The notes under the pieces: model-generated
Told to the model about the DNA's origin: nothing
The model's input: the letters and a program-made list of their open reading frames with translations, nothing else
Databases searched by the model: none
NCBI RefSeq assembly: GCF_037572775.1
Contig: NZ_JBBHKA010000001.1
Location: forward strand, 1-64,000
Length of the DNA: 64,000 nucleotides
Reading direction: 5' to 3'
DNA from: Ramlibacter sp. PS4R-6
Lineage (GTDB): Bacteria; Pseudomonadota; Gammaproteobacteria; Burkholderiales; Burkholderiaceae_C
In this document: one piece after another, positions 1-64,000 of the stretch
How the letters are laid out: every line of letters starts with the position of its first letter
Numbering within the stretch: position 1 is the stretch's first letter
Program-made: the position numbers and the translations under genes

Positions 1-693
1 CAGGTCGTCCGTGCTGGAGGAGCCGCTGTCGGTGCCCGCCGTCAGGTCCGGCGCGCTGGGCGCAGCCGGTGCCGTCGTGTCGATCGTGACCGCCAGGCCA
101 GCGGATGCCACGCTCGTGTTGCCGGCCACGTCCGTTTGCTTGGCCGTCAGCGTGTGCGAGCCTTCGCCCAGCGTGCTGCTGGTGATCGACCAGTTCCCCG
201 ACCCGTCGGCCGTGGCCGTGCCCAGCGAGGTGGTGCCGTCGGAGTCGAACAGCTCGACCAGCGCATTGGCTTCGGCCGTGCCCGTGAACGTGGGCGTCGT
301 GTTGCTGGTCTTGTTGTCCGTGTCCGAGGAGCCGCTGTCCGTGCCCGTGGTCATGTCGGGCGTGCCAGGCGCGGAGGGGGCGCTTTGGTCGACTTGGTAA
401 AACTGGTTGATCGTCGAGCCGACGGTGTTGAGCAGCACCGTGTCGTAGATCTGGACCTCGATCGTGCCCGTCCCCCCCACCAGAGTAACGGGAAGGCTCC
501 AGGTGCTCGGACCCGTGCCCCCGGCGGCCACAGTTGTCCAGCCCCCTCCATCGACTTGGACCCTCACGATTTCGTCGGTGCCCAACGCCCGGTAAGTTCC
601 GCCAAGCGTCTGGCTGGTTTCGTTGGTGATGAAGTCGGTGCTTGACGAACCGGTATCGTCGGAAAGGGAAAGAGTGATGTCGAACGCCGCCAT
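1..693 (-). CDS. Ig-like repeat adhesin, N-terminal part (continues past the left edge)
   Basis: The minus strand is open from an ATG at 693 to base 1, so only the first 231 codons are seen. The start is preceded by AGAGGGG at good spacing. The protein begins [20 protein letters not shown] and shows no signal peptide. After a beta-rich N-terminal segment of about 100 residues come Ig-like modules with a 309-base (103-residue) period. Each opens with a TDSGSS-(S/D)TD motif, and the complete module also carries [19 protein letters not shown] and ends in VTIDTTAP. Thr, Ser, Gly, Asp and Ala dominate, as in the bacterial Ig-like (Big) repeats of giant surface adhesins. Such proteins without an N-terminal signal are normally exported by type I secretion through a C-terminal signal, which lies outside the window. 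Role in attachment or biofilm is inferred from the family. Confidence 0.8.
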
Positions 694-879
694 GATGCCC
701 CTCTGCTTTGCGAATTACTGCGAAGCGAGGAGAGTAACAGGTGGAGTCAAATGGTTACAACGGCTGAGTTACGGGGCGTGCCAGATTTCTCCCAAAACCC
801 CCAATCCGCGACCGAAAGGCCCCGGGATTTGTAACAGCGCTCGGGGAAAACGCTAGGTGGATTTGTGCCAATACAACGA

Positions 880-1203
880 TCAGGCGCGCAGCCCCACGGG
901 CGGTAGCGCGTGCGCGTCGTCGAAGTAGGCGAACAGGCGCGCGGTCACGCCGCGCAGCTCCGGGTCGCTGATGGTGTGCGCGCGCGCCAGTTGCAGCATC
1001 GCGTACTCGCGGTCGCCGAGCATCATCGACGTGCATACCGCGCGGCCGTGGCCGGCCATCAGCAGCGCGAAGGCCGAGAGCAGCTGCGTGGGGCAGTAGC
1101 GCATCTCGTCCGCCAGCAGCGAAGCGTCGCAGGGCTCCAGCGGCGGCAGGACGCGGAAATCCTGGGCGAGGCCCGTGGTGCTGGCGACGGCGTTGGTGTT
1201 CAT
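880..1203 (-). CDS. Hypothetical protein, 107 aa
   Basis: A 107-residue soluble protein without signal peptide or membrane segment. I do not recognise the family. It is rich in Ala, Leu and Arg, with a predicted helical middle containing LSAFALLMAGHGRAVCTSM and a C-terminal stretch RLFAYFDDAHALPP. Third codon positions are strongly G/C, as in neighbouring genes, which supports coding. No clear ribosome binding site precedes the ATG. The 186 bases downstream, before the adhesin start, are less GC-rich and probably carry the adhesin promoter. Confidence 0.55.
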   Translation of the reverse strand: MNTNAVASTTGLAQDFRVLPPLEPCDASLLADEMRYCPTQLLSAFALLMAGHGRAVCTSMMLGDREYAMLQLARAHTISDPELRGVTARLFAYFDDAHALPPVGLRA

Positions 1204-1288
1204 GCATCGACTGTAGGAAGCGCCGCGGCGGCGCCCAGTCGGTGCGGATTGAGTCAGCGTGTCGGACGCGCGCAGCGCCGGCGGTCGG

Positions 1289-1570
1289 TCAGCGCAGCGC
1301 CGCCATGACGGCGTTCACGTCGCCCTGGCGCCTGGCCTGCGCGGCGGCGGCCGGCAGGCAGGTGGCATGGCCGCCCCGCGGTGCGCAGTCGTCGCGCAAG
1401 GCGCTGCGTGCGAGGCGCAACTCGGCTTCGCGCACTTCGGCCTTGTGCACCTGCTGGCTGCAGAGCATCCACAGCGCCACCACCTGCCCCACGACCAGGA
1501 ACCCGAGCAGCGCCCAGAGCCATTTGTCGGCGGGGGACGGCTGGGTCTTGTCGAGCAGGGGGGGCAGCAT
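1289..1570 (-). CDS. Small single-pass membrane protein, 93 aa
   Basis: The ATG is preceded by AAGGAG at a spacing of 9, a good ribosome binding site. One hydrophobic segment (about residues 17-37, KWLWALLGFLVVGQVVALWM) is followed by a charged helix (VHKAEVREAELRLARSALR) and a region with two cysteines (DDCAPRGGHATCLPA). This suggests a short inner-membrane protein with a periplasmic or cytoplasmic helical tail. I do not recognise a family and can assign no function. It is transcribed away from the adjacent reductase gene. Confidence 0.5.
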   Translation of the reverse strand: MLPPLLDKTQPSPADKWLWALLGFLVVGQVVALWMLCSQQVHKAEVREAELRLARSALRDDCAPRGGHATCLPAAAAQARRQGDVNAVMAALR

Positions 1571-1668
1571 GGTGCGGACTCCTTGTACTTCTGGATCGAT
1601 GCTAGGGCGCGCGGCTGCACGTAGGCAGACGCCTCGTGTCGCAACGGGACGTAGGACAAAATGCCCTC

Positions 1669-2583
1669 ATGAGCGCCTCGCTCCTCGACGCCCACGCCAC
1701 CGCCGCGCGCCTGCCTTATCCGCGCCTCGTGCACGAACTGCGCGCCCTGCTCGCCGACGCATCCGTGCAGGTGCCGCCACGCATCGTGCAGCCGCTGGCC
1801 GGCGGCGCGAGTCTGTTCGTCATGCCCGCCGCGGATGCGCGCGTGGCGATGGCGAAGCTCATCACTTTCACGCCCGCCAATGCCGGCACGCCGCGCGCCG
1901 CCATCCAGGGCGACGTCGTGGTGTTCGACGTGGCCACGGGCGAGCGGCGCCTGGTGCTCGATGGCCCGACGGTGACGGCGCGGCGCACGGCGGCCGTCTC
2001 TGCGCTTGCCGCACAGGCCCTGGCGCCCGATGCGAAAGGGCCGCTGCTCGTCGTGGGCGCCGGTGCGCAGGGCCGCGCGCATTGCGAGGCCTTCATCGAA
2101 GTGCTGGGCGTGCGCGAGGTCGTCATCGCCTCACGCAGCGCATCGAGCGCGCAGGCGCTGGCCGCTCACGCCCGCGCGCTGGGGGCACGCGCCACGACGG
2201 TCGCCGACCCGGCATCGGCCCCTTGCCCGCTCATCGTGACATGCACGCCCGCCAACGGCGTCGTGCTGCGCTCGCTGCCCCGCGGGGATGTCTTCATCGC
2301 TGCCGTCGGCGCCTTCACGCCACACATGGTGGAGCTCGGGGCGGAACTGTGCCGCGAGTGCGCAGCGCACGGCCGCGTCGTCGTCGACACGCCCGAAGCC
2401 GTCCACGAAGCGGGCGACCTGATCCAGGCCGGCCTCGAGGTCGCGTCGTTCCCCACGCTGCGCGATGTGCTGGATGCGCGCCCCGGCGCGCGCGGGCCGG
2501 TGCTGTTCAAGAGCTGCGGCTGGGCCGGCTGGGACCTCGCCGCGGCCCGCGTGGCGCTGCGCGCTACGCCTTCGGCAGCGTGA
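1669..2583 (+). CDS. Ornithine cyclodeaminase/mu-crystallin family reductase (probable delta-1-pyrroline-2-carboxylate reductase)
   Basis: A 304-residue NAD(P)-dependent enzyme of the ornithine cyclodeaminase/mu-crystallin family. The Rossmann motif [15 protein letters not shown] begins near residue 128. The family's substrate-binding part is seen as [12 protein letters not shown] (Lys near 63) and [15 protein letters not shown] (near 101-115). Nearest characterised relatives reduce cyclic imino acids (delta-1-pyrroline-2-carboxylate or delta-1-piperideine-2-carboxylate) to proline or pipecolate. The precise substrate cannot be read from sequence, and ornithine cyclodeaminase remains possible. 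An upstream in-frame GTG at 1636 would add 11 residues, but the ATG fits the family N-terminus better. The 3' end overlaps the convergent dcd gene by 20 bases. Confidence 0.75.
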
Positions 2584-3130
2584 CGCCCTTCTGCCCCTGG
2601 TACTTGCCGCCGCGGTCCTTGTAGCTGGTCTCGCAGACCTCGTCGCTCTCGAAGAACAGCACCTGCGCGCAGCCTTCGCCGGCGTAGATCTTCGCCGGCA
2701 GCGGCGTGGTGTTGGAGAACTCCAGCGTCACGTAGCCTTCCCATTCCGGCTCGAAGGGCGTGACGTTGACGATGATGCCGCAGCGCGCATACGTGCTCTT
2801 GCCCAGGCAGATGGTCAGCACGTTGCGCGGGATGCGGAAGTACTCGAGCGTGCGCGCCAGCGCGAAGCTGTTGGGCGGGATGATGCAGTCCTCGCCGTGG
2901 AAGTCGACGAAACTCTTCTCGTCGAAGTTCTTCGGGTCCACCACCGTGCTGTGGATGTTGGTGAAAACCTTGAACTCCGGCGCGCAGCGGATGTCGTACC
3001 CGTAGCTGGAGGTGCCGTAGCTGATCACCTTGCGGCCATCCACCTGGCGGACCTGCTTGGGCTCGAAGGGCTCGATCAGGCCATGCTCCTCGGCCATCCT
3101 GCGGATCCACTTGTCGCTCTTGATCGTCAT
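2564..3130 (-). CDS. dcd: dCTP deaminase
   Basis: A 188-residue protein of full family length, starting at an ATG preceded by CAGGAGAG. It converts dCTP to dUTP and ammonia, feeding dUTPase and thymidylate synthesis. Family signatures are [17 protein letters not shown] (about 37-53), [19 protein letters not shown] (83-101), the substrate loop [10 protein letters not shown] (110-119, Ser112 and Arg116) and the catalytic-glutamate segment GYVTLEFSN (Glu near 137). It ends [10 protein letters not shown], close to the usual dcd C-terminus. It acts in the cytoplasm as a trimer in the family. Its 3' end overlaps the convergent reductase gene. Confidence 0.95.
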
Positions 3131-3161
3131 CTTGCGCTCTCCTGCCCTTATTCTAGGTGGC

Positions 3162-3839
3162 GTGATCCGCCCCCTTGCACTCGCCCTCCTGGCTGCTTGC
3201 GGCCTGGCCCAAGCCCAACCCGCCCCCACGCGCGTCGAGGCCTCGGGCGACGCCATCGTCTTCGACGGCCGCATCGACCCGCCATCCGCCGCCCGCTTCG
3301 TCGAGCTCGCGCGCGACCCCGCCATCAAGCGCGTGGTGATCACCTCCTTCGGCGGCCTCGTGGGGCCGGCGCTGGACATGGCCGACGCCATCCGCGACCG
3401 CCAGCTGGACGTCGAGGTGCCGAAGGCCTGCTGGTCTTCGTGCGCCAACTACGTCTTCCCCGCCGGAGCCGGCAAGCGCCTGGGCCACGCGCGCGCCATC
3501 GGCTGGCACGGCAACATGACGCACGTGCTGTGGCTGGCGCAGACCGGCCGCGAAAAGTGGGACGAGCCGCTGATGGCGCAAGCGCGCGACCTCGCGCGGC
3601 GCGAGGCCATCTTCTACCGCCGCGTCGGCGTGGATGGCTACGTCGCCTGGTTCGCCAAGATCCCGCCGTACGACGTCGAGAGCTTCTATGCGCTGCGCGC
3701 GGCCGACATGGCGCGCTTCGGCATCACCGGTGTGACGGTGGCCGATGCGGCGAAGGACGATCCGGACGCGCCCGACATCGTGGAGGTCGACTGGCAGCGA
3801 CTGGCCGTCGAGCGGCCCGCCGTCACGATCGGGCCTTGA
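3162..3839 (+). CDS. Secreted ClpP/crotonase-like periplasmic protein
   Basis: A 225-residue product if translated from the GTG just downstream of TTCTAGGTGG. That start gives a clean signal peptide ([19 protein letters not shown]), whereas longer in-frame starts bury it. The mature part resembles the COG3904-type predicted periplasmic proteins with a ClpP/crotonase fold: [20 protein letters not shown] matches the beta-alpha entry, and [19 protein letters not shown] occupies the position of the ClpP nucleophile loop. IGWHGNMTH supplies a histidine. Peptidase activity is uncertain. The 3' end overlaps the convergent exonuclease gene by 17 bases. Confidence 0.6.
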
Positions 3840-4662
3840 CCAGCGCCTGTACGCGCAGGGCGCGCTCGAGCAGCCGGGGCGCTTCGATGCGCTCCGTCCA
3901 TGCCGCGAACTGCCTGCGCGGCCCGCGCCAGCGCAGGGTGTCGACGTTGCGGAACAGGCGCTTGTTCGTGACGAGCGTCGCGAGGCGCTTGAAGAGCAGG
4001 GCTTCCGCACGGCGTTCGCCCAGCACCTGCGGCGGGAACGATTCGATGGCGCCGTGCTGGTTCACGAGACGCGCCGCCGTGACGGTGCCTATGCCTTCGA
4101 TGCCCGGGTAGCCATCCGCGCTGTCGCCCACCAGCGCCAGCCAGTCGGGGATGTGCCCGGGATCGACGCCGAACTTGGCGCGCACGTCCTTCGCCGCGCG
4201 GATCTGCTTCGACTTGCGGTCCACCTGCAGCACGCGCTCGCCGCGCACGCATTGCGCCAGGTCCTTGTCGGGGGTCCAGATCAGGACCTTCTCCACGCGC
4301 GCATCCTGCGCCGCGATGTGCGCCGCACTGGCGAGCGCATCGTCGGCTTCCAGGTCCACCATCGGCCACACGGCAACGCCCATCGCGGCGAGGCCCTCTT
4401 CGAGCGGGTGGAACTGCGCCCACAGCGCCGGCTCGATGCCCTCGCCGGTCTTGTAGCCGGGCCACAGGCCGTTGCGAAACGACTCGATGACGTGGTCGGT
4501 GGCGACGCCCACGTGCGTGGCCTCGCGCTCGAGCATCTCCAGGATGCCGTTGAGCACGCCGGCGACCGCACCGAAAGGCCGGTCCTTGCCTTTCGTGAAT
4601 CGGCGCAGGCCGTAGAAGTGCCGGAAGAGCTCGTAGGTGCCGTCGACGAGGTCGATGACCAT
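3823..4662 (-). CDS. 5'-3' exonuclease / flap-endonuclease-like protein
   Basis: A 279-residue protein matching the 5'-3' exonuclease domain of DNA polymerase I, but free-standing. Acidic metal-binding motifs are visible: MVIDLVDGTYELFRHFYG at the N-terminus, VDLEADDALASAAH in the middle, and TPDKDLAQCV. The helix-hairpin-helix-like 3'-flap region appears as GDSADGYPGIEGIG. The likely role is removal of RNA primers or 5' flaps during replication and repair, or a phage-type or Xni-like nuclease; sequence alone does not separate these. It is the last gene of a probable minus-strand run from the BMP-type binding protein gene through guaD and the small membrane protein, with a 4-base gap to the latter. 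Confidence 0.85.
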   Translation of the reverse strand: MVIDLVDGTYELFRHFYGLRRFTKGKDRPFGAVAGVLNGILEMLEREATHVGVATDHVIESFRNGLWPGYKTGEGIEPALWAQFHPLEEGLAAMGVAVWPMVDLEADDALASAAHIAAQDARVEKVLIWTPDKDLAQCVRGERVLQVDRKSKQIRAAKDVRAKFGVDPGHIPDWLALVGDSADGYPGIEGIGTVTAARLVNQHGAIESFPPQVLGERRAEALLFKRLATLVTNKRLFRNVDTLRWRGPRRQFAAWTERIEAPRLLERALRVQALVKARS

Positions 4663-4666
4663 GCGG

Positions 4667-5212
4667 CTAGCGGGCGCGCCGCACCTGTCGCTGCACGCGC
4701 TGGACGAAACGCGCCAGCGCCTGCGGCGGCTCCATCTCCTCGTCGATGCGCAGCAGCGTCTGGCCCGCGGCGTCGCGCAGCACGTACATGTTGATCGGGG
4801 CCGTGGTGTCCATCTGCCGCGCGCGCTCGCGCCAGGACACGCCGATGTTGTCGAAGTCGCGCAGGCTCTGGCGCACGTCCTCGCGCTCGATGCTCGCAAC
4901 GGCCGCGAGCGGGATCGTGCGCGACGCAAAGGCCTGCGCCACCGCGATCGTCTCCATGTCGCAGCGCACGGTGCGGCCCCAGTTGCGCCAGGCGTTCGCG
5001 CCCATGAAGGCCATCCAGCCCGCACCGACCAGCATCGTCCCGGCCTTCTCCAGCCAGTCGGCCTCCGCACCCGCAAAGGGCGGCAGCAAGAGCGCCGGCA
5101 AGCCGAGCCCCAGGCCCCAGAACACGTTCGCGCGCCACGACTGCCGCGGCTCGCGCAGCACGATGGGCAGACCGTCCTCGTCGTTCGCGGGATCGAACGC
5201 CGCGAAGCTCAC
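4667..5212 (-). CDS. Two-pass membrane protein of unknown function
   Basis: A 181-residue protein translated from a GTG that overlaps the guaD stop in the sequence GTGA, indicating translational coupling. Two hydrophobic segments lie near residues 29-47 (ANVFWGLGLGLPALLLPPF) and 57-73 (TMLVGAGWMAFMGANAW). They are followed by a soluble domain of about 110 residues with alternating beta strands (TVRCDMETIAVAQAF, AVASIEREDVRQSLRDFDNIG, INMYVLRDAAGQTLLRIDEEM). The layout of two close membrane segments followed by a beta-rich domain resembles bacterial PH-like membrane proteins, but I do not recognise a named family. Confidence 0.6.
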   Translation of the reverse strand: MSFAAFDPANDEDGLPIVLREPRQSWRANVFWGLGLGLPALLLPPFAGAEADWLEKAGTMLVGAGWMAFMGANAWRNWGRTVRCDMETIAVAQAFASRTIPLAAVASIEREDVRQSLRDFDNIGVSWRERARQMDTTAPINMYVLRDAAGQTLLRIDEEMEPPQALARFVQRVQRQVRRAR

Positions 5213-6492
5213 GCACGCCCTTCGATGAAGGCGCGCTCGATGGCGCGGTCGTCGCCCAGCACGATGAGCGCGAACAGCAGCTCGTCGAGGTTCGTCGCGA
5301 TCGACGTCTTGCGCGCCAGCAGCGGCGTCGCCTTCGGGTCGATGACGACGAAGTCCGCCTCGCACCCCGGCGACAGGTTGCCGATCACGCCGTCCAGGCC
5401 CAGCGCCTGCGCGGCGCCCGCCGTGTGCTGCCACCACAGGTGCTGCGGCGAAAGGGACAGCCCGGGCTTGGTCTGCCCTTCGCGCGCCACGTAATACGCG
5501 GCGAGCATGGTGTGGAACGGCGAGAAGCTCGTACCACCGCCGACGTCGCTGGCCAGCCCGTAGCGAAAGCCGATGCGTTCGGCGCCCTCGTAGTCGAAGA
5601 AGCCGCTGCCCAGGAACAGGTTGCTGGTGGGGCTCACCGCCGCTGCGGCGCCCGTGGCCTTCATCAGGCGCCGGTCCTCGTCGTCGATGTGGATGCAATG
5701 CGCGTAGATGGCGCGTTCGCGCATCAGCCCGAAGCCTTCGTACACCGCGAGGTAGCTGCGCGCCTGGGGAAAGAGCTGCCTGGCCCACGCGACCTCGTCG
5801 CGGTTCTCCGCGACGTGCGACTGGATCCACACATCGGGGTACTTCGCCGCGAGCTCGCCGGCGCCACGCAATTGCGCGTCGGTGCAGCTGGGTGCGAAGC
5901 GCGGCGTGATGGCGTAGCCCAGGCGGTCCACGCCGTGCCAGCGGCGGATGAGCGCCTCGGTGTCCACCAGCGACTCCTCGGTGTCGTCGCGCACGCCGTC
6001 GGGCGAGTGGCGGTCCTGCAGCACCTTGCCCGCGATCATGCGCAAGCCGCGGCGCTGCGCCTCGGCCAGCAACGCGTCGACCGACGAAGGATGCGAGGTG
6101 CCGAAGGCCAGCGCGGTGGTCACGCCGTGGCGCAGCAGCTCGTCGCAGAAGAACCCGGCAAGCTCGCGGGCATGCGTCGCGTCGGCGAAACGCGCCTCGT
6201 GCGGAAAGGTGTAGTTCTCCAGCCAGGGCAACAGGCCGTCGGCGGGCGAGCCGATCACGTCCAGCTGCGGGAAGTGGATGTGCAGGTCGATGAAGCCCGG
6301 CGCGACGATGCGGCCGGGAAACTCGGTGACTTTCAGCCCCGGGTAGTTCGGTCCGAGCGCCGCGTATGCACCGACGGCGCGCACCACCTGCCGGCCGCCG
6401 GCATCGGGCCCGACGACCAGCAGTCCGTCTTCCTCATAGACCGCGCGCCGGTCTTCGGAGAAGCGAAGGATGGCGGCGCGGAAGGCTTGCAT
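5209..6492 (-). CDS. guaD: Guanine deaminase
   Basis: A 427-residue amidohydrolase converting guanine to xanthine and ammonia. Metal ligands appear as FIDLHIHFPQLDV (His71 and His73), QSHVAENRDE, and SDVGGGTSFSPF near residue 330. The FPQ after HxH and the SDVGGG motif are typical of guanine deaminase rather than of other cytosine/adenosine deaminase relatives. The C-terminus carries the usual small beta domain (CEADFVVIDPKATPLL). It lies 23 bases downstream of a BMP-type nucleoside-binding protein gene on the same strand. With adenine deaminase and xanthine dehydrogenase in the window it forms a purine-degradation set. The product acts in the cytoplasm. Confidence 0.93.
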   Translation of the reverse strand: MQAFRAAILRFSEDRRAVYEEDGLLVVGPDAGGRQVVRAVGAYAALGPNYPGLKVTEFPGRIVAPGFIDLHIHFPQLDVIGSPADGLLPWLENYTFPHEARFADATHARELAGFFCDELLRHGVTTALAFGTSHPSSVDALLAEAQRRGLRMIAGKVLQDRHSPDGVRDDTEESLVDTEALIRRWHGVDRLGYAITPRFAPSCTDAQLRGAGELAAKYPDVWIQSHVAENRDEVAWARQLFPQARSYLAVYEGFGLMRERAIYAHCIHIDDEDRRLMKATGAAAAVSPTSNLFLGSGFFDYEGAERIGFRYGLASDVGGGTSFSPFHTMLAAYYVAREGQTKPGLSLSPQHLWWQHTAGAAQALGLDGVIGNLSPGCEADFVVIDPKATPLLARKTSIATNLDELLFALIVLGDDRAIERAFIEGRA

Positions 6493-6515
6493 CCGCGCAT
6501 TCTGTCACCGGGTGG

Positions 6516-7538
6516 CTACCTTGAAATCTTGCCCAGCACGCCGGGCACGAGGTAGTCCATCTTCAGGATCTGTTCGTCGGTGAGGTCGCCGAACGGCTTG
6601 AGCTTGCCCGACGCGATGTCCTTCTGGCGCGCCAGGGCCTCTTCCTGCACCTTCTTCGGCACCTTGGGGCCGAAGCCCTCGATGCGCACCATGCGCTCCT
6701 TCACGCCGCCCCACACGTTGCCGGCCTTCCAGCTGCCGTCGACGACGGCCTTCGTGCGCTGCACGTAGTACTCGCCCCAGTGATGGGTGACTGCCGCGAT
6801 CTGCGCGTCCGGTGCGGCCTTGCGCATGTCGGAATGGTAGGCCACCGCCATCTTCCCGCGCTCCTGCGCGGCTCGCATGATGGCGTCGGACGCGGTGTGG
6901 AAAGCGACGACGTCCACGCCTTCGTTGAACAGCGTCATCGCCGCGTCGCGCTCGCGCGCCGGATCGAACCACGCGTTCAGCCACACCACCTTCACCTGCG
7001 CGCCCGGGTTCACCGAACGCATGCCCAGCGTGAAGGCGTTGATGCCCTGCAGCACCTCGGGGATGGGAAAGCCCGCCACGTAGCCCGCGACGTTCGACTT
7101 CGTCATGCGGCCGGCGACGATGCCCGCGAGGTAGCGGCCCTCGTAGTAGCGCGCGTTCGCCGTCGCGACGTTGGGCGCGCCCTTGTAGCCGGTGATCGAC
7201 TCGAACTTCACGTCGGGGAAATCCTTCGCGACCTTCAGCGTCGGCTCCATGTAGCCGAAGCTGGGCGTGAAGATCAGCTGGTGCCCCTGCTGCGCGAGGT
7301 CGCGGATCACGCGCTCGGCGTCGGGGCCTTCCGGCACGTTCTCGACGAAGGTGGTCTTCACCTTGCCGTTGAACGCCTGCTCGACGGCCTTGCGGCCTTC
7401 GTCGTGCTGGCGCACCCAGCCCGTGTCGGTGACGGGCGCCACATACACGAAACCCACCTTCAGCGGGGTCTGGGAAAACGCGGGAGCAAGGGAAAACGAG
7501 GCAGCCACGGCCAGCGTGGCGGCGAGGTTTTTGTACAT
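6516..7538 (-). CDS. BMP-family ABC transporter substrate-binding protein (orphan, next to guaD)
   Basis: A 340-residue periplasmic protein with a clear signal peptide (MYKNLAATLAVAASFSLAPA, cut near AFSQ). It belongs to the BMP/Med family of nucleoside and purine receptors. Family features include VGFVYVAPVTDTGWVRQHDEGR at the mature N-terminus, IFTPSFGYMEPTLKVAKDFP, and YEGRYLAGIVAGRMTKSN. Unlike the paralogue at 17720-18889 it is not a lipoprotein and has no adjacent permease or ATPase. It is followed after 23 bases by guaD, so the ligand may be a purine base or nucleoside. It may borrow the permease of the second cluster. The 224 bases upstream hold no gene and should contain divergent promoters for this gene and the subtilase. 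Confidence 0.88.
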   Translation of the reverse strand: MYKNLAATLAVAASFSLAPAFSQTPLKVGFVYVAPVTDTGWVRQHDEGRKAVEQAFNGKVKTTFVENVPEGPDAERVIRDLAQQGHQLIFTPSFGYMEPTLKVAKDFPDVKFESITGYKGAPNVATANARYYEGRYLAGIVAGRMTKSNVAGYVAGFPIPEVLQGINAFTLGMRSVNPGAQVKVVWLNAWFDPARERDAAMTLFNEGVDVVAFHTASDAIMRAAQERGKMAVAYHSDMRKAAPDAQIAAVTHHWGEYYVQRTKAVVDGSWKAGNVWGGVKERMVRIEGFGPKVPKKVQEEALARQKDIASGKLKPFGDLTDEQILKMDYLVPGVLGKISR

Positions 7539-7762
7539 GGTGGTCCTCTACATGGCCCCAAATGCATCGAAAAAAAACACGCTGGGGGCACAGCGTTGTT
7601 ACGCGATTGTAAATGCAGAGCTATGAACGGGGTTCCCACCCTTGACCCTGCCTCAGCGGTATGTCCGAATCCGGCTTCGCGGCCGCCGGGAGGGGGCCGC
7701 GCACCACCCCGAAGTCCCGGGCAGGCCACAAGCCGACCGGGTGCCCACCAGGAGTCGATCCC

Positions 7763-10700
7763 ATGATGCTATTGAAGAAACCGCGGCTGGCCCTGCTGTC
7801 CGCGTTCGCCGCCGCATTGCTCGCGGCGTGCGGCGGAGGCAGCGATCCCCAGGAGCCGCAAAGCGCGATGCTGGAGGCGGAAGCCGACAGCTTCGGCACG
7901 CCGCAAGCGGCCAGCCTGACACCGTCGATACAGGCCGCCAATGACGACGGCCGCAAGATTGCGCGCAAGGTCGCGCCGAAATTCAGCAACAAGCTGTGGG
8001 TCGTCCAGCTGAAGGAGCCGCCGGCCATCAGCTACAAGGGCGGCATCAACAACCTGGCCGCCACGCACGCCGGCAAGGGCAAGAAGATCAACCGCAAGTC
8101 CGCCGCGGTCGTGAGCTACGTGAACTACCTGAAGGCGCGGCACGACGCCGTGCTCAGCAGCGTCGGGGGCGGCAAGAAGGTCTACGACTACGGCTACGCG
8201 TTCAACGGCTTCGCCGCCGAACTGACCGACGCGCAAGTGCAGAAGCTGCGCGCCACCAAGGGCGTGCGCTCCGTCGTGAAGGACACGCTGCGCCAGCCGC
8301 ACACGGCCTCCACGCCGGGCTTCCTCGGCCTGTCGGGCCCCACCGGTCTCTGGCAGACCAGCGGCGCCAAGGGCGAGGACATCGTGATCGGCGTGATCGA
8401 TTCCGGCATCACGCCCGAGAGCAACAGCTTCGCGGACAAGGTCGACGGCGAAGGCAAGCCGAGCCACGGTGGCACGACGACGGTCTACACCGCGGCGCCG
8501 TCCGGCTGGACGGGCGAGTGCATCGCCGGCGCGAGCTTCACCACCGGCAACTGCAACAACAAGCTGATCGGTGCGCGCTACTTCAACGCGGCCTGGGGCG
8601 GCGACGCCGCCATCGCCAGCTTCTTCCCGTACGAGTACCTGTCGCCGCGCGACTGGGGCGGCCACGGCACGCACACGTCGAGCACCGCGGGCGGCAACGC
8701 CAACGTCACGATCACCGGCCCCGCCGCCGCGATGGGCTCGATCAGCGGCATCGCGCCGCGCGCCCGCATCGCGACGTACAAGGTGTGCTGGTCGACCACC
8801 GAGCTGGGCGGCGGCTGCTTCGGCACCGACAGCCTGATCGCCATCGAGCAGGCCATCGCCGACGGTGTCGACGTCATCAACTTCTCCGTCGGCGGCTCGC
8901 AGGACACCTTCCTCGACTACACGGAGATCGCCTTCCTCGAGGCGGCGGCCAGCGGCGTGTTCGTCGCGGCATCGGCCGGCAACGACGGCCCCGACGCGAG
9001 CACGGTCGAACACCCGAGCCCCTGGGTGACCACCGTCGCCGCCGGCACGCACAACCGCACGGGCACGGGCAGCGTCACCGTCAACAGCGTCACGTACAAC
9101 GGCGCGTCGTTCGCGACGGCCGTGAGCGCGCCGCTGATCAGGGCGGCCGACGCCGCGATGGCGGGCGCCGATGCCGACATGGTGCGCCTGTGCTACGCGG
9201 CCATCGACAACGGCGGCACCGCGGTGCTGGACCCGACGAAGGTGGCCGGCAAGGTCGTGCTGTGCGAACGCGGCGTGACCGCGCGCGTCAACAAGAGCCT
9301 GGCCGTGGCCGACGCCGGCGGCGTGGGCATGGTCCTCGTGAACACCAGCGCCAACAGCACCAACGCCGACGTGCACTCCGTGCCCACCGTCCACCTCGAC
9401 GTCGCCGCGCACGACGCGCTGTTCGCCGCCGCGGTTTCCAACCCGACGGCCAGCATCGCGCAGAGCGCGCTGGTGTTCAACGTGCCGGCCCCGCAGATGG
9501 CCGTGTTTTCGTCGCGCGGCCCGTCGCTGGCCGCGGGCGGCAACCTGCTCAAGCCGGACCTCGTCGCGCCGGGCCAGGACATCCTGGCGGCCGTCGCGCC
9601 CCCCGGCAACGAGGGCCGCAGCTTCGACCTGTACAGCGGCACCTCGATGTCCAGCCCGCACGTCGCCGGCCTCGCGGCGCTGTTCAAGCAGCTGCACCCC
9701 GACTGGTCGCCGATGATGATCAAGTCGGCGCTGATGACCACGGCCACCGACGTGCTCGACGGCCCCGCCACCGACCCGAACGTGGCCTTCGCGCAGGGCG
9801 CGGGCCATGTGAACCCGAAGGCGGCGCTGGACCCGGGCCTGGTGTTCGACTCCGACGTGGACGAATGGGTCCAGATGCTGTGCGGCCTGGGCGAGTTCTT
9901 CGCCGACTGCACGGGCGTGCCGTCGCTGCACCCGTCGAACGTCAACGTCCCGTCGATCGCGATCGGCGCACTCGCCGGCACGCAGACCGTCGTGCGGCGC
10001 GCCACCAACGTCGGCAGCGTGGCCACCACCTACACCGCCAAGCTGGAAGGCCTGAAGGGCGTCAAGGTGACGATGACCCCGAGCAAGCTCAAGCTCGCGC
10101 CGGGGCAGACCGGCCAGTTCACGCTGACCTTCTCGCGGGCCAACGCGCCGCTGCAGGCGTACGCATCCGGGCGGCTCGTGCTCACCGAGAACAAGCACAA
10201 GGTGAAGCTGCCCGTCGTCGTGCAACCCGTCGCGCTGGCCGTGCCCGCCGAGGCGAGCGGCTCTTACCCGGTCCGCTTCGGCGTCACCACGACCGCGCTG
10301 AAGGCCACGCCCCGCGGCCTCATCCCGGCTACCAAGACGCCGGGCACGGTCGCGCAGGACGGCGTGCTGGAAATCCCGGTCACGATCCCGGCCGGCACGA
10401 CGTTCGTGCGCTTCGCGCTCTTCGACAGCGACATCAACGTCGCCGACACCGACCTCGACATGGAGATCGATTTCAACGGCGAGACGATCGGCGGCAGCGG
10501 CGGCGTGACGGCGGAGGAGCACGTCGATTTCGTGAACCCGCCGGCCGGGACGTACACGGTGCGCATCGTGGGCTACTACACGCCGGGTGGCTCGTCGAAT
10601 TTCAACCTGCACACCTGGGCGCTGGGCACCGCGAACGCGGGGAACATGACGGCCACGCTGCCCGCCAAGATCGTCGCCGGCACCAACGGCACGGTCACGA

Positions 10701-10804
10701 TCGGCACGACGGGCCTGACCCCGGGCACCAAGTACCTCGGCTCGGTCGCGTACACCGGCCTGCCGTCGCTGCCGGCCCCGACGATCATCCGCGTCGACCC
10801 GTAA
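7763..10804 (+). CDS. Subtilisin-like serine protease, predicted lipoprotein (S8 family, PA insert)
   Basis: A 1013-residue exported protease. The chosen ATG follows AGGAG at good spacing and gives a lipoprotein signal (LLSAFAAALLAACGGGSD), so the protein is probably lipidated at that Cys. Next comes an I9-type propeptide (LWVVQLKEPPA to GVRSVVKDTLRQP), then the catalytic triad: Asp near 212 (DIVIGVIDSGI), His near 300 (GGHGTHTSSTAGG) and Ser near 628 (YSGTSMSSPHVAGLAALFK). A protease-associated domain is inserted between His and Ser (VVLCERGVTARVNKSLAVAD). After the protease come a fibronectin-III-like domain (RATNVGSVATTYTAKLEG) and a C-terminal beta domain resembling a pre-peptidase (PPC) domain. 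This order is that of plant-type subtilases. It probably degrades extracellular protein. Confidence 0.92.
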   Translation: MMLLKKPRLALLSAFAAALLAACGGGSDPQEPQSAMLEAEADSFGTPQAASLTPSIQAANDDGRKIARKVAPKFSNKLWVVQLKEPPAISYKGGINNLAATHAGKGKKINRKSAAVVSYVNYLKARHDAVLSSVGGGKKVYDYGYAFNGFAAELTDAQVQKLRATKGVRSVVKDTLRQPHTASTPGFLGLSGPTGLWQTSGAKGEDIVIGVIDSGITPESNSFADKVDGEGKPSHGGTTTVYTAAPSGWTGECIAGASFTTGNCNNKLIGARYFNAAWGGDAAIASFFPYEYLSPRDWGGHGTHTSSTAGGNANVTITGPAAAMGSISGIAPRARIATYKVCWSTTELGGGCFGTDSLIAIEQAIADGVDVINFSVGGSQDTFLDYTEIAFLEAAASGVFVAASAGNDGPDASTVEHPSPWVTTVAAGTHNRTGTGSVTVNSVTYNGASFATAVSAPLIRAADAAMAGADADMVRLCYAAIDNGGTAVLDPTKVAGKVVLCERGVTARVNKSLAVADAGGVGMVLVNTSANSTNADVHSVPTVHLDVAAHDALFAAAVSNPTASIAQSALVFNVPAPQMAVFSSRGPSLAAGGNLLKPDLVAPGQDILAAVAPPGNEGRSFDLYSGTSMSSPHVAGLAALFKQLHPDWSPMMIKSALMTTATDVLDGPATDPNVAFAQGAGHVNPKAALDPGLVFDSDVDEWVQMLCGLGEFFADCTGVPSLHPSNVNVPSIAIGALAGTQTVVRRATNVGSVATTYTAKLEGLKGVKVTMTPSKLKLAPGQTGQFTLTFSRANAPLQAYASGRLVLTENKHKVKLPVVVQPVALAVPAEASGSYPVRFGVTTTALKATPRGLIPATKTPGTVAQDGVLEIPVTIPAGTTFVRFALFDSDINVADTDLDMEIDFNGETIGGSGGVTAEEHVDFVNPPAGTYTVRIVGYYTPGGSSNFNLHTWALGTANAGNMTATLPAKIVAGTNGTVTIGTTGLTPGTKYLGSVAYTGLPSLPAPTIIRVDP

Positions 10805-10823
10805 AGGGCACGCGGCCCCAAGG

Positions 10824-10850
10824 AAAACGCCCGGCATGCCGGGCGTTTTT

Positions 10851-10851
<1 letters not shown>
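10824..10851. terminator. Rho-independent terminator, perfect palindrome, bidirectional
   Basis: A perfect inverted repeat AACGCCCGG-CATG-CCGGGCGTT is flanked by A-tract and T-tract, so a GC-rich stem followed by six T residues forms on the plus strand and a similar T-rich end forms on the minus strand. It sits 20 bases after the subtilase stop codon and touches the stop codon of the convergent small secreted-protein gene, so it can end both transcripts. Confidence 0.93.
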
Positions 10852-13294
<2,443 letters not shown>

Positions 13295-13405
13295 TTGGAC
13301 TGTCAGCCTTTGCGACAGGGAATTGCTCGCCCGGGACCGCGCACGGCGCCACTGCACTGCTTCCTACATCGGAGTACGATGGAAGCAGTCCGGCGAGGCA
13401 CCTCC

Positions 13406-14431
13406 ATGTCCTTCCTGTGGCCCCAGTTTCTCTGGCTGATGGCAGCGCTGCCGTTGCTGCTGCTCGCCTACCTGTGGTTGCTGGCCCGCCGGCGCAAGCA
13501 CGCGCTTCGCTACAGCAACGTCGCCAGCGTGCGCCGCGCGGGCAGCGCCGGCTGGAAGCGCCACGTGCCGCCGGCGCTGGTGTTCGCCGCCTGCGCCATC
13601 CTCCTGTTTGCCGCCTGCCGTCCCGTTGCTTCGGTGCGCCTGCCGTGGGCGCGCTCCACGGTGATGCTGGCCATCGACGTGTCGCTCAGCATGCGCGTGC
13701 CCGACGTCAAGCCGACGCGCATGGCCGCCGCGCAGGACGCCGCCAAGGTCTTCCTGCGCCAGTTGCCGCGCGAGATCGAAGTGGGCCTGGTCACCTTCGC
13801 CGGCAGCGGACAGGTGGCGCAGCGCGCCACGCTGGACCGCGAGGCGCTGGTCAAGTCCATCGACGCCTTCCAGATGCAACTGGGCACCGCCGTGGGCGAT
13901 GCGATCGCGCTGAGCGTCGCCGAGCTCTTCCCGGACCACGCCATCGACGTCGGCGAGATGACACTGCGCGCGAAGTACGGGCGCGGCATCGACGCGAAGA
14001 ACAAGCCGCCGCCCAAGGCGTTCACGCCGGTCGCGCCAGGCTCGTACAAGTCCGCGGCCATCATCCTCCTGAGCGACGGACGCCGCACCACGGGCATCGA
14101 CACGCTGCAAGCCGCGAAGCTGGCCGCCGACCGCGGCGTGCGCATCTACGTCGTGGGCCTGGGCACGGCCGACGGCTCGGCCATGTTGCCCGAAGGCATG
14201 GCGATCTACCTGCAGCTGGACGAGCCGACGCTGCGCGAGGTCGCGCGCATGACGGGCGGCGAATACCTGCACGCAGGCACGGCCGAGAAGCTGCGCATGG
14301 TGTACGAGAACCTCGGCTCGCGCATGGAAGTGGACACGCGCGAGACGGAACTTTCCGGCCTGCTCGCGCTTGCCGCCGCGCTGCTGCTCTTCGCGGCCGG
14401 CGCGTTGTCCGTGACATGGTTCCGCTCTTGA
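13406..14431 (+). CDS. VWA-domain membrane protein (BatA/BatB-like)
   Basis: A 341-residue inner-membrane protein starting at an ATG preceded by CGAGG. Two hydrophobic segments near the N-terminus (LWLMAALPLLLLAYLWLLA; VFAACAILLFAACRPVASV) precede a von Willebrand factor A domain. Its metal-ion-dependent adhesion site begins VMLAIDVSLSMRVPD (DxSxS). A hydrophobic segment closes the chain (LLALAAALLLFAAGALSVTW). This is the BatA/BatB (aerotolerance) arrangement. Bat proteins often work with MoxR-type AAA ATPases, but none is encoded next to it, so it is an isolated member. Confidence 0.82.
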   Translation: MSFLWPQFLWLMAALPLLLLAYLWLLARRRKHALRYSNVASVRRAGSAGWKRHVPPALVFAACAILLFAACRPVASVRLPWARSTVMLAIDVSLSMRVPDVKPTRMAAAQDAAKVFLRQLPREIEVGLVTFAGSGQVAQRATLDREALVKSIDAFQMQLGTAVGDAIALSVAELFPDHAIDVGEMTLRAKYGRGIDAKNKPPPKAFTPVAPGSYKSAAIILLSDGRRTTGIDTLQAAKLAADRGVRIYVVGLGTADGSAMLPEGMAIYLQLDEPTLREVARMTGGEYLHAGTAEKLRMVYENLGSRMEVDTRETELSGLLALAAALLLFAAGALSVTWFRS

Positions 14432-14590
14432 TGCACGCAGGGCAATGTCCCTTCCGCAAGCGGAACGCCCGCAGGGGCGTATGCTGAGGGTCCGGCTCCC
14501 CTCGTGCCCCTAGCCGGTTGGCGCCCAGCCTTTCTTGTGCTTCCGCACCGCATGCCGCCCGGCATGCACTCCCCCTGGAGGAACCGCGGA

Positions 14591-15745
14591 ATGATGCACA
14601 CCTTCATCTCCAACAACCGCGCCGAGCTGATCGAGCGCTGCAAGACCAAGGTGGCGCAACGCACCCACCGCTCCGCCACCGACGCGCAGCTGCGCAACGG
14701 CATCCCCATCTTCCTCGAGCAGCTGCAGCGCACGCTGATGGCCGAGGAAGGCTTCGACGGCCGGCAAAGCCTGGAGATTTCGGGCCCCGCCGGCGGCGCC
14801 GCCTCGAACCTCTCGGAAATCGGCGTCAGCGCGACGGCGCACGGGCGCCAGCTCCTCGAACTCGGCTTCACGGTCGACCAGGTGGTGCACGACTACGGCG
14901 ACCTGTGCCAGGCCATCACCGACCTCGCCGTCGAGCGCGACGCGCCCTTCGGCGTGGACGAGTTCCGCACCCTCAACCGCTGCCTGGACAACGCCATCGC
15001 GGACGCCGTCACCGAGTTCAGCTACCAGAAGGAGATGGCGGTGGAGCGCCAGCGCGAATTCGCGCTGGAGCGGCGCATCGGGTCGCTCGCGCACGAAATG
15101 AGGAACGCGCTGTCGTCAGCGACCCTCGCCATGGCCGCGCTGGAAACCGGGGGGTTGCCGATCCACGGCGCCACCGGCGCCGTCCTCAAGCGCTCGCTGG
15201 CCTCCATGACGCGGCTGATCAGCTCGGCCGTGGAGGAAGTGCGCGAGCGCACGTCCAACCACGCCAGCCGGGAGGTCTTCGCGGTTGCGGGACTGATCGC
15301 GGACGCGGCGTGGGCCGCGGAGCTGTATGCGTCCACCAGCGGATGCACGCTGACCGTCGGGACCGTCGATCCCGAAGTCTTCGTCAACGCGGATCGCGAG
15401 CGCATCCTGGCCGCGCTGGCCAACCTGCTGCAGAACGCCTTCAAGTTCACGGCGCCCGGGACGGAAGTGAGCCTCGCCGCGTCGGCCTACGGGTCGTCCG
15501 TGAGCATCGAGGTCAGCGACCATTGCGGCGGCCTCGCGCACGGCAGCATCGAGCGCATGTTCTCGCCGTTCACGCAGCGCAACACCGACCGGTCGGGCCT
15601 GGGGCTGGGCCTGTCGATCGCGCGCCAGAGCGTCGAGGCCGACGGCGGCACGCTCACGGTGAAGGACCGGCCCGGCCACGGGTGCACCTTCGTGATGACG
15701 CTGCCGCGCCACCGCGCCATCCACCTGCCGCCCGGCGACCTGTAG
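14591..15745 (+). CDS. Sensor histidine kinase, soluble
   Basis: A 384-residue kinase without membrane segments. The N-terminal half (MMHTFISNNRAELIERCKTK) looks like an all-helical RsbR/globin-like sensor region, including GFTVDQVVHDYGDLCQAITD. The histidine box is RRIGSLAHEMRNALSSATLA, followed by a HATPase domain with N box ANLLQNAFKFTAPGTEV, G1 EVSDHCGGLAHGS and G2 DRSGLGLGLSIARQSV. The start is chosen because GGAGG lies about 10 bases upstream; an ATG one codon later is equivalent. No response regulator is adjacent. It ends 3 bases from the end of the convergent PAS kinase gene. The 159-base leader holds hairpins. Confidence 0.85.
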   Translation: MMHTFISNNRAELIERCKTKVAQRTHRSATDAQLRNGIPIFLEQLQRTLMAEEGFDGRQSLEISGPAGGAASNLSEIGVSATAHGRQLLELGFTVDQVVHDYGDLCQAITDLAVERDAPFGVDEFRTLNRCLDNAIADAVTEFSYQKEMAVERQREFALERRIGSLAHEMRNALSSATLAMAALETGGLPIHGATGAVLKRSLASMTRLISSAVEEVRERTSNHASREVFAVAGLIADAAWAAELYASTSGCTLTVGTVDPEVFVNADRERILAALANLLQNAFKFTAPGTEVSLAASAYGSSVSIEVSDHCGGLAHGSIERMFSPFTQRNTDRSGLGLGLSIARQSVEADGGTLTVKDRPGHGCTFVMTLPRHRAIHLPPGDL

Positions 15746-15748
15746 GGT

Positions 15749-17611
15749 TCAGCCCAGCGCGGCCGGCAGCTTCAGCGTGAAGGTGCTGCCCTTGCCGGGG
15801 CCGGCGCTTTTCGCGGTGATGCTGCCCCGGTGCATCTCGACGAGCTTTTGCACCAGCCACAGCCCGATGCCCAGCCCGCCCTGCGCCTGGTGCATGGTGC
15901 GGTCCACCTGCGAGAACAGGTCGAACACGTGCGGCAGCTTGTCGGCGGCGATGCCGGCGCCGTTGTCGGTGACCTCGATGCACACGTGGTCGCCCTGGAA
16001 GCGCGCATTCACGTCGATGCGCCCGCCCGGCGGCGTGTACTTCGCCGAGTTGTTCAGCAGGTTGCTCACCACCTGCGCCAGGCGCGTGAGGTCGCCCTCG
16101 ATGCGGATCGGCCGGCCGGGCAGCTGCACCTGCAGCGTGTGGCCGGATGCGTCGATGGCGGGGCGGCTCGATTCCACCGCGTGGTCCACGATCTCCTGCA
16201 GCGTCACCGGCTTCATGCGCATTTCCAGCTTGTCGCGAGTGATGCGCGAGACGTCCAGCAGGTCGTCCACCAGCCGCACCAGGTGCGCGAGCTGGCGGTC
16301 CATCATGTCGCGCACCTTGCCGGCCTGCGCCGGCACGTCGGGCAGGCGCTTGAGGATCTCCAGCCCGTTGCGGATGGGTGCGAGCGGGTTGCGCAGCTCG
16401 TGCGCGAGCGTGGCGATGAATTCGTCCTTGCGCCGGTCGGCCTCGACCACCTCGGTGATGTCGGTGGACACGCCGCACACGGCATGGACGCGCCCCGCCT
16501 CGTCGAACAGCGGGAACTTGTGCGAGCGGTAGGTGACGCTGCGCCCGTGCACCTCGGCCTTCTCGTGCACCACCACCGGCTCGCCGCTCGCGATGACGCG
16601 GCGGTCGTTCTCGCGCAATTGCGCGGCGATGCGCGGGCCGAACACGACGTCGTCGGTGATGTCGCGCGCCGCTTCCTCGGTCAGCCCGTGCAGGCGCCGC
16701 CAGGCCTGGTTGGACAGGATGAAGCGCCCCTCGAGGTCCTTGGCCCACACGAGCGCGCCGGCGTTCTCGATCACCCCTTCCGTCATGCGCTGCGCCGTGC
16801 GCATCTTGCGCTCGGCGACCATCTTCTCGGTGACGTCGGCGGCCGCGCAGATGCCGCGGTCCGGCTTGAGCTCGCCGTCGATCTCCGTGAAGGTCACCTG
16901 CAGCACGATGTGCAGCCACTTCAGTGTGCCGCTGGGCATCAGCGCGCGCACGTCGATGGCCAGGTGGCCGTGGCTGCCCGGCGCGGTGGTGCGGCGGATG
17001 GCTTCGAGGTAGCGCTCGCGGTCGTCGGGATGGATGCGGTCGAAGATGGCCTGGCGCGGCACGACCATGGGGCCGTCGCCCAGCTCCATCAGCCGCGCCA
17101 GTTCGCCCGAGATGTGGTTCTGGTTGGTGCGGTAGTCGATCTCCGCGGTGACGAGCCCCGCCGCCTGGATCGCCATTTGCAGCTTCAGGCGGTCGGCGTC
17201 GGCGCGCAGCTCGGCCTGCTTGCGCGCCGTGACGTTGCGGGCGATGCCGATGAGCCCGACGATGCGGCCCTGCGCATCGCGCAGCGGGGCCTTGCGCGAC
17301 GACCAGTAGCTCAGCGTGCCGTCCGCGCCCGGAATGCCCTCCTCGACCTCGACCGTCTCGCCACGGCCCAGCACGCGCTGGTCCACCTGCATGATGCGGC
17401 GCGCGATGTCGGCGTCGAGCAGGTCGGCGTCGGTATGGCCGATCACCTGGCCCAGCGGCAGGCGGATGGCCTCCAGCGCCGCGCGGTTGGCGAACTGGTA
17501 GCGGCCCTGGGCGTCCTTGGAGAAGATCGCGTCGTCGGTTTCCTGCGCGATGGCGGCAAGCAGGCCGGAATCCTGGAGCGATGCTGCAACTGCGGGAGGC
17601 ATGCCCTCCAT
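15749..17611 (-). CDS. Multi-PAS hybrid-type sensor histidine kinase (no receiver)
   Basis: About 620 residues, cytoplasmic, with three PAS domains: first near 10-130 (DDAIFSKDAQGRYQFANRAA), second near 150-270 (PAS_3-like, IFDRIHPDDRERYLEAIRRT), third near 285-400 (ENAGALVWAKDLEGRFILSN). A HisKA helix follows (EFIATLAHELRNPLAPIRNG, His near 404), then a HATPase domain with LLNNSAKYTPPGGRI, VTDNGAGIAADKLPHVFDLF and GGLGIGLWLVQKLVEMHRG. It probably senses a redox or ligand signal through PAS pockets. A longer in-frame start at 17665 would fall at the terminator of the upstream BMP operon, so the internal ATG is preferred. No partner regulator is adjacent. Confidence 0.88.
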   Translation of the reverse strand: MEGMPPAVAASLQDSGLLAAIAQETDDAIFSKDAQGRYQFANRAALEAIRLPLGQVIGHTDADLLDADIARRIMQVDQRVLGRGETVEVEEGIPGADGTLSYWSSRKAPLRDAQGRIVGLIGIARNVTARKQAELRADADRLKLQMAIQAAGLVTAEIDYRTNQNHISGELARLMELGDGPMVVPRQAIFDRIHPDDRERYLEAIRRTTAPGSHGHLAIDVRALMPSGTLKWLHIVLQVTFTEIDGELKPDRGICAAADVTEKMVAERKMRTAQRMTEGVIENAGALVWAKDLEGRFILSNQAWRRLHGLTEEAARDITDDVVFGPRIAAQLRENDRRVIASGEPVVVHEKAEVHGRSVTYRSHKFPLFDEAGRVHAVCGVSTDITEVVEADRRKDEFIATLAHELRNPLAPIRNGLEILKRLPDVPAQAGKVRDMMDRQLAHLVRLVDDLLDVSRITRDKLEMRMKPVTLQEIVDHAVESSRPAIDASGHTLQVQLPGRPIRIEGDLTRLAQVVSNLLNNSAKYTPPGGRIDVNARFQGDHVCIEVTDNGAGIAADKLPHVFDLFSQVDRTMHQAQGGLGIGLWLVQKLVEMHRGSITAKSAGPGKGSTFTLKLPAALG

Positions 17612-17666
17612 TGTGGCGCTGCCCCCATGGATGAGCAGGGCATGGTTTGCACGCATGCCACCCATG

Positions 17667-17697
17667 AAAAAGGGGCCGCCCTTTGCGGACGGCCCCC
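17667..17697 (-). terminator. Rho-independent terminator of the BMP/nucleoside ABC operon
   Basis: On the minus strand GGGGCCGTCC-GCAAA-GGGCGGCCCC forms a 10-base-pair stem with one G-T wobble and a 5-base loop, followed directly by TTTTT. It begins 23 bases after the stop codon of the substrate-binding protein gene and separates that operon from the downstream PAS kinase. Confidence 0.92.
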
Positions 17698-17719
17698 TGC
17701 AGTTGCCTGACTGTCTTGC

Positions 17720-18889
17720 CTACTTCTTCTCGCCGCCGGGCACCTTGCCTTCCACGCCCTTGACGTAGAAGTTGATGCCGCCCAGCCACTCGTCGTCCGC
17801 GACCTTGTCCTTGGCCAGGACTTCCTTGCCGGCGTTGTCGACGATGGGGCCCTTCCAGATGGAGAAGGTGCCGCCCTTGAGGCCCGCCTTCACTTCGTCG
17901 AGCTTCTTCTTCGCGTCCTCGGGCACGTCGGCCGCGACGGAGACGAAGTCGATCGAGCCTTCCTTCACGCCCCACCAGATCTTCGTGGGTGAGGTCTTCC
18001 ACTTGCCCTCGAGCGCCTCGCGCACTGACGACACGTAGTACGGCGCCCAGTTGATGATGGCCGAGCCCAGGTGCGCCTTCGGGCCGTAGCTGGACATGTC
18101 GCTGTCCCAGCCGAAGGCGCGCTTGCCCATCTTCTCGGCCGTCTGCAGCACCGCCGACGAATCGGTGTTCTGCATCAGCACGTCGGCGCCGCCGTTGATC
18201 AGCGACGTGGCCGCCTCGGTTTCCTTCGGCGGGTTGAACCAGTCGCCCACCCACACCACGCGCGTCTTGACCTTGGGGTTCACCGACTGCGCGCCCATCG
18301 TGAAGCTGTTGATGTTGCGCACGACCTCGGGGATCGGGATCGAGCCGACCACGCCCAGCGTGTTGGTCTTGGTCATCTTGCCGGCGATCACGCCGGCCAT
18401 GTAGGCGCCTTCGTAGGTGCGGCTGTCGTAGGCGCGCAGGTTGTCGGCGTTCTTGTAGCCGGTGGCGTGCTCGAACTTGACGTTCGGGCTGTCCTTGGCG
18501 GCCTTGAGCATGGGCTCCATGTAGCCGAAGGTCGTGCCGAAAATGAGCTTGTTGCCCTGCGACACCATGTCGCGGAACACGCGCTCGGCGTCGGCGGCCT
18601 CGGGCACCTTCTCGACGAAGCTCGTGACCACCTTGTCGCCGAATTCCTTCTCCACGGCCTTGCGGCCGTTGTCGTGCGCGAAGGTCCAGCCGCCGTCGCC
18701 GACCGGGCCGACGTAGGCGAAGGCGATCTTCAGCGGCTCGGGCTTGGGAGCGGCCGCGGAGGCGACGGGCGTGGCCGCGGGAGCGGGGGCCGGTGCCGGT
18801 GCTTCGCTCTTGCTGCACGCGACGAGGGAGCCGGCCGCGACGGCCGAGAGCGCCGCCAGTTTCAGCAGCGAACGTTTCTTCATGTCCAT
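17720..18889 (-). CDS. BMP-family nucleoside ABC transporter substrate-binding lipoprotein
   Basis: A 389-residue receptor with a lipoprotein signal (LAALSAVAAGSLVACSKSE), then an Ala/Pro linker (APAPAPAPAATPVASAAA) that probably tethers it to the membrane. The ligand-binding core is that of the BMP/PnrA family: KIAFAYVGPVGDGGWTFAHD, IFGTTFGYMEPMLKAAKDSP, YEGAYMAGVIAGKMTKTN, VWVGDWFNPPKETEAA and FGWDSDMSSYGPKAHLGS. Characterised relatives bind purine nucleosides. It is the last gene of the order ATPase, permease, permease, receptor and is followed by a strong terminator. Its location beside xdhAB suggests purine uptake. Confidence 0.93.
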   Translation of the reverse strand: MDMKKRSLLKLAALSAVAAGSLVACSKSEAPAPAPAPAATPVASAAAPKPEPLKIAFAYVGPVGDGGWTFAHDNGRKAVEKEFGDKVVTSFVEKVPEAADAERVFRDMVSQGNKLIFGTTFGYMEPMLKAAKDSPNVKFEHATGYKNADNLRAYDSRTYEGAYMAGVIAGKMTKTNTLGVVGSIPIPEVVRNINSFTMGAQSVNPKVKTRVVWVGDWFNPPKETEAATSLINGGADVLMQNTDSSAVLQTAEKMGKRAFGWDSDMSSYGPKAHLGSAIINWAPYYVSSVREALEGKWKTSPTKIWWGVKEGSIDFVSVAADVPEDAKKKLDEVKAGLKGGTFSIWKGPIVDNAGKEVLAKDKVADDEWLGGINFYVKGVEGKVPGGEKK

Positions 18890-18925
18890 GAGGGTCCTTC
18901 TCCGAGGGTTGGGGGCAAGCGCGGA

Positions 18926-19846
18926 TTATGAGCCGGGATAGAAGGGTTTTCCAAGCGACGCGGGCATGTTCACCCGGATCCACGCCGGGTTGCGCGAGAT
19001 CAGGGCCAGCACCACGACGGTCGCGATATACGGCAGCATGGTCAGGAACTGGCTGGGGATGTCCACGCCCGTGCCCTGCAGGTGGAACTGCAGCATGGTC
19101 ACGCCGCCGAAGAGGTAGGCGCCGAGCAGCACGCGCAGCGGCCGCCAGGTGCCGAAGGTGGTGAGCGCCAGCGCGATCCACCCCTTGCCGGCCACCATGC
19201 CCTCGACCCACAGCGGCGTGTAGATCACCGAGATGTAGGCGCCGGCCAGGCCGCACAGCGCGCCGCCGGCGACCACCGCCAGCAGCCGGATGCGCCGCAC
19301 GGGATAGCCCAGCGCGTGCGCCGACGAGGGCGATTCGCCGATCGAGCGCATCACCAGCCCGCTGCGCGAGCGGTCCAGGAACCAGACCAGCGCGACGACC
19401 AGCGCGATCGCGAAATAGACCATCGGGTGCTGCTTGAACAGCGCGGGACCGAAGAAGGGGATGTCCGCGAGGAACGGGATCTCGAAGTGTGGCCGCTCCG
19501 GCAGCTTCTCCTGCACGTACTTGATGCCGGCGAACGCGGAGAAGCCCGCGCCGAACAGGCTGAGCGCCAGGCCCGTGGCGTACTGGTTGGTGTTGAGCCA
19601 GATCACCAGCACGCCGAAGATCGCGGCGAGGCCGGCGCCCACGGCAATGCCCGCGGCGAACCCCAGCCAGTCGTTGCCCGTGTGCACAACCGCCGCGAAG
19701 CCCGCGATGGCGGCGCACAGCATCATGCCTTCGGCGCCGAGGTTGACGATGCCGGCCTTCTCGTTGATCAACAGCCCGATGGCCGCGAGCGCGAGCACCG
19801 TGCCGGCGTTGAGCGTGGCGGCGATCAGGAATGCGTACGCGTCCAT
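18926..19846 (-). CDS. Nucleoside ABC transporter permease (second subunit)
   Basis: A 306-residue inner-membrane protein of the BPD_transp_2 (branched-chain/ribose/nucleoside permease) family, with about eight or nine hydrophobic segments. Family marks include AAIGLLINEKAGIVNLGAEGMML near the N-terminus and GYPVRRIRLLAVVAGGALCG in the conserved EAA-like cytoplasmic region. The ATG lies inside the end of the upstream permease gene (22-base overlap), so translation is coupled. It pairs with that permease as the heterodimeric channel of the BMP-type uptake system and is followed 36 bases later by the receptor gene. Confidence 0.92.
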   Translation of the reverse strand: MDAYAFLIAATLNAGTVLALAAIGLLINEKAGIVNLGAEGMMLCAAIAGFAAVVHTGNDWLGFAAGIAVGAGLAAIFGVLVIWLNTNQYATGLALSLFGAGFSAFAGIKYVQEKLPERPHFEIPFLADIPFFGPALFKQHPMVYFAIALVVALVWFLDRSRSGLVMRSIGESPSSAHALGYPVRRIRLLAVVAGGALCGLAGAYISVIYTPLWVEGMVAGKGWIALALTTFGTWRPLRVLLGAYLFGGVTMLQFHLQGTGVDIPSQFLTMLPYIATVVVLALISRNPAWIRVNMPASLGKPFYPGS

Positions 19847-20889
19847 CGGATCCTGTAGGCGATCAAGGTGTCGCAGGCCAACAGCGTGAAGAGCAGCAGG
19901 CCCTGGAACACGCCGGTGAGCGACTTGGGCAGCCCCAGGCGCGATTGCGCGAGCTCGCCGCCGATGTAGAACATGCTCATGAGCAGCGCGGAGAACACGG
20001 TGCCCACCGGGTGCAGGCGGCCGACGAAAGCGACGATGATCGCCGCGAAGCCGTAGCCTTCGGGCACGTAAGGCGTGAGCTGGCCGATGGGCCCGGCGAC
20101 CTGCAACGCGCCGGCGAGCCCCGCCGCGCCGCCCGACACCAGCAGCGCCGTCCACAGCGCGCGCCGCGACGAGAAGCCTGCGTAGCGCGCGGCGTTAGGC
20201 GCCAGGCCGCCGACCTGCTGCGCGAAGCCCGCGCGCGTGCGGAACAGGAACACCCACAGCGCCGCCGCCGCGACCAGCGCGATCACGATGCCCACGCTCA
20301 CGCGCGAGCCCGCCATCAGCCGCGGGATTTCTGTCACGGCTTCGAAGGTCTTGCTTTGCGGGAAGTTGTAGCCCTGCGGGTCCTTCCACGGGCCGAACAC
20401 CATGTAATTGAGCAACTGCTCGGCGACGTACACCAGCATCAGGCTCACGAGGATCTCGTTGGCGTTGAAGCGGTCGCGCAGGAAGGCCGTGACCCCGGCC
20501 CACAGCATGCCGCCGGCGATGCCGGCGAAGACGATGGGCACGACGATCCAGCGCGTCGTGTCCTTGGCCGCCAGCAGCGCCACGCCGCCCGCGAGGAGCG
20601 CGCCGATCACGTACTGGCCCTCGGCGCCGATGTTCCACACGTTCGAGCGGAAGCACACGGCCAGGCCCAGCGCGATGATCAAGAGCGGCGTCACTTTCAC
20701 CAGCAGTTCGCCGATGCGGCCCGGCGAGCTCACCGGCTCCCACAGGAACACCTGCAGCCCGCGCACCGGGTCCTTGCCCAGCGCCGCGAACAGGATCACG
20801 CCGATCACCATGGTGAGCAGCAGCGCCAGCAAGGGCGAGGCCACGCTCCACGCGCGCGAGGGCTGCGGGCGCTGCTCCAGCCTAAGCAT
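19825..20889 (-). CDS. Nucleoside ABC transporter permease (first subunit)
   Basis: A 354-residue BPD_transp_2-family permease. It has a long first hydrophobic segment (SPLLALLLTMVIGVILFAAL), the conserved ICFRSNVWNIGAEGQ-like element (LAVCFRSNVWNIGAEGQYVI) and the cytoplasmic loop with RDRFNANEILVSLMLVYVAE. A Gly/Ala-rich loop (GLAPNAARYAGFSSRRALWT) follows. It corresponds to NupP/YufP-type proteins of nucleoside ABC importers. Its start overlaps the ATPase stop by 8 bases and its end overlaps the next permease start by 22 bases, so the operon is tightly packed. Confidence 0.92.
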   Translation of the reverse strand: MLRLEQRPQPSRAWSVASPLLALLLTMVIGVILFAALGKDPVRGLQVFLWEPVSSPGRIGELLVKVTPLLIIALGLAVCFRSNVWNIGAEGQYVIGALLAGGVALLAAKDTTRWIVVPIVFAGIAGGMLWAGVTAFLRDRFNANEILVSLMLVYVAEQLLNYMVFGPWKDPQGYNFPQSKTFEAVTEIPRLMAGSRVSVGIVIALVAAAALWVFLFRTRAGFAQQVGGLAPNAARYAGFSSRRALWTALLVSGGAAGLAGALQVAGPIGQLTPYVPEGYGFAAIIVAFVGRLHPVGTVFSALLMSMFYIGGELAQSRLGLPKSLTGVFQGLLLFTLLACDTLIAYRIRWTRTHS

Positions 20890-22387
20890 GCGCCTCGCTC
20901 CACAGGCCGCTCATCCACTCGCCGATGCGCTGCACGGTGGCGTCGCGGCGCGCGATGGACGGCGACAGGCGCCCCTTGGCGATCACGTACAGGCGGTCGC
21001 AGACCTCGAACAGCTCCTCGAGCTCCTCGCTGACCACCAGCACCGCGCAACCCGCGTCGCGCAGCGCCAGCAGCTCGCCGCGGATCTGCGCGGCGGCGCC
21101 CACGTCCACGCCCCAGGTCGGCTGCGAGACGATCAGGAGCTTCGGCTTCGCGTCGATCTCGCGGCCGACGATGTACTTCTGCAGGTTGCCGCCCGACAGC
21201 GATTGCGCCGCCGCGTGCGGCCCGCCGGCCTTGACGTTGAAGCGCGCGATGATGTCCTGCGCCTGCTGCCTCAATGTGCCGGTGGAGATCCAGCCGTGCG
21301 CCACGGCCTCGGTGCGCGTGAGCATCAGGTTGTGCGCGAGCGAGAGCGTGGGCACCGCTCCGCGGCCCAGCCGCTCCTCGGGCACGAAGTGCAGGCCGAG
21401 CGCGCGGCGCTGCGCGGGGCCCAGGCGCCCCGATGCGCGCCCGAGCACCGCGATCGCATCGGGCTGCGCGCGCGCATCTTCGCCCGACAGCGCCAGCAGC
21501 AGCTCCTGCTGGCCGTTGCCGGAGACACCCGCGATACCGACCACTTCGCCGGCGCGCACCTCGAGCGACACGCCCTCGAGGTCCACGCCGAACTGGTCGC
21601 GCCGCGGCAGCGACAGGCTGTCGACGCGCAGCGCCACCTCGCCGGGCTGGCGGTCGTGGTGCTCCAGCTGCGGCGGCTCGGCGCCGATCATCAGGCGCGA
21701 CAGCGACGCGTTCGTCTCCTGCCGCGGGTCGCACACGCCCGTGACCTTGCCCGCGCGCATCACGGTGCACGCGGTGCACAGCTCGCGGATCTCGTGCAGC
21801 TTGTGGCTGATGTACAGGATGCTGCAGCCCTGGGCCGCCAGCTTCTTCAGCACCACGAACAGTTTCTCGACGGCCTGCGGCGTCAGCACCGAGGTCGGCT
21901 CGTCGAGGATCAGCAGCTGCGGGTTCGTCAGCAGCGCGCGGATGATCTCCACGCGCTGCATCTCGCCGACCGACAGCGTGTGCACGTGGCGCGAGGGATG
22001 GATGTCCAGCCCGTACTCGGCGGCCTTCGCCTCGATGTCGCGCGTGACCTGGGCGAGCGACAGGCTCTTCGCGAGCCCGAGCCACACGTTCTCGGCGACG
22101 GTCAGCGTGTCGAACAGGCTGAAGTGCTGGAACACCATGCTGATGCCCCGCTTCCTTGCCTCCTGCGGGCTGCGGATGGCGACCGGCTGGCCGTTGAAGC
22201 GCACCGCGCCTTCGTCGGGCTTCACCGCACCGTAGATGACCTTCATCAGCGTGGACTTGCCCGCGCCGTTCTCGCCCAGCACCGCGTGCGTTTCGCCCGG
22301 CATCACCGTGAGCGACACGCCGTCGTTGGCGACGACGGCGGGATAGCGCTTGGTGATGCCCTCCAGTTGCAGCCGCGGGGTGCTCAA
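20882..22387 (-). CDS. Nucleoside ABC transporter ATP-binding protein (two ABC domains)
   Basis: A 501-residue tandem ABC ATPase of the sugar/nucleoside import type (NupO/YufO-like). The N-terminal domain has Walker A GENGAGKSTLMKV, signature TLSVGEMQRVEI and Walker B LLILDEPTSVL. The C-terminal domain has Walker A GVSGNGQQELL (degenerate, as usual for this family), signature SLSGGNLQKYIVGRE and Walker B LLIVSQPTWGVD. The start is a TTG directly after CGAGGAGAAGGGCGG, a strong ribosome binding site; no upstream ATG fits. It is the first gene of the operon and diverges from xdhA, with only 42 bases between the two starts. Confidence 0.93.
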   Translation of the reverse strand: MSTPRLQLEGITKRYPAVVANDGVSLTVMPGETHAVLGENGAGKSTLMKVIYGAVKPDEGAVRFNGQPVAIRSPQEARKRGISMVFQHFSLFDTLTVAENVWLGLAKSLSLAQVTRDIEAKAAEYGLDIHPSRHVHTLSVGEMQRVEIIRALLTNPQLLILDEPTSVLTPQAVEKLFVVLKKLAAQGCSILYISHKLHEIRELCTACTVMRAGKVTGVCDPRQETNASLSRLMIGAEPPQLEHHDRQPGEVALRVDSLSLPRRDQFGVDLEGVSLEVRAGEVVGIAGVSGNGQQELLLALSGEDARAQPDAIAVLGRASGRLGPAQRRALGLHFVPEERLGRGAVPTLSLAHNLMLTRTEAVAHGWISTGTLRQQAQDIIARFNVKAGGPHAAAQSLSGGNLQKYIVGREIDAKPKLLIVSQPTWGVDVGAAAQIRGELLALRDAGCAVLVVSEELEELFEVCDRLYVIAKGRLSPSIARRDATVQRIGEWMSGLWSEAHA

Positions 22388-22429
22388 CCGCCCTTCTCCT
22401 CGTTTCGTCCTTCTTGGTTCATACTGGAC

Positions 22430-23889
<1,460 letters not shown>

Positions 23890-23893
<4 letters not shown>

Positions 23894-26250
23894 ACATGCG
23901 CGACAAGGCGGCCAGCGACCTGGGCGAACGCAACATCGCCCCGGCGATGGAGTCGCCGCACGCGCGCACGCAGCACTCGCCGGCGGTCGCCGTGCCGCTC
24001 GCGCACGAGAGCGCCCGCGCCCATGTCAGCGGGACGGCGACCTACATCGACGACATCCCCGAGATCAAGGGCACGCTCCATGCCGCGCCCATCCTGTCGA
24101 CCGTGGCGCGCGGAAAGCTGCGCGGCGTCGACGTCGCCGCGGCACTGGCGATGCCCGGCGTGCGCGACGTGGTGCTGGCGCGCGACATCCCCGGCGACCC
24201 GGTGCTCGCGACCTTCGTGCACGACGAACCGGTGTTCGCGCAGGGCGAGGTGAACCACGTCGGGCAGGTGATCGGCCTCGTCGTCGCGGACACGGTGATG
24301 GACGCGCGCCGCGCCGCGCGCAAGGTGGTGCTGGACATCGAACCCCTGCCCGCGATCCTCACGCCGCGCGAGGCGCACGCGCAGCAAAGCTACGTGCTGC
24401 CGCCGGTCACGGTGCGGCGCGGCGATGCCGACGCGGCGCTCGCGCGCTCGAAGCGCCGGTTGCAGGGCCAGTTCGAGGTGGGCGGGCAGGAGCACTTCTA
24501 CCTCGAAGGCCAGGTGGCCTACGCCATCCCGAAGGAGCAGCGCGGCTGGCACGTGCACTCCAGCACGCAGCACCCGGGCGAGGTGCAGCACTGGGTGGCG
24601 CATGCGCTGGGCATCGAGAACAACGCGGTCACGGTGGAATGCCGGCGCATGGGCGGCGGCTTCGGCGGCAAGGAAACGCAGGCCGGCCACCTCGCGGTCT
24701 GGGCGGCGCTCGCGGCGCACAAGTGCGGGCGGCCCGTGAAGATGCGATTGGACCGCGACGACGACTTCCTCGTCACCGGCAAGCGCCACCCCTTCGCCTA
24801 CGACTGGGAAGCGGGCTTCGACGACTCGGGCCTGCTCACGGCGCTCAAGGTCAAGATGTACGCCAACTGCGGCTTCTCGGCGGACCTGTCGGGGCCGGTG
24901 GCGGACCGCGCGATCTTCCATACCGACAACGCGTACTTCCTGTCGGACGTGGAAATCGTCTCGTATCGCTGCAGGACGAACGTGCAGAGCCATACCGCCT
25001 TCCGCGGCTTCGGCGGGCCGCAGGGCGTGATCCTCATCGAGGCGATCCTGGGGAACATCGCGCGAACCCTGGCGCTCGACCCGCTGGACGTGCGCAAGCG
25101 CAACCTGTACGGCGTGGCCGAGCGCAACGTCACGCACTACCAGATGAAGGTCGAGGACAACATCCTCGCGCCGCTCATCGCACGCCTCGAGGAGCATTCG
25201 CGCTACCGCGAACGGCGCGGGCGCATCGCCGCGTGGAATGCGAAGAGCCCCGTGATCAAGCGGGGCCTCGCGATCACGCCCGTCAAGTTCGGCATCAGCT
25301 TCACGGCCACGCTCTTCAACCAGGCCGGGGCCCTGGTGCACGTGTACACCGACGGCAGCGTGCAGGTGAACCACGGCGGCACCGAGATGGGCCAGGGCCT
25401 GAACACCAAGATCGCGCAGCTGGTCGCCGACGAGCTGGGCGTGCCCTTCGAGCGCGTGCGCTCCACCGCGGCCGACACCAGCAAGGTGCCGAACGCGTCG
25501 GCCACCGCCGCATCGAGCGGCACCGACCTCAATGGCCGCGCGGCGCAGTACGCGGCGCGCAACGTGCGCGACAACCTCGCCGCCTTCGTCGCGGGCCTGG
25601 ACAATTGCGGCGCGGGCGCGGTCGGGTTTTCACGCGGCCAGGTCATCACGCCGGCGAACACGCGCAGCTTCGACGAGGTGGTGAAGGCCGCGTACGCCAA
25701 CCGCATCCAGCTGTGGAGCCACGGCTTCTACCGCACGCCCAAGATCCACTACGACAAGACGACGCTGACGGGCCGGCCCTTCTATTACTTCGCCTACGGC
25801 GCGGCGTGCAGCGAGGTAGCGGTGGACACGCTCACCGGCGAATCGCGCGTGCTGGCGGTGGACATCCTGCACGACGTCGGCACCCCCGTGAACCCCGCCA
25901 TCGACATCGGCCAGATCGAGGGCGGCTTCATCCAGGGCGTGGGCTGGCTCACGACCGAGCAATTGGTGTGGAACGACAAGGGCGTGCTCACCACGCACGC
26001 GCCCAGCACCTACAAGATCCCCACCAGCGGCGACGTGCCGCCGCATTTCGACGTCCAGCTGTGGCCGGAGGCGAATCGCGAGGACAACGTCGGCGGCAGC
26101 AAGGCCGTGGGCGAGCCGCCTTTCATGCTGGCGATCAGCGTGTGGGAGGCGATCCGCGAGGCCGTCGCGCAGGCGCGCGGCGACGGCCGCCCGGTGCAGA
26201 TGGATGCGCCGGCGACCGCCGAGAACGTGCTGAAGGCGCTGGGCGCCTAG
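23890..26250 (+). CDS. xdhB: Xanthine dehydrogenase large (molybdopterin-binding) subunit
   Basis: A 786-residue catalytic subunit whose ATG overlaps the xdhA stop (ATGA). After an N-terminal linker the a/b-hammerhead domain begins at VSGTATYIDDIPEIKG. Molybdopterin motifs are MGGGFGGKETQAG (near 252), HTAFRGFGGPQGV (near 370), VNHGGTEMGQGLNTK (near 493) and the catalytic glutamate in GGSKAVGEPPFMLA (near 741). It oxidises hypoxanthine and xanthine, and is cytoplasmic in this family. The insertion chaperone gene xdhC, often third in the operon, does not follow; the convergent kinase-like gene overlaps the stop by 4 bases. Confidence 0.95.
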
Positions 26251-26876
26251 TCGACCAGGCGCGCGGCCTGCAGGACCAGCTCGCGGATGCTCGCGGGCTT
26301 GAGCGAATCCACCGACACGGTCAGGTCGTAGTCGGAGGGCGACTCCTGCTTGACGTCGTAGAAGCGCCTCAGGTAATCGGCGCGGGCGGCGTCGCTGGCG
26401 CGGATGGCTTCGCCGGCCTCGGTGGGGCTGGCGCCGCCGGCCGTGGGCGCCCATTTCATGACGCGGCCGAATTCGGAGCCCGTGATCAGCACGCGCAGCA
26501 CCTGCTTGCGCCGCGCCAGCGCGTACGAGGCCGCGTGCGCGACGATGACCACCCGGCCTTCGTCGGCCGTTTCCTGGATCGCCTGGCGTATGAGGTTGCG
26601 CAGCTCGTCGCTGGGCCGCGTGGCCTCCTTGTTGTTGGCGAAGTAGGCCACGAGGTCCGAGCCCTGGTCGGCGATCTCCTCGAGGGCCTGCACCAGGAAG
26701 TTCTTGCGCCGCTCGGCGCTGGCGACCTCCGCCGCCTGGAGGCCGCGCTTTTGCGCGGCGCGTTCGACGATCTCCTCGTCGACGTAGCGGAAGCCCAGCT
26801 CCTGCGCCACTTCATGAGCGATGTTCTCCGCCCCGGTGTACATCGCGCGCGAAATGCAGACTACGGTTGCAACCAT
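26247..26876 (-). CDS. Cytidylate kinase-like family protein with degenerate P-loop
   Basis: A 209-residue protein. The start is fixed by AGGAGG seven bases upstream, which rejects longer in-frame starts. It matches the cytidylate kinase-like family: MVATVVCISRAMYTGAENIA, FRYVDEEIVERAAQKRG, EGRVVIVAHAASYALARRKQ, VLRVLITGSEFGRVM, and a C-terminal SDYDLTVSVDSLKPASI. The usual P-loop of relatives (SREYGSGG-type) is replaced by SRAMYTGAEN, which lacks the Gly-rich loop and the lysine. Catalysis is therefore doubtful and it may bind nucleotides for regulation. The stop codon is shared with xdhB on the opposite strand through CTAG. Confidence 0.75.
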   Translation of the reverse strand: MVATVVCISRAMYTGAENIAHEVAQELGFRYVDEEIVERAAQKRGLQAAEVASAERRKNFLVQALEEIADQGSDLVAYFANNKEATRPSDELRNLIRQAIQETADEGRVVIVAHAASYALARRKQVLRVLITGSEFGRVMKWAPTAGGASPTEAGEAIRASDAARADYLRRFYDVKQESPSDYDLTVSVDSLKPASIRELVLQAARLVD

Positions 26877-26937
26877 TTCGGCCCTCCTAGGTGGACGGGC
26901 CATGATACGGACGAGCCAAGGGGGGCGCAAGCGCCGC

Positions 26938-27780
26938 TCAGCGCGGCTTGCCGAAGGCCTGCGCCCAGAAAACGACAGCTTCCGCATTCATGTTGACGCC
27001 GTAGGCCACCCCCATCTCGCTGTAGTCCGGGTTCATGAGGTTGGCGCAATGGCCCGGGCTGCGCAGCCAGTCGGCCACGACGTCCTGCGGCGTCGTCTGC
27101 CCCGATGCGACGTTCTCGCCCACGCCCCGCCAGCGATAGCCCGCGCGCGTGATGCGTTGCGCCGGCGTGCTGCCGTCGCGGCCGCGGTGGTCCAGGTAGG
27201 CGTGCGCGGCCATGTCCTGCGCGTGCTGCGCGGCCGCGCGCTCCAGCTGCGGGTTCCACCGCACGGCCGGCGCCGCGTCGAACGCCTTGTCGCCGCAGGT
27301 CCGGGGATGCGCGCGCGCCTCGTTCGTCAGCGCCAGCACCTTCGCCAGCGCGGCCTTGCGGTCGGCCAGCTGCGGCACTTCCAGCGGCGCGGCCAGCACC
27401 AGGAGCCAGCGCGAGCCGCTGCGGTGGAAGCCGAAGTCGGTGAAGCCGGGCTCGACCAGCGCCGAGCAGTAATGGTTCGCGAAGGCATCGGCGACCGCGG
27501 CCGCGTCGCGGTAGCCGCCGAAACTGGCATGGAACACGCGCGTGGCGCGGTAGCCCTCGTGCTCCAGCGCCGCCAGAGGCTTCTCGCCGCGCTCGGCCCG
27601 CGCCGCGGCACGCACCACGGCGGCAGACCAGTGCAAGGGCTCGCGCGTGCCCGCGTGCCCCGCGCAGCCGCGGGCCCGCGCCTGCACCACCAGCGACAAC
27701 AGGTGCTCGTCGCCGGTGCCCGCGCCCAGCGCGGCCGACGCGCCGGCAAGCATGAGCACCGCGATCGTGCGAGAGGCCAT
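26938..27780 (-). CDS. CAP (SCP/PR1) domain secreted protein
   Basis: A 280-residue exported protein with signal peptide MASRTIAVLMLAGASAALGA. The N-terminal half (about 30-145) is an unassigned domain with VFHASFGGYRDAAAVADAFA. The C-terminal half (about 150-280) is a CAP domain like those of YkwD-type proteins: LTNEARAHPRTCG, NPQLERAAAQHAQDMAAHAY, YRWRGVGENVASGQTT with the conserved Glu, WLRSPGHCANLMNPDYSEMG with the second His, and AVVFWAQAFG. Bacterial CAP proteins are extracellular and of mostly unknown biochemistry. It diverges from the PAS-domain gene with 58 bases between starts. Confidence 0.85.
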   Translation of the reverse strand: MASRTIAVLMLAGASAALGAGTGDEHLLSLVVQARARGCAGHAGTREPLHWSAAVVRAAARAERGEKPLAALEHEGYRATRVFHASFGGYRDAAAVADAFANHYCSALVEPGFTDFGFHRSGSRWLLVLAAPLEVPQLADRKAALAKVLALTNEARAHPRTCGDKAFDAAPAVRWNPQLERAAAQHAQDMAAHAYLDHRGRDGSTPAQRITRAGYRWRGVGENVASGQTTPQDVVADWLRSPGHCANLMNPDYSEMGVAYGVNMNAEAVVFWAQAFGKPR

Positions 27781-27838
27781 GCGCCATGCTACCGCTGGCA
27801 CGCAACGTGCACGCGCCTTTGCCGAAGGAGGCCACGGC

Positions 27839-28717
27839 ATGGCTTGGCTCAATGGCGATGCGGCGGCGGGCGTGACCTACCGCGGCTACCTGGGCGCAAC
27901 CGGGCAGGACTCGCAGGCGTGGCTCGCGCAGGAGCGCTGGCAGGAAATGGAAGCGCTGGTGCGCGTGGCGGCGCGCGCCGGCCGGCTCGGCGCGTGGTCG
28001 CTGCGCCTGTCGGACATGGCCTGGGCCTGGTCCGACGAGGTGCGCGCGATCCACGAGGTGGGCCCGGAATTCCGCCCGACGACCGAGACGGCGCTGGCCT
28101 TCTACGAACCGCGGTCGCAGCTGAGGATCATGTCGGCCTTCGAGGACTGCGCCACCTGCGGCACGCCCTTCGACCTGGAGCTCGAGCTGGAGACCGCCGG
28201 CGGGCGCCGCGCGTGGATCCGCGCCATCGGCGAGGCCGAGCGCGACGCCGACGGCGGCATCACCGCCCTGCGCGGCGCGATCCAGGACATCACGCGCCAC
28301 AGGGCCGCGGTGGCCGAGGCGCACAAGACGGGCGAACGCCTCGCGCGCACGCTGGAGAACCTGCCGGACGGCTACATCCTGCTGGACCGCCAGTGGCGCT
28401 TCGTCTACCTCAACCCCGAGGCCGAGCGCATCCTGCACCGCACGCGCGCCGAGCTCCTGGGCAAGAGCATGCTGCGCACCTTCCCGGAAACGGGGCGCGG
28501 CGTCTTCCTGGAGAAGTGCACGGACGCCGCGACGGCGAACCGCAGCGTCGAATTCACCAAGTTCTACGCGCCGCTGGCGATCTGGGTGCACTTCAAGGTG
28601 ACCCCCACGGACGAGGGCCTGACCTTCTGCATCCGCGACGACACCGAGCGGATCGCGATGCGGCGTGAAGTTTTACGCTTGCGCGCCCAACTCGGCCGCA
28701 AAACCGCCCCGGACTAG
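27839..28717 (+). CDS. PAS-domain signalling protein without an output domain
   Basis: A 292-residue cytoplasmic protein; AAGGAGG ends seven bases before the ATG. Two PAS domains are visible. The first (about 45-170) contains GRLGAWSLRLSDMAWAWSDE and ends with DADGGITALRGAIQDITRHR, a PAC segment. The second (about 180-270) begins ENLPDGYILLDRQWRFVYLN and ends FCIRDDTERIA. No kinase, GGDEF, EAL or HTH domain follows; the chain ends about 20 residues later in a short helix. It may be a partner of another sensor or a truncated kinase. Stop at the window's CCGGACTAG. Confidence 0.8.
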   Translation: MAWLNGDAAAGVTYRGYLGATGQDSQAWLAQERWQEMEALVRVAARAGRLGAWSLRLSDMAWAWSDEVRAIHEVGPEFRPTTETALAFYEPRSQLRIMSAFEDCATCGTPFDLELELETAGGRRAWIRAIGEAERDADGGITALRGAIQDITRHRAAVAEAHKTGERLARTLENLPDGYILLDRQWRFVYLNPEAERILHRTRAELLGKSMLRTFPETGRGVFLEKCTDAATANRSVEFTKFYAPLAIWVHFKVTPTDEGLTFCIRDDTERIAMRREVLRLRAQLGRKTAPD

Positions 28718-28733
28718 TGCTGCAGGCGTGAGT

Positions 28734-28752
28734 TCCGACACGTTCTGTCGGA
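28734..28752. repeat. Inverted repeat (hairpin 1) in the leader before the 49-codon ORF
   Basis: TCCGACA and TGTCGGA form a perfect 7-base-pair stem around the loop CGTTC. There is no T-tract on either side, so it is not a standard Rho-independent terminator. It lies 17 bases after the PAS gene stop codon. Confidence 0.6.
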
Positions 28753-28769
28753 GAACGCCGCCAATGGAC

Positions 28770-28796
28770 GAGGCAGGCGCCGACAGGTCCTGCCTC
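28770..28796. repeat. Inverted repeat (hairpin 2) in the leader before the 49-codon ORF
   Basis: GAGGCAGG and CCTGCCTC form a perfect 8-base-pair stem around an 11-base loop. It follows hairpin 1 by 17 bases and precedes the small ORF start by 23 bases. No T-tract follows. It could be an mRNA leader structure, a protein-binding palindrome or a weak terminator. Confidence 0.55.
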
Positions 28797-28819
28797 AGCC
28801 AGTCGGCACGATACGTGTC

Positions 28820-28969
28820 ATGAAGATCCTCCATCTCATCCACGTCATGACCGCCCAGGCGTTCTACAAGTGGGCCATGTCCGAGATCAACCCGCTGCAC
28901 CCGGACCTGCCTCGAATCATGATGCGCCGCCAGGAACTCCAGGACAAGGCCCAGCGCCTGTTCGCGTAA
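28820..28969 (+). CDS. Small protein, 49 aa, upstream of ureD
   Basis: The ORF begins MKILHLIHVMTAQAFYKWAM and ends RRQELQDKAQRLFA. It is mostly amphipathic helix around a motif NPLHPDLPRIMMRR, with no signal peptide. Almost every third codon position is G or C, a coding-like pattern that intergenic DNA would not be expected to keep. There is no obvious Shine-Dalgarno sequence. The stop lies 22 bases before ureD, so it may be co-transcribed with it. I have a vague memory of similar short proteins in Comamonadaceae but no function for them. Confidence 0.55.
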   Translation: MKILHLIHVMTAQAFYKWAMSEINPLHPDLPRIMMRRQELQDKAQRLFA

Positions 28970-28991
28970 TTGAAGAGTTAAAGTCGGCGGC

Positions 28992-29822
28992 ATGCCCTGG
29001 CATGCACGCCTTCGACTCGACTACTCGCGCGAAGGCGGCCGCACCGTGGCGCGGCACGCGCACGAAGGGCCGCTTCGCATCCTGCAGACCCTGTATCCCG
29101 AGGGCGACGCGATCGCCCACAACGTGCTGGTGCACCCGCCGTCGGGCCTCGTCGGCGGCGACACGCTGGACATCGCCGTGCACGTGCGCGAGGGCAGCCA
29201 CGGCTTCGTGACGACGCCGGGCGCCGCCCGCTTCTACCGCAGCGAAGGCGAGCCCGCCATGCAGCGCGCACACCTGCGGCTCGATACCGGCGCGCGGCTC
29301 GAATGGCTGCCGCTCGAAGCGCTGGCGTACAGCGGCTGCATCGCGGAAAACCGCATCGAACTCGACCTGGCGCCCGGCGCCGAGATGATGGGCTGGGACA
29401 TCGCCGCGCTCGGCCTGCCCGCCGCGGAGCAGCCCTTCAAGCAGGGCTTGTTGCTGCAGCACCTCGAGCTCGAAGGCCAGTGGCTCGAACGCGGCCGCAT
29501 CGACGCGAACGATGCGCGCCTGATGGACGGCCCCCTGGGCCTGGCCGGCCGCCGCTGCCTGGCCACGCTGTTCTTCGCGAGCGGTTCGGACATCGCGGAT
29601 GCGCGGCGCGAGCAGGCGCTGGAGCTCGCGAACGAAGCCCTTGCGGCCTGCGATGCGGTTGTGAGCGCCGGCGCCACCGCGCCCGGCCCGCGGGTGATCG
29701 TCGTGCGCGTGCTGGCCGACGTCGTCGAGCCCGCGATGAACCTGCTGAAAGCCATCCACGCCGCGTGGCGCCCGGCCCTGTGGGACCAGCCTGCGATCGC
29801 CTCGCGGCTGTGGGCGCTCTAG
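28992..29822 (+). CDS. ureD: Urease accessory protein UreD
   Basis: A 276-residue UreD-family protein that, with UreF and UreG, forms the complex loading nickel into apo-urease. Family marks include GPLRILQTLYPEGDAIAHNV near the N-terminus, PPSGLVGGDTLDI, VTTPGAARFYRS, EWLPLEALAYSGCIAENR, MGWDIAALGLPAAEQPF and the Arg-rich C-terminal AMNLLKAIHAAWRPALWD. It is encoded about 9 kb from ureABCEFG, separated by the S9 peptidase, a zinc-ribbon protein gene and the urt operon. The ribosome binding site is weak. Confidence 0.95.
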   Translation: MPWHARLRLDYSREGGRTVARHAHEGPLRILQTLYPEGDAIAHNVLVHPPSGLVGGDTLDIAVHVREGSHGFVTTPGAARFYRSEGEPAMQRAHLRLDTGARLEWLPLEALAYSGCIAENRIELDLAPGAEMMGWDIAALGLPAAEQPFKQGLLLQHLELEGQWLERGRIDANDARLMDGPLGLAGRRCLATLFFASGSDIADARREQALELANEALAACDAVVSAGATAPGPRVIVVRVLADVVEPAMNLLKAIHAAWRPALWDQPAIASRLWAL

Positions 29823-31798
29823 CGCAGGTGCTTCGCCAGGAACTGGTCGATGCGCTGCCAGAACTCCACCTCGTGTTCCAGCAGCCAGCCGCCGTGGCCT
29901 TCGTCGGAATACTCGAGGTACTCGGGCGCCGTACCGGCGGAGCTGACCGCGGCGCGGAACTTGCGCTCGTGGTCGATGGGCACGCGCACGTCGGCGACGC
30001 CGTGGATCAGCAGCAGCGGCGTCTTGATGCGGCTGGCTTGCGCCAGCGGCGACGTCGCCTGGAGCTGCGCCGCGTCCTTCTCCCGGTCGCCGACCAGCAG
30101 CGGCATCCCGTAGCGCTTCCAGCCGTTGTTGAAGTCGCTCCACGTGATGGAGTACATCAGCTCGATGTCGGTCACGCCGGCGATGCTGATCGCGCAGCGC
30201 CAGCTCTCGGGGTGGCGCACCGTGCCCATCAGCGCGGCATAGCCGCCGTAGCTGCCGCCCATGATGCAGGCCTTGTCGGCGTCGGCCCAGCCCTGCGCGG
30301 CGGCCCACTTCAGCGCGTCCTGCAGGTCGTCCTGCATCGACAGGCCCCACTGCTTCAGCCCCGCCTTGAAGTGGCTGTAGCCGTAGCCCTCGCTGCCGCG
30401 GAAATCCGGTTCGACCACGAGGTAGCCGCGCGATGCGAGGAACTGCGCGTCGCCGTTCCAGCTGGTCTTGGCGCCGCGCAGCCACGGCCCGCCGTGCACG
30501 AGCACCACCGTCGGCAGCTTCCGGCCCTGCGCCGCGCCGGGCGGATGCGTGACCACCGCGGGGATCTCCAGGCCGTCGCGCGCCTTGTAGCGGTGGAAGC
30601 TGCGCGTGCCCTGCGTCGCCTCGTCCACCCACGGCCGCGCGGCGGCGATGCGCTTCATCGACATGTCCTGCGTGTCGAGCAGGAAGAACTCGCCCGGCTG
30701 GCGGTCCGACTTGCTTTCGACGACGACGGCCCGCGCGTCCACGCACTTGCCGCAGTGCAGCCGGTTGCTGCGCCCGGGCAGCGCCTTGTCGACGCCGGCC
30801 TGCAAGGTGCGCAGCTTCCTGTCGAACCAGTAGCTCGCGCCCTGCTCCATGAGGAAGTGCAGGCCGAGGAACTGGCCGCGGTGCGTCTGCAGGCGCGGCT
30901 CCAGGTCGAAGCCCTGCACCGAGACGAGCGGCTCGGGCTCGGGCTGCTTCCTGTCGGCGTCGAACCGGAAGAGGGCCTCGGTGCCGGCCGCGCCGTGCGG
31001 AGCCGCGACATACAGCGTGCCGCCGGCGTCGACGAACACGGGCCGGAAGCCTTCGCTGCGGTACTTGCCGAAGTCGCCGATGCGCTCCCACTCGCGCGAG
31101 TCGCCGCGCCGCCACCACACGTGCCGGCGGTTGCCCACATAGGCCGTGACGGCGCGCGGCTCGCCCTTCGCGTCCATCAGCCAGTCCTGCGCGCCTTCGG
31201 GCGCGCCTGCGCTCAGGAGGCGCTTCTCCCCCGTGGAGGTGTTGAGGCGATACAGCGATACCGAGATGAGGTCCCAGCCCGCGTCCCACTTCGATTGCCC
31301 GACGATGATGTCCGGCGAGCCGTCTTCCACGGTGTCGACGAAGTCCCACTCCCAGGTGAGGATGCGCGAGATGACGCCCGTCGCCGCCGAGATCGTGTTG
31401 CTCACGCGGTGGATCAGCTGGCGGAAATCGCTGCCGTCGCGGTTGACGGCATACAGGCCGGGCATCTTGTTCTGGTCGCCCATGGCGCGCTTGAGGTCGA
31501 CCGTGGAGAAGACCAGGCGCTCGTCGTTTACCCAGCGCACGTCGCTGATGTCCGATCCCGCGATGGCGGCGACGACCTTGGGCGGGCCCAGGGGCGCAAG
31601 CTCCATCACGGCCAGCTGCACGCGCCCGCCGTCGGTCGGCACGGCAGCGGCCAGGTGGCGGCCGGATGGCGAGACCGCCACTTCGCTGAGGAAAGGCTTG
31701 CGGAAGAAGTTTTCGGCGCTCGCCGGCTGCGCGGCGTGCGCGGCGGCGAATGGCAGGCAGATGGCGGCGAGAAAGGCACTCGCCCAGCGACGGATCAT
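29819..31798 (-). CDS. S9-family serine peptidase (prolyl oligopeptidase/acylaminoacyl-peptidase type), exported
   Basis: A 659-residue protein from an ATG preceded by GGGGAG, with signal peptide MIRRWASAFLAAICLPFAAA. A seven-bladed beta-propeller N-terminal region (about 40-400) leads to an alpha/beta-hydrolase domain. The nucleophile elbow is MGGSYGGYAALMG (Ser near 514), the acid is in HGVADVRVPIDHE (Asp near 601) and the base is in SDEGHGGW (His near 634). WLRGAKTSWNGDAQFLASRG and VVEPDFRGSEGYG are typical of the S9C group. Export suggests periplasmic peptide hydrolysis. Its stop shares CTAG with ureD. It sits inside the urea region but has no evident urea role. Confidence 0.93.
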   Translation of the reverse strand: MIRRWASAFLAAICLPFAAAHAAQPASAENFFRKPFLSEVAVSPSGRHLAAAVPTDGGRVQLAVMELAPLGPPKVVAAIAGSDISDVRWVNDERLVFSTVDLKRAMGDQNKMPGLYAVNRDGSDFRQLIHRVSNTISAATGVISRILTWEWDFVDTVEDGSPDIIVGQSKWDAGWDLISVSLYRLNTSTGEKRLLSAGAPEGAQDWLMDAKGEPRAVTAYVGNRRHVWWRRGDSREWERIGDFGKYRSEGFRPVFVDAGGTLYVAAPHGAAGTEALFRFDADRKQPEPEPLVSVQGFDLEPRLQTHRGQFLGLHFLMEQGASYWFDRKLRTLQAGVDKALPGRSNRLHCGKCVDARAVVVESKSDRQPGEFFLLDTQDMSMKRIAAARPWVDEATQGTRSFHRYKARDGLEIPAVVTHPPGAAQGRKLPTVVLVHGGPWLRGAKTSWNGDAQFLASRGYLVVEPDFRGSEGYGYSHFKAGLKQWGLSMQDDLQDALKWAAAQGWADADKACIMGGSYGGYAALMGTVRHPESWRCAISIAGVTDIELMYSITWSDFNNGWKRYGMPLLVGDREKDAAQLQATSPLAQASRIKTPLLLIHGVADVRVPIDHERKFRAAVSSAGTAPEYLEYSDEGHGGWLLEHEVEFWQRIDQFLAKHLR

Positions 31799-31948
31799 CA
31801 CGGTAGCTCCCCAGGGGTCCCGCACGGATGCTAGCTCAGCCGTGGGCCGGGAGAGTCTATTCGGGGGAGGGTCGTGGAAGCCGGCGAGGGCTCATGCGCC
31901 CGCGCGCCGCGGGCGGAACCCGCGAAAAAGTCACGCCGCGTGCAGCGG

Positions 31949-32176
31949 TCAGTGCACCGGCGCCTTCAGCCCCAGGCGGCGGCGCAGCGAGTCCTGGTAC
32001 TCCCAGTCGGCCGCGCAGTCGCTGTCGCAGAACAGGCGTTCGCCGATGTCCTCGGCGTTGCCGCAGTTGTGGCAGCTGCCGACCGCCTTCAGGCCGCCGG
32101 TGCGCGTGCGTTGCGCCGCGAGCGCCTGCGACAGGTAGCGTTGCTCGGAATCGAATGCAAGGTCGGCTTCGTCCAT
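31949..32176 (-). CDS. Small zinc-ribbon protein, 75 aa
   Basis: From MDEADLAFDSEQRYLSQALA the chain runs to a zinc-ribbon-like motif, CHNCGNAEDIGERLFCDSDC, i.e. CxxC-x(12)-CxxxC, then AADWEYQDSLRRRLG. It resembles the DUF2116-type or FYVE-like short zinc ribbons often annotated as hypothetical. It has neither signal nor membrane segment. An in-frame start 30 codons upstream gives a poor N-terminus. It lies on the urt strand, 86 bases downstream of urtE. A weak hairpin followed by TTTTT lies about 25 bases after the stop. Confidence 0.65.
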   Translation of the reverse strand: MDEADLAFDSEQRYLSQALAAQRTRTGGLKAVGSCHNCGNAEDIGERLFCDSDCAADWEYQDSLRRRLGLKAPVH

Positions 32177-32262
32177 GCGGCGAAGTTTGGTTCGCCCGGC
32201 GCGTTCCTGCCGCCCGCGCGCTGCCTGAGTTGCCGTAGGAGCTTGGCTCGGCAGGGCGACGG

Positions 32263-32958
32263 TCAAATCGCCACGAGCTCGCGCACGCCCTGCGCATCCA
32301 TCTCCTGCCCCAGGCCGCGCGCGATGAACTCGCCGCGCTGCATCACGAGGAATTCGTCGGCGAGGTCGCGCGCGAAGTCGTAGTACTGCTCGACCAGCAG
32401 GATCGCCATGTCGCCGCGGTCGGCGAGCATGCGGATCACGCGGCCGATGTCCTTGATGATGGACGGCTGGATGCCCTCGGTCGGCTCGTCCAGGATCAGC
32501 AGGCGCGGCCGGGCGGCGAGCGCGCGCGCGATCGCGAGCTGCTGCTGCTGGCCGCCGGAGAGGTCGCCGCCGCGCCGCTTGAGCATCTGCGCCAGCACCG
32601 GGAAGAGCTCGAACAGCTCCGGCGGGATGGGCTCGCCCGCGGCGCGGTACGCCATCCCCATGCGCAGGTTCTCCTCCACCGTCAGCCGCGCGAAGATCTC
32701 GCGGCCCTGGGGCACGTAGCCCATGCCGGCGCGGGCGCGCTCGTAGGGCGTGCGCGTGGTGATCGGCTTGCCCTCGAATGCCATCGTGCCGGACTTGATG
32801 GGCACCAGGCCCATGAGCGACTTGAGCAGCGTGGTCTTGCCCACGCCGTTGCGGCCGAGCAGCACCGTCACCTGCCCCGGCTTCGCCTCGAACGACAGGC
32901 CGCGCAGGATGTGCGAGCCGCCGTAGTACTGGTTGACGTCCTTGACCGACAGCATCAT
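32263..32958 (-). CDS. urtE: Urea ABC transporter ATP-binding protein UrtE
   Basis: A 231-residue LivF-type ATPase, with Walker A GRNGVGKTTLLKSLMG, Q loop VPQGREIFARLTVEENL, signature GGDLSGGQQQQLAIARALAA and Walker B LLILDEPTEGIQPSI, plus switch His replaced by the family's VEQYYDF. The motif QGREIF and the C-terminal FLVMQRGEFIARGLG match UrtE. The ATG overlaps the urtD stop as ATGA. It is the last urt gene; UrtD and UrtE form the ATPase pair of the high-affinity urea importer. Confidence 0.95.
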   Translation of the reverse strand: MMLSVKDVNQYYGGSHILRGLSFEAKPGQVTVLLGRNGVGKTTLLKSLMGLVPIKSGTMAFEGKPITTRTPYERARAGMGYVPQGREIFARLTVEENLRMGMAYRAAGEPIPPELFELFPVLAQMLKRRGGDLSGGQQQQLAIARALAARPRLLILDEPTEGIQPSIIKDIGRVIRMLADRGDMAILLVEQYYDFARDLADEFLVMQRGEFIARGLGQEMDAQGVRELVAI

Positions 32959-33815
32959 CGCCCCAGGTAGACCTCGATCACGCGCTCGTCCGCCTGCACC
33001 TGCTCGAGCGTGCCTTCGGCCAGCACCGAGCCTTCGTGCAGCACCGTGACCTTCTCGGAGATCAGCTGGATGAAGTTCATGTCGTGCTCCACGACCAGCA
33101 GCGAGTGCTTGCCCTTGAGCGACACGAAGAGTTCCGCCGTGCGCTCGGTTTCCTCGTCGGTCATGCCGGCCACCGGTTCGTCCAGCAGCAGCAGCTTGGG
33201 GTCCTGCATCAGCAGCATGCCGATCTCCAGCCACTGCTTCTGGCCGTGGCTCAGCTCGCCGGCCATGCGGTCCACGCTGTCGGTGAGGTGGATGGTGTGC
33301 AGCACCTCCGACAGGCGGTCGTCCTGCTCGCCGTCCATGCGGAAGAACACCGAAGCGCGCACGCCCTTGTTGGTCTTGAGCGCGAGCTCCAGGTTCTCGA
33401 ACACCGTGAGCTGCTCGAACACCGTGGGCTTCTGGAACTTGCGGCCGATGCCCATCTGGGCGATGTCGGCCTCCTTGTGGCGCAGCAGGTCGATGGTGCT
33501 GCCGAAGAACACCGTGCCTTCGTCGGGGCGCGTCTTGCCCGTGATGATGTCCATCATCGTGGTCTTGCCCGCGCCGTTGGGGCCGATGATGCAGCGCAGC
33601 TCGCCGGGGGCGATGTCCAGCGACAGCTTGTTGATCGCCTTGAAGCCGTCGAAGCTGACGCTCACGTCCTCGAGGTACAGGATGCGGCCGTGCGAGACGT
33701 CGACCTCGCGCTCGCGCACCGGGTGGGCGAAACCGGCGGCGCGCCCGCCCGATTCCGTGCGCCCGCGCAGCACCTTGTGGCGCTGCGCGCCTGCTTCCAT
33801 CAGGTCGGGCGTCAT
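32955..33815 (-). CDS. urtD: Urea ABC transporter ATP-binding protein UrtD
   Basis: A 286-residue LivG-type ATPase. An N-terminal extension of about 45 residues (MTPDLMEAGAQRHKVLRGRT) precedes the ABC core. Walker A is GPNGAGKTTMMDIITG, signature AGELSHGQKQWLEIGMLLM, Walker B KLLLLDEPVAGMTDEE and switch VVEHDMNF. LSHGQKQWLEI in place of LSGGQ is typical of UrtD. Start and stop overlap urtC and urtE by ATGA, showing translational coupling along the operon. Confidence 0.95.
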   Translation of the reverse strand: MTPDLMEAGAQRHKVLRGRTESGGRAAGFAHPVREREVDVSHGRILYLEDVSVSFDGFKAINKLSLDIAPGELRCIIGPNGAGKTTMMDIITGKTRPDEGTVFFGSTIDLLRHKEADIAQMGIGRKFQKPTVFEQLTVFENLELALKTNKGVRASVFFRMDGEQDDRLSEVLHTIHLTDSVDRMAGELSHGQKQWLEIGMLLMQDPKLLLLDEPVAGMTDEETERTAELFVSLKGKHSLLVVEHDMNFIQLISEKVTVLHEGSVLAEGTLEQVQADERVIEVYLGR

Positions 33816-34966
33816 GCGCGTTTTCCCCTGAACTTCTTCGCCAGCCCCACGACGCCTTCGGGCAGGAACAGCGTGACAGCAATGAACAGTGCGCCCAGGA
33901 AGTACAGCCAGAACTCGGGCGCGAAGACGGTGAGCCAGCTCTTGGCGCCGTTGACGATGAAGGCGCCGAGGATGGGGCCGACCAGCGTGGCGCGGCCGCC
34001 GACCGCGGCCCAGATGGCGATCTCGATCGACTGCGCCGGGCTCATCTCGCTGGGGTTGATGATGCCCACCTGCGGCACGTACAGCGCGCCGGCCACGCCG
34101 CACATCACGGCCGACAGCGTCCAGATCGCGAGCTTGTAGCCCACCGGGTTGTAGCCGCAGAACATCACGCGCGACTCGGCGTCGCGGATGGCCTGCAGCA
34201 CGCGGCCGAACTTGCTTTGCACCAGCCAGCGCGCCATGAGCAGGAAGGCCAGCAGCACCACGCCGGTCACCACGAACAGGCCCATGCGCGTCTGCTGCGA
34301 GGCGATGGTGAAGCCGAAGATGCGCTTGAAGTCGGTGAAGCCGTTGTTGCCGCCGAAGCCGGTCTCGTTGCGGAAGAACAGCAGCATGGCCGCGTACGTG
34401 AGCGCCTGCGTGATGATCGAGAAGTACACGCCCTTGATGCGCGAGCGGAAGGCGAAGAAGCCGAAGACGAACGCGAGCAGGCCGGGCACCGCGACGACGA
34501 GGAACAGCATCGCGACCGGGCTGTCCGACAGGCTCCAGTGCCACGGGAACTGCTTCCAGTCCAGGAACACCATGAAGTCGGGCATGTCGCTCTTGTACTG
34601 GCCCTCGCGGCCGATCTGCCGCATCAGGTACATGCCCATCGCGTAGCCGCCGAGCGCGAAGAACAGCCCGTGGCCCAGCGACAGGATGCCGGTGTAGCCC
34701 CAGATCAGGTCCATGGCCAGCGCGCAGATGGCGTAGCACATGATCTTGCCGATGAGCGCCACGGCGTAGTCGCTCATGTGGAACACGCTGCCCTCGGGCG
34801 CCACGAGGTTCATGAGCGGCGCGATGGCGCACACGGCCACGAGCGCGATGAGGAAGAAGGTCCAGCCGGCTTTCGTGAAGAGCGGCTTGCGCGCGGGCAG
34901 CAGCACCGGCATCGGCTTGTAGCCCTGCATCTTCTCGACCAGCTCCTGCGGGGCGCGGTCCATCAT
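33812..34966 (-). CDS. urtC: Urea ABC transporter permease UrtC
   Basis: A 384-residue LivM-type permease with about ten hydrophobic segments. Family marks are DLIWGYTGILSLGHGLFFAL, FRSRIKGVYFSIITQALTYA, FRNETGFGGNNGFTDFK (the UrtC GGNNG motif), AIRDAESRVMFCGYNPVGYK (EAA-like cytoplasmic loop) and AVGGRATLVGPILGAFIVNG. The ATG overlaps the urtB stop (ATGA); a second ATG follows at once. It forms the channel with UrtB. Confidence 0.95.
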   Translation of the reverse strand: MMDRAPQELVEKMQGYKPMPVLLPARKPLFTKAGWTFFLIALVAVCAIAPLMNLVAPEGSVFHMSDYAVALIGKIMCYAICALAMDLIWGYTGILSLGHGLFFALGGYAMGMYLMRQIGREGQYKSDMPDFMVFLDWKQFPWHWSLSDSPVAMLFLVVAVPGLLAFVFGFFAFRSRIKGVYFSIITQALTYAAMLLFFRNETGFGGNNGFTDFKRIFGFTIASQQTRMGLFVVTGVVLLAFLLMARWLVQSKFGRVLQAIRDAESRVMFCGYNPVGYKLAIWTLSAVMCGVAGALYVPQVGIINPSEMSPAQSIEIAIWAAVGGRATLVGPILGAFIVNGAKSWLTVFAPEFWLYFLGALFIAVTLFLPEGVVGLAKKFRGKRA

Positions 34967-36534
34967 GCCTCCGCGCTGCGGCCGCGCGCGGCGAACAGGC
35001 CCTGCGGACGCTTCTGGATGAAGACGATGATGATGACGAGCACGGCGATCTTCGCGAGCACGGCGCCGGCCCAGCCTTCGAGGAACTTGTTCAGGATGCC
35101 CAGGCCGAGCGCCGCGTACACCGTGCCCGCCAGCTGCCCCACGCCGCCGAGCACGACGACCATGAACGAGTCGACGATGTAGCCCTGGCCGAGGTCGGGG
35201 CCGACGTTGCCGATCTGGCTGAGCGCGCAGCCGGCCAGGCCGGCGATGCCGGAGCCCAGCGCGAAGGCATAGGTGTCGATGCGGGCCGTGTTCACGCCCA
35301 TGCACGAGGCGATGGGGCGGTTCTGCGTGACGCCGCGCACGAACAGGCCCAGGCGCGTCTTCGCGATCATCAGGGCCATCCCCGCCAGCACCACGAAGGC
35401 GAAGGCGACGATGAAGATGCGGTTCCACGGCAGTTGCAGGTTGCCCATGACTGCGACGCCGCCGGACATCCAGCTGGGGTTCTCCACGCCGACGTTCTGC
35501 GCGCCGAAGACCGTGCGCACCAGCTGCTGCAACGCAAGGCTGATGCCCCAGGTGGCTAGCAGCGTCTCGAGCGGTCGGCCGTAGAGGAAGCGGATCACGC
35601 CGCGCTCGAGGATCGCGCCGACGATCGCCGAGGCGAGGAACGCGACCGGGACCGCCGCGATGAGGTACCAGTCGAAGGAGCCGGGCAGGTACTTGCGGAA
35701 CAGGCCCTGCACGACGTACGTGGCGTAGGCGCCGATCATCATCAGCTCGCCGTGCGCCATGTTGATCACGCCCATCAGGCCGTAGGTGATGGCCAGGCCC
35801 AGCGCGACGAGCAGCAGGATCGAGCCGAGGCTGATGCCGGAGAAGACGGCGCCGATGCGCTCGCCCCAGGCGAGCGACGCCTCGACGCTGCGCAGCGACA
35901 GCTCCAGCGCCGACTTCACGTCGCTCTCGGTTTCGCCCTTCATGCGTTCGATCAGGATGGACTTCACCGCGGGCGAGCGGCTGGCCGCGAGCACCTTCGC
36001 CGCTTCGAGGCGCTTGGCCTTGTCGGCGCTGTTCAGGAGGGCGGCGGCGCGCACCAGCGCGAGCTGCTCGCGGATCGCGGCGTTGGGCTCGGCGGCCAGG
36101 GCCTTCTCGATCATCGGCAGCTTGGATTCGTCCGGGTCCTTCTGGAAGTCCTTCACCGCCGCCATGCGCAGCGCGTCGTCCTTCGAGAAGAGCTTGAGCG
36201 ACGACAGCGCGGAATCGATCTCGCCGCGCATGCGGTTGTTGGTCACCACGTCTTCCGCGTCGGCGGGAACGGCGGCTTCGGCGCCGGTGACGGGGTCGGT
36301 GCCCTTGCCGTCCCGGACGATGAACAGCTTGTCGCCCGCGGCCTTGACGGAGTCGTCGGCGAGCGCCTGCAGGAACGCCGCGGTCTTGTCGTCGGCCGTG
36401 GCGATGGCCTTGCCCAGCGCCTCGATGCGGGCGTCGGATTCGCCGATGGCGATGGCCTTGGCTTCCTCGGCCGTCAGCGCGTGGGCCTGTGCTGCCGCGA
36501 ATACCGCCACCAGGAAAAGGATTCGTTTGAACAT
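34963..36534 (-). CDS. urtB: Urea ABC transporter permease UrtB
   Basis: A 523-residue protein with a signal peptide (MFKRILFLVAVFAAAQAHA) and a long periplasmic helical region (about 20-215, HEAT-like, including AMRGEIDSALSSLKLFSKDD-type helices) ahead of the LivH-type permease core. This two-part form is usual for proteobacterial UrtB. The membrane part contains GLAITYGLMGVINMAHGELM, RPLETLLATWGISLALQQLV and RIDTYAFALGSGIAGLAGCA. The gap to urtA is 120 bases and holds a REP-like doublet, whereas the later urt genes overlap by 4 bases. Confidence 0.95.
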   Translation of the reverse strand: MFKRILFLVAVFAAAQAHALTAEEAKAIAIGESDARIEALGKAIATADDKTAAFLQALADDSVKAAGDKLFIVRDGKGTDPVTGAEAAVPADAEDVVTNNRMRGEIDSALSSLKLFSKDDALRMAAVKDFQKDPDESKLPMIEKALAAEPNAAIREQLALVRAAALLNSADKAKRLEAAKVLAASRSPAVKSILIERMKGETESDVKSALELSLRSVEASLAWGERIGAVFSGISLGSILLLVALGLAITYGLMGVINMAHGELMMIGAYATYVVQGLFRKYLPGSFDWYLIAAVPVAFLASAIVGAILERGVIRFLYGRPLETLLATWGISLALQQLVRTVFGAQNVGVENPSWMSGGVAVMGNLQLPWNRIFIVAFAFVVLAGMALMIAKTRLGLFVRGVTQNRPIASCMGVNTARIDTYAFALGSGIAGLAGCALSQIGNVGPDLGQGYIVDSFMVVVLGGVGQLAGTVYAALGLGILNKFLEGWAGAVLAKIAVLVIIIVFIQKRPQGLFAARGRSAEA

Positions 36535-36573
36535 CTTTGCAGTGCCCCGCACGCGAGGCACTTCGAAGATGTC

Positions 36574-36639
36574 ATCCCGGCGAAGGCCGGGATCCAGTGG
36601 CTTCCGTCGAAAGACACTGGGCCCCGGCCTGCGCCGGGG
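36574..36639. repeat. REP-like inverted palindrome doublet between urtA and urtB
   Basis: Two GC-rich palindromes face each other. The first is ATCCCGG-CGAAGG-CCGGGAT (36574-36593), the second CCCCGGC-CTGC-GCCGGGG (36622-36639). They are linked by arms CCAGTG and CACTGG, so the whole element can fold into one cruciform. Read through in frame it gives the peptide RRRPGPSVFRRKPLDPGLRR, a common artefact of repetitive elements in Burkholderiales genomes. It is therefore probably a copy of a dispersed REP/BIME-type repeat; no second copy lies in this window. Confidence 0.8.
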
Positions 36640-36654
36640 CGACAACGGCGGTCC

Positions 36655-37941
36655 TTACACCTTCGACTTGCCGTCCGGCTCGTCCTTCTTCTTGTCGTTG
36701 CCTTCGATGAAGGGCGACCAGGGCTTGGCCTTGACCGGGCCGGGCGTCTTCCACACCACGTTGAACTGGCCGTCGGCCTTCACTTCGCCGATGAACACCG
36801 GCTTGTGCAGGTGGTGGTTCTTGGCGTCCATCGTGGCGACGAAGCCGCTCGGCGCCTTGAAGGTCTGGCCGGCCATCGCGGCGATGACCTTGTCGGTGTC
36901 CGTGCTCTTAGCCTTCTCGACGGCCTGCTTCCACATGTACACGCCGATGTAGGTGGCTTCCATCGGGTCGTTCGTCAGCGGCTTGTCCTTGTGGCCGGCG
37001 ATGCCCTTGGTCTTGGCGTAGTCGCCCCACTTCTTGGTGAACTCGGTGTTGGTCGGGTTCTTGACCGACATGAAGTAGTTCCACGCGGCCAGGTGGCCCA
37101 CCAGCGGCTTGGTGTCGACGCCGCGCAGTTCTTCCTCGCCCACCGAGAAGGCGACGACCGGCACGTCCTTGGCCTTCAGGCCCTGGTTGCCCAGTTCCTT
37201 GTAGAAGGGCACGTTGGAGTCGCCGTTGATCGTGGAGATCACCGCCGTCTTCTTGCCTTCGGAGCTGAACTTCTTGATCTTGCCGATGATGGTCTGGTAG
37301 TCGGAGTGGCCGAAGGGCGTGTACTCCTCCATGATGTCGGCCTCGGCGACGCCCTTGGACTTGAGGAACGCGCGCAGGATCTTGTTCGTGGTGCGGGGGT
37401 ACACGTAGTCGGTGCCGAGCAGCACGAAGCGCTTGGCGCCGCCGCCTTCCTTGGACATCAGGTATTCCACGGCGGGGATGGCCTGCTGGTTCGGCGCGGC
37501 GCCCGTGTAGAACACGTTCTTCGACAGCTCTTCACCCTCGTACTGCACGGGGTAGAACAGCAGGCCGTTCTGCTCCTCGACCACCGGCAGCACCGACTTG
37601 CGCGACACGGACGTCCAGCAGCCGAAGATCACGGCGACCTTGTCCTGCGTCAGGAGCTGCTTGGTCTTCTCGGCGAACAGCGGCCAGTTGGAGGCCGGGT
37701 CCACGACCACGGGCTCGAGCTTCTTGCCGAGCACGCCGCCCTTGGCGTTGATCTCGTCGATCGCCATCAGCACGGTGTCCTTGAGGACCGTTTCCGAGAT
37801 GGCCATGGTGCCCGACAGGCTGTGCAGGACGCCGACCTTGATGGTGCCCTTGTCCTGGGCTTGCGAGAGGGTGGTCGCGCCCAGGCCAAGGCCGAGGGCG
37901 ATGGAGGCGGTGAGGAGTTTGAGGTTCCCTCGACGATTCAT
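36655..37941 (-). CDS. urtA: Urea ABC transporter substrate-binding protein UrtA
   Basis: A 428-residue periplasmic receptor starting from an ATG with CGGAGC upstream. Signal peptide LLTASIALGLGLGATTLSQA. The mature protein begins QDKGTIKVGVLHSLSGTMAI, with FGCWTSVSRKSVLPVVEEQN, LFYPVQYEGEELSKNVFYTG, LLGTDYVYPRTTNKILRAFL and TYIGVYMWKQAVEKAK, all hallmarks of UrtA. It is the first gene of the urt operon, with a 57-base leader downstream of a predicted sigma-54 promoter. It binds urea, and possibly related short amides, with high affinity. Confidence 0.97.
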   Translation of the reverse strand: MNRRGNLKLLTASIALGLGLGATTLSQAQDKGTIKVGVLHSLSGTMAISETVLKDTVLMAIDEINAKGGVLGKKLEPVVVDPASNWPLFAEKTKQLLTQDKVAVIFGCWTSVSRKSVLPVVEEQNGLLFYPVQYEGEELSKNVFYTGAAPNQQAIPAVEYLMSKEGGGAKRFVLLGTDYVYPRTTNKILRAFLKSKGVAEADIMEEYTPFGHSDYQTIIGKIKKFSSEGKKTAVISTINGDSNVPFYKELGNQGLKAKDVPVVAFSVGEEELRGVDTKPLVGHLAAWNYFMSVKNPTNTEFTKKWGDYAKTKGIAGHKDKPLTNDPMEATYIGVYMWKQAVEKAKSTDTDKVIAAMAGQTFKAPSGFVATMDAKNHHLHKPVFIGEVKADGQFNVVWKTPGPVKAKPWSPFIEGNDKKKDEPDGKSKV

Positions 37942-38009
37942 GTGGCTGCTCCGAAGTGAAAGAGGTAGTGGGGAAATGCGAACCCCGTTGGCCGGGGTCA
38001 CTTGTCAAC

Positions 38010-38024
38010 GCAAGGCGTGTGCCA
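38010..38024 (-). promoter_or_regulatory. Predicted sigma-54 promoter of urtABCDE
   Basis: On the minus strand TGGCAC-ACGCC-TTGC matches the -24/-12 sigma-54 consensus (TGGCAC-N5-TTGC) exactly in sequence and spacing. The predicted transcription start is about base 37998, some 57 bases upstream of urtA. Confidence 0.8.
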
Positions 38025-38040
38025 TCCCCCCATCCGGGTT

Positions 38041-38057
38041 TGCACCGACGTGGCGCA
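38041..38057. promoter_or_regulatory. NtrC-like binding palindrome between urt and ure
   Basis: TGCACCGACGTGGCGCA differs from the enteric NtrC site TGCACCAnnnTGGTGCA at the spacer-edge base after TGCACC and at one base of the right half (GGCGCA for GGTGCA). It lies 98 bases upstream of the ureA -24 element and 17 bases upstream of the urtA -24 element. A weaker left half-site GCACCAAAATG lies near 38097. Confidence 0.55.
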
Positions 38058-38154
38058 CGGTTTGGCGGCGCGCCCGCGCACGAAATGGAGGCGGACGCAC
38101 CAAAATGCGTTGTCGGCGAGCGATCGCGGGGCTCTTGCGCACTGCGAAGCTGCA

Positions 38155-38169
38155 TGGCACATGATTTGC
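38155..38169 (+). promoter_or_regulatory. Predicted sigma-54 promoter of ureABCEFG
   Basis: TGGCAC-ATGAT-TTGC matches the sigma-54 -24/-12 consensus in sequence and spacing. The predicted start is near 38181, leaving a leader of about 16 bases that contains the ribosome binding site GCAGGAGG before the ureA ATG. Confidence 0.8.
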
Positions 38170-38196
38170 GACATCGGATTTGGTGCAGGAGGCACG

Positions 38197-38499
38197 ATGG
38201 AACTGACGCCCCGTGAGAAGGACAAGCTGCTGATATTCACCGCCGCGCTGCTGGCGGAGCGGCGCAAGGCCAAGGGCCTGAAGCTCAATTACCCCGAAGC
38301 CGTGGCGCTGATCTCGGCCGCGGTGATGGAAGGCGCGCGCGAAGGCAAGACGGTGGCGCAGCTCATGTCCGAGGGCCGCAGCGTGCTGACGCGCGCCGAC
38401 GTGATGGACGGCGTCGCCGAAATGATTGCCGACATCCAGGTGGAGGCCACCTTCCCCGACGGCACCAAGCTCGTGACCGTCCACCAGCCCCTGCCCTGA
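38197..38499 (+). CDS. ureA: Urease subunit gamma
   Basis: A 100-residue structural subunit of full family length, starting after GCAGGAGG. It reads [20 protein letters not shown], with [39 protein letters not shown] and [11 protein letters not shown], matching UreA throughout. It heads the urease operon and sits right after the predicted sigma-54 promoter. Confidence 0.97.
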
Positions 38500-38518
38500 A
38501 CAACGAGGAGACGACAAG

Positions 38519-38683
38519 ATGAAGAACTGGCTCGCCCTTCCCGCCTTCTTCGCCGCACAGGCCTGGGCGCATTCCGGGCACGGCATGCCCGGCGAGGTGC
38601 ACTGGCACGCCAGCGACGTCGCCGGCCTCGCGGTCATCGCCGTCGGCGCCCTGCTCGCCCTGTGGCTGGCGAGGGGCGAATGA
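38519..38683 (+). CDS. His-rich single-pass membrane microprotein between ureA and ureB
   Basis: A 54-residue protein whose ATG follows ACGAGGAG at good spacing. It has an N-terminal hydrophobic segment ending in AQAWA (likely signal peptide or first membrane helix), then [16 protein letters not shown] with five histidines, then a second hydrophobic segment [17 protein letters not shown] and a short RGE tail. The AHSGHG start resembles the N-terminus of HupE/UreJ nickel permeases, but the rest of that family is absent. The stop overlaps the ureB start as ATGA, so translation is coupled. Location and histidines suggest a role with nickel or with the urease/urea machinery at the membrane; this is inference. 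Confidence 0.75.
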
Positions 38684-38985
38684 CCCCCGGCGAAATCCTG
38701 GTCGACGGCCCCGACCACGCGCTCAACCCCGGCCGCCGCACCACCACGGTGGTCGTGAAGAACACGGCCGACCGCCCGATCCAGGTCGGCTCGCACTACC
38801 ACTTCCACGAAACCAACGGCGCGCTGCAGTTCGACCGCGACGCGGCGCGCGGCATGCGCCTGAACATCGCATCGGGCACCGCGGTGCGCTTCGAGCCCGG
38901 CCAGCAGCGCACGGTGGAACTCGTCGAGTACGCCGGCGAGCGCGTGGTGTACGGCTTCCGCGGCCTCGTTCAAGGAAAGCTCTGA
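38680..38985 (+). CDS. ureB: Urease subunit beta
   Basis: A 101-residue subunit starting [20 protein letters not shown]. It has the conserved [40 protein letters not shown] and [15 protein letters not shown]. Start coupled to the microprotein gene through ATGA, stop 2 bases from ureC. Confidence 0.97.
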
Positions 38986-38987
38986 CC

Positions 38988-40705
<1,718 letters not shown>

Positions 40706-40706
<1 letters not shown>

Positions 40707-41209
40707 TGATCCAGGCGACCAAGCTCCTCGCGCGCGGCGCGGGCCTCGCACCCGCGCTGGTCAAGCGCGCACCCTTCGTCACGCTGGACTGGGACACGCG
40801 GCAGAAGAGCCGCTTCGACTTCACCGATTCGAACGGGCGCCACGTGGGCGTGTTCCTGCCGCGCGGCAGCGTCGTGCGCGGGGGCGACGTGCTCGTCGCC
40901 GAAGACGGCTCGTTCATCCGCATCGTCGCGGCCGACCAGCCGGTGCTGGTGATCACCGCGTGCAAGGAACACGGCTCGCCCTTCGACCTGACGCGCGCCG
41001 CCTACCACCTGGGCAACCGGCACGTGCCCATCGAATTGAAGCCCGACCACCTGAAGATCGAACCCGACCACGTCCTCGCGGACATGCTGCGCAGCATGCA
41101 CCTGGACGTGACCGAAGCGAACGCGCCCTTCGAGCCGGAAGGCGGGGCATATGCGAGCGGCGGCCACCATGGACACGCGCACGAGCACCACGGCCACGAC
41201 CACCATTGA
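40706..41209 (+). CDS. ureE: Urease accessory protein UreE (nickel chaperone)
   Basis: A 167-residue metallochaperone whose ATG overlaps the ureC stop by one base (TGATG). The peptide-binding N-terminal domain ([12 protein letters not shown]-like, [16 protein letters not shown]) is followed by the UreE C-terminal domain with [20 protein letters not shown]. The tail [16 protein letters not shown] is rich in nickel-binding histidines. It delivers nickel to UreG and urease. Its 3' end overlaps the ureF start by 41 bases. Confidence 0.96.
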
Positions 41210-41837
41210 CGGCCTGCTGCCGCTGCTGTGGCTGGCGTCGCCGGCGCTGCCGGTGGGCGGGTTCTCGTATTCCGAAGGGCTCGAAGCGGCCGTCGATGCG
41301 GGCCTCGTCACCGGCGAAGCGCAAGCCGCCGACTGGCTCGTGCACCAGTTGCACCTGAACCTCGCGCGCGCGGACCTCGTCGTCGTGCGCAACGTGGTCG
41401 CCGATCCCGCGCAGGCCGATGCGATGAACGCCTGGGTGCTGCGCACGCGCGAAACGTCGGAGCTGCGCCAGCAGACCGTGCAGATGGGACGCTCGATGCT
41501 GGAATGGCTGAAGTCCGTGGGGCGCGCCGTCCCGCATGCCGGGCCGCTGGCCTATCCCGTTGCGTGGTCCCTCGCCGCCTCGGGCTTCGAACTCGGCGCG
41601 CGCGATGCGCTGAACGCCTTCGCTTTCGGCTGGGCCGAGAACATGGTGCAGGCCGCCGTGCGCGTCGTGCCGCTTGGGCAAAGCTCGGGCCAGCGCATCC
41701 TGTCGCGGCTGGCGCAGGAGATTCCCGCGGCGGTCGACGCCGCGTTCGCGGCCGAAGAACCGCAGGCCTTCAGCCCCATGCTCGCGATCCTGTCGTCGCG
41801 CCACGAAACCCAATACTCACGCCTGTTCCGCTCATGA
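41169..41837 (+). CDS. ureF: Urease accessory protein UreF
   Basis: About 222 residues from the preferred ATG ([20 protein letters not shown]); a start six codons earlier is possible. Conserved UreF parts are [69 protein letters not shown] and [18 protein letters not shown]. UreF bridges UreD-urease and UreG in the activation complex. It overlaps ureE at the start and ureG by ATGA at the end. Confidence 0.95.
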
Positions 41838-42457
41838 ACCGTACCAAGAAGCTCCCCCCGCTGCGCGTGGGCATCGGCGGCCCCGTCGGCTCCGGCAAGA
41901 CCACGCTGCTCGAAAAACTCTGCAAGGCCATGCGCGACGAGTGGGACCTCGTCGCCATCACCAACGACATCTACACCAAGGAAGACCAGCGCCTGCTCAC
42001 CGTGAGCGGCGCGCTGCCCGCGGAACGCATCATGGGCGTGGAGACGGGCGGCTGCCCGCACACCGCCATCCGCGAGGACGCATCGATCAACCTCGAGGCC
42101 ATCGACCGCATGCTGGAGCGCTTCCCCGACGCCGACATCGTGTTCGTCGAAAGCGGCGGCGACAATCTCGCCGCCACCTTCAGCCCCGAGCTGTCGGACC
42201 TGACGATCTACGTGATCGACGTCGCGGCCGGCGAGAAGATCCCGCGCAAGGGCGGGCCCGGCATCACCAAGAGCGACCTCTTCGTCATCAACAAGACCGA
42301 CCTCGCGCCGCACGTCGGCGCGAGCCTGCAGGTGATGGAAGAGGACACGAAGCGCATGCGGCGCGACAAGCCCTTCGTGATGACGAACCTGAAGACGCAG
42401 GACGGGCTTGCGGAAGTCGTCGCCTTCATCGAGCGCAAGGGCCTGCTCAAGGGGTGA
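41834..42457 (+). CDS. ureG: Urease accessory protein UreG (GTPase)
   Basis: A 207-residue SIMIBI-class GTPase. P-loop [18 protein letters not shown] (near 13-30), [14 protein letters not shown], the nickel motif METGGCPH-type [29 protein letters not shown] and the guanine-specificity motif [12 protein letters not shown]. It couples GTP hydrolysis to nickel insertion. It is the last gene of the urease operon; no terminator is visible in the 14 bases before the convergent response-regulator gene. Confidence 0.97.
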
Positions 42458-42471
42458 GTTCGCGTCGCCAA

Positions 42472-42948
42472 TCAGTTGGTGTCGCGCCTGGCATTCGGAT
42501 CGACGACCGGTGGGGGATGGTTCAGGACAAGCCAGAAGTAGCCGATGTGGCGAATCGCCTCACTGAACTGCTTGAAGTCAATCGGCTTGACGATGTACGC
42601 GTTGGCTCCATTCTTGTACCCCTTGGCAACGTCGGATTGCTCCTGGGATGAAGTAAGGAGGACAACCGGCACCTGCTGGGTCCGGGGATCGCCCCGGATC
42701 TGGGCCAGCACTTCCAACCCGTTCACCTTGGGCAACTTCAGGTCCAGGAGCACGACGTTGGGTGGCTCATAGGGGTTGCGGTTGCTGTATTTGCCCTCGC
42801 ACCGCAGGAACGCGAGCGCTTCGACGCCATCGCCGACGACGTGCACCTCATTGGCGATGCCTGCGTCGTTGAGCGCGAGAATCGCCAGTTCGGCGTCATC
42901 CGGGTTGTCTTCGACCAGAAGGATCTGGACGCGGCCTCTTCGGTTCAT
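42472..42948 (-). CDS. Response regulator, single receiver domain (Rcp1-like)
   Basis: A 158-residue stand-alone receiver starting MNRRGRVQILLVEDNPDDAE. The phosphoacceptor is in VVLLDLKLPKVNGLEVL (Asp near 67), with VPVVLLTSSQEQSDV (Thr) and AYIVKPIDFKQF (Lys). The form with VEDNPDDAE and a long beta3-alpha3 insertion is typical of Rcp1-type partners of phytochrome-like or PAS kinases. Its ATG overlaps the stop of the PAS kinase gene as ATGA, so kinase and receiver are a matched pair. There is no output domain. Confidence 0.9.
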   Translation of the reverse strand: MNRRGRVQILLVEDNPDDAELAILALNDAGIANEVHVVGDGVEALAFLRCEGKYSNRNPYEPPNVVLLDLKLPKVNGLEVLAQIRGDPRTQQVPVVLLTSSQEQSDVAKGYKNGANAYIVKPIDFKQFSEAIRHIGYFWLVLNHPPPVVDPNARRDTN

Positions 42949-44078
42949 TTCGATGATCCCAACGTGAAATAAAAAGTGGCGCCCGCCCCTTCCGCGCCTT
43001 CTGCCCACACGCGGCCGCCATGGCGATCCACGATGCGCTTGACCAATGCAAGGCCGACGCCTGTGCCCGGGAACTGGGCGTCCGTGTGCAATCGCTCGAA
43101 CACGTGGAACAGCTTGCCGACATAAGCCATGTCGAACCCCGCACCGTCATCCTTGACGAAGTAGACGGTTGTGCCGTCCCGGTGCTCGCAGCCGATCTCC
43201 ACGGTCGGATGCTCCTTTCTCGCCGAGTACTTGAATGCGTTGCCGATCAGGTTCACCCACAGCTGGCGGAGCATCGGCAGGTCGCCCCTGCAGCGCCCCA
43301 GCGCACACTTGACCACGGCGCCGGCCCAGTCCGGATCGTGCGCGCGGACCTGCTCGACGGCCTCCTTCACCAGTGCGTCGACGTCGATTTCGCCCGCGTG
43401 CATCTCCTGCCGGCCCAATCTCGAAAACCGGAGCAGGTCGTCGATGAGCTGGCCGAGCTTGCGCGCGCCTGCGCTGACACGCTTCAGGTAGTGCTGCCCC
43501 TGCTCGGGCAAGCTGGCGCCGAAGTCCTGCTGCAGCACGTCGGCGAAGCCTTGCATCGTCCGCAGCGGAGCACGCAGGTCGTGCGAAACCGAATAGGCAA
43601 ACGCCTCCAGGTCACCGACCGCGGTGACGAGCTCCCGCGTCCTGTGCTCGACGATCTGCTCGAGTTCGTCGTTCAGCCTGGCAAGGTCGTTGCGGGCCCG
43701 CTCGAGTTCGCTCAGGTCGCGAAAGACGATGCAGCACCGCTCGTTGCCGCGGTCGTCGCAGAAGATGCTCGAGGAAATCTCCGTTTCGAACTTCTCGCCG
43801 TCGGCGCGGACAAAGCGGAGCTCACCGCGCGCCTGCCGGGCTTCGCGCCGCCGTTGCAGCAGCACGGGAAGCCTCGGGTCCGAGACGTCGACGACGCCCT
43901 CGCGCCCTAGGCAGTGGATCTCGCGCTCCGTGCGCCCGAGCATCTCGCACGCCGCGGGGTTCGCCCGAAGGATGGTCCCGTCAGGTGTGGTGAACAGGAC
44001 GCCGTCCAGGTTGTGTTCAAACAGCGACCGGTAACCGCTTTCGCTTTCCGTCTCGACACCTTCTGCTTTCCGATTCAT
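42945..44078 (-). CDS. PAS sensor histidine kinase paired with the single-domain receiver
   Basis: A protein of about 377 residues from an ATG preceded by TTGGAGCC. A GTG 15 codons upstream is possible but lacks a ribosome binding site. One PAS domain (FEHNLDGVLFTTPDGTILRA, with PAC end IFCDDRGNERCCIVFRDLSE) leads through a coiled segment (NDLARLNDELEQIVEHRTRE) to the histidine box FAYSVSHDLRAPLRTMQGFA. The HATPase has NLIGNAFKYSARKEHPT, VKDDGAGFDMAYVGKLFHVF and GTGVGLALVKRIVDRHGG. This phytochrome-kinase-like module is coupled to the downstream receiver. The signal is unknown. Confidence 0.9.
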   Translation of the reverse strand: MNRKAEGVETESESGYRSLFEHNLDGVLFTTPDGTILRANPAACEMLGRTEREIHCLGREGVVDVSDPRLPVLLQRRREARQARGELRFVRADGEKFETEISSSIFCDDRGNERCCIVFRDLSELERARNDLARLNDELEQIVEHRTRELVTAVGDLEAFAYSVSHDLRAPLRTMQGFADVLQQDFGASLPEQGQHYLKRVSAGARKLGQLIDDLLRFSRLGRQEMHAGEIDVDALVKEAVEQVRAHDPDWAGAVVKCALGRCRGDLPMLRQLWVNLIGNAFKYSARKEHPTVEIGCEHRDGTTVYFVKDDGAGFDMAYVGKLFHVFERLHTDAQFPGTGVGLALVKRIVDRHGGRVWAEGAEGAGATFYFTLGSSK

Positions 44079-44251
44079 CCAGGCTCCAACTGACACCAGG
44101 CTCTCCTCGATGAAATCGAGCACCCCGGGGCGGAGCTTATGGAACGAAGGCGCCAGGCGCTAGAGGGAACCCTGTGCCGGCGCTGTGGGGAATTCTTGAT
44201 GGAAAGGCCCGGCGGGCGGATCAGCCGAGCGGGAGCGGACAGGCGCCCGGG

Positions 44252-44608
44252 CTAGGTTCTTATCCAGGCCACGGCATCGTCGAAGTCGGGAAACAGACGC
44301 AGGTCAAGTCCATGGCGATTCGCTTCACCGGAGACCACACCCGTGATCTTCTGCGCCTGCACGACGACGGCGACTTTCGCGCAAGTGAGGAAGTGGTGCG
44401 CCATCAAGGCCCCGACGGTCTTGCGTTCTGGAATGCCGAGGTAGCCGAGGACCCTCCGGATGTCGATGACGAGGCGGCTCGGCGCGCCGTTGGACTTCAC
44501 CTCGTCCGCAAGTCTCTGCAGCACTTCCCGCCACGCATCGAGCGTCACCAGGCCCTCGAGTTGCGCCACGGCGAAATCTTCTTCGGCGAGCAGTTGAAAG
44601 TCGAGCAT
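44252..44608 (-). CDS. SpoIIAA-like (STAS-fold) small protein
   Basis: A 118-residue soluble protein: MLDFQLLAEEDFAVAQLEGL, NGAPSRLVIDIRRVLGYLGI, LTCAKVAVVVQAQKITGVVS, DLRLFPDFDDAVAWI. The alternating beta-alpha pattern and the final FPDFDDAVAWI strongly recall SpoIIAA-like (DUF3478/STAS_AntA) proteins, in which such a tail is usual. They may bind lipid or act as regulatory partners, and the function here is unknown. It diverges from the Crp-type regulator with 73 bases between starts. The 128-base gap downstream contains no gene. Confidence 0.65.
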   Translation of the reverse strand: MLDFQLLAEEDFAVAQLEGLVTLDAWREVLQRLADEVKSNGAPSRLVIDIRRVLGYLGIPERKTVGALMAHHFLTCAKVAVVVQAQKITGVVSGEANRHGLDLRLFPDFDDAVAWIRT

Positions 44609-44681
44609 GCGCAATGGTAGGGCACGCGGGTGTTTCGTATCCGACGCCGTACGGCTGGGGGGTTCGTCTAAACTCGCCGCG

Positions 44682-45488
44682 ATGGCGAACCGACGATCAC
44701 GGCTGGGGGCTTCCGATGCTCCGCCCGCTGTGCCAGAGCCCAGCCAGAACCACCTGCTTGCGGCCTTGTCACCCGAAGTGCAGGGGCGACTCTTCCCGCA
44801 CCTGGAACTGGCCGAACTGCCGCTGCGCGCGCTGATGTACGAAGCGGGGCACCCGATGCGCCACGTCTACTTTCCGACGGACTCCATCGTGTCGATGCAG
44901 TACCTGATGGAGAACGGCGCATCGACCGCGATTTCTGTGGTCGGCAACGAAGGCCTGCTGGGCATCACCTTGTACATGGGCGGCGAAACGACGCCCAGCC
45001 GATCCATCGTGCAGAGCGCGGGGCACGCCTTTCGCCTGCCCCGGACGCGCGTCAAGGACGAATTCAATCGCCACGGCGAGCTGCTGCTGCTCATGCTGCG
45101 GTACACGCAGGCGCTCATCACGCAGATCGCGCAGACGGCCGTGTGCAACCGGCACCACTCGATCGACCAGCAGTTGTGCCGCTGGCTGCTGCTGTCGATG
45201 GACCGCCTGTCGGGCAACCAGCTGACGATGACGCAGGAGTTCATCAGCAACATGCTCGGGGTCCGCCGGCCCGGGGTCACCCTTGCCGCGTCCAAGCTGG
45301 AGCAGCTCGGGGTGATCTCGTACCAGCGCGGACTGATCGAAGTGCTCGACCGGCCGCGCCTCGAAGCCATGAGCTGCGAGTGCTACCGCGTCGTCAGGAA
45401 AGAGACCGACGCGTTGCTGCACTACCTGCCCCAGAGGCAGCTCGCCAACGTCGGCGCCATCCCGACGGTGACCCTTCCACAAGGCTAG
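44682..45488 (+). CDS. Crp/Fnr-family transcriptional regulator
   Basis: A 268-residue regulator from the ATG of MANRRSRLGASDAPPAVPEP. The N-terminal cNMP-binding-like barrel (ALSPEVQGRLFPHLELAELP, YFPTDSIVSMQYLMENGAST, VVGNEGLLGITLYMGG) lacks the cysteines of Fnr and the full cAMP contact set of Crp. The C-terminal winged helix contains TMTQEFISNMLGVRRPGVT, in which the HTH recognition helix is seen. This group, with FPTDSIVS and GNEGLLG, is common in Betaproteobacteria next to stress genes. It shares its CTAG stop with the convergent phospholipase D gene. Its ligand is unknown. Confidence 0.88.
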   Translation: MANRRSRLGASDAPPAVPEPSQNHLLAALSPEVQGRLFPHLELAELPLRALMYEAGHPMRHVYFPTDSIVSMQYLMENGASTAISVVGNEGLLGITLYMGGETTPSRSIVQSAGHAFRLPRTRVKDEFNRHGELLLLMLRYTQALITQIAQTAVCNRHHSIDQQLCRWLLLSMDRLSGNQLTMTQEFISNMLGVRRPGVTLAASKLEQLGVISYQRGLIEVLDRPRLEAMSCECYRVVRKETDALLHYLPQRQLANVGAIPTVTLPQG

Positions 45489-46939
45489 AGCAGCGGGCCC
45501 AGGAGGCGCGCGCCCCACTCCTTGATGCGTGAACGCGTCGGGTGGTGCCGCCAGCTCTCGGCCGAGAGGGCGTCCGACGCCGCGATGTCGCGGGCATACG
45601 CGCTTTCCATGCGGCCCGCGAACTCGCGGCCGATCACGACCGCATTGACTTCGTCGTTGTCGAGCGCGCTGCGCCAGTCGAGGTTGCTCGAGCCCACGCA
45701 GGACCAGACGCCGTCCACGACCGCGGCCTTCGCGTGCAGCGGGGGGCCGCGGCGCTCGTAGATCTTCACGCCGCCTTCGAGCAGTTGGGCGTAGTGGGAG
45801 CGTCCCGCATGGAACGCCGCCGGGGAATCGGACTGGCCCGGAAGGACCATCCGCACGTCCACGCCGCGGGCGGCCGCGTCGAGTAGCGCCTTCACAAGCT
45901 GCGGGTCCGGCACGAAGTAGGCGTTGGTGATGTAGACGCGCCTCTCGGCATTCGCGATCGCCGAGATGAGGGTGAGGTAGATGAGGCTGTAGGCGTCGTC
46001 GGGCGTGCTGCCGATGGCGCGCACGACATCGGATCCGCGGGGCTGGGTGCGCTGCGCCGCGGAGACGGGCGGCGGCGCGGGCTGGCCCTTCTGCCGCGCC
46101 CATGTCGTTTCGAAGAGGGCTTCGAAGTCGGCCACCACGGGCCCTTCGATGCGCACGTCGGTATCGCGCCACCCGACGGGGGGCGAGGCGGCGCGTCTCG
46201 TGCGCATCGACGAGCCGCTCGAATACACGCTGCTGATGTTGATCCCGCCCAGGAAGGCGGTCTCGCCGTCGATGATCATCAGCTTGCGGTGGTCGCGATG
46301 GTTGGGCGCCCACGCCTTGTCTTTCGCCGCCAGCGGGTTGACCGGGTTGAATTCGACGATCTCCACGCCGGCCGCCTTGAGCGTGTCGAAGAATGCCTGC
46401 GCCGTGCCGAACGTACCCACGCTGTCGTAGATGATGCGCACCTGCACGCCGGCAGCCTGGCGCTGCGCGAGCAGCTCGGCGAACGTGCGGCCGATCTCGC
46501 CGTCTTCGAAGATGTAGGACTCCACGAGGATGCGCTTTTGGGCCGACCGGATGGCCGCGAACATCGACGCGTACGTCGCCGGGCCGTCCTCCAGCAGCGT
46601 CACCTGGTTGCCCAGGACCAGCGGGGAGCCGCCGATCTGCTGTTCCAGCACGGTCTGGCGGTCGAGGATGTCGAGGTCGCCGCTGGCCGCCTGCAGGCGT
46701 GCCACGAGGGCGGCGCTCTTCTTCTGCGACAGCGGCCCCCATGCCGTCTGGAAGTTCGCCTCCTGTTTTTCGTACCGCCCCGACAGGAAGCGCGTGTCGG
46801 GAAGCGTCCCGCAGGCAGTCACTGCCGCGGCGAGCGCGCACACGGTGGCGACTGCGAGGAAAGCCCCGGCTCCGGGGCGCGGCCACCACGGCCTCGTCTT
46901 CTTGCTCATGGGGCGCAGGTCTTCGGAAAGGATGGACAT
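45485..46939 (-). CDS. Cardiolipin synthase-like phospholipase D, membrane-associated
   Basis: A 484-residue protein with a basic N-terminus, one hydrophobic segment and a lipoprotein-like box (LAAAVTACGTL). Two HKD motifs are intact: HRKLMIIDGETAFLGG (His near 217) and HAKAAVVDGVWSCVGSSNLD (near 400). Each has the HxKx4D pattern of the phospholipase D superfamily. PWWPRPGAGAF at the N-terminus, LVESYIFEDGEIGRTF and VRMVLPGQSDSPAAFHAGRS are as in bacterial cardiolipin synthases. The likely role is cardiolipin or phosphatidyl-alcohol synthesis in the envelope. An alternative ATG 10 codons later is possible. Confidence 0.9.
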   Translation of the reverse strand: MSILSEDLRPMSKKTRPWWPRPGAGAFLAVATVCALAAAVTACGTLPDTRFLSGRYEKQEANFQTAWGPLSQKKSAALVARLQAASGDLDILDRQTVLEQQIGGSPLVLGNQVTLLEDGPATYASMFAAIRSAQKRILVESYIFEDGEIGRTFAELLAQRQAAGVQVRIIYDSVGTFGTAQAFFDTLKAAGVEIVEFNPVNPLAAKDKAWAPNHRDHRKLMIIDGETAFLGGINISSVYSSGSSMRTRRAASPPVGWRDTDVRIEGPVVADFEALFETTWARQKGQPAPPPVSAAQRTQPRGSDVVRAIGSTPDDAYSLIYLTLISAIANAERRVYITNAYFVPDPQLVKALLDAAARGVDVRMVLPGQSDSPAAFHAGRSHYAQLLEGGVKIYERRGPPLHAKAAVVDGVWSCVGSSNLDWRSALDNDEVNAVVIGREFAGRMESAYARDIAASDALSAESWRHHPTRSRIKEWGARLLGPLL

Positions 46940-46972
46940 GCAGGGTGCCTCATCCGGTGGCAGCTCGTCTGT

Positions 46973-47008
46973 CTGCTGGTGTACCCAGCAGCAAGACGGC
47001 GTGCCGTC
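46973..47008. repeat. Two adjacent short hairpins upstream of the BON lipoprotein gene
   Basis: CTGCTGG-TGTAC-CCAGCAG (7-base-pair stem, 46973-46991) is followed three bases later by GACGGC-GT-GCCGTC (6-base-pair stem, 46995-47008). Neither has a T-tract. They fall in the 206-base gap between the divergent phospholipase D and BON genes. Confidence 0.5.
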
Positions 47009-47145
47009 CTACACGAGCCGAAGCTCATCGGTATGGCAGTGGACAGACGGATGACCGGCGTGCGCGCAACCTCGCGGCGTTGACTTCAAGTCATCGGCCG
47101 TTCGCGCTGCGCACGGTGCTCCCCAAGAACCACCTGGAAGAAACC

Positions 47146-47457
47146 ATGAACCGATTCACCCGCACCTCCATCCTCTTTGCCGCCGTGTCGCTGGCCGCGC
47201 TCGCCGGCTGCGCGTCGACCCAGAAGCACGAAAGCACGGGCCAGTACGTGGACGACACGACGATCACGACCAAGGTCAAGGCCGCGATCTTCAACGACCC
47301 GACGCTCAAGTCGGCCGAGATCAACGTCGAAACCTTCAAGGGCCGCGTGCAGTTGAGCGGGTTCGTTTCCAGCCGCGAGAGCATCGATCGTGCCGTGCGC
47401 GTGGCGCAAGGCGTGGGGGGCGTCTCCTCCGTCGCCAACGACATGCGCGTGAAGTAA
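47146..47457 (+). CDS. BON-domain lipoprotein (OsmY-like)
   Basis: A 103-residue protein with ribosome binding site TGGAAG. The lipoprotein signal ends LAALAGCASTQ. A single BON domain follows: DDTTITTKVKAAIFNDPTLK, INVETFKGRVQLSGFV, and the end RVAQGVGGVSSVANDMRVK. OsmY-type BON proteins bind phospholipid membranes and protect against osmotic shock in the periplasm. It is followed 4 bases later by a small exported protein and then by an lmo0937-type gene, a typical stress cluster. The divergent upstream region contains the palindrome TGACTT-C-AAGTCA. Confidence 0.9.
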   Translation: MNRFTRTSILFAAVSLAALAGCASTQKHESTGQYVDDTTITTKVKAAIFNDPTLKSAEINVETFKGRVQLSGFVSSRESIDRAVRVAQGVGGVSSVANDMRVK

Positions 47458-47461
47458 CGAG

Positions 47462-47902
47462 ATGACTGCCCGTCCGGCGCCGGCCATCGCGTGCAGGGGC
47501 TTTCGAGCCCTTTGGCCTGCTTCCGCCCTGTGGGTGATGGCCTCCATCGCCGGCGCTACGGTGGCCATGGCCAATGTCCCGGTCGGGCAGTGGTCAACGG
47601 ACCTGTCCCTCTCCGATGAGGTGACCTCCCCGGCATCTCCGGGCAAGCTGGAACGCGCGCCCGGGACGGAAGCACCTACCTCCCGGTCGAAGGCGAGATG
47701 CCGGACTTGCGGTGTCGTCGAAAGCATCCGCAAGGTCGATGCGGCCGGCGCCACGCCCGCGGTTTACGAATTCACCATTCGGCTGCGGGATGGATCGGCC
47801 CGGGTGAGCAGCGTCGCGAGCGTCGCCAAGTGGCGCGTCGGCGATCCGGTCATGCTCATTGGCGGCAACGAGCCGTCTTCCAACAACCCTGTTTCACTCT
47901 GA
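47462..47902 (+). CDS. Small exported protein of unknown function, 146 aa
   Basis: The protein has an N-terminal hydrophobic segment (ALWVMASIAGATVAMANVPV) that is probably a signal peptide. The mature part has a CRTC motif (SKARCRTCGVVESIRKVD) and a C-terminal beta-rich domain, VYEFTIRLRDGSARVSSVAS and WRVGDPVMLIGG, resembling the outer-membrane-lipoprotein SmpA/Pcp-type repeat of Burkholderiales glycine-zipper proteins. I cannot name the family. It starts 4 bases after the BON gene and is probably co-transcribed. Confidence 0.65.
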   Translation: MTARPAPAIACRGFRALWPASALWVMASIAGATVAMANVPVGQWSTDLSLSDEVTSPASPGKLERAPGTEAPTSRSKARCRTCGVVESIRKVDAAGATPAVYEFTIRLRDGSARVSSVASVAKWRVGDPVMLIGGNEPSSNNPVSL

Positions 47903-47910
47903 AAGAACCC

Positions 47911-48060
47911 ATGCTTTATACGATCGCCGTTGTCCTCCTCATCCTGTGGGCCCTGGGCCTTGTCACCTCCTTCACGGCGGGAGGCCTGATCCATGCCCTG
48001 CTGGTCATTGCCATCGTGGTCGTGCTGTTGCGGGTGATCAGCGGCCGCCGCGCCCTCTGA
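47911..48060 (+). CDS. lmo0937-family small membrane protein
   Basis: A 49-residue protein, MLYTIAVVLLILWALGLVTS, with a second hydrophobic helix GGLIHALLVIAIVVVLLRVI and a basic tail SGRRAL. This two-helix pattern with LWxLGLxTSxTxGGxIHxLLVxAIxxxLxR is the lmo0937 family, common in stress clusters. It begins 8 bases after the preceding gene and ends the cluster. Confidence 0.85.
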   Translation: MLYTIAVVLLILWALGLVTSFTAGGLIHALLVIAIVVVLLRVISGRRAL

Positions 48061-48137
48061 AGGCGTCGCACCGGACTAGTCCGCCCGGCGCACGCACCTA
48101 CAGCGTGGCGCATGAGCCACCGACTGACAACACCCAG

Positions 48138-48584
48138 ATGCGGGAACAGACTCCCGCCATGTCGGATCAAGCAGTTGCCTGGAAGGCCACCTTCGGCGCG
48201 CTGGTGCTGCTGTTCTGTGCGGGAACGTACATGATGCGCAAGCCCGCGGAGGCACCGCAGCCCGCGGCCCACGCCCCCCTAGCGGCACTGCCCGCCGCCG
48301 CGCCGCAAGCGCCGGCGCCGCTCGACGTGCAGGACGACACGCCGCCCGTGCGCATCGAGGTGACGCTGCACGAAGCCGACCTGGTGCCGCGCGCGCTGCT
48401 GCGCACGCCGCCGCGCAAGCCCGCGAGGCACGCCGCTCCCGCGCCGAAGCTGCGCGCCTCGAAGCTGGCGCCGCCGCGCGTGCACGTCGTGGCCGCCAAG
48501 CGCAAGGCCTCGCCCTATGCGGTGGGCCGCAAGCACTACCCCTACGACCCGAAGCAGCGCTGGGCGTTGCGCGACGCACCGTAG
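48138..48584 (+). CDS. Membrane-anchored Ala/Pro-rich protein of unknown function
   Basis: About 148 residues (or 141 from a later ATG at 48159). One hydrophobic segment near the N-terminus (ATFGALVLLFCAGTYMM) is followed by a proline/alanine-rich linker, a short beta-like segment VRIEVTLHEADLVPRALL and a basic C-terminus (KPARHAAPAPKLRASKL and AVGRKHYPYDPKQRW). The basic, proline-rich tail resembles TonB-like or periplasm-spanning linkers, but no family is recognised. Strong third-position G/C and continuous reading frame support a gene, though low sequence complexity weakens the case. Confidence 0.5.
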   Translation: MREQTPAMSDQAVAWKATFGALVLLFCAGTYMMRKPAEAPQPAAHAPLAALPAAAPQAPAPLDVQDDTPPVRIEVTLHEADLVPRALLRTPPRKPARHAAPAPKLRASKLAPPRVHVVAAKRKASPYAVGRKHYPYDPKQRWALRDAP

Positions 48585-48626
48585 CACCCGGTTCGCAAGC
48601 GGGGCGAATGCGCTTAGCATGCGCCC

Positions 48627-50363
48627 ATGCTGCGCCTGCCCAACCTGCTCGCCTCGCGCCGGGGCCGCCTCGCCGCATTCTTCCTGCTGTACACCACCGA
48701 AGGCGTGCCGCTCGGCTTCGCCGCGGTGGCCATCGCCACCGAGCTGCGGCGGCGCGGCGTCGGCCCGGCGGAGATCGGCACCTTCGTCGCGTCGTTCTAC
48801 CTGCCGTGGGCGTTCAAATGGGCGGCCGGCCCCTTCGTCGACGTGTTCCGCTCGCAGCGCTGGGGCCACCGGCGCGGCTGGATCCTGCTCACGCAGATCG
48901 TCATGGCGCTCACGCTTGCGGTGCTGGTGTTCATCCCGCTGCCGCAGGGGCTGGCCCTGTTCACGGCCATCCTGCTGGTGCACAACTCGTTCGCGGCAGT
49001 GCAGGACGTGGCGATCGATTCGCTGGCGGTCAACACGCTGGGCGAGGACGAGCGGGGCCTGGCCAACGGGCTGATGTTCTCCGGCGCGATGCTCGGCCAG
49101 GCCGTGGGCGGCAGCGGCGTGCTGTTCGCGTCTTCCTACATCCCTTTCCAGTCCACCTTCCTGCTGGTGGCCGCGTCGATCGCGCTCGTCACGCTGTTCG
49201 TCGTGCTGCCGATGAAGGAGGCGCTGATCGGCGCGCTGGCGCTGCCCGCCGGCGTCACGCGCATGCAGCAGGCGATGACGGACATGCGCTCCTTCGCCGT
49301 GCAGTCCTTCCGTTCCTTCGTCGGCACCAGCGGCGCGTTCCGCGGCGTGTTCTTCTCGCTGCTGCCCGCGGGCGCGATGTCGCTGGGCCTCGCGCTGCAG
49401 ACCAACCTGGCCGTCGACCTGGGCATGAACGACGACCAGGTCGGCGCTTTAAGTTTCTGGAGCTCCATCACGTCGGCGGCCTGCATGGTGCTGGGCGGCT
49501 GGCTCTCGGACAAGCTGGGCCGCCGCATCACGCTGGCGTGGTACCTGCTGTTCATGAGCGCGCCCGTGCTTTACCTCATGTGGCAGTTGCAGGTGGCGGG
49601 CTACGTGATGCCGCGCCCGCCCGGTTCCACGCCGATCCCCGCCCTCATCACGCAGCTGTGGATCGCGAACATGGCCTACGCGGTGTTCCAGGGGCTGATG
49701 TACGGCACGCGCTCGGCCATCATGATGGACGTCACCAACCCGCGCGTGGCGGCCACGCAGTTCACGGCCTACATGGCGATGATGAACCTCGCGATCGCGT
49801 TCGCGGCCAGCTGGCAGGGCGTCGTGATCGAAGCCTGGGGCTACCCAACGACGCTCTTGGTCGATGCCATCGTCGGGCCGCTGTGCGTCCTGCTGCTGCC
49901 GGCCATGAAGCAGCCCGCCGCCTGGGCCGACGACCGCGCCAACTGGCGCTCGCGCACCACCGCGGCGGTTCTGGGCGTGTGCGTGCTGTCCTTCCTGGTG
50001 TTCTGGCCGAACCGCGAAGCCGTGGGCGCCGTGCAACCCATCATCGGCACCTTCTACACGCTGGTGTTCGTCGCCTCGGCGCTGTTCCTGCTGGCCGGCC
50101 GCGAGGTGCTGGGCACCGCATCCGGTGCGTGGGGGCGCGCCGCGCCGTGGGTCGCCGTGCTGCTGCTCGCGATGTACGGGCGCTACTGGGCCGGCAAGGC
50201 GACGGCCGAGCCGCTGCACACGCTGGTGAACGTTTTCCTGTACGTGGCGCCGCTGGCCGGCGGCATCGTGCTGCTGGCGCTGTCGCGCATGGACTGGCGC
50301 GAGACGACGGTGATCGAGGCTGACCCGGCGCTGCAGCGCGTGCGGCCGGAGGCGGCCGGCTAG
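48627..50363 (+). CDS. MFS transporter (AmpG-like)
   Basis: A 578-residue major-facilitator-superfamily permease with about 12-14 hydrophobic segments. The N-terminal part (YTTEGVPLGFAAVAIATELR, ASFYLPWAFKWAAGPFVDVF) resembles AmpG-type muropeptide permeases and related transporters. The loop GWLSDKLGRRITLAWYLLFM has the MFS signature. The C-terminal extension after about residue 430 contains three or four additional hydrophobic segments. Substrate is not evident. It shares a CTAG stop with the convergent small gene. Confidence 0.8.
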   Translation: MLRLPNLLASRRGRLAAFFLLYTTEGVPLGFAAVAIATELRRRGVGPAEIGTFVASFYLPWAFKWAAGPFVDVFRSQRWGHRRGWILLTQIVMALTLAVLVFIPLPQGLALFTAILLVHNSFAAVQDVAIDSLAVNTLGEDERGLANGLMFSGAMLGQAVGGSGVLFASSYIPFQSTFLLVAASIALVTLFVVLPMKEALIGALALPAGVTRMQQAMTDMRSFAVQSFRSFVGTSGAFRGVFFSLLPAGAMSLGLALQTNLAVDLGMNDDQVGALSFWSSITSAACMVLGGWLSDKLGRRITLAWYLLFMSAPVLYLMWQLQVAGYVMPRPPGSTPIPALITQLWIANMAYAVFQGLMYGTRSAIMMDVTNPRVAATQFTAYMAMMNLAIAFAASWQGVVIEAWGYPTTLLVDAIVGPLCVLLLPAMKQPAAWADDRANWRSRTTAAVLGVCVLSFLVFWPNREAVGAVQPIIGTFYTLVFVASALFLLAGREVLGTASGAWGRAAPWVAVLLLAMYGRYWAGKATAEPLHTLVNVFLYVAPLAGGIVLLALSRMDWRETTVIEADPALQRVRPEAAG

Positions 50364-50593
50364 CCGAAGTACGCGCGCAGGAAGTCGCGCAGCGTGCGGT
50401 ATTTCACCTCGGCGTCGCCTTCGAACGCCGCGAGCTGCTCCAGCAGTTCCTTTGACGGTCCCGGTCCCTTGCCGGCGGCCAGCAGGGCGTAGGCCTGCTT
50501 CACCTCCGCGATCGCCTCGCGCGCCTTCCAGAGCGCGAAGTCGGCCTCCTGCTGCAGCTGCAGGTACTTCAGCTTGTCTTCGGCGATGCCCAT
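50360..50593 (-). CDS. Small helical protein, 77 aa
   Basis: Begins MGIAEDKLKYLQLQQEADFA and continues as two charged helices (LWKAREAIAEVKQAYALLAA; KELLEQLAAFEGDAEVKYRT) with end LRDFLRAYFG. It looks like a short coiled-coil protein. A longer start 30 codons upstream gives a poor, low-complexity N-terminus. No family recognised. Its stop overlaps the MFS stop through CTAG. Confidence 0.6.
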   Translation of the reverse strand: MGIAEDKLKYLQLQQEADFALWKAREAIAEVKQAYALLAAGKGPGPSKELLEQLAAFEGDAEVKYRTLRDFLRAYFG

Positions 50594-50703
50594 GGATGAG
50601 CAGTTTAGCCCGCGCCGGGACCGGGAAAACGCTCCCCCTGCATGGCAAGCGCCTCTTGCACCCTGGGATACCATCTCATCCACTTCCCCTCGTCCCGAAC
50701 GGC

Positions 50704-52869
50704 ATGGCCCCCGATCCCGACCCGAAGCGGGGCCTGCGCGAGTGGCGCTCGGCGGCCCTGGCCGGCATTGCGTTCGTCTCCATCATCGCGATCGTCGCGG
50801 CCCTTGCGCTGCAACGCGAACGCCGCCTGCTCATCGAGCAGGCCCGCAAGGACGCGACCACGCTGGCCGCGCTGTTCGAGGAGAACACCGCACGCACCTT
50901 CGACGGCGTGGCGAGCACGCTGGAAGGGCTGGCGATCTACACGGCGGCCATGCAGCCGCCGAAGAACGACCGGGCGGCGCGCGAGACCATGCGGGCGCGC
51001 CTGGGGTTCGTGCCCACGGTGCGGGCGCTCTTCGTCATCGGACCGGACGGCTTCATCCTGCATGACACCGACTACCCGAACACACCCGCGGTGTCGCTGG
51101 CGGACCGCCCCTACTTCCGCCAGTACCTGGACGACGAGCGGGTCACGCGCGCCGTCTCCGAAGCGCTGCAAAGCCGCTCCGGCACGGGCTGGTTCGTCGC
51201 GGTGACGCGCCGCATCACGGCGCGGGACGGGCGCTTCCTCGGTGTTGCCGTCGCGGCGGTGCAGCTGGACTCCATCTCGCGGCTCTATCGCAAGCTCGAC
51301 CTCCAGCCGGGACAGCAGGTCTCGCTGCTGCAAGGCAACGGCACGCTACTGGCGCGCTACCCCGCCGACGACGCGCTGATCGGGCGCAGCTTCGCCGAGG
51401 CGCCGGTCTTCGCGACCAAGCTGCTGCAGCGCCGCGCCGACACCTTCGTCACGAGCGGCCCGCCCTGGGGTTACGAGCGCATCGTGAGTTACCGCGCGGT
51501 CGAAGGCCACCCGCTCGTGGTCCTGGTCTCCACGCGCATCGAGGTGGTCCTGGCCACGTGGAACCGCGCGGTGGTCGCGAGCATCGCGGGATTGCTTGCG
51601 CTGTCGCTGCTCACAGCAGGCGCCGTGCGCTTCTTCGTGCTCGGGCAACGCGCGCGCGGGCGGGCCCAGGCGCATCGCAACGCCGAGGAAGCCGCCGTCG
51701 CGGTCGCGCAGGCGAACGCGAAGTTCCGCGCATTCTTCGAGCAGGGCTCGATGTTCGCGTGCGTCATCTCGCCCGACGGCGACCTGCTGGAGGTCAACCA
51801 CGGGCAGGGCGAGGCCGGCGGCCAACCGCTGCCCGCCGGGACCAAGCTGTGGGAATGCCCGTGGTTCGCCGCGCCCGAGTCGCAGCAATCGGTATTGCGC
51901 GAGGGGATCGCGCTGGCCCGTGCCGGCGAAACCTTCCGCTGCGAGGCCGCCTTCCGTGGCGACTCGCGCCTGCGCCTCATCGACCTGGTTCTGTCCCCGG
52001 TACGGGATGAAGCCGGGGCGATCCTGGCCATCGCGGGCGCCGGCGTGGACGTCACCGAGCGCAAGCACCAGGAGGAGCAGCTGCGGGTGCTCGCCCGCGA
52101 CCTGGCCGATGTCGACCGGCGCCGCGCCGAGTTCCTGGCCACCCTGTCGCACGAGTTGCGCAACGTGCTCACGCCGGTGCAGAACTGCGCGCAGATCCTG
52201 AAGATCGCGGAGCCCGGCTCCACTCAGGCGGCACGCGCCCGTGAGGTGCTGTCGCAGCAGCTGCGCCAGATGAAGCGGCTGATCGACGACCTGCTGGACG
52301 TTTCGCGCATCAACAGCGGCAAGGTGCAGCTCGAGCTCGAGGGCATCGACCTGCGCACGGTGCTGCTGCGCGCGGCGGATGCGACACAGAGCTCGATGGA
52401 GCGCGCCTCGCACAAGTTCGAGCTGGCCCTGCCCGCGGACGAGCTCCTGATGAGCGGCGACCCGGCGCGGCTGGAGCAGGTCTTCACCAACCTCCTGGGC
52501 AACGCGGCCAAGTACACGCCGCTGGGCGGCAACATCCGGCTGGCGGCGCGCAGCGAAGGGCACGAGGCCGTGGTGGAGATCCGCGATGACGGGCTGGGGA
52601 TTCCCGTGACGGCCCAGGCGCGGATCTTCGAGATGTTCGAGCAGGTGGGCAGTCACGCCGACCAGCGCCAGGGTGGGCTCGGCATCGGGCTGGGGCTGGT
52701 GAGCAAGCTCGTCGCCCTGCACGGCGGGCATGTCGAGGTCTTCAGCGACGGGCCGGGCCACGGCAGCACCTTCACGGTCTACCTCCCGCTCACGTCGGCC
52801 CCCACGCCCAGGCCGGTGGCGCCGGATGCGGGTGCCGATGGGGCGCGGAGCAGCGCACCCCGCGCCTGA
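50704..52869 (+). CDS. Membrane sensor histidine kinase with extracytoplasmic dCache-like domain
   Basis: A 721-residue kinase. First membrane segment near 18-37 ([20 protein letters not shown]); an extracytoplasmic sensor of dCache type (about 38-280, with [20 protein letters not shown] and [20 protein letters not shown]); second membrane segment near 285-310 ([20 protein letters not shown]). Then a PAS domain (about 330-450), histidine box [20 protein letters not shown] (His near 482), and HATPase with [36 protein letters not shown] and [19 protein letters not shown]. It probably senses small organic molecules in the periplasm. No regulator is adjacent. Confidence 0.9.
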
Positions 52870-52957
52870 CGCGGCACACGGCGGTATTCACCCCGCGCAT
52901 ATCCGATAGTTCGCAGACCGGATTGCTGAATGGCCTGCCGCGACGCACACTGCGGCC

Positions 52958-55084
52958 ATGGAAGTTTCATTCGCGCGCGAGATCGAATCGCTGCGCCTGC
53001 ACGCGGGCCAGGCTTTCCACGGCGAGGGCATCCTCGCCATCACCAAGGCCTTGCTGCAATCGGGCGTGGCCTACGTCGGCGGCTACCAGGGCGCGCCGGT
53101 GTCGCACCTGCTCGACGTGATGGTGCAGGCCCGCCCCTACCTGGACGAACTGGGCGTGCACGTCGAGGCGTGCGCCAACGAGGCATCGGCTGCCGCCATG
53201 CTGGGGGCTTCCATCCACTACCCGCTGCGCGGCGCCGTGACGTGGAAGTCCATCGTCGGCACCAACGTGGCGTCGGACGCGCTGTCCAACCTGTCGTCGC
53301 CCGGCGTGAAGGGCGGCGCGCTCATCGTCGTGGGCGAAGACTACGGCGAAGGCGCGTCGGTCATCCAGGAGCGCACGCACGCCTACGCGCTGAAGTCGAC
53401 GATGTGCCTGATCGATCCGCGGCCCGACCTGGAGGTGATGGTGCGCATGGTCGAGGAGGGTTTCCGCCTGTCGGAGGCCTCGAACATGCCGTGCATCCTG
53501 GAGCTGCGCATCCGCGCCTGCCACGTGCGCGGCAGCTTCGTCGCCAAGGACAACGTCGCGCCGGCCATTTCCAAGCGCGCGCTGATGGAGAACCCGGCCG
53601 CCTTCGACTACATGCGCCTCGCCCACCCGCCCGTCACGTTCCGCCACGAGAAGCTCAAGGGCGACGAGCGCATCCCCGCCGCGCGCAAGTACATCGTGGA
53701 CAACGCGCTCAACGAGCTCATGCCCGGCCGGCGCGCGGACGTCGGCATCATCGTGCAAGGCGGCCTGTACAACGCGCTGGTGCGCTCGCTGCAGCAGCTG
53801 GGCCTGGCCGATGCGTTCGGCGCCAGCGAGATCCCGCTGCTGGTGCTGAACGTCACTTACCCGCTGGTGCCCGAACAGGTGGCCGACTTCTGCATCGGCA
53901 AGGACAAGGTGCTGGTGGTCGAGGAAGGCCAGCCCGAGTACATCGAGCAGGAGATCGCCACGCTGCTGCGCCGCCGCGACATCCAGACGCGCCTGCACGG
54001 CAAGGACGTGCTGCCCGCGGGCGGCGAATACACGGTGGAAACGATCTCGCGCGGGCTCGCGCAGTTCGCGGGTGCGGACGGCGGCTGGCTGGCCGCGCTG
54101 GATGCGCGCCGCAAGGAAGCCGCCGCGCTCCTGCCGCAACCCTTGCCCAACCGCCCGCCCGGCTTCTGCATCGGTTGCCCCGAGCGGCCAGTGTTCTCCG
54201 CGCTCAAGCTCGCGCAGCAGGCCATCGGGCCGGTGCACATCGCCGCCGACATCGGCTGCCACGCCTTCGGCACCTTCGAGCCCTTCTCGATGGGGCATTC
54301 GATCCTGGGCTACGGCATGTCGCTCGCCTCGCGCGCCGGCGTGTCGCCGGTGATGCAGCGGCGCACGCTGGCGGTGATGGGCGACGGCGGCTTCTGGCAC
54401 AACGGCCTGCTCACCGGCGTGCAAAGCGCGCTCTTCAACGGCGACGACGCGGTGCTCCTGATCTTCAAGAACGGCTACTCGTCGGCCACGGGCACGCAGG
54501 AGCTGATCTCCACGCCGCACGAGCACGCGCGAGCGGCGTCGGCCGACAAGGGCGAGAGCCTGGTGCACACCAACCGCACCATCGAGGCCACGCTGCAGGG
54601 CCTGGGCGTGCAGTGGCTGCGCACGGTGCACACCTACGACGTCGCGCACGTGAAGAAGACGCTCGAGGACGCCTTCACCAGCGATTTCAACGGCCTGAAG
54701 GTCATCGTCGCCGAGGGCGAGTGCCAGCTGGAGCGCCAGCGCCGCATCAAGCCCTGGATCGCCTCGCTCTTGAAGAAGGGTGAGCGCGTGGTGCGCGTGA
54801 AGTACGGCGTGGACGAAGACGTGTGCAACGGCGACCACGCGTGCATCCGCCTGTCGGGCTGCCCGACGCTCACGCTCAAGGACAACCCCGACCCGCTGAA
54901 GGTGGACCCCGTCGCCACCGTCATCGACGGCTGCGTGGGCTGCGGCCTGTGCGGCGAGAACGCGCACGCGGCCACGCTGTGCCCCAGCTTCTACCGCGCC
55001 GAGGTCGTGCAGAACCCGAGGTGGCACGAACGGCTGTTCCAGTCGATCCGCGGCGCCGTCGTGCGCGCCCTGCAGCCCGCATGA
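52958..55084 (+). CDS. iorA: Indolepyruvate ferredoxin oxidoreductase alpha subunit-like (TPP-dependent)
   Basis: A 708-residue protein of the 2-oxoacid:acceptor oxidoreductase family. The N-terminal pyruvate-ferredoxin-oxidoreductase-type domain (about 20-200; GGYQGAPVSHLLDVMVQARP, HVEACANEASAAAMLGASIH) is followed by the TPP-binding domain (about 410-590; GFCIGCPERPVFSALKLAQQ, ADIGCHAFGTFEPF, GDGGFWHNGL, FKNGYSSATGTQE). The C-terminus has ferredoxin-like cysteines (DEDVCNGDHACIRLSGCPTL, DGCVGCGLCGENAHAATLC). The enzyme decarboxylates aryl pyruvates to aryl-acetyl-CoA. The start codon is the only one giving the family N-terminus; its stop overlaps the next gene as ATGA. Confidence 0.93.
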   Translation: MEVSFAREIESLRLHAGQAFHGEGILAITKALLQSGVAYVGGYQGAPVSHLLDVMVQARPYLDELGVHVEACANEASAAAMLGASIHYPLRGAVTWKSIVGTNVASDALSNLSSPGVKGGALIVVGEDYGEGASVIQERTHAYALKSTMCLIDPRPDLEVMVRMVEEGFRLSEASNMPCILELRIRACHVRGSFVAKDNVAPAISKRALMENPAAFDYMRLAHPPVTFRHEKLKGDERIPAARKYIVDNALNELMPGRRADVGIIVQGGLYNALVRSLQQLGLADAFGASEIPLLVLNVTYPLVPEQVADFCIGKDKVLVVEEGQPEYIEQEIATLLRRRDIQTRLHGKDVLPAGGEYTVETISRGLAQFAGADGGWLAALDARRKEAAALLPQPLPNRPPGFCIGCPERPVFSALKLAQQAIGPVHIAADIGCHAFGTFEPFSMGHSILGYGMSLASRAGVSPVMQRRTLAVMGDGGFWHNGLLTGVQSALFNGDDAVLLIFKNGYSSATGTQELISTPHEHARAASADKGESLVHTNRTIEATLQGLGVQWLRTVHTYDVAHVKKTLEDAFTSDFNGLKVIVAEGECQLERQRRIKPWIASLLKKGERVVRVKYGVDEDVCNGDHACIRLSGCPTLTLKDNPDPLKVDPVATVIDGCVGCGLCGENAHAATLCPSFYRAEVVQNPRWHERLFQSIRGAVVRALQPA

Positions 55085-56601
55085 ACGCGCGTCCCGTGTC
55101 CCTGCTGATCTGCGCGCTGGGCGGCGAAGGCGGCGGCGTGCTCACCGAATGGCTGGTGAACGTCGCGCGCCAGGCCGGCTACCCCGCGCAGGCCACGTCG
55201 ATCCCCGGCGTGGCGCAGCGCACCGGCGCGACGACCTATTACCTCGAAGTCTTCCCCGTGCCGATCGCCGAACTCGCCGGCCGCAAGCCGGTGTTCAGCC
55301 TGAACCCGGTGCCGGGGATGCTCGACGCCATCGTGTCGTCGGAGCTGCTGGAGACCACGCGCCAGGTGGCCAACGGCATGGCGGCGAAGGACCGCACGCG
55401 CATCGTCACTTCGTCCAGCCGCGCGCTGACGACGCACGAACGCATGCAGCTGGGCGACGGGCGCGCCGACAGCGAGGCGCTGCTGAAGGTGGTGCGCGAG
55501 TTCAGCCGGGAGCACCGCGTCTTCGACATGAACGCTGTGGCGAAGGAATGTGGCACGGTGGTGAGCGCCGTGATGCTGGGGGCGGTGGCGGGCAGCGGCG
55601 TGTTTCCCTTCTTCGCGCGCGAGGACTACGAGAACGTGATCCGCGAAGGCGGGGGTGCGGCGGCACAGGCGAGCTTGCGCGGTTTTGCCAAGGCGCACGC
55701 CATCTGCCATGCCGGGCTCGATCCGGTGGCGCCGGCGGCCGACGGCCCGCAACCGCGGGTCGAGCCCGCCGTGACAGCCTGGCCGCAGCCCGTCGCCGAA
55801 TTCGCGTCGCTCGGCGTGCAGCGCCTCACCGAGTACCAGGACGGCGCGTATGCGGGGCTTTACGAACAGCGCCTGCGCGCGGTCCTCGACGCCGAGAAGT
55901 CGGCCGACCCTTTCGACACGAAGCGCTTCGCCGTCACGCGCGAAACCGCCCGTTGGCTCGCGCTGTGGATGGCGTTCGACGACATCGTGCGCGTGGCCGA
56001 CCTCAAGAGCCGCGCCTCGCGCTTCGAGCGCGTGCGCGGCGAGACGAAAGCGAAGGCGGACGAGCTCCTGCGCATCTACGACCACTTCAAGCCGGGCGCG
56101 CCGGAGTTCGCGGCGCTGCTGCCGCCGTCGCTGGCGAAGCGCGTACAGCGAGGCACCTGGTCGCTGCCGCTGAAGCTCGGCGCGCACACCGTCACCGGCA
56201 TGCTCGCCCTGCGCGTCCTGGCCTCGCTGAAGGGGCTGCGCCGCAAGGGCAGCCGCTACCTGCTGGAACAATCGATGATCGAGCAGTGGCTCGCGGGCGT
56301 CGTGGCCGGCACGCGGCGCGACTGGCGCCTGGGCCACGAGATCGCGCAATGCGGCCGCCTCATCAAGGGCTACGGCAGCACCAACGAGCGCGGCAAGGAC
56401 AACCTGTTGCACGTGCTCGGGCACCTCGCGCACGACAGCGACCCTCTGGCCGCGGCGAGGGCGATTGCCGATGCGCGCAGCGCCGCGCTCGCCGACGATG
56501 CGGGCAAGGCGCTCGACGCGGCGCTGGTGGCGCATGGCGCCCCGCCGCGCCCCGTCAAGGAACAACCGATCCGCTGGCTACCCGCAAGGAGACAAGCATG
56601 A
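55081..56601 (+). CDS. iorB: Indolepyruvate oxidoreductase beta subunit family protein with DUF6537-like C-terminus
   Basis: A 506-residue protein. The N-terminal pyruvate ferredoxin oxidoreductase gamma-type domain (about 5-195) reads SLLICALGGEGGGVLTEWLV, IPGVAQRTGATTYYLEVFPV and ECGTVVSAVMLGAVAGSGVF. The C-terminal part (about 250-506) is an extra domain seen in long proteobacterial IorB proteins (DUF6537 type): YEQRLRAVLDAEKSADPFDT, MAFDDIVRVADLKSRASRFE and RKGSRYLLEQSMIEQWLAGV. It overlaps iorA and the receptor gene by ATGA, so the three are translated together. It forms the complete oxidoreductase with the alpha subunit. Confidence 0.9.
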   Translation: MNARPVSLLICALGGEGGGVLTEWLVNVARQAGYPAQATSIPGVAQRTGATTYYLEVFPVPIAELAGRKPVFSLNPVPGMLDAIVSSELLETTRQVANGMAAKDRTRIVTSSSRALTTHERMQLGDGRADSEALLKVVREFSREHRVFDMNAVAKECGTVVSAVMLGAVAGSGVFPFFAREDYENVIREGGGAAAQASLRGFAKAHAICHAGLDPVAPAADGPQPRVEPAVTAWPQPVAEFASLGVQRLTEYQDGAYAGLYEQRLRAVLDAEKSADPFDTKRFAVTRETARWLALWMAFDDIVRVADLKSRASRFERVRGETKAKADELLRIYDHFKPGAPEFAALLPPSLAKRVQRGTWSLPLKLGAHTVTGMLALRVLASLKGLRRKGSRYLLEQSMIEQWLAGVVAGTRRDWRLGHEIAQCGRLIKGYGSTNERGKDNLLHVLGHLAHDSDPLAAARAIADARSAALADDAGKALDAALVAHGAPPRPVKEQPIRWLPARRQA

Positions 56602-57575
56602 CAACAAACACCATCCTCCGCCGCGCACTGCTGGCGCTGCTGCCGCTCGCGCTCGCGGCCCCGGGCGCCTTCGCGCAGGCGTGGCCGTCCAAGCCCGTGA
56701 AGATCGTCGTGAACTTCCCGCCCGGCGGCGCCGCCGACCAGCTGGCGCGCCTGATCGGCCTGCCGTTGCAGGACGCCCTGGGCCAGCCCGTCGTGGTGGA
56801 GAACCGCGCCGGCGCCAACGGCAACATCGGCGGCGAGGTCGTCGCCAAGAGCGCGGCCGACGGCTACACCCTGCTCATGAGCTCGGGCGGCATGGTCTCG
56901 GTGAACCCGCACATCTACCCGCGCATGGCGTTCGACCCCGCGAAGGACCTCGTGCCGGTCGCGGCGGCGGCGCGCATCGCCGTGTACCTCGTGACCAAAC
57001 CGTCGATCCCGGCGAACAGCGTCAAGGAGTTCATCGGCTACGTGAAGGCCAACCCCGGCAGGCTCTCGTACGGCTCCCCGGGCAGCGGCAGCTCGCCGCA
57101 CCTGGCGGGCGAGATGTTCAAGAGCCAGGCCGGCCTGTTCGCCGTGCACGTGCCGTACCGCGGCGCGGCGCCCGCGCTGCAGGACTTGCTGGCGGGGCAG
57201 CTCGATTACTACTTCGACCCCGGCATCGGCCTGCAGCAAGTGCGCGCGGGCAAGCTGAAGCTGCTGGCGGTGGGCAGCCTCAAGCGCTCGCCGCTCTTCC
57301 CCGACGTGCCCACGCTCGACGAAGCGGGCCTGAAGGGTTTCGATGCCGACACCGTGTTCGGCTTCTACGCGCCCGCCGGCACGCCGCCCGACGTGGTGGC
57401 GCGATTGAACCGCGAGATCAACAAGGTGCTGGGCACGCAGGCCGTGAAGGACCGCATCGTGGGGCTGGGCGGCGAGGCGCTGCCGATCTCGCCCGCCGAG
57501 TTCGCGGCCAAGGCCACCGAGGATTCGCGGCGATTCGGTGCGATCATCAAGGAACGCAAGATCCTGGCGGACTGA
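56598..57575 (+). CDS. Bug-family (tripartite tricarboxylate transporter-type) substrate-binding protein
   Basis: A 325-residue periplasmic protein with ribosome binding site AAGGAG and signal peptide LLALLPLALAAPGAFA. The family signatures are all present: AWPSKPVKIVVNFPPGGAAD, IGLPLQDALGQPVVVENRAG, ANGNIGGEVVAKSAADGYTL, FKSQAGLFAVHVPYRGAAPA and VPTLDEAGLKGFDADTVFGF. Bug proteins bind organic acids, and most are not next to membrane partners. No TctA or TctB genes are here. The operon position suggests a ligand related to aromatic 2-oxoacid or arylacetate metabolism. Confidence 0.93.
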   Translation: MTTNTILRRALLALLPLALAAPGAFAQAWPSKPVKIVVNFPPGGAADQLARLIGLPLQDALGQPVVVENRAGANGNIGGEVVAKSAADGYTLLMSSGGMVSVNPHIYPRMAFDPAKDLVPVAAAARIAVYLVTKPSIPANSVKEFIGYVKANPGRLSYGSPGSGSSPHLAGEMFKSQAGLFAVHVPYRGAAPALQDLLAGQLDYYFDPGIGLQQVRAGKLKLLAVGSLKRSPLFPDVPTLDEAGLKGFDADTVFGFYAPAGTPPDVVARLNREINKVLGTQAVKDRIVGLGGEALPISPAEFAAKATEDSRRFGAIIKERKILAD

Positions 57576-57583
57576 AAGGCAGC

Positions 57584-57997
57584 ATGGCACGCGAAGTCGT
57601 CTACACGGTGAATGTCGAATTCGGGGACTGCGACCCCGCGAAGATCGTCTGGTTCCCGAACTTCTTCCGCTGGATCGACGCGGCCTCGCGCAACTTCTTC
57701 GTCCAGTGCGGCGTGCCGACGTGGACCGAGACCGAGGCCACGCGCGGCATCATCGGCACGCCGCTGGTCGACACCAAGGCCAAGTTCATCGCCGTCGCGA
57801 CCTACGGCGACACGCTGTACATCCACACCAGCATCCCCGAGTGGCGCACCAAGAGCTTCGTGCAGCGCTACCGCGTGACCAAGGACGGCGACACCATCAT
57901 GGAGTGCGAGGAGGTGCGCATCTTCGCTGGAAAGCGCGAAGGCGGCGGCATCCGCGCGCTGCCCATCCCGGAAGACATCCGCGCCCTGTGCGACTGA
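57584..57997 (+). CDS. 4-hydroxybenzoyl-CoA thioesterase-like hot-dog protein
   Basis: A 137-residue acyl-CoA thioesterase of the 4HBT family. The motif TVNVEFGDCDPAKIVWFPNF carries the catalytic Asp (first D of GDCD region) and the WFPNFFRW segment typical of 4-hydroxybenzoyl-CoA thioesterases. KAKFIAVATYGDTLYIHTSI and FVQRYRVTKDGDTIMECEEV form the remaining hot-dog strands. It lies 8 bases after the Bug gene. In this operon it could hydrolyse the aryl-acetyl-CoA made by the oxidoreductase. Confidence 0.87.
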   Translation: MAREVVYTVNVEFGDCDPAKIVWFPNFFRWIDAASRNFFVQCGVPTWTETEATRGIIGTPLVDTKAKFIAVATYGDTLYIHTSIPEWRTKSFVQRYRVTKDGDTIMECEEVRIFAGKREGGGIRALPIPEDIRALCD

Positions 57998-58059
57998 CCT
58001 CCGGTAAAGAAGTGAACCGGCCGGCGGCGGCACGATCCAAGCCAAGCAGGAGGCGCCCC

Positions 58060-58542
58060 ATGCAACCGTCCCGCATCCTTCTGGCCGCCGTCGCGTTCAC
58101 GTCCGGTGCGGCCTTCGCCGGCACCGCCGACGTCAAGTTCATCGCCCCCGAGCGTTTCACCGACCTCGCCACCAGCCCCGTGCAGGAGCGCGACACGATG
58201 GACGCCCTGGCGCGGCACCTGCAGCGCCTCGCGGCCGGCCTGCCCGCCGACCACGTGCTGCACGTGGACGTGCTCGACGTCGACCTGGCCGGCTACGCAT
58301 ACCCCACGCGCCGCGGCAACGTGCGCGTGAACAACGGCCTTGCCGACGCGCCGGCGATCCACCTGCGCTACACGCTCGAAGCGCGCGGCCAGGTGATCCG
58401 CAGCGGCGACGAGCGCCTGGTGGACCTGGCTTACCAGCACCCCGGCGGCTCGTGGCGCTCGACGGGCCCCTTCTATTACGAGAAGCGCATGCTCTCGTCG
58501 TGGTTCGCCCGCACCTTCGGCGAATCGCACGCCGCCCGCTGA
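58060..58542 (+). CDS. DUF3016 secreted protein
   Basis: A 160-residue protein whose ATG follows CAGGAGG. Signal peptide MQPSRILLAAVAFTSGAAFA. The mature part reads TADVKFIAPERFTDLATSPV, AGLPADHVLHVDVLDVDLAG, DAPAIHLRYTLEARGQVIRS, YEKRMLSSWFARTFG. This is the pattern of DUF3016 proteins, found in Gammaproteobacteria and Betaproteobacteria with no known function. It is a single-gene unit 62 bases after the thioesterase. Confidence 0.8.
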   Translation: MQPSRILLAAVAFTSGAAFAGTADVKFIAPERFTDLATSPVQERDTMDALARHLQRLAAGLPADHVLHVDVLDVDLAGYAYPTRRGNVRVNNGLADAPAIHLRYTLEARGQVIRSGDERLVDLAYQHPGGSWRSTGPFYYEKRMLSSWFARTFGESHAAR

Positions 58543-58611
58543 GGCTGGGCTGCCGGGCCGACGGCCCGCCCCGCCCCGGTCCTACAACGGCCGGGCTGGC
58601 CGCGCCGCACC

Positions 58612-59706
58612 ATGGCGGGCGTGGACGACCCGAAAGAAGCGGCCGAAGAGGCCGGCCTCACTTACGTCAGCGATGACGAACGCGGTTTCTCGCGCGAAAG
58701 GCGCGGGGACGGCTTCGCCTACCTCAAGCCCAACGGCGACGAGGTGACCGACGAGAAGGTACTGGAGCGCATCCGCAAGCTCGCCATCCCGCCCGCGTGG
58801 ACCGACGTGTGGATCTGCCCCAAGGCCAACGGCCACCTGCAGGCCACGGGCCGCGATGCGCGCGGCCGCAAGCAATACCGCTACCACCCGCAGTTCCGCG
58901 AGGTGCGCGAAGGCACGAAGTACGAGCGCATGCTGGACTTCGCCAAGGCGCTGCCGGCCGTGCGCGCGACGATCGCCGAACACATGGCGCTGCGCGGCCT
59001 GCCGCGCGACAAGGTGCTGGCCACTGTCGTGCACCTACTCGAAACGACCTTGATCCGCGTCGGCAACGACGACTACGCGCGCGACAACAAGAGCTACGGC
59101 CTGACCACGCTGCGCAACCCGCATGTGAAGGTGGAAGGCGCGCAACTGAAGTTCCGCTTCAAGGGCAAGAGCGGCAAGACCTGGGACCTGCAGGTGCAGA
59201 ACCGGCGCGTGGCGAAGATCGTCAAGGCCTGCCAGGACCTGCCGGGCCAGCGCCTGTTCCAGTACGTCGACGAGGGCGGCGAGCTGCGCGAAGTGACGTC
59301 CGCCGACGTCAACGCGTACCTGAAGGAGATCACCGGCGCCGACATCACGGCCAAGGACTTCCGCACCTGGGCCGGCACGGTGATGGCGGCGATGGCGTTG
59401 CAGGAATGCGAAGCGTTCGATTCGCAGGCCGGCTTCAAGAAAAATGTGAAGGCCGCGATCGCGCGCGTCGCGCAGCGCCTGGGCAACACGCCGACGATCT
59501 GCCGCAAGTGCTACGTGCACCCCGAAATCTTTGCGAGTTACCAGCAGGGCGAGCTGGTGCTGGACCCCAGGGCCGGTGCCGAGGCCGCCGTGCTGGCGCT
59601 GCTGGAAACGCGGCTTTCGCGCACGCTGGCGGGCCAGTTGGCAGCGAGCGTCGCCAAGGCCAAGGCGAAGCCGAAGAAGCGTGCAGCCGAGGCCGTGGCG
59701 GCCTAG
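58612..59706 (+). CDS. DNA topoisomerase IB
   Basis: A 364-residue type IB topoisomerase of the bacterial/poxvirus-like class. The N-terminal domain contains IPPAWTDVWICPKANGHLQA and DARGRKQYRYHPQFREVRE. The catalytic domain contains LIRVGNDDYARDNKSYGLTT, FRTWAGTVMAAMALQE and the nucleophile Tyr in TICRKCYVHPEIFASY (near 301). Arg and Lys residues of the tyrosine recombinase-like pentad are present (ARDNKSYGL, FKGKSG). It relaxes supercoils by nicking one strand. A second basic tail (KAKAKPKKRAAEAVAA) may add DNA affinity. The start overlaps no gene. Confidence 0.94.
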   Translation: MAGVDDPKEAAEEAGLTYVSDDERGFSRERRGDGFAYLKPNGDEVTDEKVLERIRKLAIPPAWTDVWICPKANGHLQATGRDARGRKQYRYHPQFREVREGTKYERMLDFAKALPAVRATIAEHMALRGLPRDKVLATVVHLLETTLIRVGNDDYARDNKSYGLTTLRNPHVKVEGAQLKFRFKGKSGKTWDLQVQNRRVAKIVKACQDLPGQRLFQYVDEGGELREVTSADVNAYLKEITGADITAKDFRTWAGTVMAAMALQECEAFDSQAGFKKNVKAAIARVAQRLGNTPTICRKCYVHPEIFASYQQGELVLDPRAGAEAAVLALLETRLSRTLAGQLAASVAKAKAKPKKRAAEAVAA

Positions 59707-59806
59707 AATCCGCGCAGGGGACAACGGCAGGCTCCCCGATCCAAGACGCCCGAGCGCGTCCAAGTTCTGCTCCCGACGGCGGCCCATGGCCGCGAAGGAG
59801 CCCCCC

Positions 59807-60799
59807 GTGAAAGTCGCATTGCTCTACCCCGGCGATCGCGCGATGCGCGAGCGCAGCGATCCCGCCGAAAGCCGCTTCGCACCGCTCTTCGAAGCCTTCC
59901 GTTTAGCCGGCATCCCCGCGCAACCCGCCGTGTACCACGACGACTTCTGCGACGAGGTCGAGGCGCAGCTGCGCGGCGTCGACGTGGTGCAGGCCTGGTG
60001 CAACCCCATCGAAGGTGGGCGCCGCCGCGACACGCTCGATGCGATGCTGCGGCGCGTGGCAGGCCGCGGCGTGTTCGTCAGCGCGCATCCCGACGCCATC
60101 CTCGCGCTCGGCACCAAGGACGTGCTGCTCGCGGTGCGCGACCTGCCGTTCGGCAGCGACGTGCACCGCATCGGCAGCCTGGCGCAGCTCCAGGCGGACT
60201 TGCCGCAGCGCCTGGCGCAGGGGCCGCGCGTGCTCAAGCAGTACCGCGGCCACAGCGGCATGGGCGTGTTCCGCATCGAGCGTGCCGACGGCGAACGCGT
60301 GCGCGTGCGGCCGGCGCAGCGCGGCAGCGAGGAAGAGACGATGGACCTCGAGGCGCTCTGCGAACGTCTCGCGCCCTACTTCGAACCCGCGGCCGGCGGC
60401 CACATGGTCGACCAGGCCTGGCAGCCGCGCATCGCCGAAGGCATGGTGCGCGCCTACCTCGTGGGCGATCGCGTCGCGGGCTTCGGCGTGCAGGCGGTCA
60501 ATGCCTTGCATCCCGAGGCGCCGCAGCCGGGGCAGCGGCTGTACCACGGGCCGGACCTCGCCGAATGCCAGCGGCTGCGGTCGCTGCTCGAATCCTCGTG
60601 GGTCGAGCTGCTGCGCGCAAGCGTGGGCCTGCCGCGCGAGCGCCTGCCGCTGCTGTGGGACTGCGATTTCATGCTCGGCGCGGGCGACGCGTACGTGCTG
60701 TGCGAGATCAACGTGAGCAGCGTCTCGCCGTTCCCGCCGTCGGCCATCCCGGCGATCGTCGCCGCCGTTCAGGCGCGGAACTTCGCCCGCCAGGCCTGA
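59807..60799 (+). CDS. Cj0069-family ATP-grasp-like protein
   Basis: A 330-residue protein (337 from an upstream ATG). The GTG is favoured because AAGGAG lies six bases ahead. It begins VKVALLYPGDRAMRERSDPA, with VQAWCNPIEGGRRRDTLDAM, FVSAHPDAILALGTKDVLLA, GPRVLKQYRGHSGMGVFRIE and the C-terminal LWDCDFMLGAGDAYVLCEIN. The last two segments look like an ATP-grasp ligase's phosphate-binding loop and metal-binding Asp/Asn. Members are annotated as Cj0069 family, function unknown. The end overlaps the convergent DUF2087 gene by 31 bases. Confidence 0.78.
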   Translation: MKVALLYPGDRAMRERSDPAESRFAPLFEAFRLAGIPAQPAVYHDDFCDEVEAQLRGVDVVQAWCNPIEGGRRRDTLDAMLRRVAGRGVFVSAHPDAILALGTKDVLLAVRDLPFGSDVHRIGSLAQLQADLPQRLAQGPRVLKQYRGHSGMGVFRIERADGERVRVRPAQRGSEEETMDLEALCERLAPYFEPAAGGHMVDQAWQPRIAEGMVRAYLVGDRVAGFGVQAVNALHPEAPQPGQRLYHGPDLAECQRLRSLLESSWVELLRASVGLPRERLPLLWDCDFMLGAGDAYVLCEINVSSVSPFPPSAIPAIVAAVQARNFARQA

Positions 60800-61320
60800 A
60801 GGAAGGCGCGCGTGTCGGCGTCGGGCCGGCGCGGCTCCTTCCAGTAGCGGCTGCAGTCGCTCTCGCGGCCCAGCAGCTTCATCTCGACCAGCTCGCGCCG
60901 CAGCGTCGCGGGGTCGCCGAACGTGTGCTGCGCGTTCAGCAGCGCGTTGACCTCCTTCTCGGTGTAGTCGCGGCGCGGCGCGAAGCGCGTCCACAGCACC
61001 CACATCGCCATACGCTGCACCGAGAACTTGTTGGGCAGGCGCACGAGGCGCCCAGCGTCGTCGAACTGCATCAGCGTCTTGCGCGCGAGGGGCGAGAGCT
61101 CGCCCGCAGGCAACACTTCGATCGCGGCCGGCGCAGGGGGCGGCGCGGCCTTGAGCGACTGGAAGTTGCGAACGCCGGCGGCGCGCGCCAGCAGGTTCAG
61201 GAGCTCGACGTGCGACGGCGGCGGCTTGCCGGATGCATGGCGTTCGTCGAGGGCGGACTTCAGCGTCCTGGCGACGCTGGTAATGTCCGCGGCCGCATAG
61301 GGCACGGGGATCTTGGGCAT
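60769..61320 (-). CDS. DUF2087-domain protein
   Basis: A 183-residue protein. The N-terminal helical region (MPKIPVPYAAADITSVARTL and LLNLLARAAGVRNFQSLKAA) is followed by DUF2087 (about 85-180): QFDDAGRLVRLPNKFSVQRM, FAPRRDYTEKEVNALLNAQH, FGDPATLRRELVEMKLLGRE and SRYWKE. This domain is a winged-helix-like fold found alone or in transcription factors. A DNA-binding role is likely but unproven. The 171-base gap upstream holds no gene; it has a GGGGCTT-CGA-AAGCCCC hairpin without T-tract at 61433-61449. Confidence 0.85.
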   Translation of the reverse strand: MPKIPVPYAAADITSVARTLKSALDERHASGKPPPSHVELLNLLARAAGVRNFQSLKAAPPPAPAAIEVLPAGELSPLARKTLMQFDDAGRLVRLPNKFSVQRMAMWVLWTRFAPRRDYTEKEVNALLNAQHTFGDPATLRRELVEMKLLGRESDCSRYWKEPRRPDADTRAFLQAWRAKFRA

Positions 61321-61491
61321 GGCTCTTCCTCATGTGCCCGGTCCCGCCGCGAAGCGGGTGCTGGGGTTGCCCTTGCAGCGTCAGGCACGGAATCACCGGT
61401 GCATGCGCGTGTGTGAATCGCAGGTTTAGCTTGGGGCTTCGAAAGCCCCGGCAACGCCTGGGTGGACTGCGGACCCGGCGCCGATTCTAGA

Positions 61492-62280
61492 TCAGGGCAG
61501 CGGGCGCGGCGCGACGGTGATGTACGCGGGGAATTCGACCACGGCCGATTCGGTGGCCGCGGTGGACGAGCGGCTGATCGGCAGGTGCGCGCACGACGCG
61601 AGCTGCCGCAGCAGCACCCAGTGCAGGTTGTCGTTCATGCGGCGGTTGCGGCGCGTGCCGGTCGCGGGCGTGCGTGCGCGCGACCGCGAGAGCGCGCCGC
61701 GGAACACCACGCGCGCCGGCTCGCCGCCGTCGCCCGGTTCCACCTTCACGCGCACGTGGCTGGAAAAACCCAGCGCCCAGTCCAGCCCCGCCTGCAGCAG
61801 GCCGGAGGCGACGGCGCCATCCACCCACACCTCGGCGCGGTGCAGGTCCATGCTCAGCTCGCCGCCGCGCGTGAGCACCTCGCGCTGGCGCTCGCGCACC
61901 GCCGCGCGTGCGACCTCGGCGAGGTCCACGCGGTCGGGCGACAGGTTGTACAGGCCCGCGCCCAGCCGCACGATCTGCTGCAAGGCCTGGCCCGATGCGC
62001 GCATGGCTTCGACGCTGCGGCGCATCGCCGCGGCCTCGCCCTGCGACAGCAGGCCGTGCTTGCACAGCCGCTCGATCTCGCCGCCCAGGTCGCCGCTGCT
62101 GTCGGCCACCTGCTCGCACAGCACCGCGACGAGCGCGGGCCAGTGCGTCGCGACCGACCACGTTTCGTCGGTCGCCGGCGACCACGGGTAGTGCGGGCCG
62201 TCGGACCAGCGCCGCCGCGGCTCGGTGGAGGGAACGGTGGCCGTGGTGACGGCGTGATCGAGGCTGGTGGTGCGGTCCAT
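61492..62280 (-). CDS. Degenerate sensor-kinase-like protein
   Basis: A 262-residue cytoplasmic protein. The start MDRTTSLDHAVTTATVPSTE is chosen over a longer one. The centre resembles a histidine-kinase dimerisation helix and ATPase entry (LCEQVADSSGDLGGEIERLC, EAMRASGQALQQIVRLGAGL, DLAEVARAAVRERQREVLTR, and the VASGLLQAGLDWALGFSSHV element in the N-box position). No phosphorylatable histidine or glycine-rich G boxes are visible, so it is likely inactive. The C-terminus ends FPAYITVAPRPLP. No known family. Confidence 0.55.
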   Translation of the reverse strand: MDRTTSLDHAVTTATVPSTEPRRRWSDGPHYPWSPATDETWSVATHWPALVAVLCEQVADSSGDLGGEIERLCKHGLLSQGEAAAMRRSVEAMRASGQALQQIVRLGAGLYNLSPDRVDLAEVARAAVRERQREVLTRGGELSMDLHRAEVWVDGAVASGLLQAGLDWALGFSSHVRVKVEPGDGGEPARVVFRGALSRSRARTPATGTRRNRRMNDNLHWVLLRQLASCAHLPISRSSTAATESAVVEFPAYITVAPRPLP

Positions 62281-62367
62281 CGAAGCATCACAGCAGAGCC
62301 ACGGCTGCCCATCAAGTCGGACGGGAAAGCCGCGATTTGTAGGAAGGTTCCGACGCTGAGCCACGGC

Positions 62368-62814
62368 TCATTCACCGGCCACGGTTTGCGCCTTCTCGGC
62401 GCCGGGCAGCTCGACAGGAACGACTTCCACGCGCGCGACGCCGTCCCTGGGCGTCAGGCCAATTTGCGCCGCCGAAGCCGGCGACAGGTCGACGATGCGG
62501 CCGCGCACGAAGGGCCCTCGATCCTCGATGGTGACCAGTGCGCTGCGCCCGGTGTCCAGGTTCGTCACGCGGGCCCGGGTGCCGAGCGGGAGGGTCTTGC
62601 TGGCGGCATTGTCGGAACGCGGGTCCATGCGTTCGCCGTTGGCCATGCGCCGGCCGGCGAACTTGCGCGCATAGATGGAGGCTTGGCCCACCTGCGGCTT
62701 GGCGTGGCTCTTCTTGTGCGGCGGCGGGTGGGGCGTTTCGATGGCCGGCGCGGCCGAGGCGCTGCCGATGCAGGCGCAAAGCAGGATCACGACGCAGGAG
62801 CAGCGGCGAAGCAT
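62368..62814 (-). CDS. RlpA-like double-psi beta-barrel protein, exported
   Basis: A 148-residue protein with a signal peptide (MLRRCSCVVILLCACIGSAS) and a His/Lys/Pro-rich linker. The RlpA-like double-psi barrel reads QASIYARKFAGRRMANGERM, ASKTLPLGTRARVTNLDTGR, VTIEDRGPFVRGRIVDLSPA, AAQIGLTPRDGVARVEV. These include the conserved Asp (VTIEDRGPF) of the lytic transglycosylase family. It has no SPOR domain, unlike full-length RlpA, so it is the short form. It probably acts on peptidoglycan. Confidence 0.88.
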   Translation of the reverse strand: MLRRCSCVVILLCACIGSASAAPAIETPHPPPHKKSHAKPQVGQASIYARKFAGRRMANGERMDPRSDNAASKTLPLGTRARVTNLDTGRSALVTIEDRGPFVRGRIVDLSPASAAQIGLTPRDGVARVEVVPVELPGAEKAQTVAGE

Positions 62815-62898
62815 GGCCCACTTTGGCAGTGCAGCGCGGCCGCGTTGTCGGAGGCGCGAGCGAAGCGCTGTCGGAACGCCCGGCTCAGCGACACCGCC

Positions 62899-64000
62899 TC
62901 AGGGCAGCACGAGCAGCGCGCGGAAATCGTTGACGTTGGTGTGCGTCGGGCCGGTCACGACGAGGTCGCCGAGCGCGGAGAAAAAGCCATAGGCGTCGTT
63001 GCGCGCCAGGAACTCGTCGGCCTTCATGCCGAGCGCTTGCGCGCGCGCGAGCGTCGCGGGCTCGACGTAGGCGCCCGCGTTGTCCTCGACGCCGTCGATA
63101 CCGTCCGTGTCGGCCGCCAGCCCCCACACGCGCGCCTCGCCCTGCAGCGCCTGAGCCAGGCCGAGGCAGAACTCGCCGGCGCGGCCGCCGCGCCCGCGCG
63201 GCACGCCTTCGGGCTGCTTCTTCACCGTCACCGTCGTCTCGCCGCCGGAGAGGATCACGCACGGCTTCGCGAAAGGTTCGCCCGTGCGTGCGACTGCGCG
63301 CGCGAGCGCCGCGTGCACCTTGCCGACTTCGCGCGACTCGCCTTCCATGTCGTCCGACAGGATGTGGGCGGCAATGCCCGCCTGGCGCGCAGCCTGCGCC
63401 GCCGCTTCCAGCGACTGGCGCGGCGTCGCGATCATGTGCACCTCGTGGTTCGCGAAGAGCGCATCACCGGGCTTGGGCGTCTCGAGCGCGCCTTGCTCCA
63501 GCAGGCTCATGATTGCGCCCGGAACCGCGATGCCGCAGCGCTGAAGGATCGCGATGGCCTGCGCGCAGGTGGTCGCGTCGGGCACCGTCGGCCCGCTCGC
63601 GATCACCGAGGGGTCGTCGCCGGGCACGTCGCTGATGGTGAGCGTGACCACGCGCGCGGGCGCGCACGCCGCCGCGAGCCGCCCGCCCTTGATGCGCGAG
63701 AGGTGCTTGCGCACGCAGTTCATCTCGCCGATGTTGGCGCCCGATTCGAGCAGCTCGCGGTTGATGCGCTGCTTTTCTTCCAGTGTCAGGCCCTCGGCCG
63801 GCAGCGTCAGCAGCGCCGAGCCGCCGCCGGAGATGAGGCACAGCACGAGGTCGTCGGGCGTCAGGCCCTGCGCCATCGCGAGGATGCGTTGCGCCGCCTG
63901 CAGGCCGGCGGCATCGGGCACGGGGTGCGAGGCCTCGACGACCTCGATCCGCTGAGCGAGTCCCTTGGGGCGCGGCGGCGTGTGGTGGTAGCGCGTGACG
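62899..64000 (-). CDS. ttuD: Glycerate 2-kinase, MOFRL/TtuD type (N-terminus beyond the right edge)
   Basis: Reading continues from the right edge without a stop: VTRYHHTPPRPKGLAQRIEV precedes EASHPVPDAAGLQAAQRIL. The glycerate kinase-2 family core shows CLISGGGSALLTLPAEGLTL, IGEMNCVRKHLSRIKGGRLA and TISDVPGDDPSVIASGPTVP. The C-terminal MOFRL domain has VILSGGETTVTVK, GRGGRAGEFCLGLAQAL and AADTDGIDGVEDNAGAYV. The product is 2-phosphoglycerate (or 3-, depending on class) from D-glycerate, the last step of glyoxylate use through tartronate semialdehyde. Only the first part (about 60-70 residues by family length) is missing. Confidence 0.92.
   Translation of the reverse strand, partial: VTRYHHTPPRPKGLAQRIEVVEASHPVPDAAGLQAAQRILAMAQGLTPDDLVLCLISGGGSALLTLPAEGLTLEEKQRINRELLESGANIGEMNCVRKHLSRIKGGRLAAACAPARVVTLTISDVPGDDPSVIASGPTVPDATTCAQAIAILQRCGIAVPGAIMSLLEQGALETPKPGDALFANHEVHMIATPRQSLEAAAQAARQAGIAAHILSDDMEGESREVGKVHAALARAVARTGEPFAKPCVILSGGETTVTVKKQPEGVPRGRGGRAGEFCLGLAQALQGEARVWGLAADTDGIDGVEDNAGAYVEPATLARAQALGMKADEFLARNDAYGFFSALGDLVVTGPTHTNVNDFRALLVLP

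Follow-up and report, generated by a model that had tools for sequence, protein, structure and literature searches.

Predicted divergent sigma-54 promoters between the urea transporter and urease genes of Ramlibacter sp. PS4R-6

Genes and sigma-54 elements of the urtA-ureA gap

A gap of 255 bases separates the divergent ATG codons of urtA and ureA in the window, that is, the whole stretch of 64,000 nucleotides of Ramlibacter sp. PS4R-6 that was analysed. The ATG of urtA lies at 37941-37939 on the minus strand and that of ureA at 38197-38199 on the plus strand, and both translations start as expected. The open reading frame of urtA (36655-37941, minus strand) codes for the substrate-binding protein of a urea ABC transporter, with homologues that reach 93% identity along almost its entire length; urtB, urtC, urtD and urtE (32266-36534, minus strand), recognised as open reading frames in this order and named from their translations, lie downstream of it. 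On the plus strand, ureA (38197-38499), an open reading frame for the urease gamma subunit with relatives of up to 94% identity, is followed by ureB, ureC, ureE, ureF and ureG (38662-42457), also assigned from open reading frames and order, and all of these urease genes were named from translations. Each gene row presumably constitutes one operon. A ureD match is found at 29124-29729 (plus strand), separate from ureABC and beyond urtABCDE. A gene resembling peptidases (29819-31825, minus strand; named from its translation) intervenes.

Promoters of the sigma-54 type carry GG at -24 and GC at -12, at the usual spacing and flanked as in TGGCAC and TTGC, and transcription from them starts about 12 bases past the GC of the -12 element. 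The preliminary description had reported TGGCAC-N5-TTGC once per strand in the gap, at 38024-38010 (minus) and 38155-38169 (plus), and both positions were confirmed. These are the exact matches TGGCACACGCCTTGC (38010-38024, minus strand), which points toward urtA, and TGGCACATGATTTGC (38155-38169, plus strand), which points toward ureA; both are kept in relatives (see below). By the distance rule, the urtA transcript is predicted to start at about 37998 and the ureA transcript at about 38181, the latter with a leader of about 16 nt and with AGGAGG at 38187-38192. No sigma-70-type promoter was found in the interval 37800-38400.

The two gap elements are the sole exact matches to TGGCAC-N5-TTGC in the 64 kb window. 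When one mismatch was allowed, the window contained five matches for 6.09 expected; the relaxed pattern is thus at chance level, and the evidence for the promoters lies in the exact match, the position and the conservation of the elements. Across the whole genome (3,843,442 bases) the exact pattern occurs six times and the reversed pattern, used as a control, not at all. Two of the six fall in the 255-base gap; dinucleotide shuffling of the gap, repeated 2000 times, never gave two exact matches. The other four, with genes named from translations, are located before a type IV pilin-like gene, within an ntrB-like gene, at an apparently intergenic position and in a galU-like gene. The one in the ntrB-like coding sequence (G000:C1:2061301-2061315; L015, own genome) stands 244 bases before the ntrC match and may be either a chance occurrence or an internal promoter.

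Conservation of the paired elements in relatives

The set of relatives comprised 103 regions upstream of urtA: 17 from named ureA loci (of 80), 30 from UrtA loci of the family (drawn from the 212 genomes with a match among 299) and 56 from further stretches, chosen at one per genus, one of which has only 41 bases. In 32 of the 103, our own included, urtA stands head-to-head with a ureA no more than 1000 bases away. Within 300 bases of urtA, the best match on that side in these 32 gaps scored 10/10 in 29, 9 in two and 6 in one; among the 71 regions that are not head-to-head, and over the same distance, six reached 10, two reached 9 and 63 had at most 8. Both sides scored at least 8/10 in 29 of the 32 gaps, and in these 29 the median spacing between the GC and the start codon was 67 for urtA and 46 for ureA. 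Exact sites numbered 35 over the 32 gaps, against 0.06 in shuffles. One locus, L042, is head-to-head yet has neither site. The preliminary description had named a lack of conservation in related genomes as a ground for refutation; in the head-to-head gaps the -24/-12 elements facing urtA and ureA proved instead to be strongly conserved, with comparable spacing to the start codons.

In the genus itself, 30 loci were read, from the 49 genomes with UrtA among 60. Four of these loci are head-to-head, with a urtA-side score of 10/10 in each and ureA-side scores of 10, 10, 10 and 9; in the other 26 the urtA side scored at most 8. On a UrtA tree of 46 rows, nine changes of site presence were counted, three of them forced by well-supported branches; the labels for site presence are clustered on this tree, and the rows are therefore not independent samples.

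It could be argued that one element alone is a working promoter, the other operon using another start or the ure genes being transcribed by read-through. The ureA side scores lower (at least 9 in 20 of the 32 gaps, vs 31 of the 32 for the urtA side) and the predicted ureA leader is short in the window, as a single promoter would allow. However, the ureA side still reaches at least 8 in 29 of the 32 gaps, as it does in 25 of 26 loci in which a kinase or regulator gene is the neighbour (within the last 420 bases; see below), and in the window the ureA element is exact, with a Shine-Dalgarno sequence after it at a usual distance. We regard a single working promoter as unlikely.

Where ureD precedes ureA, as in 33 of the 80 named loci, a site of at least 9 within 400 bases was found in just seven. 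In L084 (Paraburkholderia) and in L085, L087 and L092 (Burkholderia), in which ureD precedes on the same strand, an exact sigma-54 site stands ahead of ureA by 104-116 bp (115-116 bp in the three Burkholderia loci); L091, also Burkholderia, has a 9/10 site.

NtrC-type sites and the predicted control of the two operons

Sites bound by NtrC follow the consensus TGCACC-N5-GGTGCA, and the same type is seen in this genome at glnA, which lies beside ntrBC and was used as a within-genome positive control: its upstream region contains TGGCACAGAACCTGC (9/10) and several GCACCA/TGGTGC dyads. The two PII genes, both expected NtrC targets, showed no sigma-54 site of at least 8 in 400 bp, and this positive control missed. 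In the gap, the preliminary description had pointed to a palindrome close to the NtrC consensus at 38041-38057. Such a dyad, TGCACCGACGTGGCGCA, is present there with one mismatch to TGCACC-N5-GGTGCA, centred 51 and 132 bp from the predicted starts of urtA and ureA, respectively, but it is imperfect and little above chance: at up to two mismatches the window has five matches to the consensus for 5.68 expected, and a dyad of at least 10/12 letters was reached by 77 of 2000 shuffles of the gap. Moreover, its letters vary within the genus. When the four head-to-head gaps of the genus were aligned, the -24/-12 elements were invariant or nearly so and the palindrome was not kept, whereas the block ACGCACCAAAA (38095-38105, with the half-site GCACCA at 38097-38102) is invariant; the surer NtrC-type element is therefore placed at 38095-38105, at about 106 and 77 bp, respectively, from the predicted starts of urtA and ureA. 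The dyad at 38041-38057 is a possible second NtrC site.

Over the 32 head-to-head gaps, GCACCA/TGGTGC half-sites numbered 64, against 10.35 (sd 3.33) in shuffles, roughly a sixfold excess, and dyads of at least 10/12 letters numbered 15, against 1.04; for neither count did any of 200 shuffles reach the observed value. An exact half-site occurs in 27 of the 32 gaps and is absent from five, and most dyads stand at enhancer distance, 60-150 bp, from each of the two predicted starts.

The genome has one match to RpoN and one protein above the curated cut-off for NtrC (679.9 vs 558.6 bits), which also exceeded the cut-off of a second NtrC model (643.2 vs 620). The sigma-54 activator domain gave seven genome matches, of which four are strong. 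Besides NtrC, the strong ones are GlrR-like, AtoC-like and NorR/PrdR-like, each below its cut-off as scanned, that is, as matched stretches, two of which were without their ends. With three further strong activator domains in the genome, and an imperfect NtrC-type dyad in the window, both sigma-54 promoters could be real and one or both be driven by one of these proteins, for example in response to urea instead of nitrogen status. Against this, half-sites of the GCACCA type seen at glnA are strongly enriched in the gaps, one of them being invariant in the four gaps of the genus, and the same genes fall in a Burkholderia ntrC mutant, according to the part of that study at hand (PMC5491218); an activator other than NtrC is accordingly quite improbable. 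A chance origin of the TGGCAC-N5-TTGC pair in a gap rich in G+C, as the chance-level count of one-mismatch hits in the window might suggest, is scarcely credible in view of the six exact matches in the genome with none for the reversed control, the 2000 gap shuffles without two such matches and the similar placement conserved in relatives.

The main proposal of the preliminary description, a divergent sigma-54/NtrC promoter pair for urt and ure, is supported by the conservation of the elements, by the RpoN and NtrC matches, by the sites at glnA and by the enrichment of half-sites. From its sequence, the gap very probably holds two divergent sigma-54 promoters, controlled by NtrC, that serve the urt and the ure genes. 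At nitrogen shortage, NtrB would phosphorylate NtrC, which would bind enhancers between the promoters, most surely at the GCACCAAAA block (38097-38105) and possibly also at the dyad 38041-38057. Bound NtrC would then loop to sigma-54 RNA polymerase held in the closed state at both -24/-12 elements and open both, so that urtABCDE, for uptake, and ureABCEFG, for urease, would be made together. By analogy with known systems, we infer NtrC binding, a set of enhancers common to both promoters and induction by nitrogen limitation.

Control of urea genes through NtrC and sigma-54 is already known from Burkholderia, Herbaspirillum and Pseudomonas, and the proposed mechanism fits all three. In the accessible parts of the report on Burkholderia cenocepacia H111, like our strain a betaproteobacterium, the genes for urea uptake and those for urease are all down in an ntrC mutant (ureA by 4.4, ureC by 5.2 and urtB by 5.9 log2 units; ureA, ureC, ureE, ureF, urtB and urtD down by 4.2 to 7.8 log2 units), and sigma-54 and NtrC share the urease cluster as one of their targets (PMC5491218). 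Those parts of the report describe no head-to-head urtA/ureA gap (PMC5491218), and in four named Burkholderia loci, unlike here, ureD rather than urtA precedes ureA on the same strand. For Herbaspirillum seropedicae SmR1, a sigma-54-dependent promoter was noted upstream of urtA, as found here, and the authors suggest Ntr control of urt and ure; there, however, urtABCDE lies upstream of the ure cluster, and the text available from that source describes no head-to-head pair (PMC3093359). The PurtA promoter of Pseudomonas putida resembles the urtA side of the gap in that it is among the nitrogen-responsive sigma-54 promoters that need NtrC, and as a nitrogen-limitation promoter it was employed as a biosensor; as far as the available part of the source goes, it differs in being a single promoter, and the locus tags of urtA (PP_4841) and ureD (PP_2842) are distant (PMC8050072). 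Computed NtrC regulons of Proteobacteria likewise include ureABC and urtABCDEF as targets, with the urea genes given, in the portion of the source consulted, for Alteromonadales, Oceanospirillales, Rhizobiales and Rhodobacterales but not for betaproteobacteria (PMC5343134).

A literature search, mostly at the level of listings, returned no recognised description of a head-to-head urtA/ureA sigma-54 pair, of a kinase at the place described below or of a hairpin in the urtA leader. Our results extend the range of a known control circuit to more Burkholderiales, and suggest that urea uptake and hydrolysis are wired to one nitrogen switch through gene order.

The urtA leader dyad and the divergent arm in relatives

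The dyad GTGACCCCGGCCAACGGGGTTCGC (37978-38001, minus strand), able to form a hairpin, lies where the urtA transcript is predicted to begin and where fold energy peaks in relatives. As the +1 position is expected about 12 bases past the GC, the dyad would lie at or across the first transcribed base. When folds of 32 bases were compared with shuffles, the urtA side gave a mean z of -1.64 at offset 8 past the GC (39 leaders), with values of 0.00 at -15 (42 leaders) and -0.17 at 16 (38 leaders) on its flanks. Genomes chosen later gave -1.76 at offset 8 (11 leaders), 0.14 at -15 (12) and -0.30 at 16 (11). There was no peak on the ureA side (31 stretches, which partly extend into coding sequence; z 0.22 at offset 8) or on the kinase side (16; z -0.02).

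The place of the dyad is similar across relatives while its letters change, and a MAFFT alignment of the leaders leaves the stems out of register. Own leaders folded better than half chimeras of two species in 41 of 49 cases, so that the arms of the dyad seem to drift together. At least five pairs can form in 49 of 50 leaders, a count made without shuffle control and given no weight here. A search of 37500-38700 against Rfam gave two matches, both far below the gathering scores. Folding of sense and antisense strands was alike (means -9.10 and -8.95, p 0.55, 50 leaders), which is compatible both with an RNA hairpin and with a DNA dyad; the feature, precise in its placement, may thus be a hairpin in the RNA or an operator in the DNA.

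In six of 20 long stretches from relatives, urtA and ureA are divergent but 5.5-8.6 kb apart, and in those of these loci that were read closely a large hybrid histidine kinase is encoded between them. A LuxR-type response regulator stands beside the kinase, recognised by Pfam in L206 and by reading of the translation in L198. The hybrid kinase beside ureA, with a Cys-rich linker, was seen at L206:3950-8520 and also in L210 and L198. The N-terminal domain of the kinase has a match (E 1e-80 or better) in 165 of 299 genomes of the family and in 40 of 60 of the genus; it gave no match in our own genome, and the kinase none in the four genus genomes with the head-to-head order, one of which, G345, is 79% complete. 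Among 56 genomes with the kinase, 45 have their best match among those listed and on the contig of urtA, and in 38 of the 45 the kinase is encoded on the strand of urtA, upstream of it and within 30 kb.

The N-terminal domain had no match in Pfam, NCBIfam or PDB sequences. A model built from 20 sequences (mean pLDDT 71.7, pTM 0.68) gave CodB (E 6.3e-9, TM 0.72) and Mhp1 (E 9.5e-9, TM 0.67; both TM values by target) as best matches in a fold search; both are NCS1 transporters, and the domain, placed by fold search alone, is predicted to have the NCS1-transporter fold. From the position of its gene, our guess is that the kinase senses urea.

The sigma-54 element at urtA tracks the absence of the kinase rather than the head-to-head order. 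Of 29 genomes that lack the kinase, 24 had a site of at least 9 within 300 bases upstream of urtA, vs one of 56 with it (85 genomes and 86 loci; L173, with just 41 bp upstream, was dropped). Eight loci without the kinase have the urtA site although ureA was not found adjacent, some on short stretches (L132, L140). Five genomes have neither the site nor the kinase, namely G174, G252 and G062, from one genus, and G112 and G040 (76 and 74% complete); one genome, G133, has both, with a weaker kinase match (1.8e-163). A check was made on 13 previously unread genomes without a kinase match, chosen later, 11 from the family list and two from the genus list: the urtA side scored at least 9 in 12, the single miss being L253, and ureA was head-to-head in nine. 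The contrast exists within one genus, in which six genomes combine head-to-head urtA/ureA with the urtA-side element and 40 of 60 encode the transporter-like kinase.

A swap of regulators, in which the kinase would replace sigma-54 control, was considered and rejected because the pair of sites stays between ureA and the kinase, and it is the arm that changes. In 26 loci the nearest upstream neighbour of ureA, among the genes sought, is the kinase (24) or the regulator (two). Over the final 420 bases, a stretch that can enter the kinase frame, sites of at least 8 face ureA in 25 of these loci and the kinase in 21; in a few loci the site facing ureA is more than 110 bases from it. In 23 kinase-ureA gaps, sites of at least 9 numbered 23, against 0.48 in shuffles. 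Enrichment of NtrC-type half-sites is weaker in the kinase-ureA gaps (nine vs 4.82, reached by 13 of 200 shuffles), and dyads of at least 10 letters numbered four vs 0.61, a value that none of the shuffles reached.

A tentative reading, somewhat short of an even chance in our judgement, is that of a conserved sigma-54 divergon with an exchangeable arm, in which ureA is fixed and the other arm is either urtA or the kinase and LuxR-type regulator, which would add a second layer of control; the direct urtA arm, with a hairpin at +1, would set uptake apart. The two-component system lies upstream of urtA, and on this exchangeable-arm reading its kinase would respond to urea or to some related compound of nitrogen; the hairpin would shield the mRNA for uptake, or else mark the place of an operator, and uptake would in this way differ from urease despite the common switch.

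A different geometry was seen before ureA in L030 and L031, in which two sigma-54-like elements stand back to back with touching -24 ends (plus 352/minus 351 in L030, plus 353/minus 352 in L031, in the last 420 bases), so that no space is left for an enhancer between them.
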